Shown: positions 1 through 64,000 of the stretch, piece after piece
Numbering within the stretch: position 1 is the first letter of the stretch
Layout: each line of letters opens with the position of its first letter
Assembly: GCA_938048185.1 (NCBI GenBank)
Contig: CALIVT010000009.1
Location: 1 to 64,000, forward strand
Origin: an uncultured Arenicella sp.
GTDB lineage: Bacteria > Pseudomonadota > Gammaproteobacteria > Arenicellales > Arenicellaceae
DNA: 64,000 bases
Direction: 5' to 3'
Made by a program: the position numbers and the translations under genes
The notes under the pieces: model-generated
What the model was told of the DNA's origin: nothing
The model's database searches: none
Seen by the model: only the letters and a program-made list of their open reading frames with translations

Positions 1-140
1 AGCGGAGAATCGATGCGTAAGAAACTCAATAAACTTGACCCATCGTGAACACCTGAGGTACAAGATCAGTAACAACATGTTAAGAAATTTAGGTGTTCAC
101 CATGGCGCGGAATAGGTGTTCACGATGAACGGAATACGCA
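1..140. mobile_element. Outer end of an IS21-like insertion sequence (partial)
   Basis: The motif AGGTGTTCAC or its complement occurs three times (about 46-56, 91-100 and 114-123), the last followed by GATGAACGGAATACGCA, which ends in CA at 140. Multiple internal copies of a terminal repeat and an end reading CGGAATACGCA are typical of IS21-family (IstA/IstB) elements; that match is from memory, not from a search. No transposase is visible, so the element's body would lie left of the window, or this is a solo end. Confidence 0.5.
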
Positions 141-254
141 CCCTGGCATACACCAAACGGTCATTTAGATATATTTGTGTTGACTGTAAATCGTTCGGAA
201 TATCTATCTTCTATAGTTAGCGCCTTCAAACATTATTACTTATTAGGAATACTT

Positions 255-896
255 ATGAATCTTGAATTGCTGCCCTATCTTTCAGAGCTAATTACAGTCG
301 GTTTAGTAGCTACTTTCATGGCAATAAGTCCAGGCGCAGATTTTCTAATGGTGACGAGAAACAGTATTTTTCATGGCCGACTAGCTGGGTTGTATTCCTC
401 ATTGGGAGTGAGTTTAGCAATCTGGGTACATGTTGCTTACTCTATAGCTGGCCTCGCCATTATTATCGCCAACTCAATGCTTTTGTTCTCCATTATAAAA
501 TATTTAGGTGCCGCATATTTAATCTATATAGGGTGGAAAACTTTTAGCTCGAAACCAGACTCGGGAGTAATGACTGGAGTAGAAAATAAAAACCTGTCGA
601 ATTTTTCAGCATTTAAATTGGGTTTTATAACGAACGTATTAAATCCGAAAACTACGATCTTCTTTTTAAGTATATTTACGCAAGTTGTTGATCCACAAAC
701 ACCATTATTGATACAACTTCTATATGGTGTAATTATCTCATTGGCGCATTTAATCTGGTTTAGTTCAGTGTCGATTTTTCTCAGTCAGCCAGCTCTACTA
801 GAAAGATTTCAAACATATAGAAATACTATCGAAAAAACTCTTGGCTTCGTATTAATGGGGTTTGGCCTCAAAGTAGCGACGAGCAGCAATAGCTAG
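255..896 (+). CDS. LysE/RhtB family amino-acid exporter
   Basis: Inner-membrane exporter of the LysE/RhtB family, which usually moves amino acids or their derivatives out of the cell. The family signature PGADFLMV lies near residue 26 after a first hydrophobic helix, and about six membrane segments can be read. The length (213 aa) is normal. The ATG at 255 is preferred because AGGA sits just upstream and the family motif then falls at the usual distance; a GTG at 177 would add 26 atypical residues. The gene lies between an IS end and a short repeat and is AT-rich compared with the rest of the window, which suggests acquired DNA. The substrate cannot be told. Confidence 0.85.
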   Translation: MNLELLPYLSELITVGLVATFMAISPGADFLMVTRNSIFHGRLAGLYSSLGVSLAIWVHVAYSIAGLAIIIANSMLLFSIIKYLGAAYLIYIGWKTFSSKPDSGVMTGVENKNLSNFSAFKLGFITNVLNPKTTIFFLSIFTQVVDPQTPLLIQLLYGVIISLAHLIWFSSVSIFLSQPALLERFQTYRNTIEKTLGFVLMGFGLKVATSSNS

Positions 897-930
897 ATCA
901 AGCGAAACTCTTGCCTTTCGAGTTATTTAG

Positions 931-1015
931 TGAGCGGCCGTAATGGGCAACTTTTGCCCGTTCGGATTGATATAATTGAATGAGTCTTAAATACTCTAAG
1001 CCGACACTCACCCAA
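931..1015. repeat. Short interspersed imperfect inverted repeat, copy A
   Basis: Begins GTGAGCGGCCGTAATGGGCAA and ends near CCGACACTCACCCA; the two ends are imperfect inverted copies of each other. It aligns over about 70 bases with copy B at 2240-2322 (roughly three quarters identical by eye), including a shared ATACTC core. It lies directly after the LysE-type gene. Confidence 0.55.
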
Positions 1016-1066
1016 CTAGACAATGGTCTGTCCCTGTTCTGTTCATAAATTTTAAAAGAGCATAAT

Positions 1067-2194
1067 ATGAAACGAATTTTAATTTCTCTCGTGTTGATTT
1101 TTAGCTTGCTAAGCACTGCTTACACTGGCTCCGCCCTAGCCCAAGAAGCAGCTGCCGAGACTGATTTGCGAACACCTTTGGAGTGCTATACTGCAAAAGA
1201 CCTCGCGTGCTTGACGAGTCTTAAAGCACCGAATCCTTTTGCCGGTGATGAAAAAACCAAACAGCAAAATGCCGCCTATTATTACGAAGGCTTACTAATA
1301 TTTGAGCAAGGCGGGGATAAAAATAGCGCTAAAAAGAGCCTGATGATTGCCATAGCGTTTGGTAATGATGAGCTCAAGGAAAAAGCGGAGTTGACTCTGA
1401 AAGAATGGTACGAAAAGGGCTCAGTAGAACTAGATAGCACTGAATGTGGCCAAATTAATTCGCAGAAGTGCCTATACGATTTAGCCGACAATAAAAATGA
1501 CGCAAACGCGCAAGCTGTTATTGGTGCTTCATTGATAGAGAGTGACCCCAAGTCGGCAGTAGTGTATCTGCAAAAAGCAGCAAATCAAGGCCATAAATCG
1601 TCGCATTGCGTGTTATTAACTGGTGTGAGGGACGGCACTTTGGATACCGGTCAGACCTACCACGACGCGGTTGATCAGATGATGCAAGACTGTCGTTTAG
1701 CACCGGTTTTTAAACGGTTCTCAGCTGACTATCATAAGAAGTATTTAAAAAAGGCTGAACATAAAGCTTATGCGCACTCTGAATCAGGCCGCGCGTATTT
1801 TCAACATGATTACATTAGTGCCGACCTAGCGGCTCGTGCCGCGTTAGAGAGTTGTAATTCAACTGTTAAAAAAGAAGAATTGCCTTGCAAGGTCATTAAG
1901 ATCGACAATAAATGGGTCAAAGACCCAACCCCAGCTGCTTTTCCTACCGGCCGAATGGGGGGCGAAGCATTAATCACTTATAAGGCAAGAGAGTCTTTTG
2001 CTGGCAAATACGCCCAAGACTCAAATACAAATAAAGTATTTGTGCATTCTGATTCGGGTGCTTGGTCGTGGAAGACATCGTCGAAAGATTCATTGGCCGA
2101 ATTAACCAAAAAAGCACTGTCTCAATGCCAGTCACAAAGAATCAATATGAAAGGAAAGTATCAGTGCAGAGTTATTGATTATGTTGGTGAGTAG
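1067..2194 (+). CDS. Exported protein with Sel1-like part and duplicated C-terminal domain
   Basis: A signal peptide is clear (residues 1-25, cleavage after ALA-QE), so the product is exported, probably to the periplasm. Residues about 140-175 read like one Sel1/TPR-type helical repeat (DPKSAVVYLQKAANQGH). The C-terminal third holds two copies of one small domain (about 235-290 and 325-375), each running from an A/VHSxSG start through a helix ending in C and closing with CKVI or CRVI. This spacing resembles DUF4189-type domains, but the match is tentative. The cysteines suggest one disulfide per copy. A copy of the short repeat family lies before and after the gene. No function can be assigned. 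Confidence 0.75.
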   Translation: MKRILISLVLIFSLLSTAYTGSALAQEAAAETDLRTPLECYTAKDLACLTSLKAPNPFAGDEKTKQQNAAYYYEGLLIFEQGGDKNSAKKSLMIAIAFGNDELKEKAELTLKEWYEKGSVELDSTECGQINSQKCLYDLADNKNDANAQAVIGASLIESDPKSAVVYLQKAANQGHKSSHCVLLTGVRDGTLDTGQTYHDAVDQMMQDCRLAPVFKRFSADYHKKYLKKAEHKAYAHSESGRAYFQHDYISADLAARAALESCNSTVKKEELPCKVIKIDNKWVKDPTPAAFPTGRMGGEALITYKARESFAGKYAQDSNTNKVFVHSDSGAWSWKTSSKDSLAELTKKALSQCQSQRINMKGKYQCRVIDYVGE

Positions 2195-2239
2195 TGAGTA
2201 ATTTTTACTAGCGTGCTTAGGAGACAGATCACATTCAAA

Positions 2240-2322
2240 CAATGTCCGCTATGGGCAACTTTCACCCAGTCGCGTTGACTTAATTGAGTGGGTCTTCAAT
2301 ACTCGGAGCTGCCATTCAATGA
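2240..2322. repeat. Short interspersed imperfect inverted repeat, copy B
   Basis: Starts AATGTCCGCTATGGGCAAC and ends AGCTGCCATTCAATGACC; the ends are imperfect inverted repeats and the whole aligns with copy A. The rest of the gap (2195-2459) is AT-rich with no other structure seen. Confidence 0.55.
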
Positions 2323-2459
2323 CCTTGCTCACATCCTATTTTTTGACACTATGTCATGAGTGTGTTCATTGCTTTTATGGCATGTAAGTTAGACGTTTCA
2401 ATTTTTTGTAATACCGAAAAATGAGCGGTTAGCAAATAGTACATTCTGAGGAGAACATT

Positions 2460-4271
2460 ATGGAATTTAAAAATGGATTGAGAGGTTTCTCTCGCTCGCT
2501 GGTTTGTAAAAGTGTTGGCATTATATTCACTTTTTTTGGTTCTACCTTCTACCTACATGCTGAGCCAACGGCTGAAGAATGGCATGACTATCTAATACAG
2601 GATACCTGCCGCGATTCACTGGGCAACCCAATTGAAGGAGACCCTTACAATAAAGATGAATGTCCCAATTCTTCGAACTTGAAGCCTGGCGAACGAGTCT
2701 TTGGGGGATTCAAGTTCTCTAATCAAGGTCGAGTTTATGGAATTTGGTCCTTGCCGCGTTTATCACCTAACGGTGAGGTTGGCTTTGTTCTTTTTGACTC
2801 AGCGTCAGAGGTACGTATTCCAAAGACCGGTGAGTTTGTGAAGTTTGAAAAAGGAATGTTCGATTTGGATGACCCTCATTGTAAAGTGCAAGGGAGTGAG
2901 TGTGAACAAGACGGAGATGTTGATATTGTTGATCTGGTAGAGGCTTATTGGGATAGTTCATCAAGTAATATTGTTTCCGTTATAGGAACAGCGCATGGTG
3001 GCAGTAGCGGATATATCGGGTTTACTAGCACCAGTACAACTGGTGCTCCGGAGCTGTCGGCCGATGGTTGGTTGCTTGGCCTAAGTGATCCCCTTGAAGG
3101 TGAGATTCGTCAGACAAATGACGCCGCCATATGGGTTTACGCGGACGAAATGAGCATTCTTCAGCCTTACCAAATTGCTAATGGATTGGAGAAAGATGTT
3201 TGTGGCCCTCCCTTGGGGCAGACATCGGAGGCCTGCAGAACCGGTTACAATTTATGGCTTAAGATAAGCGATCTGTATATGGGGGAAAATAAAACATTTA
3301 GAGATGTCATGCTGAGTATACATACCTTTAGCTACGAAGAGCTTACTCAGCAATGCAAGCATCTTGAGCTATTTCTTCACAGTAAGGAGTACGGCCTCAT
3401 GAGTCACCAAGTTTGGAAAGTACCTGGGTGCTATCAACGTCATACTATCCCTGCGGTTGGTGATCAGGACGAGATTAAAAGTGATGTCACTAATATAGGC
3501 TGTGAAGAAATTCATAATGATGGAGATATTCAAAAGAATATGATTCACAGCCCTATGGCTATCAGAGTCGATGGTAAAGATGTTGTCTTGGAACGGGTTA
3601 ACTGCGCTAGAGCGATTCATACTGCACTAGATTATGCGTATCATTTTGACCCTCGATCGTTTTCTCAACCATCGAAGCCAGACCCTAGTGTTTCCTATTC
3701 AAACACTAAAGTAGTTGACGAAGCGGGGTATGGTAACGTCCTGCTGGACGGGAATTTTTCTAGGGATAACACTGGTACTGCTTGGACATTTGTTAACGCA
3801 CTGCATGTAGTTAGGACTCAGAACATAGTTGAGCCAGCGCCTCTAAACCAGGCCTTAGAGCTACACTGCTATTTTAAAGTAAAACCCAGTGACGATATAA
3901 GCTGCGAGAATTCATCGGTTTATCAAGACGTGAATATTAGCCTGCGAGCACCCGGAATGATCGGCAAAGAAGTAGATTTTGGTGTGCGGGTAGCACAGTT
4001 AGTGGATAGACCTCTTGGCGATGAAGCTAAGGGTACTGTTTACCTTTATCAGCTTGATCAAAATGGAGCTCTAATACCAGGTGCTGACATAGCTCAAGAG
4101 AGCTTTGTTATTGAAGCGATCGAGACGAATTGGCCAAATCCTGTAGGCAAGTTTGTTGAGTCTAGAACCAAGATTGATAGCAGAACTTCAACTATTCGTT
4201 TTCAAGTTTTTATCGATGAGAAATACCACGCTTATATGATAGATGACGCATTCGTTACACGCCGAGAGTAG
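2460..4271 (+). CDS. Exported protein of unknown function, 603 aa
   Basis: Not recognised. An N-terminal signal peptide is visible (hydrophobic stretch around residues 19-34, cleavage near HAEP). The mature part is rich in cysteine and acidic residues, including a CEQDGDVDIVDL segment near 145 that resembles a calcium loop but is not a dockerin. Residues about 420-600 look like a beta-sandwich module of the carbohydrate-binding or adhesion type: LLDGNFSRD start, alternating hydrophobic strands, and a closing YMIDDAFV. A good start is supported by GAGGAG eight bases before ATG 2460. It is flanked by copies of the short repeats, which fits an accessory gene. A surface or ligand-binding role is only a guess. 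Confidence 0.7.
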   Translation: MEFKNGLRGFSRSLVCKSVGIIFTFFGSTFYLHAEPTAEEWHDYLIQDTCRDSLGNPIEGDPYNKDECPNSSNLKPGERVFGGFKFSNQGRVYGIWSLPRLSPNGEVGFVLFDSASEVRIPKTGEFVKFEKGMFDLDDPHCKVQGSECEQDGDVDIVDLVEAYWDSSSSNIVSVIGTAHGGSSGYIGFTSTSTTGAPELSADGWLLGLSDPLEGEIRQTNDAAIWVYADEMSILQPYQIANGLEKDVCGPPLGQTSEACRTGYNLWLKISDLYMGENKTFRDVMLSIHTFSYEELTQQCKHLELFLHSKEYGLMSHQVWKVPGCYQRHTIPAVGDQDEIKSDVTNIGCEEIHNDGDIQKNMIHSPMAIRVDGKDVVLERVNCARAIHTALDYAYHFDPRSFSQPSKPDPSVSYSNTKVVDEAGYGNVLLDGNFSRDNTGTAWTFVNALHVVRTQNIVEPAPLNQALELHCYFKVKPSDDISCENSSVYQDVNISLRAPGMIGKEVDFGVRVAQLVDRPLGDEAKGTVYLYQLDQNGALIPGADIAQESFVIEAIETNWPNPVGKFVESRTKIDSRTSTIRFQVFIDEKYHAYMIDDAFVTRRE

Positions 4272-4279
4272 ATTCTTCG

Positions 4280-4355
4280 AATGGCTGTAAAGGGCAATTT
4301 GAAGACAAAGTTAAATGTCTCTGCCATACTCATAGCAGCCACTGTGGGCTTGAGA
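4280..4355. repeat. Short interspersed imperfect inverted repeat, copy C
   Basis: Reads GAATGGCTGTAAAGGGCAA at one end and ATACTCATAGCAGCCACT at the other. The ends are inverted relatives (AATGGCTG / CAGCCACT) and the right half matches copies A and B, with a shortened middle. Confidence 0.45.
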
Positions 4356-4383
4356 CCTAATGGTTCATGCAATCTAAATTCAA

Positions 4384-4400
4384 GCATTAATAATTAATGC
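4384..4400. promoter_or_regulatory. Perfect 17-base palindrome before the PD40-type gene
   Basis: GCATTAAT-A-ATTAATGC is a perfect inverted repeat about 60 bases upstream of the GTG at 4461. It could be an operator for a dimeric regulator; no regulator is encoded next to it. Confidence 0.35.
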
Positions 4401-4460
4401 AACGAAAACACTCAGACCTGCATCATTGGTTTTATAGGAAATAAAAATTTGGTGTAAATA

Positions 4461-5303
4461 GTGACACGTACTTATATTTTAGTTGTTCTTCTCCTTTCCT
4501 CTATGACGAGCATAAGCTTCAGTCAAGATGAATTTCCAGTTCTTAAAGGCCCCTATCTTGGACAAAAACCACCAGGATTGACTCCTGAAGCTTTTGCTCC
4601 TGGGGTTGTTTCCACTGAAGAGCATTTTGAAACCGAAGTATTGTTTTTACCCAATATGAAGGAACTCTCGTTCACTCGGTCTGATCTAGACCGTACAGAG
4701 TCTAAATGGTTGGTTATGGAACACCGAGATAATAGATGGAGTAAAAAATCTATTGAACCAGTTGATATCGACAATTATAAAGAAAGGTTTAGTCCTAGGG
4801 TTTCGCAGATGACAAATCTTGAACCTTTTAAAGACATCCCTATTGAAGGATTCGCGGTATCTGCTAAAGAAACATATTATTTTTATACTTTAGATTTCAA
4901 TGATGGGAGTGGGCATATGAGTTATTCACGCCTAGTCGACGGTAAGTATGAAGAGCCTAAAAAAATGAGCAAGGCGATTAATAGAGGAAAATATATTGCC
5001 CATCCGTTTATTGCTCCAGATGAATCATATTTGATGTGGGATGCTGAGAAAGACGGTGAAAACACCCCTGATATCTACATTAGTTTTCGAGATAAAGATG
5101 GCGCATGGGGAGAGGCAATTAATATGGGAGATAAAATAAACACCGCAGCCTATGAACAGCGCCCGAAAGTCACACCTGATGGGAAATATTTGTTCTTTTT
5201 GAGGGCTGATAAAAATGTTAGGAAAGATGGTAGCCATTATTGGATAGGTAATCCTCATTGGGTAGATGCGAAGGTCATTGAAACACTCAGACCCAAAGAA
5301 TAA
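4461..5303 (+). CDS. Exported PD40 (TolB-like beta-propeller) repeat protein
   Basis: A signal peptide (residues 1-21) precedes repeats of the PD40/WD40-like type: FSPRVS near 112, HPFIAPDESYLMWDAEKDG near 180 and RPKVTPDGKYLFFLR near 238, the last two carrying the SPDGkyL-type hallmark. This predicts a periplasmic or outer-membrane-associated beta propeller, probably a binding scaffold. Only about four blades are visible, so the propeller may be incomplete or divergent. It starts with GTG; the ribosome binding site is weak. The ligand is unknown. Confidence 0.75.
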   Translation: MTRTYILVVLLLSSMTSISFSQDEFPVLKGPYLGQKPPGLTPEAFAPGVVSTEEHFETEVLFLPNMKELSFTRSDLDRTESKWLVMEHRDNRWSKKSIEPVDIDNYKERFSPRVSQMTNLEPFKDIPIEGFAVSAKETYYFYTLDFNDGSGHMSYSRLVDGKYEEPKKMSKAINRGKYIAHPFIAPDESYLMWDAEKDGENTPDIYISFRDKDGAWGEAINMGDKINTAAYEQRPKVTPDGKYLFFLRADKNVRKDGSHYWIGNPHWVDAKVIETLRPKE

Positions 5304-5369
5304 AACATATAACTATTTCAGTGTGTGCGACGCTAAGAGACGACCGACTTTCTGCTGGTGCTATCGAAA

Positions 5370-5420
5370 AACCCGAGTGACCGTTAAGGGCAAAACTCGG
5401 ACAGTCAATATCAGGTAACA
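5370..5420. repeat. Possible fourth copy (D) of the short repeat family
   Basis: GAGTGACCGTTAAGGGCAAAACTC matches the left end of copies A-C (consensus about TGRCCGYTAWRGGCAA). The right half is not evident, so this may be a partial copy. Confidence 0.3.
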
Positions 5421-5476
5421 CCTAAACTAAATTCATTAATTTGTAAGATCAAGTCTCAGTTTCCACACCTCACGCA

Positions 5477-5956
5477 ATGACAAAAATCGCTACCAAACCC
5501 AAAAATATAGAACAGACACGTACGCGATTAGATCGAGTCGCCTGGGCGCTAGACAGTGTTATCCCATTACCCGGTGGCTTTAAACTCGGTTTGGACGGCT
5601 TGGTTGGCCTTATTCCGGTAATTGGCGATGGTGCCACGGCCTTGCTCTCAAGCTATATAATCGGTGAAGGTATTCGCATTGGCGCGCCGAAGTCGGTGAT
5701 TCTAAAAATGCTCGGTAATTTATTGGTTGATACCTTGCTTGGCGCGATACCCGTGGTCGGCGATCTGTTTGATATTGCTAATCGTGCGAATCACAAAAAT
5801 GTTGGATTGTTGCAAGAATATTTAGACGAACCGCAAGAGGTAGTGCAATCGAGCAGATTGTGGATTGCCTCTATTATTGTCGGTGTACTCGCCTTAATCG
5901 GCGGCGCATTGTGGGCGTCGGTACAGCTCGTTTCTTGGTTACTCAGCTTGATCTAA
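5477..5956 (+). CDS. DUF4112 membrane protein
   Basis: A small inner-membrane protein with the two DUF4112 hallmarks: GLDGLVGLIPVIGD near residue 40 and DTLLGAIPVVGDLFDIANRAN near residue 80, followed by a C-terminal hydrophobic helix (about 130-157). The family is widespread in proteobacteria and has no known role. It converges on the zincin-like gene and overlaps it by 18 bases at the 3' end. Confidence 0.85.
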   Translation: MTKIATKPKNIEQTRTRLDRVAWALDSVIPLPGGFKLGLDGLVGLIPVIGDGATALLSSYIIGEGIRIGAPKSVILKMLGNLLVDTLLGAIPVVGDLFDIANRANHKNVGLLQEYLDEPQEVVQSSRLWIASIIVGVLALIGGALWASVQLVSWLLSLI

Positions 5957-6718
5957 CCAACCAATCTCACGCGCGGTCAACTCACCAATACGGGTTTGGC
6001 TTAGACGTTCTGCTACTTCGAACCGCGATCGACTCATTGGAATTGCCCGGCCCATTAGTTCCGCGTACGGCTGCGGCCAACGCGGGTTTTGCTTAGGCTT
6101 TACGTAACCTTGCGGGAATAAAGGCTGACCGGTTTGTAAGTCATATTTGTCGGTCGCGCCGAAAATATGCAGTAGTTCATGCGTCAAAATTACGTTATGC
6201 AAACGTTTGTCACCGCGCTCTGCGCGCACATTTATTAAACCTAACAAACCATTTCTCAGGCCAGTAGAGTGCGGTAACACCACATTCTGAGCTGGGCTTT
6301 GGTACATCACAAACAAGCGAATTTGGCTGTCTGAGTAATCACTTGACTGGTTCTGCCATGCCCACCATCGCAGTTTTAGTGACCACATGACTTGGCTGAT
6401 AAATCCATTTTTAGCGCTGGGCAATGCAGGCGGAATCTCTGAGATCGGCGGTTCTAATGTAATCAGTAGCGCATTACTCAAATTTAGGCGATAGGGCCTA
6501 GCACTTTTTTCTAAGTAGTCGGCAATTTCCTCAAAGTCGCGTTCGTCTAAAGAGTCAACGAAGTCGCGCGTGCTGTCTTTATCATCTGCATAAACCGGAA
6601 TTATTTTTATACTGCGTGCGCCGCTCCAATTTTTATTAATATTCTGCTGCATCAAATACGTGCCAAACACCGACATTAATACAAGCAATAAAACGACGAC
6701 TCGTAAAACTTTGAACAT
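5939..6718 (-). CDS. Membrane-anchored zincin-like putative metallopeptidase
   Basis: One N-terminal membrane helix (residues 5-22) anchors a periplasmic domain. It contains HELLHIFGATD at 180-190, which fits the HExxHxxGxxD zinc site of metzincin-like peptidases: two histidines, a catalytic glutamate, and aspartate as third ligand. The following KYD...PQGY and AELMGR segments look conserved, as if a defined family, but I cannot name it. Peptidase activity is inferred from the motif only. It lies 10 bases downstream of the GH5 gene on the same strand, so it probably shares its transcript. Confidence 0.7.
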   Translation of the reverse strand: MFKVLRVVVLLLVLMSVFGTYLMQQNINKNWSGARSIKIIPVYADDKDSTRDFVDSLDERDFEEIADYLEKSARPYRLNLSNALLITLEPPISEIPPALPSAKNGFISQVMWSLKLRWWAWQNQSSDYSDSQIRLFVMYQSPAQNVVLPHSTGLRNGLLGLINVRAERGDKRLHNVILTHELLHIFGATDKYDLQTGQPLFPQGYVKPKQNPRWPQPYAELMGRAIPMSRSRFEVAERLSQTRIGELTAREIGWLDQAE

Positions 6719-6728
6719 GAGCTAAAGT

Positions 6729-7751
6729 TTACTCGCTAAGTAGCAGGTCAACTGTTGGCACCATCACTATCTTGTTCAGGTTTGGCTTGCTCACGTTTGG
6801 CTCGCTTAGATCGACCGTATTCCACCCGCGAATAATATCGCGCACCAAACGTCCTGAATCGGTTAATGCTGTTTCAGGCCAATTTCCTGAGGTGCTGGTG
6901 CCGGGCAAAATAACGGACGCGCCCTCTTGCTTATCATTCACCGCCCAATTTAAGTGTGAGATATTATTTTCAGCTAAAAACGACATCCATTTTTGCGTCT
7001 CATCTCGATCAACAGCGCCATCACCACTTGCGCTAACCGTGCCCCACTCTGTAACAAACAACGCGATGCCGTTATCCAGTGCTGTTTTGGCTCGATTACG
7101 CAACTCATCGCGATGAGTTCCTGCGTAGAAGTGCAGCGTATAAGCAAGATTGTCGTAGCCAAGTATGGGGTCATTCGACGCCTCGTCTACGCGTTGCGAG
7201 TAGAATGGGGTACCAACAATAATTAGGTTATCGGTCTCAGCGCGGATAACTGGAATCACCTTCTCGGCATACGCTTTAACGGTTGGCCACGATTCGGTTA
7301 TCGGCTCATTGTAAATTTCAAAAATAACGTTGTTCGAGCCGCCATAGCGCTTTGCCATGTCACTGAAAAACTCGATAGCTTTAGCCTCGTTGTTCTCAGC
7401 AAAATGCGAGTGCCAATCGATAATTACATACAGATCTTCAGCAATCGCTGCATCTACTAGGGCAATTACACGATCTCTATTTGATTCAGGGTCATCAATA
7501 AAGCCTTCTGAATCTTCCACCCCCATTGCCGCGCGTAGAATAGTGGTGTTCCAATCTTGTTTTAACCACGCCACGGTAGCGCGATTGTAATAGCGCTCAC
7601 CGCCGTAAAAATTATTGCTCCAAAAGAAACTATTCCCGGCTAAGCTGCCTTGCTTACCACCATAGAGAACTTGGTTGCCACTGGTAGTGATGGGCGGCAG
7701 AGCAAGGCCAAGCTGGGGCATTAAAAATGCCAATAAAAGTAACTTACGCAT
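6729..7751 (-). CDS. Secreted glycoside hydrolase family 5 (endoglucanase-like)
   Basis: Hydrolyses beta-glycosidic bonds, most likely cellulose-type beta-1,4-glucan. A signal peptide (1-18) precedes a TIM barrel with the GH5 hallmarks: RAAMGV near 73, DWHSH at 112-116, IYNEP with acid/base Glu149, HFYAG at 207-211, and FVTEWG with nucleophile Glu235. The arrangement fits subfamily-2-type endoglucanases. A short SEPNVSKPN linker then leads to a C-terminal tail, [11 protein letters not shown], which reappears almost unchanged on the protease ending at 54872. The ATG overlaps the cca stop by 8 bases, so translation is probably coupled. Confidence 0.9.
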
Positions 7752-8994
7752 TGTTTAGGACTCTTTCCTTAGTGCTCTTTTGCACTTTTTTAATTTGCTC
7801 AAGACGAGCCTGATGAATCGCGGCTTGTATTTTCTTGCCATCACTTAGGCCCTCTGCAATTTCACCACCATTAACACTCTTGGCCGCTTGTTGACACTCT
7901 AAAAACAAAGCCGCTTGGGTGTAGTCGCGGTTTTCAAAGCCTGTACGTCCGCGAGCATCGGCAATGCAACTTAGTGCAATTTGCTGAGCACGTTGGTCGT
8001 CCATCAAGCTACGAGTTTTCTCAAGCATCGTTAATATGGTCTGTGGCCGAAGCTCAAACATTTTATGCATGTGCAAGTGATATTCGCAGACTGCAAGCGC
8101 TAAAGATTGAAATTTTCTCGGCACTCTTAGTCGCTCGCACAAGCCCTTTATGACCGGGATACCGCCACGTTCATGCCCTCGATGTGAGGGTAAAATGTCA
8201 GCGGGCGTGATCGCCTTACCCAAATCATGCACCAAGGCTGAAAAGCGCACAAGCGTGTCGTCGGTCAGTTTCGCCGCTTGCTCGATAACCATCAGAGTGT
8301 GGATACCCGTATCGATCTCGGGGTGGTATTTAGCGGTTTGAGGCACACCAAATAAGTCGTCAATTTCAGGCAAAACACGCGCCAATGCGCCACAGTCTCG
8401 CAACACCTGAAAGAAAATTTGCGGCGAATCAGTTTTTAGCGCTTTGTGCATTTCCGCCCATACGCGCTCAGGAACTAGAGCATCAACTTCACCATTGGCC
8501 ACCATTTTCTTCATCAACGCGAGCGTCTCAGGCGCGATGCTAAAGCCGAATCGGGCGGCAAACCGAGCGGCGCGAAGAATACGCACCGGGTCTTCAAGAA
8601 AAGCGTCCGATACGTGGCGAATAATGCCCGCGGTTAGATCGGCTTGACCATTGTGTAAGTCAATTAAATTGCCATCGGGGTCTTGCGCCATGGCATTAAT
8701 TGTCAAATCACGGCGTTCAAGGTCTTGCGCTAAAGTAATCTCACGCGATGCGTTGAATTGGAAGCCCTGATAACCCTTGGCGGTTTTACGTTCGGTGCGT
8801 GCCAAGGCGTATTCTTCCCCTGATTTTTTATCAATAAAAACGGGGAAGTCTTTGCCGACCGGCTCGTAGCCATTATCGACCATCATCTCGGGGGTCGCGC
8901 CGACCACGACCCAATCGCGATCAGGCGCTTCGACGCCCAATAGTCGATCTCTTACCGCACCACCTACTAGGTAAATTTGTACTGCAGAATCCAT
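7744..8994 (-). CDS. cca: CCA-adding enzyme with HD phosphohydrolase domain
   Basis: Adds or repairs the 3' CCA end of tRNA, using CTP and ATP without a template. Visible parts are VGGAVRD (10-16), DRDW (25-28), [10 protein letters not shown] (93-102), and the helix [16 protein letters not shown] (134-149). They are followed by an HD domain (His232, HD at 256-257) as in multifunctional proteobacterial CCA proteins that also remove 2',3'-cyclic phosphates. Full length (416 aa). It is 14 bases downstream of pyrE on the same strand and overlaps the GH5 start. Confidence 0.96.
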
Positions 8995-9008
8995 AACTTA
9001 AGATACGT

Positions 9009-9668
9009 TTAAGACACGCCGTAGCGATCTCTATACACTCTCATTCGTTCCAGGTTTTCTTCTTGGTCCGGCTGGTCCTTCAGATAATCGATCAAATTTG
9101 CGAGCGTCGCTATAGCGACAACTGGAATACCAAACTCGGCTTCAACTTGTTGAATAGCCGAATTTTCAGTTGGCTGCCCATCTTTTTGACCTTTCTCTTG
9201 GCGATCTAAAGCCAGGAACACCGCAGACGGTTTGGCGCCGGCAGCCAGAATCAATTCAAACGACTCGCGTACCGCCGTACCCGCGGTAATAACGTCGTCA
9301 ATGATAGCAACGTCACCGACCAACTCAGCACCGACCATATTGCCGCCTTCACCGTGATCTTTGGCTTCTTTGCGGTTGAATGCGAACGGTACTTCCTTGC
9401 CGGTTGCGTCAGATAAGGCCATCGCCGTAGCGCACGATAAGGTAATGCCTTTATAGGCTGGACCAAATAAAACATCGAAGTCGAGATCCGCATTTTCAAT
9501 ACTACACGCGAAATAACGGCTGAATTGCAGCATTGTGGCGCCGCTATTAAACAGCCCGGTATTGAAAAAGTAGGGGCTGGTGCGGCCAGACTTTAACGTA
9601 AATTCACCAAAGCGCAAAACGCCGGTTTTTAGGGCAAACTCAATGAACTGTTCTTGATATGGAAGCAT
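9009..9668 (-). CDS. pyrE: Orotate phosphoribosyltransferase
   Basis: Joins orotate and PRPP to make orotidine monophosphate in pyrimidine synthesis. The PRPP-binding motif AIIDDVITAGTA is at 121-132 and the mobile catalytic loop RKEAKDHGEGG at 99-109. Full length (219 aa). It is the first gene of a leftward group with cca. It is divergent from the exonuclease III gene over a 92-base gap holding a palindrome. The next pathway gene, pyrF, is 28 kb away. Confidence 0.97.
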   Translation of the reverse strand: MLPYQEQFIEFALKTGVLRFGEFTLKSGRTSPYFFNTGLFNSGATMLQFSRYFACSIENADLDFDVLFGPAYKGITLSCATAMALSDATGKEVPFAFNRKEAKDHGEGGNMVGAELVGDVAIIDDVITAGTAVRESFELILAAGAKPSAVFLALDRQEKGQKDGQPTENSAIQQVEAEFGIPVVAIATLANLIDYLKDQPDQEENLERMRVYRDRYGVS

Positions 9669-9708
9669 GCTAAGGGTCTAGTTTTATCATTTTAGTATTT
9701 TCGTTTTC

Positions 9709-9721
9709 CAGTATGATACTG
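9709..9721. promoter_or_regulatory. 13-base palindrome between pyrE and the exonuclease gene
   Basis: CAGTAT-G-ATACTG is a perfect inverted repeat in the shared promoter region. It does not match the LexA consensus (CTGT-N8-ACAG). It could be an operator or a -10 overlap; nothing in the sequence decides. Confidence 0.25.
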
Positions 9722-9760
9722 ACAGCGTAAATTTAAGCTATACGAAAACCAAATTTAATA

Positions 9761-10576
9761 ATGAAAGTAATATCAGCAAATCTTAACGGAATTCGCGCTG
9801 CAGCGCGCAAAGGCTTTTACGAGTGGTTACCAAAGGTAGACGCCGACGTCATTTGCCTACAAGAGCTAAAAGCACAACCAGACCAAATAGAAGGCTTACC
9901 CTATCACCCTGAGGCCTATCACACATTTTTTCACGCAGCCCAGAAAAAGGGTTATTCCGGCGTAGGAATTTACTGCAAAGAAAAGCCTGACGCCGTGCAC
10001 ATTGGCCTAGGCAAGGGTTTTGAAGACGTCGACTCTGAAGGGCGCTACATTCAGGCTGACTTCGGCAACCTGAGTGTCGCATCGTTGTATATGCCGTCTG
10101 GCTCAAGCAAAGATGAACGTCAAGAATTCAAGATAGATATGATGGGCCGCTTTGAAGCTAAGCTTAAAGAACTAGCCGATTCTGGCCGCGATGTGATCAT
10201 CTGCGGTGACTGGAATATTGTGCACAAAAAGCGCGACATCAAGAACTGGCGGGGAAATCAAAAGCGCTCGGGCTTCTTACCCGAAGAGCGGCAGTGGATG
10301 GATTGGCTGTATGGCGAAACCGAACCTGAATTAGAAGGCGGTCGTGGTGGCCATGCAGGCTTTCACGACGCATTTAGACTTATCAATGATGAAGATGAGC
10401 AATACACCTGGTGGTCAAACCGCGGCCAAGCATGGGCTAACAATACGGGGTGGCGGATTGACTACCATGTTATTAGCGAGAGTTTAAAGAATAAGGTTGT
10501 CGCCGGGTCGGACCTTATTTATAAGGATGAGCGCTTTTCCGATCACGCGCCCTTGGTTATTGAGTATGACCTCTAA
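9761..10576 (+). CDS. xthA: Exodeoxyribonuclease III (AP endonuclease)
   Basis: Cuts DNA at abasic sites and removes nucleotides 3' to 5' in base excision repair. Family motifs are present in order: SANLNGIRAA (5-14), LQELK with the metal-binding Glu35, YMPSG near 110, GDWNIVH near 147, RIDYH near 238 and the terminal SDHAPLV. The 271-aa length is normal for the ExoA/Xth group. No strong ribosome binding site is visible, but the ATG is fixed by the conserved N-terminus. It is followed after 6 bases by the AmpG-like gene. Confidence 0.95.
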   Translation: MKVISANLNGIRAAARKGFYEWLPKVDADVICLQELKAQPDQIEGLPYHPEAYHTFFHAAQKKGYSGVGIYCKEKPDAVHIGLGKGFEDVDSEGRYIQADFGNLSVASLYMPSGSSKDERQEFKIDMMGRFEAKLKELADSGRDVIICGDWNIVHKKRDIKNWRGNQKRSGFLPEERQWMDWLYGETEPELEGGRGGHAGFHDAFRLINDEDEQYTWWSNRGQAWANNTGWRIDYHVISESLKNKVVAGSDLIYKDERFSDHAPLVIEYDL

Positions 10577-10582
10577 ACGCTG

Positions 10583-12181
10583 ATGCTAAAACCACAACAC
10601 GCTGCGCGAGAGCCAACCAACGAACTCAGGTGGTGGCAAGAAAAATCCGTTTGGATCCTATTGTTATTGGGCTTTTCTGCTGGAGTGCCTTATTTTTTGA
10701 TCTTCGGCACTCTATCGCTCTGGCTTTTAGAAGCAGGCGTAGAGCGGTCCGCCGTCACGTTCTTCAGCTGGGCAGTGCTGGGGTATTCGTTCAAATTCGT
10801 TTGGGCACCGTTGGTCGATCGACTTCCTCTGCCCTTACTCACAAAGTTGTTTGGTCGGCGCCGAGGGTGGCTGTTGCTTGCGCAAGGAACCGTGATATTT
10901 TCGATCATGCTGATGGCAAGTATTGACCCCGCCAACTCACTTAGCTGGATGGCTCGCGGCGCGGTTTTATTGGGATTTGCTGCGGCGACACAAGACATTG
11001 TTATCGACGCCTACCGTATTGAAATTGCTGAGCCACGCTTACAAGCAATGTTGTCGTCGACGTATGTCGCAGGGTATCGCGTTGGCATGATAATGGCTGG
11101 CGCGGTTGCGCTCTCTCTTGCTCAGGAGCTTGGTAGCTCACAAGGGGCGTATTCATACGAAGCGTGGCGGCTCACCTACATTATTATGGCTGCTGTGATG
11201 GGGGTTGGTGTGTTAACAACTCTGGTAATAAAAGAGCCGAACGTTGACACTAGCATTGGTGAGCAGTACCAAACGGGTGACTATGTTTTATTTTTCGTCG
11301 TATTCTTGTTTTCGATACTGGCCTTAGTTCTGGTTTATTCATACTTCCCCCAAACGCCAAACCTGTTCTCTGAATTAACTCAAAAATTCTTTGCGTTCTT
11401 CTACGGTATCGCCAGAATGATGCTATCAATTCTGGCTGCGTATTTGACTGCGAAATGTTGCTCAGCGCTTGGCTTAGTGAACCCTGAACTGGTGCGCGAA
11501 AGCTACGTTGATCCAATTTCTGACTTTCTAAAGCGCTACGGAAAACTCGCCATCTGGGTCTTGCTGTTGGTTGGCTTGTATCGAATATCAGACATTGTGA
11601 TGGGTGTAATCACCAACATTTTTTACGCCGAGATGGGCTACACCAAAAAGGAAATCGCCAGCATTACCAAAGTATTTGGAATTCTGGTGACAATCTTTGG
11701 GGCGTTTATGGGTGGACTATTAGCCATTCGAATCGGCGTTATGCGCGCGCTGATGTTCGGGGCAGTACTGGTCGCAGTAACCAATCTACTGTTTATGTGG
11801 CTTGCTCAAATTGACGGCGCTCACACGTATTTTGAGTTCTCGATACCACTTTGGTTTACCCACATCGATGTGGCATTACCAAGAGAGTTATTCATTGTCA
11901 TTGTCATGGATAACCTCGCCCAAGGCTTCGCTATTGCGGCATTTATCGGATGGCTGTCGGCGCTCACAAACGTTTCGTTTACCGCAACACAATACGCGAT
12001 TTTCAGTTCCCTGATGACTCTTATTCCGAAGCTGATTGGCGGTTACTCAGGCACCCTAGTTGAGAGTGTCGGCTATTCGAATTTCTTTCTATTTGCCAGT
12101 GCGCTGGGGATACCCGTCATTGCGCTAATTTACTACTTACAGAAACATCTAGAATTCAAAACCGCCAAAGTGAAGACCTAA
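10583..12181 (+). CDS. ampG: AmpG-like MFS permease
   Basis: Inner-membrane MFS permease of the AmpG type, which imports muropeptides (GlcNAc-anhydroMurNAc peptides) for cell wall recycling. Evidence: GFSAGVPYFLIFGTLSLWL near residue 34, the loop YSFKFVWAPLVDRLPLP near 68, GRRRGWLL near 91, and ATQDIVIDAYRIE near 135, all typical of AmpG. At 532 aa it is longer than E. coli AmpG, with an inserted hydrophobic section around 215-300 that may be two extra membrane helices. It follows the exonuclease gene closely. Confidence 0.88.
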   Translation: MLKPQHAAREPTNELRWWQEKSVWILLLLGFSAGVPYFLIFGTLSLWLLEAGVERSAVTFFSWAVLGYSFKFVWAPLVDRLPLPLLTKLFGRRRGWLLLAQGTVIFSIMLMASIDPANSLSWMARGAVLLGFAAATQDIVIDAYRIEIAEPRLQAMLSSTYVAGYRVGMIMAGAVALSLAQELGSSQGAYSYEAWRLTYIIMAAVMGVGVLTTLVIKEPNVDTSIGEQYQTGDYVLFFVVFLFSILALVLVYSYFPQTPNLFSELTQKFFAFFYGIARMMLSILAAYLTAKCCSALGLVNPELVRESYVDPISDFLKRYGKLAIWVLLLVGLYRISDIVMGVITNIFYAEMGYTKKEIASITKVFGILVTIFGAFMGGLLAIRIGVMRALMFGAVLVAVTNLLFMWLAQIDGAHTYFEFSIPLWFTHIDVALPRELFIVIVMDNLAQGFAIAAFIGWLSALTNVSFTATQYAIFSSLMTLIPKLIGGYSGTLVESVGYSNFFLFASALGIPVIALIYYLQKHLEFKTAKVKT

Positions 12182-12248
12182 ACAAAATTAGCACTTGGAT
12201 TCTGGCCAGTTCGATTCATCAACCCAGGTCATCGCCGCCACTTTAACC

Positions 12249-13157
12249 CTAATTGCGCAACGCAGCGACGACGTTAGCAACACCCTTTATGAGCAGTGCC
12301 ACCCCAAACAGCGACACGGCAAATATGACGTAGCTTACAAGCCCGTATGTTGGTGCTGATGTCGCTTCGATATAGGTGATGGGCAGGCTTAATGTTAGCC
12401 AAAGAACGCCAAGATAAATAGAGGTGCGAGAACCCGTGCTTCGTGAACCTCTAAGCCGATACTCAATCACGATAGGCACTACTAGCGCCGGAAAAACCAG
12501 AGCAACTAGCCCATGATAGTCGCCGTCCTGCAAGGCACTGTACGCAATCGCAAAACTTAATAAGCAACCGCTCACCATTACTACCATAAATGAGAGAGAC
12601 ACCGTGCGTGCCCACGCCTTGCTCGATTCCGACTCGGCCCTAGGTCGCAGCCACAATGCAAGCTGCGTATACAGCGAGACGTAACCAAGACCGCCTAAGC
12701 AAAAGGCGAACACTAGGAACGTAACCAAGCCAGCGACATTGAGGCTTCGATCAAGAATCGAGTTTCTTGGATTATTCGGATCAACATACACGTTTGTCGT
12801 TTCGCCAGCCTGATACAAAGGCTCAAGTTTGCGGTAAAGACGAGAATTGTATTGCCCAGGGTTCGAGTCCGCCGACGTAATAAACGAGATTCGTGAATTA
12901 CTATATGTCGTACCATTGACGGCATATTTATAAACGATTTTAAGTTTGTAACTGACGTCTTCGTATACACGGCCTTCATCATCCGTTCGCGTGCTGCGCT
13001 GAACATCGAGTTTCAAATTTGAGATGCTCGCGGGGTACGACTCCCAGTCTTTTGCTAGGTGCCAGCGCACAACGGTGCCAAAAACATTATGCCGAATTAT
13101 CTCGCTGGCGAACCACACAAATGCACAGCAAATTAATAACCAAATATACTTGATCAT
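12249..13157 (-). CDS. DUF3592 membrane protein
   Basis: An N-terminal helix is followed by an extracytoplasmic DUF3592 domain (about 30-125: SYKLKIVYKYAVNG, then YQAGETTNVYVDPNNPRNSIL), then four or so membrane helices in the C-terminal half. The role is unknown. The ATG at 13157 is chosen over 13193 because GGTGA sits seven bases before it and the first helix then starts at once. It is monocistronic between convergent and divergent neighbours. Confidence 0.8.
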   Translation of the reverse strand: MIKYIWLLICCAFVWFASEIIRHNVFGTVVRWHLAKDWESYPASISNLKLDVQRSTRTDDEGRVYEDVSYKLKIVYKYAVNGTTYSNSRISFITSADSNPGQYNSRLYRKLEPLYQAGETTNVYVDPNNPRNSILDRSLNVAGLVTFLVFAFCLGGLGYVSLYTQLALWLRPRAESESSKAWARTVSLSFMVVMVSGCLLSFAIAYSALQDGDYHGLVALVFPALVVPIVIEYRLRGSRSTGSRTSIYLGVLWLTLSLPITYIEATSAPTYGLVSYVIFAVSLFGVALLIKGVANVVAALRN

Positions 13158-13306
13158 TGTAATTTCACCGCTGAACCGGTTATAGGCACACAACGTGCGA
13201 AACCAATAGCCCGTAGTTCAGTCATGTGCTTTTCCCATTTCTATGTCTAATCTTATACACATGTTTGCTATTCTAAAGCGACCTTAAGCTCTGATCCTAT
13301 TCAATT

Positions 13307-14869
13307 TTGAAAAAGCTAACGTTCGACAACCGTTTTACCCACGAGTTGCCTGCCGACCCACTTGATACCAACGCGCGTCGGCAGGTCCAAAACGCCTGTT
13401 TTTCGTGGGTGCAGCCGAGCCCGGTAAGCGCACCAAGTTTGGTTTCGTTCTCTAAAGAGACCGCAGAGCTGCTGGGCTTGAATGAAGACGACTGCCGTAG
13501 CAATGCGTTTCTAAACACGTTTTCAGGCAACCAACTACTTGATGGTATGCAGCCCTATGCTATGTGCTACGGCGGTCATCAGTTTGGTAATTGGGCCGGG
13601 CAACTGGGTGACGGACGGGCAATCAACCTCGGCGAATCACTGAATCAAGCGGGCCAGCATTGGGCGTTGCAATTAAAAGGCGCTGGGCCAACGCCGTACT
13701 CTCGAACAGCAGACGGGTTGGCGGTGCTGCGCTCTTCGGTTCGCGAGTATCTGTGCAGCGAGGCGATGCATCATTTAGGCGTTCCTACTACGCGTGCGTT
13801 AAGTCTTATTAATACTGGCGAGCAAGTCATGCGCGACATGCTCTACAACGGTAACGCAGCTTACGAACCAGGGGCGGTGGTTTGTAGAGTCAGCCCCAGC
13901 TTTTTACGATTTGGGAACTTTCAACTGTTTGCATCACGCAAGCAAATCGATGAGCTGCGGTTATTGCTAGATTTTACGATTAGACATCATTTTTCAACCC
14001 TATTAGACGACCATCAAGCCGGGTCGAAGGAGCTCTATCTGGCGTGGTTCAACGAGGTGTGCCAACGCACGGTTACAATGACGGTACACTGGATGCGCAT
14101 CGGCTTTGTGCACGGCGTTATGAATACCGACAACATGTCGATACTCGGCTTAACCATAGACTACGGTCCTTATGGCTGGCTCGACAACTTTGACCCGGAG
14201 TGGACACCAAATACCACCGACGCCCAGAACCGTCGCTATCGCTATAGCCAGCAACCCAATATTGCGCTTTGGAACTGCTACCAACTCGCTAATAGCCTAT
14301 ATCCATTAATCGAAGATGCCGAGCCACTTGAAGCGATACTGAATAACTTTCAGGCGAGCTATCAAGATCAGTGGCGCGCGATGATGGCCTCGAAACTCGG
14401 GTTCAAGTCGCTGCAAGACGGCGACGAAGTTTTGTTCGAGCAACTCGAGACCTTACTAGCACGCGTCGAGACAGACATGACGATTTTCTACCGCTGCCTA
14501 GCGAGCAACAAGTTAACACTGGCCAGTTTTACACCGGCCTACTACCAAGATGACCTTCCGCAAGACTACCTTGATAGCTTACAAACATGGTTACACGACT
14601 ATCAGGCCCGTTTAGATCAAGATAATCGCAGTGTCGCCGAGCGCCAGCGCGCCATGAACGCGGTGAACCCAAAGTACTTATTTCGGAATTATTTAGCACA
14701 GCAAGCAATTGATAAAGCCGAAGCCGGCGATTACTCAATGGTAAATCAATTGCTTGAGGTATTGCGCAAGCCTTACGACGAGCAGACGGAACACGCGCAA
14801 TTCGCGCAGCGCCGCCCTGATTGGGCAAGAAGTAAGGTCGGCTGTTCAATGCTTTCATGCAGCAGTTAA
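13307..14869 (+). CDS. selO: SelO-family protein adenylyltransferase (YdiU)
   Basis: Pseudokinase-fold enzyme that transfers AMP from ATP to hydroxyl side chains of proteins, linked in E. coli to redox stress. Motifs: FDNRF...LPADP at the start, YGGHQFGNWAGQLGDGRA near 86, LQLKGAGPTPYSR near 120, and GFVHGVMNTDNMSILGLTIDYGPYG near 265. The tail ends CSMLSCSS; eukaryotic relatives carry selenocysteine near this position, here cysteine. The family N-terminus requires the TTG at 13307, since the next Met is far inside. Full length at 520 aa. Confidence 0.94.
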   Translation: MKKLTFDNRFTHELPADPLDTNARRQVQNACFSWVQPSPVSAPSLVSFSKETAELLGLNEDDCRSNAFLNTFSGNQLLDGMQPYAMCYGGHQFGNWAGQLGDGRAINLGESLNQAGQHWALQLKGAGPTPYSRTADGLAVLRSSVREYLCSEAMHHLGVPTTRALSLINTGEQVMRDMLYNGNAAYEPGAVVCRVSPSFLRFGNFQLFASRKQIDELRLLLDFTIRHHFSTLLDDHQAGSKELYLAWFNEVCQRTVTMTVHWMRIGFVHGVMNTDNMSILGLTIDYGPYGWLDNFDPEWTPNTTDAQNRRYRYSQQPNIALWNCYQLANSLYPLIEDAEPLEAILNNFQASYQDQWRAMMASKLGFKSLQDGDEVLFEQLETLLARVETDMTIFYRCLASNKLTLASFTPAYYQDDLPQDYLDSLQTWLHDYQARLDQDNRSVAERQRAMNAVNPKYLFRNYLAQQAIDKAEAGDYSMVNQLLEVLRKPYDEQTEHAQFAQRRPDWARSKVGCSMLSCSS

Positions 14870-14911
14870 ACTATACTTAAGCCAGACATATTCAATCAGG
14901 CGTCAGCGCTC

Positions 14912-15433
14912 ATGAACACCGAAAAAATCATTGTTACCCTTTTCGCCAAAGACCGGCCCGGCATTGTTAGAGCCTTGTCGGACACAGTGCTCACCCACAA
15001 AGGTAATTGGCTTGAGAGCAGCTTGTCACGCTTATGCGGGCAGTTCACCGGCATTGTTCATGTGGAAGTTGTCTCGTCCGACCGGGCTGCGCTTATTGCC
15101 GCCTTCGACGAGCTAAAGAGCGACGGAATTCACGTAACCGTGCAACAACACGATGGCGTCAAAGACGACGATCAAGAAGTAAACGGTTTGCAAATATTGA
15201 TTGAGGCCAATGACCGCCCTGGTATTGTCAAGGAAATTACCGAGGCGCTCGCAGCGGAAAACGTTAACGTGGATAATATAGACACCGAAGTAGAAAGCGC
15301 CTCGATGGCGGGCTACCCGATTTTTCGCGCGCATCTATTCTTAGCCATGCCGGATGATTTGAGCGAAGATGACCTCGCGGATGTATTAGAAGGCGTGTCC
15401 GATGACGTGATGGTATCAATTCTAGAAGAATAA
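14912..15433 (+). CDS. GcvR-like double-ACT-domain regulator
   Basis: Two ACT domains in tandem (about 6-75 and 92-165), each opening with an xxDRPGIV turn (KDRPGIVRAL, NDRPGIVKEI). This is the layout of GcvR, which in E. coli binds GcvA and represses the glycine cleavage operon in response to glycine. No gcv gene is in the window, so the partner is unknown. It converges with priA; a short CTTAGC/GCTAAG hairpin lies between the two stops. Confidence 0.85.
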   Translation: MNTEKIIVTLFAKDRPGIVRALSDTVLTHKGNWLESSLSRLCGQFTGIVHVEVVSSDRAALIAAFDELKSDGIHVTVQQHDGVKDDDQEVNGLQILIEANDRPGIVKEITEALAAENVNVDNIDTEVESASMAGYPIFRAHLFLAMPDDLSEDDLADVLEGVSDDVMVSILEE

Positions 15434-15474
15434 ACGATTGGCTTAGCACACGGCTAAGACCGCTAGAGCTCGAA

Positions 15475-17736
15475 CTAATAGTGATCTAGCGGGTCAATAT
15501 CTAAGGTCCATCGCACTGAGCTGGCAAATTTCTTCGCCTGCGCGTCGGTCGCGAGAAAGTGCAGCCACTGCGCCAGGCATGCGTTCAGGCTAGAACGTTG
15601 GCTACTGCAGACTAGTAATTGGGCCCGGTACTTTCCGGCCCGGCGTTCCATTGGCGCAGGAATCGCGTCCATTATCCTTACCCCATCGTAGTTCACCATG
15701 TCGTCTTTGGCTTTGCGCAAAAATTGCAATGACTTAGCTTGATGCGCAGACTCACAACGCAATAGGGCAAAATAACCAAATGGCGGGAAGTTCGCCGCTT
15801 TACGCTCGTTTATCAATTGCTCGGCAAAACCATTGAAATCATGCGTAAGCACTTTGTCAAAAAATGAGTGCTCAGGAAACCGCGTCTGAATAAACACATG
15901 GCCGACATCGTCACGCCGACCCGCACGACCCGACACCTGAATAATTTGCTGAAAAAGATTTTCGCTGGCGCGAAAGTCGGTGCTATACAAACCTTGATCA
16001 GCCTCGAGAATTCCGACCATGCCAACATTCGGGAAGTCATGCCCTTTAGTGATTAGTTGCGTACCTAGCAAAATGTCCGCCTTACCGGAACGCGCCTGCT
16101 CTAGCAATTCGGCCAACTCACCTTTGCGGCGCGTACTATCACGGTCAATGCGCAACACCGTTGACTCAGGAAACCGCAATGCCAGCGCGTCTTCTACCCG
16201 CTGGGTTCCCTCGCCAACGTCCACCATTTCGGACGACTGGCAACTGCCACAATTGGTTTTTATCACGCCTTCGTAGCCACAATGATGGCAACGCAAACGG
16301 TTGGCCCGGCGATGCAATGTGAGGTGCGAATCACAGCGGTGGCATTTGGCCGCCTGCTTGCAATCTTTACAATACAACACTGGGGCGTAACCGCGACGGT
16401 TCAAAAACAACATAACTTGTTTCTTACGCTGCACGGTCATTTTAATAGCCTCGAGCATGCTAGGGCTTAAACCATCATTAGTCGCTTGTTGGTTCAGATC
16501 AATTAACTCGATCTTCGGCAAGCTAACTTTGCTGGCACGCTCAGTCAATCGAAACAACTTAAAACGCCCGTTGCTCGCATTCACATACGTTTCGATCGAC
16601 GGCGTTGCCGAACCCAAAACAATTGGAATATTGTGTTGTTTAGCACGATAGATCGCCACATCACGTGCTTGGTATCGTACATTGTCCGTTTGTTTAAACG
16701 AGCCGTCGTGTTCTTCATCAATAATGACGATACCAAGGTCACTAAACTGACTGAACACCGCAGATCGTGTTCCCACTATGATCTTGGCATTGCCTTGGCG
16801 GGCATGCCACCAAGCTAAATGTCGCTCGGTGTCGTTCAAACCTGAATGCATCATTACCACTGGCGCCGAAAAGCGCTGCTCAATACGGTCAATCAGTTGT
16901 GGTGTTAGACCGATTTCTGGCACAAGCAACAGCGCTTGTTTACCCAGTGCAAGTACGTGATCAATCGCAGCAAAATAGACCTCAGTCTTACCACTGCCAG
17001 TGACACCATGTAATAAGGAGCAGGAAAAAACCTTATCATCGATTGCGTTGAACAAACCGCTTACTGCGTCTTGCTGTTGGCCAGTAAGCGTTAAGTCGGT
17101 TTCTATTTCTCGCGCATCTACCTTTAAAGTGCGCGCCGCCAAGGCCGGCTCGCTGACATATTCCTGAACCCAGCGTTTCTCGACCAGGGCGTTAACGGCT
17201 TGTCGCCAGCCTGAAGACGTTTCCTTAAAGTCGCTAGCGTCCAACAACGAGCTTTGCATAAAGCGTTTAATAATCGCCAATTGCAATGGCGCGCGATTCA
17301 ACTCGTCAAGCGGGGAAGCACGACCGTGATCAGTGAGCACCCACGATTTTTTGTTCGCGGGCCTTAGCTCGCCACCTTGACGAATCAGGCTTGGTAGCGC
17401 GGTGCCGATGACTTCGCCGATAGGCGCTAAATAGTAACGCGATAGCCATTGCAGAGTGTGCCAAAGCGGCTCATCGAACAGGCTTATCTCGTCCAAAATT
17501 TCCAAGGCTTTTTTTAGTTTTGATTCGGGAAATTCGCTGCTGCTCTTAACCTCAGTAATAACGCCAACTAGCTTTCGTGTTCCGAACGGTACCTTTACCC
17601 GAGCCCCACGCACCGCTGTGGGGGAATCGTCAGGCACCAAGAAGTCAAACGTTTGGCGCAAAGGAACCGGCACCGCGACGCTAATAATATGGTCCGAACT
17701 GGCGATTTCGGGAAACAATGTATCAGCACCAACCAT
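15475..17736 (-). CDS. priA: Primosomal protein N' (replication restart helicase PriA)
   Basis: Recognises stalled forks and loads the replisome. The N-terminal 3'-end-binding domain (1-105) starts SVAVPVPLRQTFDF. The helicase core has Walker A GVTGSGKTEVYF near 247 and DEEH near 348. A zinc-binding insert of paired cysteines (CKDC, CHRC, CHHC, CGSC) lies near 455-500, and the C-terminal domain follows. Full length at 753 aa. The gene starts beside an AT-rich region with DnaA-box-like sites, which could bear on its control. Confidence 0.97.
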   Translation of the reverse strand: MVGADTLFPEIASSDHIISVAVPVPLRQTFDFLVPDDSPTAVRGARVKVPFGTRKLVGVITEVKSSSEFPESKLKKALEILDEISLFDEPLWHTLQWLSRYYLAPIGEVIGTALPSLIRQGGELRPANKKSWVLTDHGRASPLDELNRAPLQLAIIKRFMQSSLLDASDFKETSSGWRQAVNALVEKRWVQEYVSEPALAARTLKVDAREIETDLTLTGQQQDAVSGLFNAIDDKVFSCSLLHGVTGSGKTEVYFAAIDHVLALGKQALLLVPEIGLTPQLIDRIEQRFSAPVVMMHSGLNDTERHLAWWHARQGNAKIIVGTRSAVFSQFSDLGIVIIDEEHDGSFKQTDNVRYQARDVAIYRAKQHNIPIVLGSATPSIETYVNASNGRFKLFRLTERASKVSLPKIELIDLNQQATNDGLSPSMLEAIKMTVQRKKQVMLFLNRRGYAPVLYCKDCKQAAKCHRCDSHLTLHRRANRLRCHHCGYEGVIKTNCGSCQSSEMVDVGEGTQRVEDALALRFPESTVLRIDRDSTRRKGELAELLEQARSGKADILLGTQLITKGHDFPNVGMVGILEADQGLYSTDFRASENLFQQIIQVSGRAGRRDDVGHVFIQTRFPEHSFFDKVLTHDFNGFAEQLINERKAANFPPFGYFALLRCESAHQAKSLQFLRKAKDDMVNYDGVRIMDAIPAPMERRAGKYRAQLLVCSSQRSSLNACLAQWLHFLATDAQAKKFASSVRWTLDIDPLDHY

Positions 17737-17779
17737 AAACTACGGCGTTCTTAGCGTGACGCCAGAAGCGCGGCGCAAG

Positions 17780-17988
17780 TTACCCACAAAGCCTGTGGAT
17801 AACTTTGTTGATAAAACTTTTTTTCCGCGGCTCAGCATTGGTAGATATTGGCTTGGCACTTTTTGCCTATTTTTTGAGCAATCAATTTTTTTCAATAAAA
17901 TCAATAATTTATGGTCAATTTAAATATTACAAACAGATTGCTTAAAAAAAAATCTGTAAAACTATTGACATAAAAAAATTGTGTATAA
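17780..17988. other. DnaA-box-like cluster with AT-rich tract and IHF-like site
   Basis: Four DnaA-box-like 9-mers: TTACCCACA (17780-17788), TGTGGATAA (17794-17802, perfect TTATCCACA on the other strand), TGTTGATAA (17806-17814, one mismatch) and TGTGTATAA (17980-17988, fits TTATNCACA). Between them lies a tract of very high AT content with an IHF-like site AATCAATAATTTA (17899-17911) and an ACAGATT/AATCTGT hairpin (17933-17957). These are the parts of a replication origin, but a DnaA-responsive control region is equally possible. The rest of the 17737-18275 gap shows a promoter-like TTGACA at 17965 and no gene. Confidence 0.45.
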
Positions 17989-18275
17989 GTTAATTTTGAA
18001 GTCTAAAACCGCTAAAAGTAGAGAGTCTATTTTTATCAATAACTTAGCGATTACTATTGAATATCTTAATCAAGAAAGAGCCGTGACGGGCAGCTTATCT
18101 TAGGCTTAACTTTCCGGTCTATTATATGATAAAGCGTTGGCCGCTCGTCGGTTGATTTTAGAGCACACTCGGGTTTAGCCGGGCGCGCGAGCCTTGGCTA
18201 TTTAACGGCTAGATTTTGCGCTACACTCTAGCCCAAACTTTGAAGCACCATTCGCATACACATTAAGAGTCACTC

Positions 18276-19082
18276 ATGGGAAAAAAATTCACGGCCAAAA
18301 AAGCCGATAAATATGTTCTTTATCAACGCGCCGTGCAGTCCGCCGAACAAGATGTAGAATTCCTATTTGATACCTACAAATCGCTGAGAGGCAAAACTCC
18401 AAAACACTTTCGCGAAGACTTTTGCGGCACCTGTTTACTCTCAGGTTATTGGGCGAAGCTGGGCGACGACTTCACCACCGAATCGTACGACATTGACCCA
18501 GAACCGCTGCAGTGGGGCTTGGAAAACAATTTAAAACCACTTGGTAAAATCGCTGAACGAGTGGTTCAGTATGAAGAAGATGCGCGCAACCCAAGCCGCA
18601 AAGCGCCCGATGTACGTTGTGCACAAAACTTCTCTTATTGGATCTTCAAGCAACGTGCCGAAATGTTGGATTACTTCACTGGGGTTTACAACGATTTAGC
18701 CGATGACGGTATCTTTGTTTGCGATTTGCACGGCGGGCCCGAGAGCATGCAAGAGCTAGAAGAAGAAACCGAAATGGACGACGAAAGTTTTACCTACGTT
18801 TGGGACCAAGACTCAATAAACCCCATTACGGGTGAAGCTCGTTTGCATATCCACTTTCGCTTTCCAGATGGCAGTGAGATGCGCGACGCATTTACCTACG
18901 ATTGGCGTTTATGGGGTTTGCCTGAACTACGCGATATTATGCTTGAAGCTGGCTTCGCGAGCGCCGATTGCTATTGGGAAGGCACCGATGAAGATGGCGA
19001 GAGTGGCGACGGTGTATTCACCAAGAGCGACCAAGGTGAAGCTTGCTTGTCATACGTTGCGTATTTAGTCGGCACAAAATAG
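18276..19082 (+). CDS. Class I SAM-dependent methyltransferase
   Basis: A Rossmann-fold methyltransferase of unknown substrate. FREDFCGTCLLSGYWAK near 45 is a modified motif I, SYDIDPEPLQWG near 72 carries the acidic residue that would bind the SAM ribose, and GIFVCDLHGG near 147 is motif IV. The C-terminal part (WGLPELRDIMLEAGFASA) is the usual last strand-helix pair. The protein is full and ends 9 bases before the next gene, with which it is probably cotranscribed. Confidence 0.8.
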   Translation: MGKKFTAKKADKYVLYQRAVQSAEQDVEFLFDTYKSLRGKTPKHFREDFCGTCLLSGYWAKLGDDFTTESYDIDPEPLQWGLENNLKPLGKIAERVVQYEEDARNPSRKAPDVRCAQNFSYWIFKQRAEMLDYFTGVYNDLADDGIFVCDLHGGPESMQELEEETEMDDESFTYVWDQDSINPITGEARLHIHFRFPDGSEMRDAFTYDWRLWGLPELRDIMLEAGFASADCYWEGTDEDGESGDGVFTKSDQGEACLSYVAYLVGTK

Positions 19083-19091
19083 GGCTTAACG

Positions 19092-19895
19092 ATGGTTCGT
19101 TTCGCTATTCTGATCGTTATCATCACGTTACTGGTCTTAGCCAGAAAGTCGAAGCCAGCGGGCAATAAGTTAGGCCACGAAATTGTTGCGCTGCCAACAC
19201 TAGAGTCTGAACCGAGCCGACTTAAAGTCGCGACGTTTAACATTCAAACCGGCAAGAACCTCAATGGTCGGCGTAATTTACGAGCCAGTGCAGATGTAGT
19301 TGCACAAGCCGACCTAGTCGGCATTCAAGAGGTATACGCACCCAGTCTAGCCAATCTAGCCGGCATTGGCTTAAGCCAAACCGAGAAGATCGCTACGCAC
19401 GGGGGCTTTGGTTGGTTATTTTGCGCGACACGCCGACGGTGGTTACGCGAGCACCGTGGCAATGCCATATTAAGCCGTCTACCGATAGACCACTGGCAAG
19501 TTGAAATGCTGAGCGACGAATCCGGTAAGAGCTTCCGCAATATGACGGTTGCTAAGGTGCAGTGGCAGGGCGAGAGCTTTCACTTTATTAACACTCATCT
19601 GCATACCCGTGGCGGGCGCGAAGAACAGTTGCTTGAAGTGCTGCAGGCGTTCGCGAAGTACCCACGAGCAATTTTGTTAGGCGATTTCAATAGTCGCGCC
19701 ACCACGCCAGCGCTTAGCAACGCGCTGAAGAATATAGACGTCACAGACGCGGTTAGTGCCGCTGGGCTCGACCTAAATAACCCTGAACGAATAGACTGGA
19801 TTCTTACCAAGGGTTTTCGCGTAGAGGCGGGCGAAATGTTAGAAAAAGGCGTATCGGATCATCCGTATTACCAAGTCACTTTGTCTTATAAATAG
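19092..19895 (+). CDS. Membrane-anchored endonuclease/exonuclease/phosphatase-fold protein
   Basis: An N-terminal hydrophobic helix (3-18) puts the domain outside the cytoplasm. The fold is shown by KVATFNIQTG near 47, GIQEV near 77 (metal-binding Glu), FINTHLHT near 158, GDFNSRA near 197 and the final VSDHPYYQV. The family includes nucleases, phosphodiesterases and phosphatases; the anchor suggests a lipid or extracellular nucleic acid substrate, but that is inference. It follows the methyltransferase closely. Confidence 0.82.
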   Translation: MVRFAILIVIITLLVLARKSKPAGNKLGHEIVALPTLESEPSRLKVATFNIQTGKNLNGRRNLRASADVVAQADLVGIQEVYAPSLANLAGIGLSQTEKIATHGGFGWLFCATRRRWLREHRGNAILSRLPIDHWQVEMLSDESGKSFRNMTVAKVQWQGESFHFINTHLHTRGGREEQLLEVLQAFAKYPRAILLGDFNSRATTPALSNALKNIDVTDAVSAAGLDLNNPERIDWILTKGFRVEAGEMLEKGVSDHPYYQVTLSYK

Positions 19896-20023
19896 TTAAA
19901 AACTGTCAGAACTACTCTATTAATTGCTAAGCCTATTGCATTCACACATGCATAGGGCTTAAATGTCGTTCAACATTTTGCTGGTTGGGCAATAGGTGCG
20001 CTAAAGCACACAAACCCTTATAT

Positions 20024-20069
20024 AACGATTAATACACAGCCCAACGATTAACGAATACACAACCCAACT
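20024..20069. repeat. Direct duplication in the mscL leader
   Basis: AACGATTAA followed by TACACAgCCC, then again AACGATTAAC...TACACAaCCCAAC: two adjacent imperfect copies of about 20 bases. They lie 45-90 bases before the mscL start and may bear promoter or regulator sites. A hairpin (AAGCCTAT...ATAGGGCTT, about 19931-19964) precedes them. Confidence 0.35.
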
Positions 20070-20111
20070 ATAACAAGGTCAAAACTAGACCGAAGAAACT
20101 GGAGATAAGAA

Positions 20112-20537
20112 ATGCTAAAAGAATTTAAAGAATTTGCGATGAAGGGTAACTTTGTCGATATGGCCGTTGGTATCGTTATTGGTGCTGCTTTTGGTACGAT
20201 CGTAAAGTCGTTTGTTGACGACATGATTATGCCTTGGGTTGGGTACCTAACCGGCGGGGTCGATTTCAGTAATATGTTTATGGTGATCAGTGGTGGCGTT
20301 GAAGGCGTTACTTACCCTACCGTCGCGGCAGCAGCCGAAGCGGGTGCGGTGACTATGAACTACGGCTTGTTTATTAACGCAATGATTACGTTCGTTATCG
20401 TAGCGTTCGCGTTGTTTATGGTAATCAAGGGTATGAACGCCGCCAAAAAAGCGGAAGAGGAAGCCGAGGAAGCACCAGCAGGGCCTTCAGATGAAGCCGT
20501 TCTACTAGCTGAAATTCGCGATGCATTAAAAAAGTAA
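20112..20537 (+). CDS. mscL: Large-conductance mechanosensitive channel
   Basis: Pentameric inner-membrane channel that opens at extreme membrane tension to release solutes on osmotic downshock. The N-terminus [20 protein letters not shown] carries the amphipathic helix and the first transmembrane helix with the gate; a periplasmic loop follows, then the second helix [21 protein letters not shown] and an acidic tail ending [11 protein letters not shown]. Normal length (141 aa). GGAG lies 7 bases before the ATG. A strong terminator follows. Confidence 0.97.
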
Positions 20538-20558
20538 AACCAAACATGCAGTCGCACT

Positions 20559-20588
20559 AAAAGCCGCATCATCGGATGCGGCTTTTTT
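20559..20588 (+). terminator. Rho-independent terminator after mscL
   Basis: Perfect 10-base stem AAGCCGCATC / GATGCGGCTT with a 4-base loop (ATCG), followed by a run of T. Confidence 0.93.
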
Positions 20589-20739
20589 GTGTCTACAGAT
20601 GCCCTAAAATCTGCCAGGCTTATTGGATTTAATGACCACAGTTTTCGCGGTTGGCGTGGAGAGCTTGCCGGGCGGCATACGCTATCAAGCAGCTTAAACT
20701 GATTGATCGCCAGCACTACCAAGCAATAGCGAAACGAGG

Positions 20740-21516
20740 CTAACGCCGATTCGCCAGGCCATCATTGCTCATCAACGTGCCTATTTGATTCGTCTCTAGA
20801 AAGTGCATTCCGCGATTAGCCATCTCGATTGCCGACGCTACGTCGTCAAGGTTGTACATAGCCCACTGCCAGCTACCACGCCAAAATTCAGCGTCTTTGA
20901 GTGGCAATAGTTCGGTGTCACAAAATAGAAAATCTGGCTTTAACTCTTCTAGGGTCTCTTTATGTTCAGCCTTCCAGGCTGGTAAAACCCAGCCCGTGCG
21001 CATAGACGAGATATTGCGCACATACTCGACCACTTCGTGATTAAACGAAATGATGACGCACTGCGATTCAACATCAGTACTCAAAATACGCTTGTGCACT
21101 TCATCTAAGAACACCGGAATGCCAAAGCGATCAATTGAGTCTTGCTTGATTTCGACGAAGGTTGTTACGTCGCTGTGCCGTGCTAACCACTTACAGTAAC
21201 GTTTGAACGTGGTGAACTCATTGTCGGCAAACTCGTCTTCAAAACGCTGTGCGTATGATGCGCGCATGACTTTGAAATGTTTGGCCTTGGTATCTCGAAT
21301 ATCGGCATCAATTGCTGCCATGCGCATTAAGCTGGCGTCGTGATGCAACACGGGTACACGGTCAGCCGTTAACTGCAGATCAAGTTCCATATAACGCGCG
21401 CCATGTTGATAAGCGGCTTGGTAAGCAAGTAGCGTATTCTCTGGATAGCGCCCGGAATAGCCTCGATGTGCCACCAAAACCGGCGCTGGCCCTTGCAATT
21501 CAACCGTCTTCGTCAT
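20740..21516 (-). CDS. Glycerophosphodiester phosphodiesterase
   Basis: Hydrolyses glycerophosphodiesters to glycerol 3-phosphate and an alcohol. The GDPD fold is shown by VAHRGYSGRYPENTLLAY near 15 (catalytic His and the metal-binding Glu-Asn), MELDLQLTADRVPVLHHD near 38 (metal Glu/Asp and second His), and FVEIKQD near 118. No signal peptide, so cytoplasmic, like UgpQ. The 258-aa length fits. It is divergent from the SrkA gene, whose true start lies outside this gene. Confidence 0.93.
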   Translation of the reverse strand: MTKTVELQGPAPVLVAHRGYSGRYPENTLLAYQAAYQHGARYMELDLQLTADRVPVLHHDASLMRMAAIDADIRDTKAKHFKVMRASYAQRFEDEFADNEFTTFKRYCKWLARHSDVTTFVEIKQDSIDRFGIPVFLDEVHKRILSTDVESQCVIISFNHEVVEYVRNISSMRTGWVLPAWKAEHKETLEELKPDFLFCDTELLPLKDAEFWRGSWQWAMYNLDDVASAIEMANRGMHFLETNQIGTLMSNDGLANRR

Positions 21517-21648
21517 CTGCGTACCCTATGTTTCAACAAACGTAAACCCGTAGCTCGGACTGTAACCGCCCGTGTTATCCTCACTCTATCACTAACCGTG
21601 TCACGGCTTCTAGCCCCTTTTCAATTGTCAGAACAACCCCAGAATACC

Positions 21649-22644
21649 GTGAATACAGGCTCGCTAAATCAAGCCTACGCCGAGTTGTCGCCCGATGAAG
21701 TACTTAACAGCATCGAACGTTTTGGGTTCCAATGCGACGGGCGCTTATTAGCTCTCAACAGTTATGAAAACCGAGTCTACCGTGTGGGCTTAGACGAAGG
21801 TCACAGCATTGTAGCCAAATTCTATCGACCGGCGCGCTGGACTGACGACGCGATTTTAGAAGAACATGCGTACACCGAAGAACTCGCCGAACTGGAAATC
21901 CCGGTGGTCGCACCGATGCGTATCAATAACAGTACGCTTTTGCATACGGAGCACTTTCGAATTGCACTGTTTGAGAACCGCGGCGGACGCGCTCCCGACC
22001 TAGAAGACTTTGATCAATTAGAACAGATGGGCCGCTTTATGGGCCGCATCCACCGAGTTGGACAATCGCACTCATTCGATCACCGGCCTAGCTTGACCAT
22101 CGACAGTTTTGGTTATCAAGCACGCGATTTTGTTATGGAAAACAACTTCATCCCCGCCGACCTGCTCGACGCGTACCAATCACTAACCGAACAATTGCTC
22201 ACCGAAGCAGCGCAGTGTTACCAACGCGCAGGCGATAGTCGCATGATTCGCAGTCATGGTGACTGCCATCCAAGTAATATTTTATGGACGAGTGATGGGC
22301 CGCACATCGTTGATTTTGATGATGCGCGTATGGCACCTGCGGTGCAAGACCTGTGGATGTTTCTCGCCGGTGACCGCCCAGACAGAACCGCGGGTTTAGA
22401 CGCGGTGCTGAGCGGGTATACCGAGTTCTGTGATTTTGATGCGCGCGAGCTGCATTTAATCGAGGCACTTAGAACGCTGCGCTTAATTCACTATTATGGT
22501 TGGCTTGCAAAACGTTGGAATGACCCGGCGTTTAAGATCGCGTTTCCTTGGTTTAACACTCAACGTTGTTGGGAAGACCATATTTTAAGTTTGCGCGAAC
22601 AAGCTGCGCTATTACACGAAGAGCCACTGGTTTGGTTCGGTTAG
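21649..22644 (+). CDS. srkA: SrkA/YihE-type stress response kinase
   Basis: Protein kinase with an aminoglycoside phosphotransferase-like fold; E. coli SrkA counters stress-induced death. The SrkA N-terminal pattern (FxCDGRLLALNSYENRVYRV) is followed by VAKFYRPARW with the ATP-binding lysine, SHGDCHPSNILW (catalytic loop) and HIVDFDDA (DFD metal site). The GTG at 21649 gives 331 aa, matching the family and avoiding about 60 residues of non-family sequence upstream; no clear ribosome binding site marks it, so the start is uncertain by a few codons. Confidence 0.88.
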   Translation: MNTGSLNQAYAELSPDEVLNSIERFGFQCDGRLLALNSYENRVYRVGLDEGHSIVAKFYRPARWTDDAILEEHAYTEELAELEIPVVAPMRINNSTLLHTEHFRIALFENRGGRAPDLEDFDQLEQMGRFMGRIHRVGQSHSFDHRPSLTIDSFGYQARDFVMENNFIPADLLDAYQSLTEQLLTEAAQCYQRAGDSRMIRSHGDCHPSNILWTSDGPHIVDFDDARMAPAVQDLWMFLAGDRPDRTAGLDAVLSGYTEFCDFDARELHLIEALRTLRLIHYYGWLAKRWNDPAFKIAFPWFNTQRCWEDHILSLREQAALLHEEPLVWFG

Positions 22645-22663
22645 TTCTGCGTTACGATACCCG

Positions 22664-23146
22664 TTATCGCAGGACCTCGAGCGCGTCCTTCCTGTTCACT
22701 TGTCTTAGGGTCTTGTAGGCTCGCCCTAAGCGGTCATATACCGCGCCGTTAGTCGGGTCAACAAAGCCACCATACCACTTAATATCACTTGCTAATTGAA
22801 TAGGGTGCGCAATGCTAAACACGACGTCAATCCCGTCACGTTGAGTGGTAGCTGACAACACGCATACCTCGCTTTGCAATGCACAACCGGAATTCGGGTT
22901 GACGACCAACTCGCTAAGCTCGGCGAGTTGCGAACGCTGTGCGGGACTAAGACGCGTGACCCAAACTCGCGCACCAAGCGCTCGGCGCATCGCGGTCTCG
23001 CCAATCTGAACATCATCAAAAGCGACCTCAGATTGCGAGGTGAGCGACGGGCCACTTAGACTTCGAAATAAGACGAATACAAACGCGAACAAGGCAATGA
23101 CGAGCATCGAACGTATAGTATTACCGAGCAATTCGCGCTTAGTCAT
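22664..23146 (-). CDS. Membrane-anchored Rieske-like protein lacking cluster ligands
   Basis: A single N-terminal membrane helix (12-28) precedes a periplasmic domain. Its C-terminal segment GGFVDPTNGAVYDRLGR (about 126-142) lines up with the Rieske cluster-binding box FCPCHGSxYDxxGR. Here both Cys are replaced (Asp, Thr) and His by Asn, while Pro, Gly, Tyr-Asp and Gly-Arg remain. The first CTHLGC box is not present. The topology (one N-terminal anchor, 160 aa) also matches Rieske subunits. The alignment is by eye. If right, the protein cannot hold a 2Fe-2S cluster and may be structural or regulatory. It is paired with another anchored protein on the same strand. Confidence 0.55.
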   Translation of the reverse strand: MTKRELLGNTIRSMLVIALFAFVFVLFRSLSGPSLTSQSEVAFDDVQIGETAMRRALGARVWVTRLSPAQRSQLAELSELVVNPNSGCALQSEVCVLSATTQRDGIDVVFSIAHPIQLASDIKWYGGFVDPTNGAVYDRLGRAYKTLRQVNRKDALEVLR

Positions 23147-23179
23147 GCCGTGCTCCAGCGGGTAGTTTGTGGCCGGTGT

Positions 23180-23659
23180 TCACCGCACGCCTTTAGTGGT
23201 CACTATTTCCAGTGACCAATCTACGTTTTCTGCCTGTGGGTCAACGTCATTAAAGCTTAAGTTCTGAATAACATTTTGCTGCGCCTTAGGCCCGAGTTGC
23301 ATTGGGATATCACGCGCGACACGCTCTAGCTCGGTGCAGCCAGAGGCGTTACAGTTTGATGCAATCACGCGCATGTCGATTCGAGTAAGCGTGGCGGAGC
23401 TATGTTGATTTTCCAAACAAATCGACACATCGAAATTAGTCCTATAGGTGTGCTTGGCTGCCACACCACAAATACCAATATCAGCATTCGCTATTAACGA
23501 CTTGGATTCACGTTTAGCGTAGCCATCAACGAGTAACACCGCTGCACATACAACGACCGCTGCAATACTAATCACTATTTTGCGAACCCGGTCAAAGCCC
23601 GAGGCAAACAATACCCACAACAAGAAACCGAAAACAATAAGAACAATTAACCTAATCAC
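23180..23659 (-). CDS. Small membrane protein with periplasmic beta domain
   Basis: Not recognised. Two hydrophobic helices (1-18 and 26-45) precede a periplasmic part with four cysteines (Cys64, and pairs near 81 and 103-108). It has the alternating pattern of an immunoglobulin-like or FxLYD-type beta sandwich (SICLENQHSSATLTRIDMRV). It lies 33 bases before the ligand-less Rieske-like gene on the same strand, so the two probably form a transcript and may act together. Confidence 0.6.
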   Translation of the reverse strand: MIRLIVLIVFGFLLWVLFASGFDRVRKIVISIAAVVVCAAVLLVDGYAKRESKSLIANADIGICGVAAKHTYRTNFDVSICLENQHSSATLTRIDMRVIASNCNASGCTELERVARDIPMQLGPKAQQNVIQNLSFNDVDPQAENVDWSLEIVTTKGVR

Positions 23660-23789
23660 GCACTACCCCCGTAGCCTTGGTTTATAGGAATGGTCTCCTA
23701 GAATTAACTGGAATGATATCACTTCATGGCATACCATCATCACACGCCGATTATAAAAAAAACTGCGTGAAGCGCACTCTCTCCACCCT

Positions 23790-25556
23790 ATGAGCATCGA
23801 TAGACTGAATCACAAAGCCATCCTCAAAGCGATGTTTAAAGGCCAGCTTATTTCAGTAGCTGAAGCTAAGCGCATTGATTCAAACATCGTTGAAAGCGGC
23901 GTCGAAAGCGGCCATTTGCCAGCGCACCCCTTAGTCGCCATCGCACGCAACTTGCCTGAGCACCAAACCACCGGCGATAAAATGACGCTGGAAACGCTTT
24001 GCGAATGGTTCGCGAACGAAGTTGGTTTAGATTACTTCCATATCGATCCTCTAGCAATCGACATTGCCGCGGTCACTAAAGTAGTCGCATCACAGTTTTC
24101 GAAAAACCATGGTTTCCTAGCCGTAAAAGTGACGCCAGACACGGTAACCTTGGCCGTCAAAGATCCGTTAAATCTAGCGTGGAAAGATAACTTAGAGAGC
24201 TTACTCAGAAAAAGTATTGATGTCGTGTTCGCCAATCCCAACGAGATTGACCGCTACGTTAACGAGTTCTATACGCTGGCTAAGTCTATCAGTCGATCAA
24301 CCATCACCGATGAGCGCACCGGTGCCAGCTTGCAGCAAAACCTAGAACAGCTTGTTGATCTGGGGCGGCGCGGGCAGCTCGACGCCGAAGACCATCATAT
24401 TGTTCAGCTAGTCGATTGGTTATTGCAATACGCGTTTGAACAACGTGCCAGTGATATCCATTTGGAGCCGCGTAAAGAGATGGGCGAAATTCGCTTCAGG
24501 ATCGACGGCATTTTACATCACGCGTACCAGGTGCCGCCCAACGTGTTGCTTGCCATTGTTGGCCGTTTAAAAACTTTGGCGCGCATGGACATCTCCGAAA
24601 AACGCCGTCCCTTAGACGGCCGGCTAAAAACACGCACACCAGACAATAAAGAAATCGAACTGCGTTTATCGACCGTGCCAACCGCAATGGGCGAGAAAAT
24701 GGTAATGCGAATTTTCGACCCTGAAGTTTTGCAGCGCAGCTTTAATCAGCTGGGGCTGAATGACCGCGAGCTCGATATTTGGAACCGGCTTACCACCCAC
24801 ACTAATGGCATTATCTTAGTGACTGGGCCGACTGGCTCGGGAAAAACGACAACACTGTATTCGACGCTTAAAAACTTAGCCACCAGCGAAGTTAACGTTT
24901 GCACCATTGAAGATCCGATCGAAATGGTCGAACCAAGCTTTAATCAAATCCAGGTGCACTCCGCCATTGACCTAACCTTTGCAGCAGGAGTGAAGTCGTT
25001 ACTACGTCAAGACCCAGACATTATTATGATCGGTGAGATCCGCGACTTACAAACGGCAGAAATGGCAATTCAAGCCTCGCTAACCGGCCACCTTGTCTTA
25101 TCGACCATTCACACTAACGACTCGCCATCGGCGATAACACGCATGCAAGAACTGGGGGTACCTGCATACTTAATAAGTGCCACGGTGCTGGGGGTACTCG
25201 CCCAGCGTTTGGTTAGAACATTGTGCCCGCACTGCAAATCACCTACCGAGGTCGATAAAACACTGTGGTCAGACTTTATTCAAGACGCCGATATTCAGCC
25301 CCACAGCGCGTGCAAACCGGTTGGTTGCATTGAATGCCGACAAACTGGTTTTTTGGGTCGAGTCGGGCTCTATGAAATGCTGGAAATGACCAACGCCATA
25401 AAAAGCAAAGTAAAGCCCGGTAGTGACTTGCAAGACTTACGCACACAAGCTCGATCAGATGGCTTACTCACATTACGCCATAGTGGTGCCAAAAAAGTTG
25501 CTGACGGTCTCACCACGATGGAAGAAGTGCTGCGCGTGACCCCGTTTGTAGTCTAA
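23790..25556 (+). CDS. GspE/PulE/PilB-family secretion ATPase
   Basis: Hexameric ATPase that powers type II secretion or type IV pilus assembly. An N-terminal domain (about 1-180) precedes RASDIHLEP (Asp box), Walker A GPTGSGKTTT near 346, the Asp/Glu box, Walker B DPDIIMIGEIRD near 405, and a CPHC...GCIEC zinc site near 478-515 as in GspE and PilB. The 588-aa length is slightly over GspE. No other secretion or pilus gene is nearby, so it is a solitary copy and its system cannot be told. mtgA follows 2 bases after its stop. Confidence 0.88.
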   Translation: MSIDRLNHKAILKAMFKGQLISVAEAKRIDSNIVESGVESGHLPAHPLVAIARNLPEHQTTGDKMTLETLCEWFANEVGLDYFHIDPLAIDIAAVTKVVASQFSKNHGFLAVKVTPDTVTLAVKDPLNLAWKDNLESLLRKSIDVVFANPNEIDRYVNEFYTLAKSISRSTITDERTGASLQQNLEQLVDLGRRGQLDAEDHHIVQLVDWLLQYAFEQRASDIHLEPRKEMGEIRFRIDGILHHAYQVPPNVLLAIVGRLKTLARMDISEKRRPLDGRLKTRTPDNKEIELRLSTVPTAMGEKMVMRIFDPEVLQRSFNQLGLNDRELDIWNRLTTHTNGIILVTGPTGSGKTTTLYSTLKNLATSEVNVCTIEDPIEMVEPSFNQIQVHSAIDLTFAAGVKSLLRQDPDIIMIGEIRDLQTAEMAIQASLTGHLVLSTIHTNDSPSAITRMQELGVPAYLISATVLGVLAQRLVRTLCPHCKSPTEVDKTLWSDFIQDADIQPHSACKPVGCIECRQTGFLGRVGLYEMLEMTNAIKSKVKPGSDLQDLRTQARSDGLLTLRHSGAKKVADGLTTMEEVLRVTPFVV

Positions 25557-25558
25557 GT

Positions 25559-26299
25559 ATGCGTGATTTAATGCGACCAACGCGACGCCGCACGCGACAC
25601 GAATCGGAACAACCACGGCGACGACACCAGAAGAAACAAGGCTGGTTCTGGCGTTGGACATTCAGGCTTATTTTTTTTACGTGTTTCGCCTCCGCACTGC
25701 CCATGGTTTTACTGCGTTTTTACGACCCGCCCACCAGCAGTTTTATTGAGCTCAATAAAATGCGAAATAACCCAAATATTAAGCATGAATGGTTAGATCT
25801 TGACGATATTTCTCTGTACTTTCCGAACGCGGTTATTGCGTCTGAAGATCAACAATTTCCGAATCATTTCGGTTTTGATATCAAGCAAATAAAGCAAGTT
25901 CTCGCCGAAGGCGAGAAGCGTGGTGCCAGCACCATTACCCAACAAACCGTGAAAAATTTGTTTCTCTGGCCGGATCGTAGCTTTATTCGAAAAGGCTTAG
26001 AGGCATGGCTGGCTGTTTGGATGGAACTTATTTTGCCGAAGAAGCGCATTCTCGAGCTGTACGTCAACTTTGCTCAATTCGGTAAATCAGTGTTTGGTGT
26101 CGGTGCTGCCAGCCAACATTATTTCGGCATCGATGCAAAAGACCTAAGCGCACAGCAATCAGCCTTAATCGCTGCCAGTCTGCCGACCCCGTCGCGATCT
26201 AACCCTGCCAAACCAAGCGATTACCTACAAGAACGCGCCGCGTTTATTCTTGATCAAATGCCACGTATTGGTGGTCGTCGAATGGTGCGAGAGCTTTAA
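25559..26299 (+). CDS. mtgA: Monofunctional peptidoglycan glycosyltransferase
   Basis: Polymerises lipid II into glycan strands on the periplasmic face. A very basic cytoplasmic tail (RPTRRRTRHESEQPRRRHQKK) and one membrane helix precede a GT51 domain. That domain has IASEDQQFPNHFGFD near 93 (catalytic Glu), GASTITQQTVKNLFLW near 120, and ELILPKKRILELYVNFAQFG near 157. There is no transpeptidase domain. Length 246 aa is typical. It is translationally close to the secretion ATPase gene. Confidence 0.95.
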   Translation: MRDLMRPTRRRTRHESEQPRRRHQKKQGWFWRWTFRLIFFTCFASALPMVLLRFYDPPTSSFIELNKMRNNPNIKHEWLDLDDISLYFPNAVIASEDQQFPNHFGFDIKQIKQVLAEGEKRGASTITQQTVKNLFLWPDRSFIRKGLEAWLAVWMELILPKKRILELYVNFAQFGKSVFGVGAASQHYFGIDAKDLSAQQSALIAASLPTPSRSNPAKPSDYLQERAAFILDQMPRIGGRRMVREL

Positions 26300-26341
26300 C
26301 TTAAGCCAACCTTTTTAACACAATAATTTATGGAGCGAACA

Positions 26342-26704
26342 ATGAACGAAGTTACTCAACCACAAAACACAAACCCTCAAAGTCAAAGTAATGCCAAAAT
26401 CATTTACATATTGTATTTGGTCAGCGTCATTGTCGGTTTAACCGGCCTGGTCGGTTTGGTCATGGCCTACATTAACAAGGGCGAAGCGCCTGAATGGCTT
26501 AAAAGCCATTATCAGTTCCTAATACGCACTTTTTGGATTGGTCTGCTTTACGGGGTCATCGGCCTGATTCTAACCACCCTAATAATCGGCATAGCCGTAC
26601 TTCTATTCGTATTAGTTTGGTGGATTGTGCGTTGCGTGAAGGGCATGCAATTATTAGACAAACAACAACCGCACCCAAACCCAACAACTTGGATGTTTTC
26701 CTAG
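26342..26704 (+). CDS. DUF4870-like small membrane protein
   Basis: Three hydrophobic helices with the family pattern YILYLVSVIVGLTGLVGLVMAY, then a loop with WLKSHYQFLIRTFWI and a last helix ending VWWIVRCVKGM. Related families are annotated as DUF4870/Tic20-like; the function is unknown. The ATG at 26342 is preferred to 26330 because TGGAGCG lies 7 bases before it. Confidence 0.75.
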   Translation: MNEVTQPQNTNPQSQSNAKIIYILYLVSVIVGLTGLVGLVMAYINKGEAPEWLKSHYQFLIRTFWIGLLYGVIGLILTTLIIGIAVLLFVLVWWIVRCVKGMQLLDKQQPHPNPTTWMFS

Positions 26705-27871
<1,167 letters not shown>

Positions 27872-27873
27872 TT

Positions 27874-28320
27874 ATGAGCTTACAATATTTACATACGATG
27901 ATTCGTGTTGGCGACCTAGACGCCGCGCTGGACTTTTTCTGCGATAAGCTGGGTTTAGTCCAGACCAGTCGCAATGACCATGAACAGGGCCGTTTCTCAC
28001 TGATTTTCTTAGCCGCACCTCATGATTTGGAACGCGCTGGTACAGACACCGCGCCGTTACTTGAGCTCACCTATAACTGGGATGAAGACGCTTACACTGG
28101 CGGGCGCAACTTTGGTCACTTAGCCTATCGCGTTGATAATATTTACCAAATTTGCCAAGACCTAATTGATAAAGGCGTGACAATTAACCGGCCGCCACAC
28201 GATGGTCATATGGCGTTTGTAAAATCACCTGATGGAATTTCGATTGAACTCTTGCAAAAAGGCGATGCACTGCCGCCTCAAGAACCATGGACATCGATGG
28301 AAAACGTCGGCTCGTGGTAA
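27874..28320 (+). CDS. gloA: Lactoylglutathione lyase-like glyoxalase (VOC)
   Basis: Converts the methylglyoxal-glutathione adduct to lactoylglutathione. The glyoxalase fold starts [20 protein letters not shown] (metal His7) and continues with LELTYNW near 63, [11 protein letters not shown] near 86 (second His) and [12 protein letters not shown] near 118 (final Glu), the H-E-H-E metal set of GloA. Slightly longer than E. coli GloA owing to the tail. It starts 2 bases after the hemB stop, so is likely cotranscribed. Confidence 0.88.
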
Positions 28321-28329
28321 GCTAGTTAT

Positions 28330-29100
28330 ATGAAGACAAAGAAAGAAATCGTTGAAAATTGGCTGCCCAGATACACCGGCATGGAGCTTGAAGGCTTTGG
28401 AAAGTATATATTACTTACTAATTTTTCAAACTATTTAGACATATTTTCCGAACAAGCAAACGCTGAAATAGTCGGTAAAGATCGGCCAATGCCGTGCGCC
28501 ACCGCAAACGGAATTACAATGATTAACTTCGGTATGGGCTCTCCTAATACAGCCACCATTTGCGACTTATTAAGCGCCATCAAACCTGAGGCCGCTTTAT
28601 TTTTGGGCAAGTGTGGCGGCTTGAAGAAGAAAAATTCGGTCGGTGATTTGATATTACCAATTGCCGCCATTCGAGGCGAGGGCACCAGCGATGACTATAT
28701 GCCCGCCGAGGTGCCTGCACTGCCCGCGTTTGAATTGCAGAAAGCGATCAGCACCACCATCCGCGACCACCAAAAAGACTATTGGACCGGCACCGTTTAC
28801 ACCACCAATCGTCGCGTCTGGGAACACCATGAAAGCTTTAAAAAGTATTTGAAGAAAACGCGCGCCATGGCGATTGACATGGAAACAGCCACACTATTCA
28901 GTGCCGCGTTTAAAAACAAATTTTCGGCCGGCGCACTATTGCTTGTCAGCGACGTGCCCATGACCCCCGACGGTGTAAAAACCGATGCCAGCGACGCGAA
29001 GGCAACCGCGTGTCATGCGCAAATGCACGTCGATATTGGCATCGATAGTTTAAAGCAACTTATTAACAACTCTCTCACCGTCAAACATTTACAGTTTTAA
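28330..29100 (+). CDS. amn: AMP nucleosidase, short form
   Basis: Splits AMP to adenine and ribose 5-phosphate, adjusting the adenylate pool. It belongs to the phosphorylase/nucleosidase superfamily: INFGMGSPNTATICDLL near 65 (phosphate/ribose site), LFLGKCGGLKKK near 90, and MAIDMETATLFSAAF near 180 (Met-Glu ribose binding). At 256 aa it lacks the N-terminal regulatory domain of E. coli Amn and matches the short enzymes of other bacteria. It lies 9 bases after gloA and just before a CYTH adenylate cyclase-like gene. Confidence 0.88.
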   Translation: MKTKKEIVENWLPRYTGMELEGFGKYILLTNFSNYLDIFSEQANAEIVGKDRPMPCATANGITMINFGMGSPNTATICDLLSAIKPEAALFLGKCGGLKKKNSVGDLILPIAAIRGEGTSDDYMPAEVPALPAFELQKAISTTIRDHQKDYWTGTVYTTNRRVWEHHESFKKYLKKTRAMAIDMETATLFSAAFKNKFSAGALLLVSDVPMTPDGVKTDASDAKATACHAQMHVDIGIDSLKQLINNSLTVKHLQF

Positions 29101-29124
29101 TCACTGTATTCAGCTGAGGTCTCA

Positions 29125-29643
29125 ATGGCGCACAACGTCGAAATTAAAGCGCGCGCACGTAACTTTGCGCGCCAAGTTACACTCGCTGAACAACTCAGTG
29201 ACCAACCGCCGGTGACGTTAGTACAAACGGATACTTTCTTTGAAGTCGCAAAGGGTCGCTTAAAACTAAGGGAATTCCCCGACCAGCTCGCGCAACTCAT
29301 TTTCTATCACCGCCCTGACACGGACGGCCCCAAACTGTCGGAATACCACATTACGCATACCGATGATGCCGACGGTTTAAAAGCGGTGCTAGGTGGCGCG
29401 TATGGCGTACGCCAAGTTGTTAAGAAAACTCGGCGTTTGTGTATGGTTGGCCGCACCCGCTTACATTTCGATGTAGTCGAAAACTTGGGCGAATTCATCG
29501 AGCTAGAAGTTGTGCTTCAAGAGGGTGACTCAATAACTGAGGGCCAACAAGAAACACAAGAGCTCATGCAAGCGCTTGAGATCGACGAAAATGACCTCAT
29601 CGATGTGGCTTACGCGGATTTGCTAGCGCAGCGAGAAACTTAA
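29125..29643 (+). CDS. CYTH-domain protein, class IV adenylate cyclase-like
   Basis: CYTH enzymes act on triphosphates through an eight-stranded tunnel; class IV cyclases make cAMP from ATP and relatives are thiamine-triphosphatases. Evidence: the start HNVEIKARA (modified ExExK), then TDTFFEV, RLKLRE, RRLCMVGRTRLHFDVVENLGEFIELEV, with alternating Arg/Glu facing the tunnel. The segment VENLGEFIELEV matches class IV cyclases well. Activity is uncertain without assay. It follows AMP nucleosidase by 24 bases. Confidence 0.82.
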   Translation: MAHNVEIKARARNFARQVTLAEQLSDQPPVTLVQTDTFFEVAKGRLKLREFPDQLAQLIFYHRPDTDGPKLSEYHITHTDDADGLKAVLGGAYGVRQVVKKTRRLCMVGRTRLHFDVVENLGEFIELEVVLQEGDSITEGQQETQELMQALEIDENDLIDVAYADLLAQRET

Positions 29644-29684
29644 ATCAGCGATACTTTCCATATAAATCGAGCTTTTTAAAAACT

Positions 29685-30929
29685 ATGTTTTCACTATTAC
29701 AACACTGGGTCTCTAAGCTTCCTGGCATCCAGGGTTATGAAACCTTGATCACCAGCGCACTAGCGATGGCGACAATTTGGGTAATGGCCACGCTCGCATT
29801 CTACGTGGTTAAGCATGGTCTGATCCGCTTAATCACGAAGCTAATCACCAAAACAGAATCTAACTTGGACGATGTTCTGATTAAACAGAAACTGTTTAAC
29901 CGTATTGCGTATTTAGTGCCCGCCTATTTGGTCTATCGCCTGACGCCCTTGGCACTTGAAAATTACCCAGTAATCGACAACTTAGTGGTTACCGCTAGCG
30001 CCATAATACTCGTAGGTGTTGGGGCGCTCATCGTTACCTCGCTGATTAACTCATTGTTGGAGATCTACGGTTCATTTGCGGTGTCGCGTCACATCCCAAT
30101 TCAGGGTTTCGCGCAAGTTGCTAAGATAATCACATATTTCGTTGCGTTAATTGCCATCACAGCGCTGATTTTAGGTGAATCGCCACTGACCTTGTTTGCC
30201 GGGCTAGGTGCCATGACCGCTGTGCTTATGCTGGTCTTCAAAGACCCTATTTTGGGCTTTGTCGCGGGTTTGCAGCTTAGCTCAAATCGGATGGTCGGCA
30301 TCGGTGATTGGGTGGATATTCCGCAACACAACGCCAGCGGCGATATTCTTGAGGTTGGCTTGACTACGGTTAAGGTGCGCAACTTCGATAACACCATCAC
30401 CACCGTGCCCACGCAAAGCTTGATTAATGAGTCATTTAAGAATTGGCGCGGTATGCAAGAGTCTGGTGGTCGACGAATTAAACGTTCGATCATTATTGAT
30501 GCTAACTCAATTCAGTTTTGCGACGACGACGCGCTCGCGCGCTACAGTAAAATCGACTATATAAAGGACTATATTCAAGCCAAGAAAAATGAGGTGCAGG
30601 AACACAATCAGAAAAGCGGCACCGCTGACCATTCACGCGCGAACGGCCGACGCCTTACCAATATCGGTACGTTTAGAGCCTATGTCTTAGCCTATCTAAA
30701 ACATCACCCCCAGATTAACCAAAACCTGACGATCCTAGCCCGTCAACTAGCGCCAACCGACAGTGGCTTGCCAATTGAAGTGTATGCGTTCAGTGCGGAT
30801 AAAAATTGGGCTAATTACGAAGCGATACAAGCCGATATTTTTGATCACTTGTTCTCCGTCGTTAATGAGTTCGATTTGCGTGTTTTTCAAAAACCCAGCG
30901 GTGGCGATTTCCGGCAAATCGGTCGCTAG
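29685..30929 (+). CDS. MscS-family mechanosensitive channel (YbdG-like)
   Basis: Inner-membrane channel relieving osmotic pressure. About five helices are visible, followed by the pore-lining helix and the MscS beta domain: FAGLGAMTAVLMLVFKDPILGFVAGLQL near 168, then NRMVGIGDWVDIP near 204 and GLTTVKVRNFDNTITTVPTQSLINESFKNW near 225. The long C-terminal part with IKRSIIIDANSIQF and the length (414 aa) fit the YbdG group. Confidence 0.92.
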   Translation: MFSLLQHWVSKLPGIQGYETLITSALAMATIWVMATLAFYVVKHGLIRLITKLITKTESNLDDVLIKQKLFNRIAYLVPAYLVYRLTPLALENYPVIDNLVVTASAIILVGVGALIVTSLINSLLEIYGSFAVSRHIPIQGFAQVAKIITYFVALIAITALILGESPLTLFAGLGAMTAVLMLVFKDPILGFVAGLQLSSNRMVGIGDWVDIPQHNASGDILEVGLTTVKVRNFDNTITTVPTQSLINESFKNWRGMQESGGRRIKRSIIIDANSIQFCDDDALARYSKIDYIKDYIQAKKNEVQEHNQKSGTADHSRANGRRLTNIGTFRAYVLAYLKHHPQINQNLTILARQLAPTDSGLPIEVYAFSADKNWANYEAIQADIFDHLFSVVNEFDLRVFQKPSGGDFRQIGR

Positions 30930-30971
30930 GCATTCGCTCTTTACGGGTTATTGCAAAAGCTAAAATAGCGT

Positions 30972-31367
30972 TCAAGTTAAAGGCTTCTCTTCCATAACCC
31001 CAATAATATTCTTATCAGGGTCTCGCAAAAAGCCAATCCAAAGCTCGTGATCTGGCATGGCGGCGGAAAATTGTGGTTGGCGCTCGATCAAGACATTACC
31101 GCTCAAACTCGCAAAGAAATTCTCTATTTCTTTAACACAAAAATAGGGTATCGAGTTCTTACCAACTTGGCCCGAACCTTGCGGCGTACTGAGCATCAGC
31201 CGGGTTTCACCGCACTGCAAAAACGCGAGGTTTTCAGACGGCGCAAACAGAAACGCTAACCCTAAAACGTCTCGATAGAAGGCTAGCGCGGCATTCACAT
31301 CGCTGACCGTTATCGCGAGTTGTCCGAGTTTGCCAACATTGTGGGTCAATGCATCTAAATTAGTCAT
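30972..31367 (-). CDS. VOC-family (glyoxalase/bleomycin-resistance fold) protein
   Basis: Two half-modules of the VOC fold: LGQLAITVSDVNAALAFYRDVLGL at the start and YFCVKEIENFFASL in the middle, ending with GFLRDPDKNIIGVMEE. The first metal His is replaced (QLAITV), so metal binding may be weak or absent. The substrate is unknown. It converges with the MscS gene. Confidence 0.8.
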   Translation of the reverse strand: MTNLDALTHNVGKLGQLAITVSDVNAALAFYRDVLGLAFLFAPSENLAFLQCGETRLMLSTPQGSGQVGKNSIPYFCVKEIENFFASLSGNVLIERQPQFSAAMPDHELWIGFLRDPDKNIIGVMEEKPLT

Positions 31368-31480
31368 AGCGCTAAAACATCGATTTTTAATGGTGCGGTC
31401 TAGGTTAACATCCCCAAGGAGACTTTTTCGCGAGGCTAAGCTTGCTAAGGTAAGGTCTAATAATTCAACGACGAGCAGTC

Positions 31481-32305
31481 ATGAAAACAGAAATCACTGT
31501 GATAATGCTAATTTTTTTCGCGTTTATCGCGTTAGAAATTATTTTTACCCGTTTTTTCTCCAAACCAGGCCAAACCCGCGATGACGCGCTCGTTGAAGTT
31601 ATCGGCACTGCTATGCTTACCTTGGTTACCCAACCTTTAGTGTTGCTCGGGGGCGCAGGCATAGCCGCTTTTTTCGCACCACAGGCGCAAGGTGCACTTG
31701 AGAATTGGCACTACTTTAGCGTGTTTGCGCTGTTCTTAATATTTGACGACATGCTCCAATATTGGTGGCATCGTTTGTCGCACACAGTGCCATGGCTATA
31801 TAAACTGCATCGTCCTCACCACAACGCGGCCTACCTCTCTATTCGAGTTGTGTATCGCAACAACATCTTCTACTACGTGTTAATGCCTGGCTTGTGGTTC
31901 TCTGGCGCGCTTATCTATCTCGGTGGCGGCTGGGTTTATGCCAGTTATTTGGTGTTAAAAATGACCATCATCTTTGGCGCACACAGCGATGTGCGTTGGG
32001 ACGCGCCACTCTATAAAGCAAGATGGCTATCACCCCTTATGTGGCTAGTCGAACGCACCATCTCAACACCCTCTACGCACAGCGCTCACCATGGTAAGTA
32101 CGCCGCCGACGGCATCACTAACTACAAAGGAAACTACGGCAATATGTTGTTTTTCTGGGACGTGCTATTCGGTACTGCAAAGATTACTCGACAATACCCA
32201 AAAGCCATGGGTGTCGAGAACTTACCCGACACAACCGCGGCTGAGCAACTGATTTGGCCGATAGTGAAGGTCACTCCAATACCAAGCTCAACACCTAATG
32301 GCTAG
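31481..32305 (+). CDS. Sterol desaturase/fatty acid hydroxylase family membrane protein
   Basis: Integral membrane di-iron oxygenase fold with the full set of histidine motifs: HRLSH near 99, HRPHH near 110, and HSAHHGKY near 200, between membrane helices at the start and around 30-75 and 130-165. Bacterial relatives hydroxylate or desaturate lipids or carotenoids; the substrate here is unknown. The 3' end overlaps the convergent cupin gene by 11 bases. Confidence 0.88.
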   Translation: MKTEITVIMLIFFAFIALEIIFTRFFSKPGQTRDDALVEVIGTAMLTLVTQPLVLLGGAGIAAFFAPQAQGALENWHYFSVFALFLIFDDMLQYWWHRLSHTVPWLYKLHRPHHNAAYLSIRVVYRNNIFYYVLMPGLWFSGALIYLGGGWVYASYLVLKMTIIFGAHSDVRWDAPLYKARWLSPLMWLVERTISTPSTHSAHHGKYAADGITNYKGNYGNMLFFWDVLFGTAKITRQYPKAMGVENLPDTTAAEQLIWPIVKVTPIPSSTPNG

Positions 32306-32657
32306 TGTAACGCGGGTCGTCTTCGTCAGAATGTAGGGACTGGCCCGGAGTTAGATAAATAAATTTTGCGCCGCTCGGCGCACTAAGTTTGTGCCAATAA
32401 CTTTTCGGCACGACCATTGTTTCACCAGAACGCGCCCGATGCTGTTCTGAGCCCTGCTCGTTTAAAAGTTCGAGGTGTAAACACCCCTCGACAACGTAAA
32501 ACAACTCGTCGGTATCAGGGTGCATCTCCCAGAACGGCGACTCACCTGTGATATTCACTGCACCCAATGCACCGTCGTTAAACGGTAGAATGTCGATAAA
32601 CTCTCCCGCGTGACGATGACTTAGCTGCTGAACGATATTCACAACCTGCATTTTCAT
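32295..32657 (-). CDS. Cupin-domain protein
   Basis: A single small beta barrel. Cupin motif 1 reads PFWEMHPDTDELFYVVEGCLHLE (about 40-62; His, acidic residues), and motif 2 is GETMVVPKSYWHKLSA near 87. Metal binding is likely; the reaction is unknown. It is monocistronic between convergent and divergent neighbours. Confidence 0.85.
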   Translation of the reverse strand: MKMQVVNIVQQLSHRHAGEFIDILPFNDGALGAVNITGESPFWEMHPDTDELFYVVEGCLHLELLNEQGSEQHRARSGETMVVPKSYWHKLSAPSGAKFIYLTPGQSLHSDEDDPRYTSH

Positions 32658-32719
32658 TTGAGCGTACTCGTGTTAAAAACGATCAACACAATAATAGCGC
32701 AATCTAGAACGATTCATCT

Positions 32720-33142
32720 ATGAGCGAATGTCATCTAGCACAAGTAAACATTGCACATTTAAAGGCTCGATTTGGCGACCCAGAAGTGGCTGAGTTCTTT
32801 GAGAATGTACCTAGAGTTAATGCACTCGCCGAATCTAGTCCCGGCTTTATTTGGCGCTATGAGGGCGACTATCCTGACCCCATGATTGCGTTTAACATGT
32901 CCGTATGGGATTCAATTCTGCATCTCAGTCAATTTGTCTACCGCAGCGCTCACGTTAATGTGCTACGGCGCAAAGACGAATGGATGACACCCATAAAAAG
33001 CGCGCATTCAGCACTGTGGTGGGTAAAATCAGGCACCCTGCCAACCGTCGAGCAGGGCCTTGAAGCCTTAGCCATACTCGACGAACGGGGCCCCACACAA
33101 GCAGCATTTACCTTCGACACCCGATTCGCCGAACCCCAGTAG
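32720..33142 (+). CDS. DUF3291 protein
   Basis: Matches the DUF3291 pattern: HLAQVNIAHLKA at the start, VNALAESSPGFIWRYEG near 40, MSVWDSILHLSQFVYRSAHVNVLRRKDEW near 72, then HSALWWVKSGTLPTVEQGLEAL. This is a dimeric ferredoxin-like (monooxygenase-like) fold with no known role. The tandem minisatellite begins at its stop codon. Confidence 0.83.
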   Translation: MSECHLAQVNIAHLKARFGDPEVAEFFENVPRVNALAESSPGFIWRYEGDYPDPMIAFNMSVWDSILHLSQFVYRSAHVNVLRRKDEWMTPIKSAHSALWWVKSGTLPTVEQGLEALAILDERGPTQAAFTFDTRFAEPQ

Positions 33143-33280
33143 CTTTAAACAAAGCCTTTAGCTTCAAACAAAGCCTTTAGCTTCAAACAAAAGCCTTTAG
33201 CTTTAAATAAAGCCTTTAGCCTTAACTAGAAAAGCCCTTAGCCTTAACTAGAAAAGCCCGTAGCTTCGACTAGCGAGCTG
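33141..33280. repeat. Tandem minisatellite of hairpin-forming units
   Basis: Seven head-to-tail units of 19-22 bases: four like AGCTTTAAACAAAGCCTTT (33141-33217), two AGCCTTAACTAGAAAAGCC units (33218-33261), and one diverged (33262-33280). Each of the first four can fold on itself (AGCTTT/AAAGCC). The array starts within the DUF3291 stop and ends 25 bases before the matrixin stop; it may end transcription from either side. Confidence 0.85.
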
Positions 33281-33304
33281 AAACACTAAACCCTACTGTA
33301 TTGG

Positions 33305-34717
33305 TTATTGAATCCGCAATACGAATCCGCCAGCTTGCGCAGATTGAAATGTCGTCGCTTCAATAATGTATCGGCCCGCAGATAAGTTAGTTTGAATGCG
33401 CGAATTCAGCCCCGAACCGCCGTCATCATCAAACGTTATCAGTCCACGACTGGAAGTCAGAAGGTATAAATACGTGTCAATTGCTGAATCAAGATTTATT
33501 GTGACCGATCGGGGCGCCGAAAGCTCAAAGGTGTAATACCGAGCAAAACTGCCTTGCCTACTAATTGAAGCACAGTCGCTCGTCCAACTACCACTTACAG
33601 CCGTATTCGGATTAGAGCCTAGTGATTCACGGCATTCGTCGTTCTGCCGATTGACTGGAATAACCACCGGCAAGTCATCACCAAGAAAAACTACAGCGGC
33701 TCTAGGTTCTTCTGGCTCAGGCTCTGGCACATCTTTGGGCCCGTAAATAGAGACGATTCCGTTTATATCGTCAGTAGTAATTATGGGCAAACTTGGATTA
33801 TAAAACGGGTTCATTATGGCGAAACCACCTTGCTCTTCGTGGTTTAAGCCAATTGAATGCCCAACTTCATGCGTCGCTACTATGCCAATATCAATGCCAC
33901 TCGTATCACAAGACCACGCCTCTGCTCTGTCAAAATGTAAGTCGCCCGCGATGCTACCTCCGTTTGGCGGAGGGAAAAATGCATGCGCAAGAACAGAGCT
34001 ATTGCCGTCAAAGGTGTGAGCACCAATTCGGATATCGCCCGTTGCACCACGCCCATTGGTTGCTACTCCATTATCTCTAACTCTTCGAAAATCAATATCA
34101 GCGACAGCAGACCACATAGCAAATGCTCTGGTGATCTCAGTCTCAAAGCAGCTTGAATATGTAGGCAAAGAGCTGAATGGAAGGTTATTGTCAGCAGCGG
34201 GTAAAAAAGATCGTTCTACCGCGTTCGAGACTCCTCTAGGGATGAAACTGTAGGTAACAACGCCACCGGGGCTGCGTGGGCCGTTAACATTCTGGCCGCC
34301 ATTAAACGGTGAATTCGCTCCCCATTTTGTGCCCAACAAATTAAATTCTGCGACGGCTAAGTCTCCTGAGCCCGAGCGAAATCGTATTCCCCCATCATCA
34401 ATGTGAGTTGTTTGTGCAGCCGCTAAATCGCTTTTCTTGTAAAGCTGATCAAAGCACTTAGCATTCATGCTGATGTAATTCCGCGCCGCAATCTCCATAT
34501 CTTTTGACGTTTGCGCATTAACCGACTCGCCCTCATCCGCTTGTCTGCGTGCCAATTTGTCAAAATCAGCTTCAATTTGGCTTAGTAACTTGGTGTCACA
34601 TATCCCTTTAGTGGAAATTGAAGTTTGAGCATTAGAAGTTTGAGCAATAGAAGAAGCTGAAAGTAATAAAAAGCTAAATGACACCCAACTCTTTAGACTA
34701 GTCCATTTAGTTTGCAT
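33305..34717 (-). CDS. Secreted matrixin-like metalloprotease with PPC domain
   Basis: Zinc endopeptidase exported by a signal peptide (about 1-25). A propeptide-like region comes first, then a matrixin catalytic domain with HEVGHSIGLNH (283-293; HExxHxxGxxH) and the downstream Met-turn AIMNP. A Pro-Glu linker (PEPEPEEP) leads to a bacterial pre-peptidase C-terminal domain (YYTFELSAPRSVTINLDS... to the end). The ATG at 34717 is preferred to 34792 because GGAG lies 7 bases before it and the signal peptide then starts correctly. Monocistronic. Confidence 0.88.
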   Translation of the reverse strand: MQTKWTSLKSWVSFSFLLLSASSIAQTSNAQTSISTKGICDTKLLSQIEADFDKLARRQADEGESVNAQTSKDMEIAARNYISMNAKCFDQLYKKSDLAAAQTTHIDDGGIRFRSGSGDLAVAEFNLLGTKWGANSPFNGGQNVNGPRSPGGVVTYSFIPRGVSNAVERSFLPAADNNLPFSSLPTYSSCFETEITRAFAMWSAVADIDFRRVRDNGVATNGRGATGDIRIGAHTFDGNSSVLAHAFFPPPNGGSIAGDLHFDRAEAWSCDTSGIDIGIVATHEVGHSIGLNHEEQGGFAIMNPFYNPSLPIITTDDINGIVSIYGPKDVPEPEPEEPRAAVVFLGDDLPVVIPVNRQNDECRESLGSNPNTAVSGSWTSDCASISRQGSFARYYTFELSAPRSVTINLDSAIDTYLYLLTSSRGLITFDDDGGSGLNSRIQTNLSAGRYIIEATTFQSAQAGGFVLRIQ

Positions 34718-34887
34718 CTGTTTTCTCCATAAGAAACCCTTATTTAATTTATAAACTACCCAAGGATTAATGATATCAAAAACCACTTTCAAATAATGAT
34801 GTTTTCAAATGTCTATTTATAGATATTGTCGATAAAATTGGTCGCCACAAGGCTGACTATCGCGCGACCAACCAGCCCACCAATTTC

Positions 34888-35988
34888 CTAATTTAGGGGC
34901 TGTCTATCAACCTCACGTTGGTAATATTGACCGAAACGATTGTTGATAAAGTCTTCGAAAAGCACGTCTTCTTGTTTCACGAAACCCTGTTGCGCGAGCT
35001 TACCCTGGGCCATTAAATCCAGTACCGTGCAAATTCCCGACGCGGTGGTTATTTGAATTGCACTCCAAAGCTTGTCGTTTATTGTTTTACTGTAGATCTT
35101 ATTTGCATACGATTCCTGAACTAATTGCCCGTCCTTAATGCCACTTACATTGATAAACACCAGCACCACGTCTTGATAGGTGAGGGGTAACGATGTCTCA
35201 AAAATTTCTTTTAATAACGGTCGTCGGTCCATTAAACGCAGGTCTTGCAATAACACCTTCATGATATCGCGATGGCCCGGGTATCGCACGGTTCGATAAT
35301 TTAGGTTTCTAACCTTGCCATTCAGGGTGTCACACAAAGTACCCAAGCCACCGGAGGTATTAAACGCCTCATACGAAACACCATCAAGCGAAAAGGACTC
35401 AAGCTCTTCTAACGGCGGAACTTGCATTAGGCGACCTTCAACAATCGCCTCGCACGGATTGCAATACTCATTAATCAATCCATCTGTAGACCACGTTAGA
35501 TTATATTTCAAACCATTAGACGGGTATTTGGGCAGGGCGCCGACTCGCATATGCACGTTGTGCAATTCGTCAAAGTGCTTCGCCAACTCATAGGCGGCAA
35601 TAGTAATAAAGCCAGGTGCCAAACCACACTGTGGCATCAGTGCAGCTTTCGAGTCTTTTGCTAACGCTCTTACTAAATTAGTACAGGCGACGTCCTCGGT
35701 TAAATCAAAGTAGTGAACCGCGTTCGCGGCCGCCGCTTGCGCCACGAATTTCGTAATATTAAACGGGCACGCACTCAAAGCCGCGAACTGGCCGTCCAGT
35801 GCCTTGTCTAAGGCTTGTCGATCGGTGACATCTAACACTAAAGTGCTCAAATTTTTGTGTGGTGTTAACCGTTCAAGGTTGCTCTTGTCCAGATCGGCGA
35901 CCGTGACATGATAGTCATCACACGCGCTGAGCAACTCGGTAATAATTGCTCCGATTTTTCCTGAGCCAAGCAGCAGCACATTTTTCAT
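34888..35988 (-). CDS. Saccharopine dehydrogenase-like oxidoreductase
   Basis: An N-terminal NAD(P)-binding Rossmann fold (VLLLGSGKIG at 4-13, VADLDKSN near 31) and the LVLDVTDRQAL...LSACPFNITKFVAQAAAANAVHYFDLTED pattern place it with saccharopine dehydrogenase/lysine 6-dehydrogenase relatives; QCGLAPGFI near 121 is also typical. Such enzymes act on amino acid side chains, probably lysine or a derivative. It is divergent from an MFS transporter gene followed by an Lrp-type regulator, which fits an amino-acid theme. Confidence 0.82.
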   Translation of the reverse strand: MKNVLLLGSGKIGAIITELLSACDDYHVTVADLDKSNLERLTPHKNLSTLVLDVTDRQALDKALDGQFAALSACPFNITKFVAQAAAANAVHYFDLTEDVACTNLVRALAKDSKAALMPQCGLAPGFITIAAYELAKHFDELHNVHMRVGALPKYPSNGLKYNLTWSTDGLINEYCNPCEAIVEGRLMQVPPLEELESFSLDGVSYEAFNTSGGLGTLCDTLNGKVRNLNYRTVRYPGHRDIMKVLLQDLRLMDRRPLLKEIFETSLPLTYQDVVLVFINVSGIKDGQLVQESYANKIYSKTINDKLWSAIQITTASGICTVLDLMAQGKLAQQGFVKQEDVLFEDFINNRFGQYYQREVDRQPLN

Positions 35989-36175
35989 AAGAGTTTTTCA
36001 CTAGATGATTGTTATTTCTCTATCTAGCTTATTCAGCTTAACCGCAATTTTGTATTATCAAACAATGCGATTAGCAGCATTAAAATTAACGAAACGACGA
36101 ATTTTTATTCATTATGTCGTATTATTTGAGACTTGTGCCAGCTAACCCCAAGATATCTCGGCAACCCGAACAACA

Positions 36176-37333
36176 GTGCTCAATACAAATAGACAGGCGT
36201 CGATCACATTTATTGTCCTAGTTTGCGGCACCGTCATAGGGCTAGCGGGCATTGATTTGGTGTTACCGGCGATCCCAAGTTTGCCTAATTTTATTCGTGG
36301 CTCGATTGAAGGCGCGCAGTTGGTGTTGGCGAGCTTTGCCGCTGGTACAGCAACCGGACTAATGATTTACGGCGAACTAGGTGCGCGCTTTAAGCGAGGA
36401 ATTTTACTGGTTCTCTCGCTCGGACTCTACGCACTGTTGTCGCTGCTGGCAGCGCAGGTCAGCAGTATTAATGAATTGATCGTTGTGCGCTTTTTTCAAG
36501 GATTTGTCTCCTCCGCACCAGCTGTATTCGCGCCAGGTATTATCAAGGCTCTATTTGACGAACGTGGTGCGCTAAAGGCCATCGGGTTAATGGGCAGTAT
36601 TGAATCGCTAACACCGGCCTTTGCGCCGATAATCGGCGCTTGGTTGCTAAGCTTATACGACTGGCGTGCCTCGTTTTTAATAACGGCGGTACTCGCCGCA
36701 GCGCTCTGCGTTTCCACTTTTTGGATCAATTTAGACGTACTCAATAGACCTACCAGCAAATCAAAAAACGGTTATCTGTCGCTATTTTATAACCGCGCGT
36801 TTATGCGCCAATCACTGAGTCACGCCTGCACTCTAGGAGGCTTATTGGTATTTGTGTTTGGCGCGCCTACCGTAATAACAACCAGTATGGGCGGCAGTTT
36901 ATCCGACTTTGTGACGATGCAATTAATCGGCATTAGCTTTTTCATCACCAGCGCAAACCTGAGTGACCGCTTGGTTGCTCGCTTCACCAGTGAGCGTTTA
37001 ATCAATGTTGGTTCGGTGCTATGCGCCTTTGGGTGCTGCACGATTTTACTGTTTGCGTGCGTGGGCAACAATGACCCCAGATGGCTGTGGCTGTTGTTCA
37101 TTCCCGTGAACTTAGGTTTGGGCCTGCGCGGACCGCCAGGGTTTTATCAAGCAGTCGTCGCGGCCGGCGACAATGATTCACGTGGCGCGGCGTTACTGAT
37201 TCTATTTATTCTTAGCACTGTGGCGTTGGGAACCGCCGCAGTTGCGCCATTTATTAGCCTTGGGCTGGTGCCGTTGAGTGCTGCGGCCTGCTTGATTGCA
37301 ATAAGCTCGGTAGTGATCTTAAGGCGTGTCTAA
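36176..37333 (+). CDS. MFS transporter, Bcr/CflA-like
   Basis: Twelve-helix major facilitator of the drug-resistance Bcr/CflA type: GIDLVLPAIPSLP near 25, the loop GELGARFKRG near 65, and VRFFQGFVSSAPAVFAPGIIKALFDE near 108. Substrates may be drugs or amino acids such as cysteine. It starts with GTG and no strong ribosome binding site is visible. The Lrp-type regulator follows after 30 bases and probably shares the transcript. Confidence 0.85.
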   Translation: MLNTNRQASITFIVLVCGTVIGLAGIDLVLPAIPSLPNFIRGSIEGAQLVLASFAAGTATGLMIYGELGARFKRGILLVLSLGLYALLSLLAAQVSSINELIVVRFFQGFVSSAPAVFAPGIIKALFDERGALKAIGLMGSIESLTPAFAPIIGAWLLSLYDWRASFLITAVLAAALCVSTFWINLDVLNRPTSKSKNGYLSLFYNRAFMRQSLSHACTLGGLLVFVFGAPTVITTSMGGSLSDFVTMQLIGISFFITSANLSDRLVARFTSERLINVGSVLCAFGCCTILLFACVGNNDPRWLWLLFIPVNLGLGLRGPPGFYQAVVAAGDNDSRGAALLILFILSTVALGTAAVAPFISLGLVPLSAAACLIAISSVVILRRV

Positions 37334-37363
37334 GTTAATCCCCATATGGGCAGAGGTTAAGCA

Positions 37364-37795
37364 ATGATTATCGATGGTAAAGACAAAGAGCTAATCGCAC
37401 TATTGAGTACTAATTCACGCGAAAGCACCGCCAAGTTAGCCCGCACCCTCGGAATGTCTCGCACGACGGTAACCAGTCGTATCGAGCGCCTAGAAAAGCG
37501 CGGCATCATCACTGGCTATACCGTGCAATTTAGCGAAGACTACGAACGCGGGCGCATTCAGGCGCATGTCATGATTAGCTCCGACCCAAAATCGTCGGCA
37601 CATATTGTGCGTTTTCTTAAGAAAATCTCGGCTATTCGCGAGCTACATGCGGTAAACGGTGTATACGACATGCTCGCGATAGTCAGTGCCGAATCAACCC
37701 ACCATTTAGATGAGGTACTCGATTTAATCGGTAACACCGACGGGATCGAGAAGACCACTTCATCCATTTTGCTGTCGACTAAGTTTTCTCGATAG
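37364..37795 (+). CDS. Lrp/AsnC-family transcriptional regulator
   Basis: An N-terminal winged helix (DKELIALLSTNSRESTAKLARTLGMSRTTVTSRIERLEKRGIITGYTV, about 4-52) is followed by an effector-binding RAM/ACT-like domain (about 65-140). Lrp-type proteins sense amino acids. Downstream of an MFS exporter and near a saccharopine dehydrogenase-like gene, it is the obvious candidate regulator for both; that is inference. Confidence 0.92.
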   Translation: MIIDGKDKELIALLSTNSRESTAKLARTLGMSRTTVTSRIERLEKRGIITGYTVQFSEDYERGRIQAHVMISSDPKSSAHIVRFLKKISAIRELHAVNGVYDMLAIVSAESTHHLDEVLDLIGNTDGIEKTTSSILLSTKFSR

Positions 37796-37995
37796 TGCAG
37801 GAGATAGGTTGGGGATCGCTTCGTAACGTCCACCAGCCACCATGATTTATCCATTCGATTCACGGAAGCTAGCGGGGGGGTGTAAGGGGCAACCGGGCAA
37901 AAGCGCTTCATTTAAACACTATGTTTTCATAAAAATTGTTTATCGCCACCGATAATTCCATAAAAACTGCGCGCGCTTAGGGTAAAATTTCGCGC

Positions 37996-38811
37996 ATGAA
38001 CTTTATGCAAAAGCTTGAACAAGCCTGGTCCAGTAGCGATTCCTTATTGTGTGTTGGCTTAGACCCTAACTGGCAAAAAATTCCTGATCATCTAAAAACG
38101 CTACCCGAACCCGTTTTTGAGTTTTGCAAAGCAATTGTCGACGCAACTCATGATCTAGTGTGTGCCTTTAAGCCTCAAATCGCTTACTTTGCCGGCATGC
38201 AAGCTGAAGATCAATTAGAAAAGACGCTTAACTACATTCGCGAAACATATCCTCATATCCCCATTATTCTCGATTCAAAACGAGGCGACATTGGCGCTAC
38301 CGCAGAGATGTACGCGGCCGAAGCGTTTGACCGCTTCAAAGTAGACGCAGTCACAGTTAATCCCTATATGGGCCAAGATTCTGCACAGCCCTTTTTAGAT
38401 CGCGCGGATAAAGGGGTGGTTATTTTATGCCGAACCTCCAACCCAGGAGCTGGCGACATTCAAGACTTAGAAGTGGATGGCGAACCAATCTATCAACGCG
38501 TGGCAACTATGGTTAACCGACACTGGAATAGCAACCATAATTGCTGCATTGTTGTTGGCGCAACGTGGCCTGAGCAAATGGCAACGCTACGTGAGCTCAC
38601 TGGCGATATGCCATTTTTAGTGCCCGGCGTTGGCGCGCAGGGTGGTGATGTCGAAAGCTTAGTAAAGGCTGGCAGAACAGCGGATGGCCGCGGCCTAATC
38701 ATCAATAGTTCACGCGCGATCATCTACGCCGGTGACGACGAGAACTTTGCGATCGCAGCACGCCGCGTCGCCTTGGAGACCCGAGATTTAATTAATCAAC
38801 ATCGGCAGTGA
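37996..38811 (+). CDS. pyrF: Orotidine 5'-phosphate decarboxylase, type 2
   Basis: Decarboxylates OMP to UMP, the last step of pyrimidine synthesis. The start [14 protein letters not shown] near 17, the catalytic [14 protein letters not shown] near 93 (type 2 signature; type 1 reads DxKFxDI), and PGVGAQGGD near 215 identify it. Length 271 aa agrees with type 2. Its TGA overlaps the GTG of the SWIM-domain gene by 4 bases (GTGA). Confidence 0.95.
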
Positions 38812-40523
38812 AAATACTTTCGCAAGCAAGCTTTCAGACCTTAGCGGGTGACGCCGCGTATGCGCGTGGTGTCGAGTACTACAACAATGGGCAAGTCGGT
38901 GCCTTAACTATTGATGGCTCACAGATCAGCGCCGAAGTTCATGGTGAGCAAACGTACCAAGTGCTTTTGCATCATACTGCGCGCCAATTTGACGGCTCAT
39001 GTACGTGTAAAGCCTCGGACAATTTTGATTTTTGTAAGCATTGTGTCGCGGCTAGCTTGGCCTACTACTATCAAACGCAGACGAATCAAGAGCTAGCAGA
39101 TAGCGCCAATCAAGACCCAGTTCTACCCTACCTGAATACCTTCACTAAACCGCAATTAGTAGAGGAACTTAACCGTTTAGTTCAAGCCGATAGCGCACTT
39201 TACGAACATTGGTTGCTGCGCGCGGAAATCGCGGGCGGTAGCTTAAACGCCAGTGACTTGCGTAAACGTATTACTAAGGCAATTCGCTATAAACCTTCAG
39301 GGTTATGGCGCTACGCTGAAGTCGCGCGTTATTTTGATGCCGCGGAGCGGAGCATTCGAGCCCTCGAGCCCGCAATTTCGTCATTGGCTCCAAACGAGGC
39401 TATCAAGCTCGTTGTTTACGCGGTTGAACGCACTGAGAAAACCTTAGAAACCATTGACGATTCGGGGGGTCACCGCGGACACTTAGAACGCTTTTTAGCG
39501 ACGCAATTTGGCAAGCTGATGGCCGATGAAACTTGGCCTGACGACGAAAAAGTTAGCCTGATTTGCAAACTGATTTTAAGTGAAAAATTTGATTACGATT
39601 TACTGAACTTGCCTACGGGCGCCGCTAGTAGTTTCAACGACCAAAGCATTGAAACGATCTACATTAAGCTGCAACAGGCTTGGACTAAGCTCACGCCACC
39701 CACTAAAGACGCGCTGTTGCGGCGCTCACTGTATACACGCTTAGAAGGACTACTGCTGGAAAACGCACGGCGCAAGAACAACGTAACCGTAGAGCTGGAT
39801 ATTCTGGCTAAGGGCGCGGTCGATACCGATCGCTGTCTAAAGCTGGTGGAGATTTGTATTCGCCATAAACGCTTGGATGAGGCTGAAAAGTGGCTAGAGT
39901 ACGCAAGCAAGGTTCAGCATTTGCGACCGTATGATGTCGCGGCGATTGAAACTCAACAGATTAGTCTGTGGTTGGCCAAACAAGACTATACCAGCGCGCT
40001 CGCCGCGCAATGGGCACGGTTTGAGGAAAGCGAGGCGCCCGAAGACTTAGTGCCCGTGCTGAAGACCGCGCACAAATTGGAATGTCGCAATGAGTATCTA
40101 AATCGCGCAATCGCGCTGCTAGATACGAAAATTGAGCGCAAGGTAGAGTCACCGCGAAATCGCCAACGAGCGCAAAACTTAGTCGAAATTTATTTAGCCA
40201 ACATGCGCGTTGGCAGCGCAATCAAGCTGGCGAATCATCATACTATGCACCCAGGCATCTGGATGGCGGTCGTTAACGCGGCACCTGAACAGTCTGCGGC
40301 TACCGCGCGGCTAATAGAGAAAGCAGTGGCGAGCTTGATCAATTTGGGCGGCAATGAAACCTATGAGCGAGCCAATTGGTTTTTGCAAAAACTCTACGCA
40401 AAATCGAGCACCAAAGACCAAGCGGTTATTAAGGCTGCGATTCTAGATATTTACAACCGTCCCGAGAACAAGCGTAAAACCAATTTTATTAAGGGCCTAA
40501 AATCAAATTTCGATTTCATATAA
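38808..40523 (+). CDS. SWIM zinc-finger protein with helical repeats
   Basis: An N-terminal SWIM domain ([17 protein letters not shown] near 66-82, the CxC-n-CxH zinc site) precedes a long all-helical region (about 100-560) with TPR-like periodicity. SWIM domains bind nucleic acids or proteins; the function of this architecture is unknown. It starts with GTG inside the pyrF stop, so translation is coupled, although no role links the two. Confidence 0.82.
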
Positions 40524-40556
40524 TCGATATTCGCAGCGAAAAAACACGTCAAAACG

Positions 40557-41471
40557 TTAAACGGCTGTGTGCTCGAGGCCATCAGGACGCAGCGCTCGGC
40601 GCAATACCTCGGCGTAGCCGTTGGCAATACAATTGTAATCATCAAAGTAGCCGCCTTGAGCCAAACGTATGTGCAGCTCAGGCAAGTGATAACTGGGTAC
40701 GCTGGCGAACTGATGATGCTCAACATGATAGTTTACGTAATTTGGCGCGAGTAATAACCGCTCCCACCAAGACGCTAGGGTTGTGCCGGTATTCATTCTA
40801 GGCGCACGTTGGCCACGATTTTCGGCGATGCCGTGTTCGCCAATTTGGCGAATTCGCACGATCACCGGGAACACAAAAATTTCAGCCGCCCACCACATAA
40901 GATAAGCCGCCGGCGCTCCCAAACTCGCGATTAATATAAAGCCACTTAAGTGAAAAATAAGCCACGGCCAATGCTGCTTTAACGTAAAGTGTGATAGTTT
41001 TCTGACGGTATCGCGAAACCCTGTTTGGCCGCTAACATCACGCATAATTTTGCGCTTTAGGCTGGCTTTTGTTATCGGGTACTTATCGACAAATATTTTA
41101 TCCGGGTCGTCATCAGTCCCAGCAAATTTATGATGTTTTAGATGACTATCTCGATAGTCATATAGCGACAAATTAATTGGCGCGCCACATAAATAATGAC
41201 CAACAAAGTCATTCACTCGTTCGCTGACGAACATGGATTTATGTGCGCAGTCGTGCACTAAGATCGCAAGCCCTAACTGCCGCCCACCCAGTAAAATCGC
41301 TCCGACAGTAAAACTAACGATATTAGGCCAGACAATTACGCAAGCAAAGATCGCAAAAACGAACACCCAGTTAAACAGCAACATTTGCAACGCTCGCCAA
41401 TTAGACTTGGTTTGCAAACGGCGCAGTTCAACCTTAGGCAAAATTTGAGAAAGAGTAGGCCGTTTAGACAT
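40557..41471 (-). CDS. Membrane fatty acid desaturase
   Basis: Di-iron membrane desaturase or hydroxylase with all three histidine boxes: HDCAH (73-77), HLKHH (110-114) and HVEHH near 251, between hydrophobic helices. It probably acts on acyl lipids or carotenoid-like chains. It is the last gene of a leftward series with a PLP deaminase and a dioxygenase (16 bases after the deaminase stop), but is not certain to share their pathway. Confidence 0.9.
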   Translation of the reverse strand: MSKRPTLSQILPKVELRRLQTKSNWRALQMLLFNWVFVFAIFACVIVWPNIVSFTVGAILLGGRQLGLAILVHDCAHKSMFVSERVNDFVGHYLCGAPINLSLYDYRDSHLKHHKFAGTDDDPDKIFVDKYPITKASLKRKIMRDVSGQTGFRDTVRKLSHFTLKQHWPWLIFHLSGFILIASLGAPAAYLMWWAAEIFVFPVIVRIRQIGEHGIAENRGQRAPRMNTGTTLASWWERLLLAPNYVNYHVEHHQFASVPSYHLPELHIRLAQGGYFDDYNCIANGYAEVLRRALRPDGLEHTAV

Positions 41472-41486
41472 CGCGGTTCATAATAA

Positions 41487-42482
41487 TTAGTTCGTTATCA
41501 TTAATTCCTTACCATAGGCAAATAGGGCAGGGCTGCCACCAGTATGCCAAAACAGTACTTTATCATTCTTTTTAAAATAGCCTTCACGAACAAGCGAGAA
41601 CAGGCCGCCCATCGCCCTACCAGTATACACTGGGTCGAGCAATATACCCTCTGTTTGAGCGGTTAAGGTGATCGCCTCACGTTCCAAATCACTAATTATT
41701 GCGTACCCTTCACCAACGAAACCCATGCTTAGCGTGATGTCGTTTTCAAAAAATTGATGGTCAAACGAAAGCCGCTCGGCCGCGTTATTAGCGAGACCAG
41801 CCACCCTGGCTGCAAATGAACCATCGTCTAGCTCGTCTTTATCGATTGCGATACCAAGCACTTCATAGCCTTTTTCGAACAGCGCTTTACCCAACTCCAG
41901 CCCTGCGTGCGTTGCGCCGGAACTAGACGCGAAAACAATGTGAGTAAAATTCTCACCCAGTTCCGAGGTTTGAGCCAACAACTCATAACTCGCGTGTACG
42001 AAACCAAGTGCGCCCAGGGCATTCGATCCGCCGTAGGGTACTACGTAAGGCTTGCGGCCCTGCTGCTCGAGCTTATTTACCAAGTCAGGAATGCCTTCAC
42101 CTTTTCGCTTTTCTCCGGCCCAGTGAATATGACTTGCTAGAAGATGATTGAGTAACAAATTTCCTTGCACTTGATCGGGTTCAATACCCCCTAGTACGAG
42201 ATGGCAAGATAAGCCGAGCATCGCCGCCGCTGCGGCCGTCTGCCGACAATGGTTTGATTGGATCGCACCCGCGGTAATTACCGTATCGCACCCCTGTGCA
42301 AGGGCTTGAGCTAATAAGAATTCGAGCTTTCGGGTTTTGTTCCCGCCCAAGGCTAAGCCTGTGAGATCGTCTCGTTTTATATAAATCTTTGGGCCACCCA
42401 AAACCCGCGATAAGTTGCTTAACTCATGCAAAGGGGTAGGGAAACAACCCAGAGAGAGCTTGTTTACATCGTTAATGTCCAT
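41487..42482 (-). CDS. PLP-dependent ACC deaminase/D-cysteine desulfhydrase-like enzyme
   Basis: Tryptophan synthase beta-type fold. YIKRDDLTGLALGGNKTRKLEFLLA near 37-61 carries the PLP lysine in GGNKTRK, followed by ITAGAIQSNHCRQTAAAAAMLG. YVVPYGGSNALGALGF and FASSSGATHAG bind phosphate, and LLDPVYTGRAMGGL is near the end. The family deaminates D-cysteine, 1-aminocyclopropane-1-carboxylate or related amino acids; the substrate is uncertain. ATG 42482 (331 aa) fits the family start better than 42668, which would run inside the upstream gene; no clear ribosome binding site. Confidence 0.85.
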   Translation of the reverse strand: MDINDVNKLSLGCFPTPLHELSNLSRVLGGPKIYIKRDDLTGLALGGNKTRKLEFLLAQALAQGCDTVITAGAIQSNHCRQTAAAAAMLGLSCHLVLGGIEPDQVQGNLLLNHLLASHIHWAGEKRKGEGIPDLVNKLEQQGRKPYVVPYGGSNALGALGFVHASYELLAQTSELGENFTHIVFASSSGATHAGLELGKALFEKGYEVLGIAIDKDELDDGSFAARVAGLANNAAERLSFDHQFFENDITLSMGFVGEGYAIISDLEREAITLTAQTEGILLDPVYTGRAMGGLFSLVREGYFKKNDKVLFWHTGGSPALFAYGKELMITN

Positions 42483-42568
42483 TAATCGATGATACTGCCA
42501 ACGCCAGGCCGAGTCACACTCTCTGAGTTCGGCAGTGGCAACTATTAAATTTTCGGCATCGAAATTAC

Positions 42569-43369
42569 TTAAATCGTAGGGCTTAACCACTGTTCGATAC
42601 CCAAGGTCGCGGGGCGAAAGAAACACATCATTCGGCCGTCTTCTGAGGCCATCGCGTTTTTCCGCCATGGCGAGGTCCCGTGCAACAATAGTCGATGGGC
42701 GACGAGCGCTTGGCCCACTTTCAGGTGAACCTCAACTCGTTCGCAAGAGTCGAAAATTTCTTTGCGCAGTGCTTGATAAACTTGCTTTATCGGAACCTGC
42801 GACCATTGCGCTGCTCGATAGCCTGATAGCGCGTCTAACAAACGACGGCGCACGATTGAGTGCGAACCGCTCCACACCACAAATGGTGACGCTAGATGAT
42901 CAACGTCTACCATCGGAATCGCAAAGATATAGTCGTGAAACTCGCGCAGGTATCGCTCCTGGCCTTCTTTCAATATGCCGTCAATATGCGCTGCGTCTCG
43001 ATTACACCGATAGGCAAATGCAAGGTCGCTTTCGGCCGGCGATGGTTTTGGGTAACCGGGATAACACACTGACAGTTGCCCCTTATCGAGCGCGAGCGGT
43101 TTACCCGTCAACTCCTCGATAAAACGAACCGCGTTGCCGTGCAATCGAGGGCCTTGGCCTAGAGCACCCAGAGCGTCGTTGTTAAACACGTTAACACCTG
43201 CGAACCAAGTACCACCATGGCGCAACCATTTTCGATTAATCGGGTCATTGATTGTTTTGCGTGCCTCACCAAGGCTTGCATTCACCCATCGTGTTAGCGT
43301 GGCGTCGCGGTCGAAGACGTGCCAACCCTTACGGGCGTATTCGGTGTGAGCGTCATCAGCGCCAGGCAT
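42569..43369 (-). CDS. Phytanoyl-CoA dioxygenase-like Fe/2-oxoglutarate enzyme
   Basis: A double-stranded beta helix with the metal set HxD in AAHIDGI near 127-133 and a distal His in HRLLLHGTSPW near 225, with a following Arg to bind 2-oxoglutarate. PhyH-type enzymes hydroxylate small lipids or amino-acid-derived compounds. The start ATG overlaps the metallo-beta-lactamase-fold gene stop by one base (TAATG), so the two are translated together. The substrate is unknown. Confidence 0.75.
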   Translation of the reverse strand: MPGADDAHTEYARKGWHVFDRDATLTRWVNASLGEARKTINDPINRKWLRHGGTWFAGVNVFNNDALGALGQGPRLHGNAVRFIEELTGKPLALDKGQLSVCYPGYPKPSPAESDLAFAYRCNRDAAHIDGILKEGQERYLREFHDYIFAIPMVDVDHLASPFVVWSGSHSIVRRRLLDALSGYRAAQWSQVPIKQVYQALRKEIFDSCERVEVHLKVGQALVAHRLLLHGTSPWRKNAMASEDGRMMCFFRPATLGIEQWLSPTI

Positions 43370-44274
43370 TAGTCTTGCTTAAGTTTAGCGGTTTGCTCCG
43401 CTAATTTTTTCTCAAAATCAACTTCTAAGCGCTGCATCAATTTGGCAAACTCGGTCGAATCTATGAAAGCATCTGCATTGCCTTCTAATACCTTCGCGCG
43501 CTTTTCATGAATCGCAGAAAAGAAAGGATGATTAGCGAGTAAAACATCGACCCGCATACCCTTTGATTTGCTAAAGGTTCGCCTATAGTCCTGCACAATA
43601 CCGGGATACTGCGGTGGGCCAACCAAGCGATTCCCAGCGACGGTTGCGCTGCAGAAAAAGAGCACCGTCTGAACAGAATCACGGCCAGTAACGCGGGCAC
43701 TCCAAGACGTACAACCCGGTGAATGACCCGGCATTAAATTTGCCTTCAATTTAATGCTAGACAATTCAATCAGCTCGCCGTCGTTGACTGTTTTATCAAC
43801 CTCTACCGCCGGAGCCGAATAACTCGGATTATCCGAACCTGCATAAAGCCCAGTTTCTAAGGCTTTGCGGTCCCCAACGCTGGAAATCATCATTGCACCA
43901 GTAAGTGCTTTTAATTCCGCCAGCCCGCCAGAGTGGTCAAAATGCGCATGAGTATTAAGCAAGATTTTGACGTCGGTAATCTCAAAACCTAAGGCCTCAA
44001 CGCTGTTGACGATTAGCGGCGCATTTTGCGGCATGCCTCCGTCAATCAAAACATGACCGTCCTTCGAGGTAAGCAAAAACGAACTGATACCTCGAGTACC
44101 AACATAGTAGATATTATCTATAACCTTAAACGGTGCGACGGGCTCCACCCAATCAGGGTTGGATATCGCCCATTGGTCCCACGGTTGTCGGTTATTGCTG
44201 TCGTGATCGGCCGCGCGTGCAGCAGCGTTTATCGCTACTAAAATTAGTGTGATAAAAATAGTTTGACGCATCAA
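43369..44274 (-). CDS. Subclass B3-like metallo-beta-lactamase fold hydrolase
   Basis: A signal peptide (1-21) sends it to the periplasm. The metal ligands are complete: HAHFDH (His109, His111, Asp113, His114), His184 in PGHSPGC, and His249 in ANHPFF. This and the WVEPVAPFKVIDNIYYVG start match subclass B3 beta-lactamases such as L1 and relatives. Hydrolysis of beta-lactams is possible, but chromosomal members often have other or weak activity. It sits between a MarR regulator and a PhyH-like gene on the same strand. Confidence 0.88.
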   Translation of the reverse strand: MMRQTIFITLILVAINAAARAADHDSNNRQPWDQWAISNPDWVEPVAPFKVIDNIYYVGTRGISSFLLTSKDGHVLIDGGMPQNAPLIVNSVEALGFEITDVKILLNTHAHFDHSGGLAELKALTGAMMISSVGDRKALETGLYAGSDNPSYSAPAVEVDKTVNDGELIELSSIKLKANLMPGHSPGCTSWSARVTGRDSVQTVLFFCSATVAGNRLVGPPQYPGIVQDYRRTFSKSKGMRVDVLLANHPFFSAIHEKRAKVLEGNADAFIDSTEFAKLMQRLEVDFEKKLAEQTAKLKQD

Positions 44275-44322
44275 TTACCTCGTACGAATTTTCATTTATG
44301 GTTCGTTCATATGGCTGCGTAG

Positions 44323-44820
44323 CTATTCCAACGAGACGCCCGCGTGTTTATATAAACGATCGATAAGCGCGTCAAAGGTTTCTCTTTCTTTCGTGCTAAA
44401 ACATTCCAGTAGGCGATCTTCGTAATCGTACGATACCGGCACTATCTGACGATAAACGTCTTCACCGGTTTTGGTGAGCTTTAGGTTCTGTCGCCGCCGA
44501 TCATTCTCGTCTACTTCGCGCAACACTAAGTGCCGCTTTAACAGTTTTTGGAGCGCGCGGCTGATGATCGATTTTTCGATTTGAATCTTAATCGAAACCT
44601 CGTCTGCCGACGCGCCTGGGTATTCTCCGAGCACGGCCATAATGCGCCATTCGGTAATAGACAAGGCGAATTTGTCTTTGTAGGTTTCGGCTATAATTCC
44701 GCTGATTCGGTTTGACAATATCGACAAACGGTACGGAAGAAATCGCTCCAGTGCTAGTATCGATGGGTGTTTCTTTTTAGAGGCATTTTTCTGTGTGGTT
44801 TTGGGCATGGCTTTGGGCAC
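44323..44820 (-). CDS. MarR-family transcriptional regulator
   Basis: Dimeric winged-helix repressor: LPYRLSILSNRISGIIAETYKDKFALSITEWRIMAVLGEYPGASADEVSIKIQIEKSIISRALQKLLKRHLVLREVDENDRRRQNLKLTKTGEDV is the classic MarR core, with the wing residues DENDRRRQ near 110. It is divergent from hpd with palindromic sites between them, as in tyrosine or homogentisate operons controlled by MarR-type proteins. It may also head the leftward lactamase-fold series. Confidence 0.9.
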   Translation of the reverse strand: MPKAMPKTTQKNASKKKHPSILALERFLPYRLSILSNRISGIIAETYKDKFALSITEWRIMAVLGEYPGASADEVSIKIQIEKSIISRALQKLLKRHLVLREVDENDRRRQNLKLTKTGEDVYRQIVPVSYDYEDRLLECFSTKERETFDALIDRLYKHAGVSLE

Positions 44821-44829
44821 GGTTGCAAT

Positions 44830-44865
44830 TAGTTGCTATTGCAACTATATTGGTTGTTATACCAA
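44830..44865. promoter_or_regulatory. Palindromic operators between the MarR gene and hpd
   Basis: TAGTTGC-TATT-GCAACTA (44830-44847) is a perfect inverted repeat with a 4-base centre. TTGGT-TGTTAT-ACCAA (44850-44865) is a second, related one using the same GTTG/CAAC core. Both lie in the 76-base divergent gap and are the probable binding sites of the adjacent MarR protein, controlling its own gene and hpd-fahA-VOC-maiA-phenylalanine hydroxylase. Confidence 0.7.
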
Positions 44866-44896
44866 CTAGTCTACCTGATATTGATACGAGCCACTA

Positions 44897-45973
44897 ATGT
44901 CTGATTTATATGAAAACCCGATGGGTTTGTGCGGTTTTGAATTTATTGAATTTGCGTCTAACACGCCGGGCGTATTAGAACCTATTTTTGAAATGTCTGG
45001 CTTTACTAAGGTCGCAATACATCGCTCAAAAGAAGTACACCTATATCGTCAGGGCGGCATTAACCTATTGATCAATTACGAGCCGTCGAGCAACGCGTAT
45101 TACTTTGCTCAAGAACATGGACCATCAGCATGTGGTATGGCGTTTCGAGTCAATAACGCCCAGGCAGCGTATAAGCGCGCACTTGATCTAGGAGCGCAAC
45201 CCATTGAAATTCCCGTTGGCCCAATGGAATTACGACTTCCTGCAATAAAGGGCATCGGCGGGGCGCCGTTGTATTTGATTGACCGCTTTGAAGAGGGCAG
45301 CTCAATTTATGACATCGATTTCAACTTTATAGATGGCGTTGAACGCCAACCCGAGGGCTGTGGTTTCAACGTTATTGACCATTTAACTCATAACGTCTAT
45401 CGCGGCCGAATGCAATATTGGGCCGATTTTTACGAGCGTCTATTTAACTTTAGAGAGATTCGCTTTTTCGACATCAAAGGCGAGTACACTGGACTCACGT
45501 CCAAGGCCTTAACCGCTCCCGATGGCTTGATTCGTATTCCATTGAACGAAGAAGCGTCAAAAGAAACGGGCCAAATCGAAGAGTTTTTGATGGCATACAA
45601 CGGCGAAGGCATTCAACACATTGCCTTCTCATGCGATGACTTGATTGCGTGTTGGGACAAACTAAAAGCGCTCGGCATGCCGTTTATGAGCGCGCCGCCA
45701 GAAACGTATTACGCCATGCTGGATGAGCGCTTACCGAATCATGGCGAACCGGTTGAAGAATTAAAATCACGTGGAATTTTGCTTGATGGCAATACGGATG
45801 GCGAACCGCGTTTACTGCTGCAAATATTTTCGGATACGTTGATTGGCCCGGTGTTCTTCGAATTTATTCAGCGCAAGAAAGACGATGGCTTTGGCGAAGG
45901 TAATTTCAAAGCCTTATTCGAATCAATCGAGCGCGATCAGATTGAGCGCGGCGTAATAAGCGCTGACAACTAG
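44897..45973 (+). CDS. hpd: 4-hydroxyphenylpyruvate dioxygenase
   Basis: Converts 4-hydroxyphenylpyruvate to homogentisate in tyrosine breakdown. The iron ligands are visible: His162 (DHLTHN), His241 (HIAFSCDD) and Glu322 (FFEFIQRK). The two VOC-type halves and the 358-aa length are typical of bacterial enzymes. First gene of a rightward operon whose promoter region carries MarR-type operators. Confidence 0.96.
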
Positions 45974-46016
45974 AACGCTACACTCACGTTCAACAACGCA
46001 AAGAAATAGGGCCCTT

Positions 46017-47345
46017 ATGAAAAATCTAAATGAAACACACAACCCAGAACTGACGAGTTGGGTGTCGTCGGCCAATGATCAGAGCGACTTCCCAATTCAA
46101 AACTTGCCGTTCGCTATTTTTAGACGCAAAAGCAACCTTAAGCAGAATCAAGGCCCTGAGAAGTTCCGCGCCGGTGTTGCGATAGGCGACTCTATCGTAG
46201 ATTTGAAGGCCGCGCACAAAGCTGGCGTATTTAGTATGGCGCTAACACCGATGTTGAAAACGCTCTACAAGCCGCGACTCAATAGCTTCATGGCCTTAGG
46301 TGAAGCAGCTTGGTCGACCTTGCGCGGCGAGCTATCTAGAGCCTTAGCAAGCGATTCATCATTACGAGCGCAACTCGAAACCTGCTTGGTTTCACAAAGC
46401 GAGGCCGAGTATAAAGTGCCAGCTCGCATCGGTGATTTCACCGACTTCTACACATCGATTAATCACGCAACTAACGTCGGCAAGTTATTTCGGCCAGACA
46501 ACCCGCTATTACCAAACTATCAATGGATCCCCATTGGTTATCATGGTCGCAGCTCGTCGATTGAAATATCGGGTCACGCATTTCATCGACCTAAAGGCCA
46601 ACTCAAAGCACCCGATGTTGACGCACCGGTTTTGGCGCCCTGCAAACGCTTAGATTACGAATTAGAAGTGGGCATTTATATTGGCAGTGGCAACACGCTA
46701 GGCCACCCGATTGAATTGGATCAAGCCGAAGACCATGTATTTGGACTGTGCCTGTTCAATGATTGGTCAGCGCGCGACATTCAAGCATGGGAATACCAAC
46801 CTCTGGGGCCATTCTTGTCCAAAAGCTTTGCGTCGACCGTCTCGCCTTGGATTGTCACCATGGAAGCCCTTGCGCCATATCGCCAAGCTTGGACACGCGA
46901 TGCAGACCACCCACAACCGTTGCCGTATCTGAATTCGCATAACAATCGCAATACCGGCGCGGTCGATATGCATTTAGAAGTCTCGATTCAAACAGCTAAA
47001 ATGCGCAGTGACGGCATTGCGCCAGAGCGCGTGGCACTGAGTAATTTCAATCAATCTTACTGGTCGATTTCGCAAATGGTGGCGCACCACACGGTAAATG
47101 GTTGTAACCTAAAACCCGGTGATTTCTTTGGCAGTGGCACGCAATCTGGCACGACACCAGAAAGTGTTGGCGCGTTGCTTGAAGCAACTACCGGCGGTAA
47201 GCACCCAATTACGCTGAGCAATGGCGAACAACGCACATTTCTTGAAGACGGAGACACGGTGGTTTTGGGCGGATGGTGTGAGTCAGAAACAGCGCCGCGC
47301 ATAGGCTTTGGCAAAGCCAGTGCAACCGTACTAAGCGCCTTATGA
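46017..47345 (+). CDS. fahA: Fumarylacetoacetase
   Basis: Splits fumarylacetoacetate to fumarate and acetoacetate, the last step of tyrosine degradation. Evidence: PARIGDFTDFYTSINHATNVG near 140 (metal Asp, catalytic His), YQWIPIGYHGRSSSI near 168, RLDYELEVGIYIG near 210 (Glu ligands), LFNDWSARDIQAWEYQPLGPF near 243, and GTQSGTTPES near 374. Full length (442 aa). The stop overlaps the next start (ATGA). Confidence 0.96.
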   Translation: MKNLNETHNPELTSWVSSANDQSDFPIQNLPFAIFRRKSNLKQNQGPEKFRAGVAIGDSIVDLKAAHKAGVFSMALTPMLKTLYKPRLNSFMALGEAAWSTLRGELSRALASDSSLRAQLETCLVSQSEAEYKVPARIGDFTDFYTSINHATNVGKLFRPDNPLLPNYQWIPIGYHGRSSSIEISGHAFHRPKGQLKAPDVDAPVLAPCKRLDYELEVGIYIGSGNTLGHPIELDQAEDHVFGLCLFNDWSARDIQAWEYQPLGPFLSKSFASTVSPWIVTMEALAPYRQAWTRDADHPQPLPYLNSHNNRNTGAVDMHLEVSIQTAKMRSDGIAPERVALSNFNQSYWSISQMVAHHTVNGCNLKPGDFFGSGTQSGTTPESVGALLEATTGGKHPITLSNGEQRTFLEDGDTVVLGGWCESETAPRIGFGKASATVLSAL

Positions 47346-47887
47346 AAATTGAAAAAATACACCATGTAGCGTACCGCTGCCACGACGCAAAAGAAACGGT
47401 GGAATGGTACGTAGAAAATTTGAACATGGACTTCTTACTCGCCATTGCCGAAGACCAAGTGCCCTCGACCAAGGAACCCGACCCTTATATGCACGTGTTT
47501 TTAGATGCCGGGCAGGGGAACGTTTTAGCCTTTTTCGAATTGCCAACTCAGCCTGCCATGGGGCGTGACGAGAACACGCCTGAGTGGGTGCAACACATTG
47601 CCTTTAAAGTTAAGGACATGAACACATTGCTAGAATACAAAGCGCACCTGGAAGCCAAGGGTATTGAAGTACTGGGGGTAACCGATCACTCGGTGTTTCA
47701 ATCTATCTATTTTTTTGATCCGAATGGGCACCGCTTAGAACTGGCCGCGCCCGATGCACAAGAACAAGCTAAGTTAGAAAAGCTCGATTCGGTCAAATGG
47801 GAAATGCTCGAAGAATGGTCTGCAACTAAGCGCGCGCCTAAACACGCCGACTGGATGCATAAATCAGAATTCTCAGCACCGGATTAA
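47342..47887 (+). CDS. VOC-family protein in the tyrosine operon
   Basis: A single-chain VOC fold with the metal residues in the usual H-E-H-E order: HHVAYRC (His8), FFELP near 64, QHIAFKV near 85, and HRLELA near 130. It resembles epimerase or glyoxalase types more than extradiol dioxygenases. Its start overlaps the fahA stop and maiA begins 1 base after its own stop, so it belongs to the operon. Its reaction is unknown; it may handle a side product or an unstable intermediate. hmgA is absent from the operon. Confidence 0.8.
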   Translation: MKIEKIHHVAYRCHDAKETVEWYVENLNMDFLLAIAEDQVPSTKEPDPYMHVFLDAGQGNVLAFFELPTQPAMGRDENTPEWVQHIAFKVKDMNTLLEYKAHLEAKGIEVLGVTDHSVFQSIYFFDPNGHRLELAAPDAQEQAKLEKLDSVKWEMLEEWSATKRAPKHADWMHKSEFSAPD

Positions 47888-47888
47888 C

Positions 47889-48521
47889 ATGAAGCTCTAT
47901 ACTTATTACCGCAGTACAGCGGCGTATCGAGTTAGAATTGCGCTCGCCCTAAAGAACCTAGATTGCGAACTCATACCCGTTAATTTACTTAATGGTGAAC
48001 ACAAGTCGAACGCATTCTTGAAAAAAAACCCCGAAGGCTTGGTGCCTGTCTTAGACACAGGCGAGTATATGCTCAGTCAATCAATGGCGATTTTAGAGTA
48101 CCTGGAAGAAACCTATCCGCAAACCGCATTGCTTACAGGCAACGCGGCAGATAGGGCTTTTATCCGAAGCCTTGCTCAAACCATTGCCAGTGATATGCAC
48201 CCACTTAATAATTTGCGCATTTTAAAATATTTAACCGGCGAGTTAGGCTTACAAGAAGAGCAAAAACTGCAGTGGTACCACCATTGGATTAAATCGGGCT
48301 TTACCAGCCTAGAGCAACGACTAAAAAAAAGCGCTGGCACGTTTTGCGTTGGCGACGCGCTAAGCTTAGCCGATGTATGCTTAATACCCCAAGTCTACAA
48401 CGCGCATCGTTTTAACTGCCCAATGGACGACTATCCAACGGTCAATAGGCTCAATGATAAATGCATGAGTCTACCGGCGTTCGCCGACAGCGCGCCAGAC
48501 CGTCAACCAGACGCGATTTAA
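47889..48521 (+). CDS. maiA: Maleylacetoacetate isomerase (zeta-class glutathione transferase)
   Basis: Isomerises maleylacetoacetate to fumarylacetoacetate with glutathione. The start KLYTYYRSTAAYRVRIALALK has the zeta-class SSxxYRVRIALALK pattern (here STAAYRVRI). NPEGLVPVL and LSQSMAILEYLEETYP form the glutathione site. CVGDALSLADVCLIPQVYNAHRF is the C-terminal zeta signature. Full length (210 aa). Confidence 0.95.
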   Translation: MKLYTYYRSTAAYRVRIALALKNLDCELIPVNLLNGEHKSNAFLKKNPEGLVPVLDTGEYMLSQSMAILEYLEETYPQTALLTGNAADRAFIRSLAQTIASDMHPLNNLRILKYLTGELGLQEEQKLQWYHHWIKSGFTSLEQRLKKSAGTFCVGDALSLADVCLIPQVYNAHRFNCPMDDYPTVNRLNDKCMSLPAFADSAPDRQPDAI

Positions 48522-48523
48522 AC

Positions 48524-50239
48524 ATGCTAACCCAAGCCGACGTTATCCACAGCCTGCCCGTCCATTTACAGCCCTTTGTTGCGACTCAGGACTACAGTGC
48601 GTACACAGCGCGCGATCAAGCGGTTTGGCGATTCTTGTTGCACCAACTTATCTTTAGTCTACAAGGTAAGGCACACCCGACATACTTTGAAGGCTTGGCG
48701 AAAACGGGTATTAGCTTTGAGAATATTCCGCGCATAGAAGAGATCAACCACTGCCTGTCTAAACTAGGCTGGCGCGCGGTTGCAGTAGACGGCTTTTTGC
48801 CACCCGCCGTGTTTATGGAATTTCAGGCGATCAAAGTTCTGGCAATCGCGGTTAACATTCGCTCGTTCGAGCACATGCTGTACACCCCAGCGCCAGATAT
48901 TGTTCATGAGTCGGCCGGTCACGCGCCGTTTCTAATTGACATCGACTATGCGGAATTTTTACAACGCTTCGGCGAGTTGGGCATGCAAGCCATCGCCAAT
49001 CAACACGATATGGATATCTACGAAGCGGTGCGCGAACTTTCTATCGTCAAAGAAGACACGGTTTCAACGCAAGCTAAAATTGACGCCGCTCAGCAAAAAG
49101 TTGAAGATTTACAAAACACCAAAGTCGACCCTTCGGAAGCCAACCTCCTTGCGCGGCTGCATTGGTGGACTGTTGAATATGGTTTAGTCGGGAAGACTCA
49201 TGATTACAGAATTTTCGGGGCCGGCTTACTATCGTCGTTATCGGAAAGCCAAGACTGCATGAATGACACGACGGTAAGCAAGCATTCACTAACCATCGAC
49301 GCGATCAACACAGCGTATGACATCACCACTGCACAGCCCCAATTGTTTGTAACAGAATCGTGCCGGCACCTTAGCCAAGTTTTGGCGGAATACGGTCGAC
49401 ATATGTGCTGCCAGCGTGGCGGCGCCAGCGCGCTGCATGAAGCCAAAACCGCTGGCAGCATCAATACCATCACACTCAACTCGGGCATACAAATCGCCGG
49501 TACAATCAGCAAAGTACGCTGCGATGCAGTTGGCAACGCAATTTATTTCAACACAGTTGGCCCCACCCAGCTAGCCTACGCCAGTCGACAGCTAAACGGG
49601 CACGGCATCGATCATCATGGTCAGGGTTTTGGCTCGCCAATCGGTAAGCTGCGCGCCATCGAACGTTGTCTTTCAAGCTATACGGTTGATGAACTCAAAC
49701 GCCACAATATCGAGGTTGATAAGGTTGTCACACTTAACTTCTTATCTGGCGTTAGCGTCGTCGGTCTCTTAAAGGAGATTGTCCGGCGCGAACAGAAAAA
49801 CATTATATTTAGTTTTATCGCCTGTACTGTCAAAGACAGCGCCGGGCACATCCTCTTCGACCCCGATTGGGGTAACTACGATATGGCTATTGGCAGTAGC
49901 GTGACCTCGGTTGCCGGCGGGTCGGCGGACCAAGAGCGCTACCCAATTTATGACGCACCGTCGAGCAACGTTTCTCTAAAGCAAGACTATGACGAGGTGA
50001 CGCGAGCGCAATTCAAGCTTTATGCTGGCTTGCGAGAATGCCGCGAAAGCGGTCAGAGCGCCAACGCACTTAGCAACGAGATAAGCACACTCGAAAACTG
50101 CGACTGGTTATTGTTATTTGAAGCCCTAGAACTGACGACGGACGAAACACTACGAGAGCGCTTAACTAATAGACTTAAGAGTGAACCTGACCAGACACTT
50201 ATTCGCCAAGGTTTAATACGCCTGACAAAGAGTGTATAA
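48524..50239 (+). CDS. Phenylalanine 4-hydroxylase, long form
   Basis: Pterin-dependent iron enzyme making tyrosine from phenylalanine. The iron ligands are His128 and His133 (HESAGHAPF) and Glu218 (WWTVEYG). The catalytic domain covers about 20-310; a further 260 residues (about 315-571), with LNFLSGVSVVGLLKE near 410, are absent from the short bacterial enzymes. Long-form aromatic amino acid hydroxylases occur in several bacterial groups; the extra part may be regulatory or a separate activity. ATG 48524 is chosen, 2 bases after the maiA stop, giving 571 aa. Confidence 0.9.
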   Translation: MLTQADVIHSLPVHLQPFVATQDYSAYTARDQAVWRFLLHQLIFSLQGKAHPTYFEGLAKTGISFENIPRIEEINHCLSKLGWRAVAVDGFLPPAVFMEFQAIKVLAIAVNIRSFEHMLYTPAPDIVHESAGHAPFLIDIDYAEFLQRFGELGMQAIANQHDMDIYEAVRELSIVKEDTVSTQAKIDAAQQKVEDLQNTKVDPSEANLLARLHWWTVEYGLVGKTHDYRIFGAGLLSSLSESQDCMNDTTVSKHSLTIDAINTAYDITTAQPQLFVTESCRHLSQVLAEYGRHMCCQRGGASALHEAKTAGSINTITLNSGIQIAGTISKVRCDAVGNAIYFNTVGPTQLAYASRQLNGHGIDHHGQGFGSPIGKLRAIERCLSSYTVDELKRHNIEVDKVVTLNFLSGVSVVGLLKEIVRREQKNIIFSFIACTVKDSAGHILFDPDWGNYDMAIGSSVTSVAGGSADQERYPIYDAPSSNVSLKQDYDEVTRAQFKLYAGLRECRESGQSANALSNEISTLENCDWLLLFEALELTTDETLRERLTNRLKSEPDQTLIRQGLIRLTKSV

Positions 50240-50417
50240 CCCAAAAGGTGAATGATCGCACCGCGTGTATCCGCTTAAGGCCAAGTCGATACAGCGGGGA
50301 ATGTTAACGCTCGTCTGAGCGCTCAAACCGCAGATGCGGACTGTCCGGCGGAAAAAACATCGCCAGATTTTAAAGCCACTCGGTGGTGATCCATACCCGA
50401 ATGGCTTAGCGTAAAAT

Positions 50418-50954
50418 TTACGTCAGCGTATTCCGATAACGCTCAGCAGATTCGATGATCTCGCGACGCGCTTCTTCTTTCCCCGCCCAGCCTTTTACCT
50501 TGACCCACTTACCTTGTTCTAGGTCTTTGTAGTGTTCAAAGAAATGCGCAATTTTGTCGAGCATTTCTTGCTGTACGTCACGAAACGTTGAAACGTTGTT
50601 GTAAAACTTGGTGAGCTTCTCGACCGGTACCGCTAAAATTTTAGCATCGCCACCCGCTTCGTCGTCCATTTCCAATACGCCTACCGGGCGACAACGCACC
50701 ACTGAACCGGTCACCAATGGAAAAGGGGCGAGCACGAGCACGTCAGCAGGATCACCATCATCGGAAAGAGTTTGTGGAATGTAGCCGTAGTTGCACGGGT
50801 AATGCATGGCTGTGGACATAAAACGGTCGACAAACATCGCGCCGGTTTCTTTATCTACTTCGTATTTAATGGGGTCGCCGTACCGCGGTATTTCAATAAT
50901 AACGTTTACATCATCAGGCAATGATTTACCCGGGCCTACACTATTTAAAGACAT
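50418..50954 (-). CDS. ppa: Inorganic pyrophosphatase, family I
   Basis: Cytoplasmic Mg-dependent pyrophosphatase. Evidence: [28 protein letters not shown] near 20-48 (substrate lysine/arginine residues), NYGYIPQT near 55, [10 protein letters not shown] (65-74; metal aspartates), and [13 protein letters not shown] near 97. Normal length (178 aa). It is divergent from the membrane pyrophosphatase gene. Confidence 0.97.
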
Positions 50955-51247
50955 TCGAGTCTCTCCGAAAGATTGGTCTTGAAAAATTGGCTGTATTATA
51001 CTGATTTCGCGGGCTTTGACAGCCGCACTCGCTTATAAAACATTAAAAACACTAACAATCCCTATTGATTACGAGGCTGCCCCAACCAGATTTTTCGTGA
51101 AGTAAGTGTTCTAGCCGTTTTTACACTTATTGAGCCGTATCCATTTCACTTAATTTACAACGTTGATTGTCTTCGTATGTCTGTTTTTGCAGCTTATGTG
51201 AACAGCTAATTTTAGCTGCTTGCAGGGGAGAAACCGGAGGATAGTCT

Positions 51248-53257
51248 ATGTCAGCAAACGCAGTTCCTGCATTGCTCGGGGTAATGGGCCTAGTGGTCGC
51301 GTTTATCATTTATGGTGTCATCGCGAAGCTAAAGGTCAACGACCCGAAAGTCGAGAGCATCGGTAATCAAATTCATATTGGCGCAATGGCATTTATGCGC
51401 CGCGAGTACACAATTTTGCTCGCTTTTTTGGCTGTCTTAGCCGTGCTAATTGGTTTTTCTGACCTTGGCTTACATACCATGATCGCCTTTATACTAGGCG
51501 CCTTTTGTTCAGCGTTTGCTGGCTACGTAGGCATGTTCACCGCCACCAAAGCAAATACTAGAACCACTACCGCCGCGCACGAACAAGGCGCAGCGTCGGC
51601 GTTGAAAACGGCCTTTTACGGAGGCTCTGTAATGGGCCTAACAGTCGCCTCAATGGGCTTATTTGGTCTTGGTATCTTGTACTATATGTACGGTGGCAAC
51701 GCAGAAAGTGCACATACTATTCACGGTTTCGGTATGGGCGCATCGGTGGTCGCGTTGTTCTCGCGTGTTGGCGGTGGCATCTTCACCAAGAGCGCCGACG
51801 TTGGAGCCGACTTAGTCGGCAAGGTGGAAGCCGGCATCCCCGAAGACGACCCCCGTAACCCAGCGGTTATCGCCGATAACGTTGGCGACAATGTCGGTGA
51901 CGTAGCGGGCATGGGCTCAGATATTTTTGAGTCGTACTGTGGCTCAATGATCGCAACCATAGCCATAGCCTCAACGCTCAGCGGAACCGCACTGGCAACT
52001 TTAGGCGGTGGCCAGCAAGCTCTTATGTTCTTACCACTAGCCTTATCGTCGATGGGTCTACTTTGCTCGGTCTTGGGCATATTGCTGATTAAAGTCCTCA
52101 GCAACCAAGCGCCAGAAAAAGCGCTGCGCACTGGCACCATGGGCACCGCGATTCTGTTTATCGTGCTCTCTTTCTTTATGATTCGGTATTACGATATCAG
52201 CGCTGGTGTTTGGTATTCAGTGGTCATTGGGTCGGTAGGCGGCATCGTCATTGGCTTAGTAACTGAATATTACACGGCTGGCAAACCCATTCGCACGATT
52301 GCGGCGGCGGGCGAAACAGGGCCAGCAACGGTGATGATCGCGGGCTTAGCAATCGGTATGGAATCCGTTGTTATCCCAGTATTAACACTCTGCGCTATCA
52401 TCTTTTTCTCGAGCGAATTCGCAGGCCTATACGGTGTCGCGATTGCCGCGGTCGGCATGTTAGCAACCGTCGGTATCACCATGGCAATCGATGCCTATGG
52501 GCCGGTGGCAGATAATGCCGGCGGTATTGCTGAGATGGCCGGGCTGGGTGAAGACACGCGCAAAATCACCGATTCGCTTGACGAGGTGGGCAACACCACC
52601 GCAGCGATCGGCAAAGGCTTCGCGATTGGCGCAGCCGCATTGGCGGCATTGGCAATTATTTCGGCATTTATCGAAACAGTGTCCGCCAATATCGACGGCT
52701 TTAGCCTGCAAATAAACAACCCCGAAGTGCTAGTCGGCATGTTCATTGGCGGAATTTTCCCCTTCTTAGTCAGCAGCCTAACCATGACCGCAGTCGGTGA
52801 AGCCGCCTTCGACATGATTAAAGAGGTACGCAGACAATTCAAAGAAATTCCAGGCCTATTAGAAGGCACCGCAGAACCCGATACGGCGCGCTGTGTTGAT
52901 ATAGCCACTACAGCGGCACTTAAGCGCATGATTCTTCCCGGCGTCTTAGCCGTGGCGGCACCGCCCGTAATTGGTTTTGGTATCGGCGCGCAGGCGCTTG
53001 GCGGCATGCTCGGTGGCGCGCTATTGGGCTGCGTTTTACTGGCTATCACAATGGCTAACGCGGGCGGCGCGTGGGACAACGCCAAGAAATATGTAGAACG
53101 CGGCAACCATGGTGGCAAGGGTTCGGATACACATGCGGCGGTTGTCGTTGGTGACACAGTCGGCGACCCATTTAAAGACACCTCTGGGCCATCAATGAAT
53201 ATCTTAATTAACGTTATGGCAATTGTGAGTCTAGTGATCGCGCCACTACTGAGTTAA
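51248..53257 (+). CDS. hppA: Membrane-bound pyrophosphatase (ion pump), K+-dependent type
   Basis: Uses pyrophosphate hydrolysis to pump H+ or Na+ across the inner membrane. Evidence: sixteen or so helices, [35 protein letters not shown] near 190-225 (substrate and Mg site), and [17 protein letters not shown] near the end. The potassium-site motif reads [10 protein letters not shown] near 447; alanine rather than lysine at the fifth place marks the K+-dependent subfamily. The pumped ion cannot be told. GGAGGA precedes the ATG. A terminator follows. Confidence 0.96.
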
Positions 53258-53309
53258 TAGTCATTCAGTTAGAGGGTTGGTAAAACGTAGCTAACCCTCG
53301 GTCAATAAC

Positions 53310-53341
53310 AAAAAAAGGTCAGCGCATGCTGGCCTTTTTTT
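53310..53341 (+). terminator. Rho-independent terminator after hppA
   Basis: Stem AAAGGTCAGC / GCTGGCCTTT (one G-T pair) with a GCAT loop and a run of seven T. A second hairpin (GAGGGTT/AACCCTC, 53272-53299) precedes it. Confidence 0.9.
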
Positions 53342-53534
53342 GATGGGTAATACGTTTTGCGCGCTTACTCAGGCGTCACGCTAGGCTGCTTATCACTTTC
53401 TAAGTGCCCTGATAACAGCGACCATAACGTTCAATGCTTGTATGATGATTAAGAAATGCTAATCGCATTTTCATTAACCCACTAGCGATAACGCTATAGA
53501 GTGTTTGTTAGTTATTAGAAATTTTGGAGCGCTT

Positions 53535-54872
53535 GTGAATACTATGATGAGTTTCAACAAACTAAAAAGTGTGATACCTCTTTTGCTGTTACTAACAGCT
53601 TGTCCGTTTGTTGAGGCTGCGCAACCAGATATTCGCGTCTTAAATCAGACTAGCACCGGTCAAGACATGATCCAGCGCATTGACGTCAGCGCGCGGATGA
53701 TGCAGCTCGAAGCTGGCGAGAAAATCAGCTTTTCGCTGGCTAACGGCGATGTTCTAAACTTTAGCGTTAGCGCCGTCAAAGATGCATATCAAGGCTCAAA
53801 GGTGATCAACGCCTTGTCAGATGATGGCGTGTCACTGTTGCTTACTATAGACGACAAGGCAAGCTTTGGCAGTATTCGTGGCAACGGTCTGAACTACAGT
53901 ATTAGCCACACTAGAGATTCGGGCCAAATTCTGATCGACCAAAACAGTGATTCGTTTCCGATCATAGACCTACGTAATGACGCAATGATTCCACCCGGCA
54001 TGTCGGCTTCAAAACCTGGGTACCTACAAATGGGAAACATTAAGGCCTTAAACCAAGAGCCTGCGGCAAAAGAGAGCGCGAACACGGTCACCATACTCGT
54101 TTTGTATTCAAACGAATTCGCAAACGGTTTCGCATCGCCCTCGGCGAGAATAAATCAAATGATCGAGTTTACCAATCAGTCTTTTACCCGCAGTAATATC
54201 AACATTCACCTGCGACTGGCGCATGCTCAAGCCATTAATTTCAACAACGGTACCGGTATCAGCACGCTGCTCAGACAGATCACTAATGGTGAGGGTAGCT
54301 TTTCAGACGTTGAGGCGATTCGCAACCGCTACGGCGCAGATATGGTGGCCTTGCTGCCGTTCAGGTCAGGCTCAGGATCTTCAGGTGTCGCGTGGATTAA
54401 CGGCGGCAGCCCGCGGTTTGCTTACTCGGTAACCCAAATGTCTCCTAATTGCTGTGACTCGGTGTTTGCGCACGAGCTTGGTCATAATTTCGGCTCAGGT
54501 CACGAAAGACTGTCGGCCAACCCGAACCAACCTGACCCATGTGAGTTTAACTTTACCGGCTATTCTTGCGGTCATGGAAATTCCGCTAACAGGTGGGGCA
54601 CGGTTATGTCGTATTTAAATAGTGGACGTGTTAACAATGTGTTTAGTAACCCTAACTTGACCTGCCTCGGTGAGCCTTGCGGTATTCCCGAAGGTCAAAC
54701 TAACGCGGCCGATAATATGCGCAGCTTTAATATCACCGGCCCATTGGTTGCCGCGTTTAGAGCCGACACAACGCCGGCACCTCAACCGCCATCTCAACCG
54801 CCGGACCCTCAGCCAACAGGGACGTCGACAATGATCCCCATGATAGATTTACTGCTCGATGACGAGGGTTAG
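53535..54872 (+). CDS. Secreted reprolysin-like zinc metalloprotease
   Basis: A signal peptide or lipoprotein-type start (LLLLLTACPFVEAAQ) precedes a long propeptide and then a metzincin domain with HELGHNFGSGH (313-323) and a Met-turn in VMSY. The NTVTILVLYSNEF start of the catalytic part resembles peptidyl-Asp/reprolysin-type enzymes. A proline-rich linker (PQPPSQPPDPQP) leads to the tail MIPMIDLLLDDEG, nearly the same as on the GH5 enzyme at 6729. GTG 53535 is chosen because GGAG lies 5 bases upstream. Confidence 0.85.
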   Translation: MNTMMSFNKLKSVIPLLLLLTACPFVEAAQPDIRVLNQTSTGQDMIQRIDVSARMMQLEAGEKISFSLANGDVLNFSVSAVKDAYQGSKVINALSDDGVSLLLTIDDKASFGSIRGNGLNYSISHTRDSGQILIDQNSDSFPIIDLRNDAMIPPGMSASKPGYLQMGNIKALNQEPAAKESANTVTILVLYSNEFANGFASPSARINQMIEFTNQSFTRSNINIHLRLAHAQAINFNNGTGISTLLRQITNGEGSFSDVEAIRNRYGADMVALLPFRSGSGSSGVAWINGGSPRFAYSVTQMSPNCCDSVFAHELGHNFGSGHERLSANPNQPDPCEFNFTGYSCGHGNSANRWGTVMSYLNSGRVNNVFSNPNLTCLGEPCGIPEGQTNAADNMRSFNITGPLVAAFRADTTPAPQPPSQPPDPQPTGTSTMIPMIDLLLDDEG

Positions 54873-55012
54873 CAAGCCCAATTAAGATCAGTGGCTATCT
54901 AACACTGATAGAAATTACGACTTGTGTTACTTCTTTTTCGTTGAATATGGTGGGCAAACGTCTTCGTTTTTTCTAAACTAATTGGAATGATTAAACGACC
55001 GGATAAATATTA

Positions 55013-55834
55013 ATGCGCCGACTTTTTATATTTGTGTTAACGGCACTGATCGCGTCGCACGCGATTGCTCGCGATGATATTTCCGTTCTGTATCAACAAG
55101 GCTTTCAGTTTTTCGCCGGCAATGGTGTTACACGAGACTACCCTCGTGCGTATGATTTTTTTAGTCGGGCGGCACAGCAAGGGCATGGGCGCTCTCAATA
55201 TTACCTAGGCCAGATATACCATCAGGGCTATGGTCGTGAACAAAACTATAGCCGGGCAAGACATTGGTATAATTTAGCGGCCAAGCAAAATATCTTAGGG
55301 TCTCATCATCAACTAGGCTCGCTGTATCAAAATGGCTATGGCGTAGCGCGAGACTACTCCCGTGCGGCCTATTGGTATTCGCGTTCTGTTGAGTACGGTT
55401 ATACCGAGTCTGTAGACCCGCTCGCTGAATTATATCTCAACGGATTTAGCACAACCTCTGAGTTAGTTCAGTCCGCAAGCTTAATTAAACAAGTCGCTGA
55501 CTCGGGCGATGTCAGCTCACAATATAACCTAGCGTACATGCATTACATTGGCCATAACGCCCCCAAAGATTTGGCACTTGCGGCTAGCTGGTTCCTTAAG
55601 GCAGCGAGTCAAGGTGATAGCGATTCGCAATTTAATTTAGGCAAGATGTATCGCCTGGGTGAAGGCGTAAAACGCGATACCGGGCGGTGTTATGTTTGGA
55701 GCGCACTGGCAACCGAGCTTGGAAACGAAGAAGCGTTACAGAACAAGCTTGCGTGCAAAGCAGACTTACAAGCAGAGCAATTAGCAAAAGCGGACGACGA
55801 AGTTAATGCCTTACTAGCCATGTTCAGCAATTAG
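55013..55834 (+). CDS. Exported Sel1-repeat protein
   Basis: A signal peptide (1-19) precedes about six Sel1-like repeats of about 36 residues, with the consensus YLGQIYHQGYGREQNYSRARHWYNLAAKQ. These repeats form a helical solenoid that binds proteins. The last copies (AASWFLKAASQGDSDSQFNLGKMYRLGEGVKRD) are closest to the consensus, and a charged tail follows. Exported Sel1 proteins often scaffold envelope or secretion complexes; no partner is evident. Confidence 0.88.
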   Translation: MRRLFIFVLTALIASHAIARDDISVLYQQGFQFFAGNGVTRDYPRAYDFFSRAAQQGHGRSQYYLGQIYHQGYGREQNYSRARHWYNLAAKQNILGSHHQLGSLYQNGYGVARDYSRAAYWYSRSVEYGYTESVDPLAELYLNGFSTTSELVQSASLIKQVADSGDVSSQYNLAYMHYIGHNAPKDLALAASWFLKAASQGDSDSQFNLGKMYRLGEGVKRDTGRCYVWSALATELGNEEALQNKLACKADLQAEQLAKADDEVNALLAMFSN

Positions 55835-55853
55835 ACTAATCGACAACACCCAA

Positions 55854-56381
55854 TTACAAAAAACCTTTTAGTGCAGGTAAGAAAAACTCGCTAACCAAAA
55901 TAGTCGAACCTTGGTATTCATACGGGGTTCGGCGCGCTGTCAGACTCTGTTGATCATAAGTGATAAACGCAAACTCTCGTTTAGACACACGAATTCGCCC
56001 ATCTTTAAAAAGTAAATGCCCGAGCGGCGTTCGCCCCAGATTCGCCAGACCATTTTTGCCATTGCTAACCAGACTCAGCGGCACAATACTGCGGGCATAT
56101 ACGACAGGTGTTTCATGTACAAGCAGCTCGACTTCGCGAATCATTGCTGCTTTGTGCAGTGGTCGAGCCAGCGTTCGTTGCTCATGGAACAAGGGTACTG
56201 CAATGTGCTGTTGTAAAACTCTAACGCGAAACGCGCCTTGAGCGAGCCGAACCAACGCTGCGGTCAGCGACCCTTTATCGTTCATTAGGGGCTTAATAAA
56301 CGCGGGTTGCTGCCGAACAGTGCACGCGTTATCAGGCCGCCATAAAGAGTGCCTCCCAAGTTGGGAGTAGGGCTTTTGCAT
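55854..56381 (-). CDS. ubiC: Chorismate pyruvate-lyase
   Basis: Makes 4-hydroxybenzoate from chorismate, the first step of ubiquinone synthesis. Evidence: NDKGSLTAALVRLAQGAFRVRVLQQ, REVELLVHETPVVYARSIVPLS and LGRTPLGHLLF in family order, with Arg and Glu residues of the active site. ATG 56381 gives 175 aa, close to the family; upstream codons run into the M48 gene and are not conserved-looking. No strong ribosome binding site. ubiA is not adjacent. Confidence 0.82.
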   Translation of the reverse strand: MQKPYSQLGRHSLWRPDNACTVRQQPAFIKPLMNDKGSLTAALVRLAQGAFRVRVLQQHIAVPLFHEQRTLARPLHKAAMIREVELLVHETPVVYARSIVPLSLVSNGKNGLANLGRTPLGHLLFKDGRIRVSKREFAFITYDQQSLTARRTPYEYQGSTILVSEFFLPALKGFL

Positions 56382-56442
56382 AATTAGTGGCGAATCCCGT
56401 ATGACAAGGGTGTTGTGTTTTTTCTGAGTTAACGTAGTGGGG

Positions 56443-58416
56443 TTAAGCTTGCGCCTCGTTACTTTGAAACAACGGGAGCGGTACATGTAACAAGCCACAA
56501 ATTACTCGAAGCATTTCGTGTTCTTCGGTGATGACCTTACCATCATCAAGAACAGTGCGTGCCAGCGCTGCCACTACGGTCGACTTATCTTTCGCCGTAA
56601 GCTTATCCAACACCGTGATTGCTTTGTCTAACCGTACTTGCCAGTCATCACTAAAGCTCAAATTCGTGTGATTGATATCAGCTACCGACATACCCGCTCT
56701 GAACGCCTTCTGAGCAAGCTGTAGACCCTCTGAGCTGCCAGAATGCTGCCCATGTGATGCCAACACGCTTACCACTGTAGTCAGTTCATGCACACAAGTT
56801 TTGAGGCGTTTATTACCATGTAAGCGCGTGCGATTTGGAATATGCGCTTCGAAAAGGTACTGCTTGATCAGTCGAGTAATCAAGTATTCATACGAGTCAA
56901 TGGTGTCGTCAGCGGCGGCTAATTGCTCAACCGTATTGAGGATATTTTCAATTTCATTGATTGGCCGACGCTTTATCATTGGGAAGCAAATTTCCATAAG
57001 AGGTAACCGCTGTTCTGTCGCCACCGTGCCGTGCGTACTGAGTAGATGTTGAATCTTACGCTCGCTGATATCGCCCATTTCAGCAACGACGATAAGCAGC
57101 TGCTTGTCGCGAATCGCTTCGTTAGTATCCAACATGCAATAGAAAAGGACTTCAGGCGCCCACTCTAAACTATGCGCCGGGCTAGACAGCGAACTCGGTA
57201 TTGACGCCGCTAAAACGGCTGCCGCCGCAATCCCTTCATTCGTCGGGTTGCCAATATTGTCGATCAGGTTATCAACGTCAAAGAAGCTACTGTTCTTCTT
57301 ACCGCTTGCTTTGTCTTCTTGCTCACGGCTGGCCTCTTCGGCTTGAATGTGCTCGCGATGCTCTTGCTTTTTTAACTTGATCGCCAGTTGTTCGATCTCA
57401 TTTGGATCGTAACGCCGATCAAGCCGCTCGATACGTTTTTCAAGTGGCGGATGAGTTGCGAACATCAATGAGCGATAGCCACTGCCAAATAACATATGAC
57501 CAACTTCTTCGGCATCTTGACGTAAATATGATGAGTGGTCGTAAGCCGCAATTTTCTTCAGCGCACCCGAAATGCTTGAAGGGTCACGGGTAAACTGGAC
57601 AGCAGAGGCGTCGGCTAAATACTCTCGCTGCCGTGAAAGCGCAGACTTCATCCAGCGTGCAAAAAATAATCCCACGTACCCTACTACCATGAGCGCAAGA
57701 CCAATGCCGACAATCCCCATGCCACTATTGTCTCTTGACGAAGACACTCGATAACGGCTGGCATGTAAAAATTTACGACCCAGAATTGCGATTACCATAA
57801 TCCCAAAAATCACACCCATCATTCGAATGTTGATTCGCATATCGCCGTTTAGAATATGGCTGAACTCATGCGCGATCACACCTTGTAGCTCGTTACGATT
57901 AAGACGCTCTAAGGTGCCTTGAGTCACCGCTACCGCCGCGTCGGCCGGGGTATATCCTGCTGCGAAAGCGTTGATACCGGGTTCATTCTCCATAACGTAA
58001 ACTTCGGGGACAGGCGTGCCGGATGCTAGGGCAATCTCCTCTACCACGTTGTAAAGGCGACGGCGTAGTGGGTCTTTAGTATCGGGGGTGACGATAGTTG
58101 CGCCCATATCTCGAGCAACCTTACCACCACCGCTGCGCAGACTGGCAATCTTACCTAAACTCGCTAGGCCAATGGCTCCGCCGGTTACCGCACTTGTGCC
58201 AAGCAAAGTTGCGCTGTTCGCTTGCAAAAAGGCCGGATCAAATATACCGCTGAACGCAACTGTTTGAGCTTGCGACGACATGCCGTCTTGTACTGAAAAG
58301 ATCAACAGCGCGATGATATCGATCACCACTACAATAAGCAGTGCGACGGCGATGAAAGCAATAATTATCCAGCGTGATTGCTTACGAGCTTTCTCTTGAT
58401 GTTCAAAAAAATTCAT
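56443..58416 (-). CDS. M48-family membrane metalloprotease with C-terminal helical domain
   Basis: HtpX-like integral membrane protease. Two helices start the protein (about 16-42 and 70-90), followed by HEFSH (183-187), two further helices (200-250) and the third zinc ligand Glu in REYLADASAVQF near 264. After about 340 it has 300 extra residues, mostly helical, ending with DDGKVITEEHEMLRVICGLL, a TerB-like pattern (acidic metal-binding helix). It lies 26 bases downstream of lemA; LemA-M48 pairs are common. Likely envelope quality control; inferred. Confidence 0.85.
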   Translation of the reverse strand: MNFFEHQEKARKQSRWIIIAFIAVALLIVVVIDIIALLIFSVQDGMSSQAQTVAFSGIFDPAFLQANSATLLGTSAVTGGAIGLASLGKIASLRSGGGKVARDMGATIVTPDTKDPLRRRLYNVVEEIALASGTPVPEVYVMENEPGINAFAAGYTPADAAVAVTQGTLERLNRNELQGVIAHEFSHILNGDMRINIRMMGVIFGIMVIAILGRKFLHASRYRVSSSRDNSGMGIVGIGLALMVVGYVGLFFARWMKSALSRQREYLADASAVQFTRDPSSISGALKKIAAYDHSSYLRQDAEEVGHMLFGSGYRSLMFATHPPLEKRIERLDRRYDPNEIEQLAIKLKKQEHREHIQAEEASREQEDKASGKKNSSFFDVDNLIDNIGNPTNEGIAAAAVLAASIPSSLSSPAHSLEWAPEVLFYCMLDTNEAIRDKQLLIVVAEMGDISERKIQHLLSTHGTVATEQRLPLMEICFPMIKRRPINEIENILNTVEQLAAADDTIDSYEYLITRLIKQYLFEAHIPNRTRLHGNKRLKTCVHELTTVVSVLASHGQHSGSSEGLQLAQKAFRAGMSVADINHTNLSFSDDWQVRLDKAITVLDKLTAKDKSTVVAALARTVLDDGKVITEEHEMLRVICGLLHVPLPLFQSNEAQA

Positions 58417-58442
58417 AAGTTGTACGCGACGTAAGAGCTAAA

Positions 58443-59030
58443 TTAGAACTCTACCTTTGGCACTTGACGCATTGCTTCGTCTTCAATTTCTAACATTTCT
58501 GCGCCTTTGAATTGAAACCAATTGGCGATGAAATTACTCGGAAATTGTTCGCGCAAGTTGTTATACATCATAACTGCGTCGTTATAAGCCTGGCGAGCAA
58601 ACGACACTTTGTTTTCAGTGGTCGTTAACTCTTCAGATAACTGCATCATATTTTCGTTCGCTTTCAGGTCAGGATACGATTCCGAAAGTGCGAAGAGTCG
58701 CCCAAGAGCGCCACTCAAGCCTTGCTCAGCTTGACCGAGCTGTTTCATTGCCGCGGGGTCAGTCGGATCAGCCTTGGCATCATTCAAACCCGATACAGCG
58801 GTATTTCTTGCGTTGATCACAGCCTCTAAAGTTTCCTTCTCGTGCGACATGTAGCCTTTTGCTGTTTCGACTAAATTAGGTATCAAGTCATGACGACGCG
58901 TGAGCTGCACATCGATTTGCGCGAAAGCGTTTTTGTAGCCATTCCGAGCTGCGACTAAGCGGTTATAGAGGCCTACGCCAAATAAAATTAAGCCGATAAA
59001 AAGTATTAAAAGAATAGTTCCGGTTCCCAT
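58443..59030 (-). CDS. LemA-family membrane protein
   Basis: One N-terminal membrane helix (about 4-22) followed by a coiled-coil, all-helical domain with the LemA pattern YNRLVAARNGYKNAFAQIDVQLTRRHDLIPNLVETAKGYM (about 22-60) and AYNDAVMMYNNLREQFPSNFIANWFQF near 150. LemA proteins are widespread and of unknown role, often next to M48 or TPM-domain genes. First gene of a leftward pair with the M48 protease. Confidence 0.93.
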   Translation of the reverse strand: MGTGTILLILFIGLILFGVGLYNRLVAARNGYKNAFAQIDVQLTRRHDLIPNLVETAKGYMSHEKETLEAVINARNTAVSGLNDAKADPTDPAAMKQLGQAEQGLSGALGRLFALSESYPDLKANENMMQLSEELTTTENKVSFARQAYNDAVMMYNNLREQFPSNFIANWFQFKGAEMLEIEDEAMRQVPKVEF

Positions 59031-59111
59031 CAGAATGCCCTCATTATTGTTGGATGACTAGTTATAACAGATAGGGGCACTTTTTTGGAAACTGATGGTG
59101 ATTTGATGGTT

Positions 59112-59413
59112 TTATTGCGGCGCTAAAAGCATATCGTAAACGGCTACGGGACTCGTCACCAGGGTGTTCAAATCGAATTTTCCTAAAACGTGTTGCCGGG
59201 CACCCTTGATTAAGGCGCGCACCCAGGGTGGGGTGCCATTTAGCTCAAGATAGCGTCAGCTTTGCGCACCACGCCAAGCATATTTAGCCGAGAGGACAAT
59301 CCATACTCGTCCACTGATGCCTCTATTCTGGATACGAGTCTATCGACTGTACTGGACAAGCATTTTGCACGCGCAGACCCTCGAGTGTTTATCCGGTTAT
59401 CGACTCTATGATG
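59112..59413 (-). pseudogene. Decayed reading-frame remnant of unknown family
   Basis: In the 556-base gap between lemA and atpC, the minus strand reads two open stretches in different frames. The upstream one, 59413-59240, contains NMLGVVRKADAIL; the downstream one, 59255-59112, contains NGTPPWVRALIKGARQH. They overlap by 16 bases, so one frameshift would join them into about 95 residues. Neither has a start codon or ribosome binding site. A frameshifted gene fragment, perhaps from a mobile element, is the best guess; the family is not recognised. The remaining parts of the gap (59031-59111, 59414-59520) show nothing. Confidence 0.35.
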
Positions 59414-59527
59414 CTACTTTTCTAGATTGCTCGACCAACAAGCGTGCTTGATTTTCGCAGCCTTGCCACTTTGCCGAGTGACCGATATGTAAGATATTCA
59501 TGTTTACCAAATAGAAAATTTCACGTA

Positions 59528-59577
59528 ATAAAAAAGCCCAGTACCAAAATGATACTGAGCCTTTTTATAGAATGCCT
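59528..59577 (-). terminator. Terminator of the atp operon
   Basis: Stem built from AAAAAAGCCCAGTA and TACTGAGCCTTTTT around a short loop, ten bases after the atpC stop. On the minus strand it ends in a run of T; it is nearly symmetric, so could work both ways. Confidence 0.85.
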
Positions 59578-59586
59578 ATTAAACAC

Positions 59587-60003
59587 TTATCGGCGTTTCG
59601 CCATTTTCTTAATCGCCGCCAACTGCGCCGCGGCTTGTGCTAATTCGGCTTTCGCTTTGGCGTAGTTAATATCCGCGGTACTGTCTTTAAGTGCTTGCTC
59701 GGCTTTACGCTGAGCCTCGAGCGCCGCCGCCTCATCAAGGTCGTCTGCGCGCATCGCAGTATCAGATAACACAGTAATTTTCTTCGGTGTTACTTCCAAA
59801 ATACCACCAGAGACGTAAATTACCTGCTCTTCGCCATCAGCGGTTTGCACGCGCACATCGCCAGCTTTTAGGCTGGTGAGAAGCGGGGTATGTTGTGGGT
59901 AGATACCCAACTCACCCGAGGTTGCGGTGGCAATCAACATAGTGGCTTCGCCCGAGAAAATTTCGTGCTCTGCGCTTACTACTTCAACTTGCATTGTACT
60001 CAT
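59587..60003 (-). CDS. atpC: ATP synthase F1 subunit epsilon
   Basis: Central-stalk subunit that couples rotation and can inhibit ATP hydrolysis. The beta-sandwich (1-85: [36 protein letters not shown]) and the C-terminal helical hairpin ([40 protein letters not shown]) are both present. Full length (138 aa), last gene of the operon. Confidence 0.97.
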
Positions 60004-60084
60004 ATTTTTTTCCGCTAAACTGCTCTTGCAGCTAAGTTGCTAGCAACCTCGAGCTCAAGGTTGCTGTCTTTACCCGCTAAGCCG

Positions 60085-61470
<1,386 letters not shown>

Positions 61471-61499
61471 TTAATACTAAATTTCGATTTTTTCGCGAG

Positions 61500-61530
61500 A
61501 ACCGCTACGCGGTTGGGCGGCTTGCCGCCC
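61500..61530. other. Two tandem perfect hairpins between atpG and atpD
   Basis: AACCGC-TAC-GCGGTT (61500-61514) and GGGCGG-CTTG-CCGCCC (61515-61530) lie back to back in the 162-base gap. No T run follows, so they are not terminators; they may stabilise or process the mRNA and set the high atpD output. Confidence 0.6.
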
Positions 61531-61620
61531 CGTGATGATGGCTCTCTTATTAAACTTCTAAATACTTTCTAACTAACTCGTTCGTTATTCTAGGCGTTGG
61601 ACGCAAAATAACGTGGTTCG

Positions 61621-62487
61621 CTATACCGCAGCTGCGCCACTCACGATCTCAGAAATCTCCTGAGTAATCGCGGCTTGACGAGCTTTGTTGTAAACCAGCT
61701 CTAGCTCGCCAATCAAATCGCCGGCATTATCACTTGCAGCCTTCATTGCTACCATTCGAGCAGATTGCTCGCACGCAACATTTTCGACCACCGCTTCGTA
61801 AATTTGCGACTCGATATAACGTTTCAAAACAGTATCAAGAATCGGCTTGGCTTCAGGCTCGTAAATATAGTCAAACAAAGTCGGCACTTCTTCTGATGCC
61901 GCCTCATCTGACGCAACGGGCAATAGCTGTAAGCTACGAGGTGATTGCGTCATCGTGTTAACGAATTCGTTTGACACCAAATACAAACGGTCAATCTTGC
62001 CGTCTTCATAAGCTTTCAACATAGAGGTGATTGCCCCTAGAAGATCGCTTAGGTTTGGCGTGTCGCCATAATGCGATGCTTCTGAAATAACATTACCGCC
62101 GGTCCTGCGAAAATACGCTAGGCCTTTTGAACCAATCGTCGCGATATCTAGTTCAACGTCTTTAGCATCCCATTCAGCCATGTCTGTCATGGTCTTGCGG
62201 AACACGTTCATGTTTAAACCACCACATAAACCACGATCAGAACTCACCACAATGTAGCCAACACGCTTCACATCACGCTCGATAGTGAAAGGGTGCTTGT
62301 ACTCCAAATTCGCTTTAGCGATATGCGCGACAACTGAGCGAATTTTTTGTGCATAGGGCCGAGCGGCCAGCATGCGGTCTTGCGCTTTGCGCATTTTGCT
62401 TGCTGCCACCATTTCCATGGCTTTAGTGATTTTCTGCGTACTTTTTACACTTCCAATCTGATCGCGGATTTCTTTACCGACTGCCAT
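61621..62487 (-). CDS. atpG: ATP synthase F1 subunit gamma
   Basis: Rotor shaft of the F1 head. The N-terminal coiled coil ([34 protein letters not shown]), the conserved [10 protein letters not shown] near 87, and the C-terminal helix ending [20 protein letters not shown] are intact. Full length (288 aa). It follows atpA after 91 bases. Confidence 0.98.
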
Positions 62488-62578
62488 AATCTATCTCTTT
62501 ATAGTTTACGTTGACACGAATGAGCCTTCAGCTTGAGCGGCCTAGGCCGCTGTTCGCTTTAGCAAAACTCGTGAATCA

Positions 62579-64000
62579 CTAGAAGCTGCCGTTCGCTTTG
62601 AAGTCTTTTAAAGCTTCATGCATACCCGCTGTAACGTCATCAGTTAGCTTGGGGGTTGCATTGATGCCTTCGATCAAAGATTCGAAGTTTGCTTTTACAT
62701 GCGCTTGCATTGCGGCTTCGCACGCGCCAACTTGCTCTTTTTCGACATCGTCGAAATAGCCTTCGTTGGCTGCGAACAATGACAAGGCTACTTGAGCCGT
62801 TGACATCGGCGCGTATTGCGCTTGCTTCATCAATTCAGTCACACGCTCACCACGGGCAAGTTGTGCTTGAGTTGCTTCGTCAAGATCGGACGCGAACTGC
62901 GAGAACGCAGCTAGCTCACGATATTGAGCGAGAGCCAAACGAATACCACCGCCTAACTTCTTAATGATGTTAGTTTGTGCTGCACCACCTACTCGTGACA
63001 CGGATAGACCCGGGTCTACCGGTGGACGAATACCAGAGTTAAACAAGTCAGTTTCCATAAAAATCTGACCATCGGTGATCGAAATTACGTTAGTAGGTAC
63101 AAACGCTGATACGTCACCAGCTTGAGTTTCAATGATCGGCAACGCCGTCAATGAACCGGTTTTACCTTTAACACCAGTCAAACGCTCTACTTCTGCTTCG
63201 TTGATACGCGATGAACGCTCTAACAAACGCGAGTGAAGATAGAATACGTCACCAGGATACGCTTCACGGCCCGGAGGACGACGCAGCAATAAGGATACTT
63301 CACGATAAGCGACTGCTTGCTTTGACAAATCATCATAAACAATGAGTGCGTCTTCGCCGTTATCGCGAAAATATTCACCCATCGAACAACCCGCATAAGG
63401 AGCAAGATATTGTAGTGCGGCCGAATCAGAAGCGTTTGCAGCGACCACCGTGGTGTACTCTAACGCGCCGTGCTCTTCGAGCTTGCGAACCACAGAAGCA
63501 ACCGAAGATGCTTTTTGGCCTACTGCAACATAGATACACTTAACACCGTTACCTTTTTGGTTGATGATGGCGTCGATCGCTACCGCAGTCTTACCGGTTT
63601 GACGGTCACCAATAATCAACTCACGTTGGCCTCGACCAATCGGCACCATGGCATCGATTGATTTGAAACCGGTCTCAAGCGGTTGGTCTACACCTTGACG
63701 CTCAATTACGCCAGGTGCCACTTTCTCAATCGGAGACGTTTCGGTCGTCTCAATGGCGCCTTTGCCATCGATAGGATTACCAAGTGTATCTACAACACGA
63801 CCAAGCAGGGCTCGGCCCACTGGCACTTCTAAAATTCGGCCAGTACATTTTACAGTGTCGCCTTCAGAAATGTTCTTGTAGTTACCCATGATTACCGCAC
63901 CCACTGAGTCTTGCTCAAGGTTAAGTGCTAAACCAAAGATGTCACCAGGGAATTCCAACATCTCACCTTGCATCGCTTCAGTTAAGCCATGGATGCGGGC
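62579..64000 (-). CDS. atpA: ATP synthase F1 subunit alpha (5' end beyond the window)
   Basis: Non-catalytic nucleotide-binding subunit. The reading frame runs to the window edge (upstream codons read [10 protein letters not shown]), so about 40 N-terminal residues are outside. Walker [54 protein letters not shown] and the adenine-site [21 protein letters not shown] are intact. Ends normally with a short acidic-basic helix. Confidence 0.98.

Follow-up and report, generated by a model that had tools for sequence, protein, structure and literature searches.

The window, that is the whole stretch of 64,000 nucleotides that was analysed, corresponds to contig C9:1-64000 of a 3.12-Mb genome. The gene of the replication restart helicase PriA lies on the minus strand at 15475..17736 and was identified by its NCBIfam match to primosomal protein N'. 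Divergent to it, a plus-strand gene (18276..19082) encodes a product of 268 amino acids that showed no Pfam or NCBIfam match and is about 84% identical in Arenicella-labelled relatives. The DNA between priA and the divergent gene is 72% A+T overall. At the right edge of the window atpA, atpG and atpD are all encoded on the minus strand. The positions 1-5000 have a G+C content of about 41-43% versus 48% and a positive GC skew, and are possibly acquired DNA.

When the priA upstream DNA was read directly, four DnaA boxes were found within 209 bp (17780-17988), three of them within 35 bp. Box I (TTACCCACA, 17780..17788, plus strand) is 43 bp from the priA start. Box II (17794..17802, minus strand) is a perfect TTATCCACA that is oriented head to head to box I with a 5-bp spacer, and box III (TTATCAACA, 17806..17814, minus strand) is separated from box II by 3 bp. 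The 35-bp core reads TTACCCACA-N5-TGTGGATAA-N3-TGTTGATAA, i.e. box I(+)-N5-box II(-)-N3-box III(-). All offsets were counted from box II. A candidate Fis site at +71 (17865..17879, no strand assigned) has the sequence GCCTATTTTTTGAGC, a perfect match to GnnYAnnnnnTRnnC, and a candidate IHF site at +105 (17899..17911, plus strand) has the sequence AATCAATAATTTA, a perfect match to WATCAANNNNTTR; both consensuses are degenerate motifs and the sites are sequence matches. The outer, fourth DnaA box (TTATACACA, 17980..17988, minus strand) follows at +186, and the region 17866-17979 is 82% A+T. The sequence-only reading had described a DnaA-box cluster, an A+T-rich tract and an IHF-like site beside priA, and all three were confirmed; what it had missed was the Fis consensus and the internal geometry of the site. 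A second perfect IHF consensus, TATCAATAACTTA, is located just beyond the outer DnaA box at 18034-18046.

The arrangement of the boxes was analysed by a geometry scan. The priA element matched the I-N5-II-N3-III pattern with 2 mismatches in 27, and no site with 6 or fewer total mismatches was found in 60 first-order Markov shuffles of the 174-kb contig. The plain box count was unremarkable, with five TTWTNCACA motifs in the window versus 6.5 expected. The cluster is notable because of the box arrangement, whereas the box number alone is not significant. Lone DnaA boxes without cluster partners occur at 48543-48551 (TTATCCACA) and at 13253-13261 (TTATACACA). At the element one weak sigma-70-like site was detected, fewer than in shuffles. 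A TGTCAA motif conserved beside the outer box was inspected by eye as a possible -35 and rejected, since there was no -10 at the proper spacing.

The conservation of the boxes in relatives, a check suggested by the sequence-only reading, was followed in the order. From 30 priA loci that were fetched, two end before the upstream region, leaving 28. Boxes II and III were kept upstream of priA in all 28, and box I was degenerate (7-8 mismatches) in six of them. In E. coli, box I is needed for the head-to-head DnaA dimer. Across 27 relatives nearly all columns of box II were invariant or at least 90% conserved. In 27 of the 28 regions the outer DnaA box was observed between +179 and +193, the exception being L038 with +209. 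We then used R1, a sequence-only model built from 27 priA-upstream regions of the order. R1 matched 57 of 60 genomes of the order, usually with a second copy in addition. Third core-type elements were seen at L089:5040, L090:5068 and L091:15245; those in L089 and L090 match the core half of R1 only.

In the genome of the window R1 had two matches only. The second copy is located at C34:13969-14182 (L074:4970-5183), upstream of an RDD-like gene adjoining lptF, lptG and pepA; these names were assigned by eye from sequence and gene order. The RDD/lptFG synteny of the second copy recurs in many families. In the genus of the window, the Fis site, IHF site and outer box of the second copy are at about +61, +95 and +178, whereas the priA copy has them at +71, +105 and +186. 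The three accessory sites are displaced together by 8-11 bp towards the core, about one helical turn and in phase, and the IHF-Fis distance is constant at 34-36 bp across both copies. The second copy has an extra TTATCCACA on the plus strand at +194, oriented like E. coli box V and near its position. In shift mutants of E. coli DARS2, a DnaA-reactivating sequence, 10-bp shifts were better tolerated than 5-bp shifts (PMC4245941). An in-phase spacing change of one turn fits a folded nucleoprotein complex.

Outside the order, R1 matched 123 of 140 Gammaproteobacteria genomes, a set with one genome per family apart from a few exceptions, mostly with two copies each. In a sample of the phylum it matched every genome of the class (25) as well as 40 of the 75 from elsewhere, with several families showing no match. 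In family f160 (e.g. G244), outside the class, up to nine R1 matches per genome were found, which may be expanded DnaA/IHF sites or a repeat family. As the E-values of R1 are rough and the model comes from related sequences, the layout was checked independently by searching GTDB genomes with the DnaA boxes alone, leaving a spacer of 160-176 free. This gave at least 117 stretches, and the matches listed include Methylococcales, Chromatiales, Lysobacterales, Arenicellaceae, Marinicella, Alcanivoracaceae, Competibacter and others. Among the 121 box-selected elements in the matches listed, the free spacer peaked at 168-170, 66 Fis consensus hits fell at +70 to +73 (about 7 elsewhere), and 107 hits of an IHF site with at most one mismatch fell at +104 to +109. 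This positional clustering of Fis and IHF is far above background, though the sample is redundant within some genera. The two copies were on opposite replichores in 11 of 14 complete genomes, a tendency short of significance (p = 0.06). In a Methylococcales MAG the element occurs four times in tandem, at intervals of about 320 bp (L201:5449-6622). Pattern matches were also obtained in MAGs labelled Phycisphaerales and Rhodospirillaceae (L148, L211), possibly binning errors.

The location of the replication origin was analysed on contig C9 (174 kb). The dnaA gene was found at C9:91298-92617 and mnmG at C9:78967-80814. The cumulative GC skew has its minimum at C9:92,220, at dnaA, and a four-box DnaA cluster lies just downstream of dnaA at C9:92671-92769. 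From the leftward direction of the atp genes the sequence-only reading had predicted oriC to the right of the window, and dnaA and the skew minimum are about 75 kb to the right of the priA element, which itself lies where the skew is falling. The genome's own oriC (C9:92618-92875) shares TTATCCACA-type boxes with the priA element, but it has a different box arrangement without the core geometry, no IHF consensus and, unlike the priA element, a position at the skew minimum.

We compared the core with the two DnaA-reactivating sequences (DARS) of E. coli (NC_000913). The DARS1 core is TTATCCACT-N5-TGTGGATAA-N3-TGTGTATTA and the DARS2 core is TTATTCACC-N5-TGTGGATAG-N3-TGTGAAGAA. The assignment of DARS2 was backed by a nearby pair of IHF sites, each with one mismatch and separated by exactly 3 bp, in agreement with the published IBS1-2 (PMC4245941). 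In both, the box orientation (I opposing II, III parallel to II) and the two core spacers of 5 and 3 bp are identical to those of the priA element. R1 found E. coli DARS1 with an E-value of 1.7e-7 and the DARS2 core with 2.8e-4. The genome also encodes the proteins of a DnaA cycle, namely dnaA, whose product carries the box-reading DHTTV motif, fis, himA (IHF-alpha) and an Hda-like ORF. The last, called Hda-like by eye, encodes a 230-aa DnaA-related AAA+ protein with an N-terminal QLAFPL. The anatomy and conservation of the element, its non-origin status and the presence of DnaA, the Hda-like protein, Fis and IHF-alpha are direct results. Judged by its sequence, the priA element (17780-17988) is probably a DARS that regenerates ATP-DnaA. 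Points against this reading are the degenerate box I of six priA-linked copies in the order, the position of the Fis match on the core side of the IHF match, and the reversed outer box relative to box V of DARS2.

A different possibility is a site like datA, where DnaA and IHF hydrolyse the DnaA-bound ATP, or where DnaA is titrated, after the region near the origin has been replicated. At about 75 kb from oriC the element is duplicated early, and its IHF site is flanked on both sides by DnaA boxes as in datA, which also has a core-like pair of boxes II and III. Three boxes near TTATCCACA could soak up DnaA. However, a box I at N5 is missing from E. coli datA, which lacks the I-N5-II-N3-III core; its boxes 2 and 3 flank IHF without a head-to-head core, which is present at priA. 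In addition, the IHF site of datA is on the other side of its II/III pair, its biochemical effect is opposite to that of DARS, and four boxes are few for titration. A Fis site held at a constant offset is characteristic of DARS2, and we know of no Fis site described for datA. Identity with datA was rejected because of the wrong geometry, and we regard a datA-like or titrating function as unlikely. The sequence-only reading had considered a DnaA-titrating site; its general idea of a control site that handles DnaA holds, whereas the specific match, DARS, was not named. A fixed DnaA-Fis-IHF layout would also suit another complex of DnaA, IHF and Fis, for example an inactivating one.

The element might also be the regulatory region of priA, with upstream DnaA binding coupling replication restart to the DnaA cycle. 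Box I is close to the priA start, and priA was the commonest single neighbour (32 of 121 elements among the matches listed), with the core always towards the priA start. On the other hand, in the relatives of the order the element lies at distances from the priA start that differ by more than 100 bp, whereas the spacings inside the element are fixed. Copies also lie beside the RDD/lptFG locus, hemW-like, polA-like and further genes. Among the matches listed, convergent genes flank 25 of the 104 elements for which both neighbours could be seen, and one of 121 is inside an ORF. Since about a quarter of these copies have a convergent-gene location, the element is not a promoter element. DnaA control of priA as the main function, which the sequence-only reading had proposed, is not supported by this distribution and appears quite improbable; a side effect on priA is possible. 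A second or back-up chromosomal origin was rejected as extremely improbable: DnaA boxes, an A+T-rich tract and an IHF site are parts of an origin, and Pseudomonas aeruginosa is reported to have a second autonomously replicating element, with just one of the pair essential (PMC4403523), but the skew of contig C9 switches at dnaA and not at the priA element, the dnaA-dnaN region already has a box cluster, denser than the one at priA and, like the skew minimum, set beforehand as evidence against a second origin, and at least two copies per genome by unrelated genes across the class would imply multiple origins nearly everywhere.

For the DARS at priA we propose a mechanism by analogy with E. coli (PMC4245941, PMC8682772, PMC5742627), whose DARS biochemistry supplies its steps of protein binding and nucleotide exchange, its timing and the part given to the outer box. 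After each replication round, DnaA would be left in the inactive ADP form by Hda and the sliding clamp. Boxes I and II of the core would then bind ADP-DnaA head to head, with box III alongside. Fis would bind between the core and IHF, and IHF would bend the DNA about midway along the stretch from the core to the outer DnaA box. The locus could thereby fold and bring DnaA at the outer box and the nucleoid proteins to bear on the core complex. With ADP released, apo-DnaA would take up ATP, and the resulting ATP-DnaA would be available to oriC about 75 kb away. The inverted outer box may serve as a third contact or as a switch.

To our knowledge, DARS set the replication start time of E. coli and have been dissected only in this organism. 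According to reviews, similar DARS sequences exist in many proteobacteria (PMC10380432, PMC5742627). In the largely open literature that was covered, no account was found of a DARS at priA, of the order core-Fis-IHF-outer box or of such wide conservation. DARS as such are known; what appears to be new is the placing of Fis ahead of IHF together with an inverted outer box, the site beside priA and the breadth of conservation. If this layout is the general form, one control of the cell cycle throughout the class would be the regeneration of ATP-DnaA at pairs of sites gated by IHF and Fis. It would also provide a simple sequence rule for locating DARS sites, and the natural one-turn spacing variants could be used to test the DNA-bending mechanism.

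The two E. coli sites resemble the priA element in different ways. DARS1, between bioD and uvrB, showed a colinear match to R1 over 200 positions, but it is without an IHF or Fis consensus, unlike the priA element. DARS1 needs no extra factors for its activity in vitro (PMC5742627), whereas IHF and Fis sites are required for the activity of DARS2 (PMC4245941). DARS2, in the rppH-mutH region, and the priA element are both intergenic and agree in the side and orientation of the IHF site, and each has a Fis consensus and an outer DnaA box near +190. The IHF match is at +105 in the priA element, within the range of offsets in which such matches cluster among the 121 elements listed, and at +95 in DARS2, one turn apart; the second copy in the genus of the window also has +95. 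They differ in the neighbouring gene, priA or mutH, and in the outer box, which points the opposite way to box V of DARS2. The perfect Fis consensus of the priA element, conserved in position, is on the core side of the candidate IHF site, whereas the essential Fis sites of E. coli DARS2 are beyond IHF (consensus at +131). We consider it about evenly balanced whether the standard gammaproteobacterial DARS is a rigid core-Fis(+72)-IHF(+106)-inverted outer box(+190), mostly found as two copies and frequently located next to priA. The E. coli sites would then be derived forms, DARS1 with the Fis and IHF sites absent and DARS2 as a form in which an in-phase deletion of one turn removed the near Fis site and the Fis sites on the far side of IHF are new.
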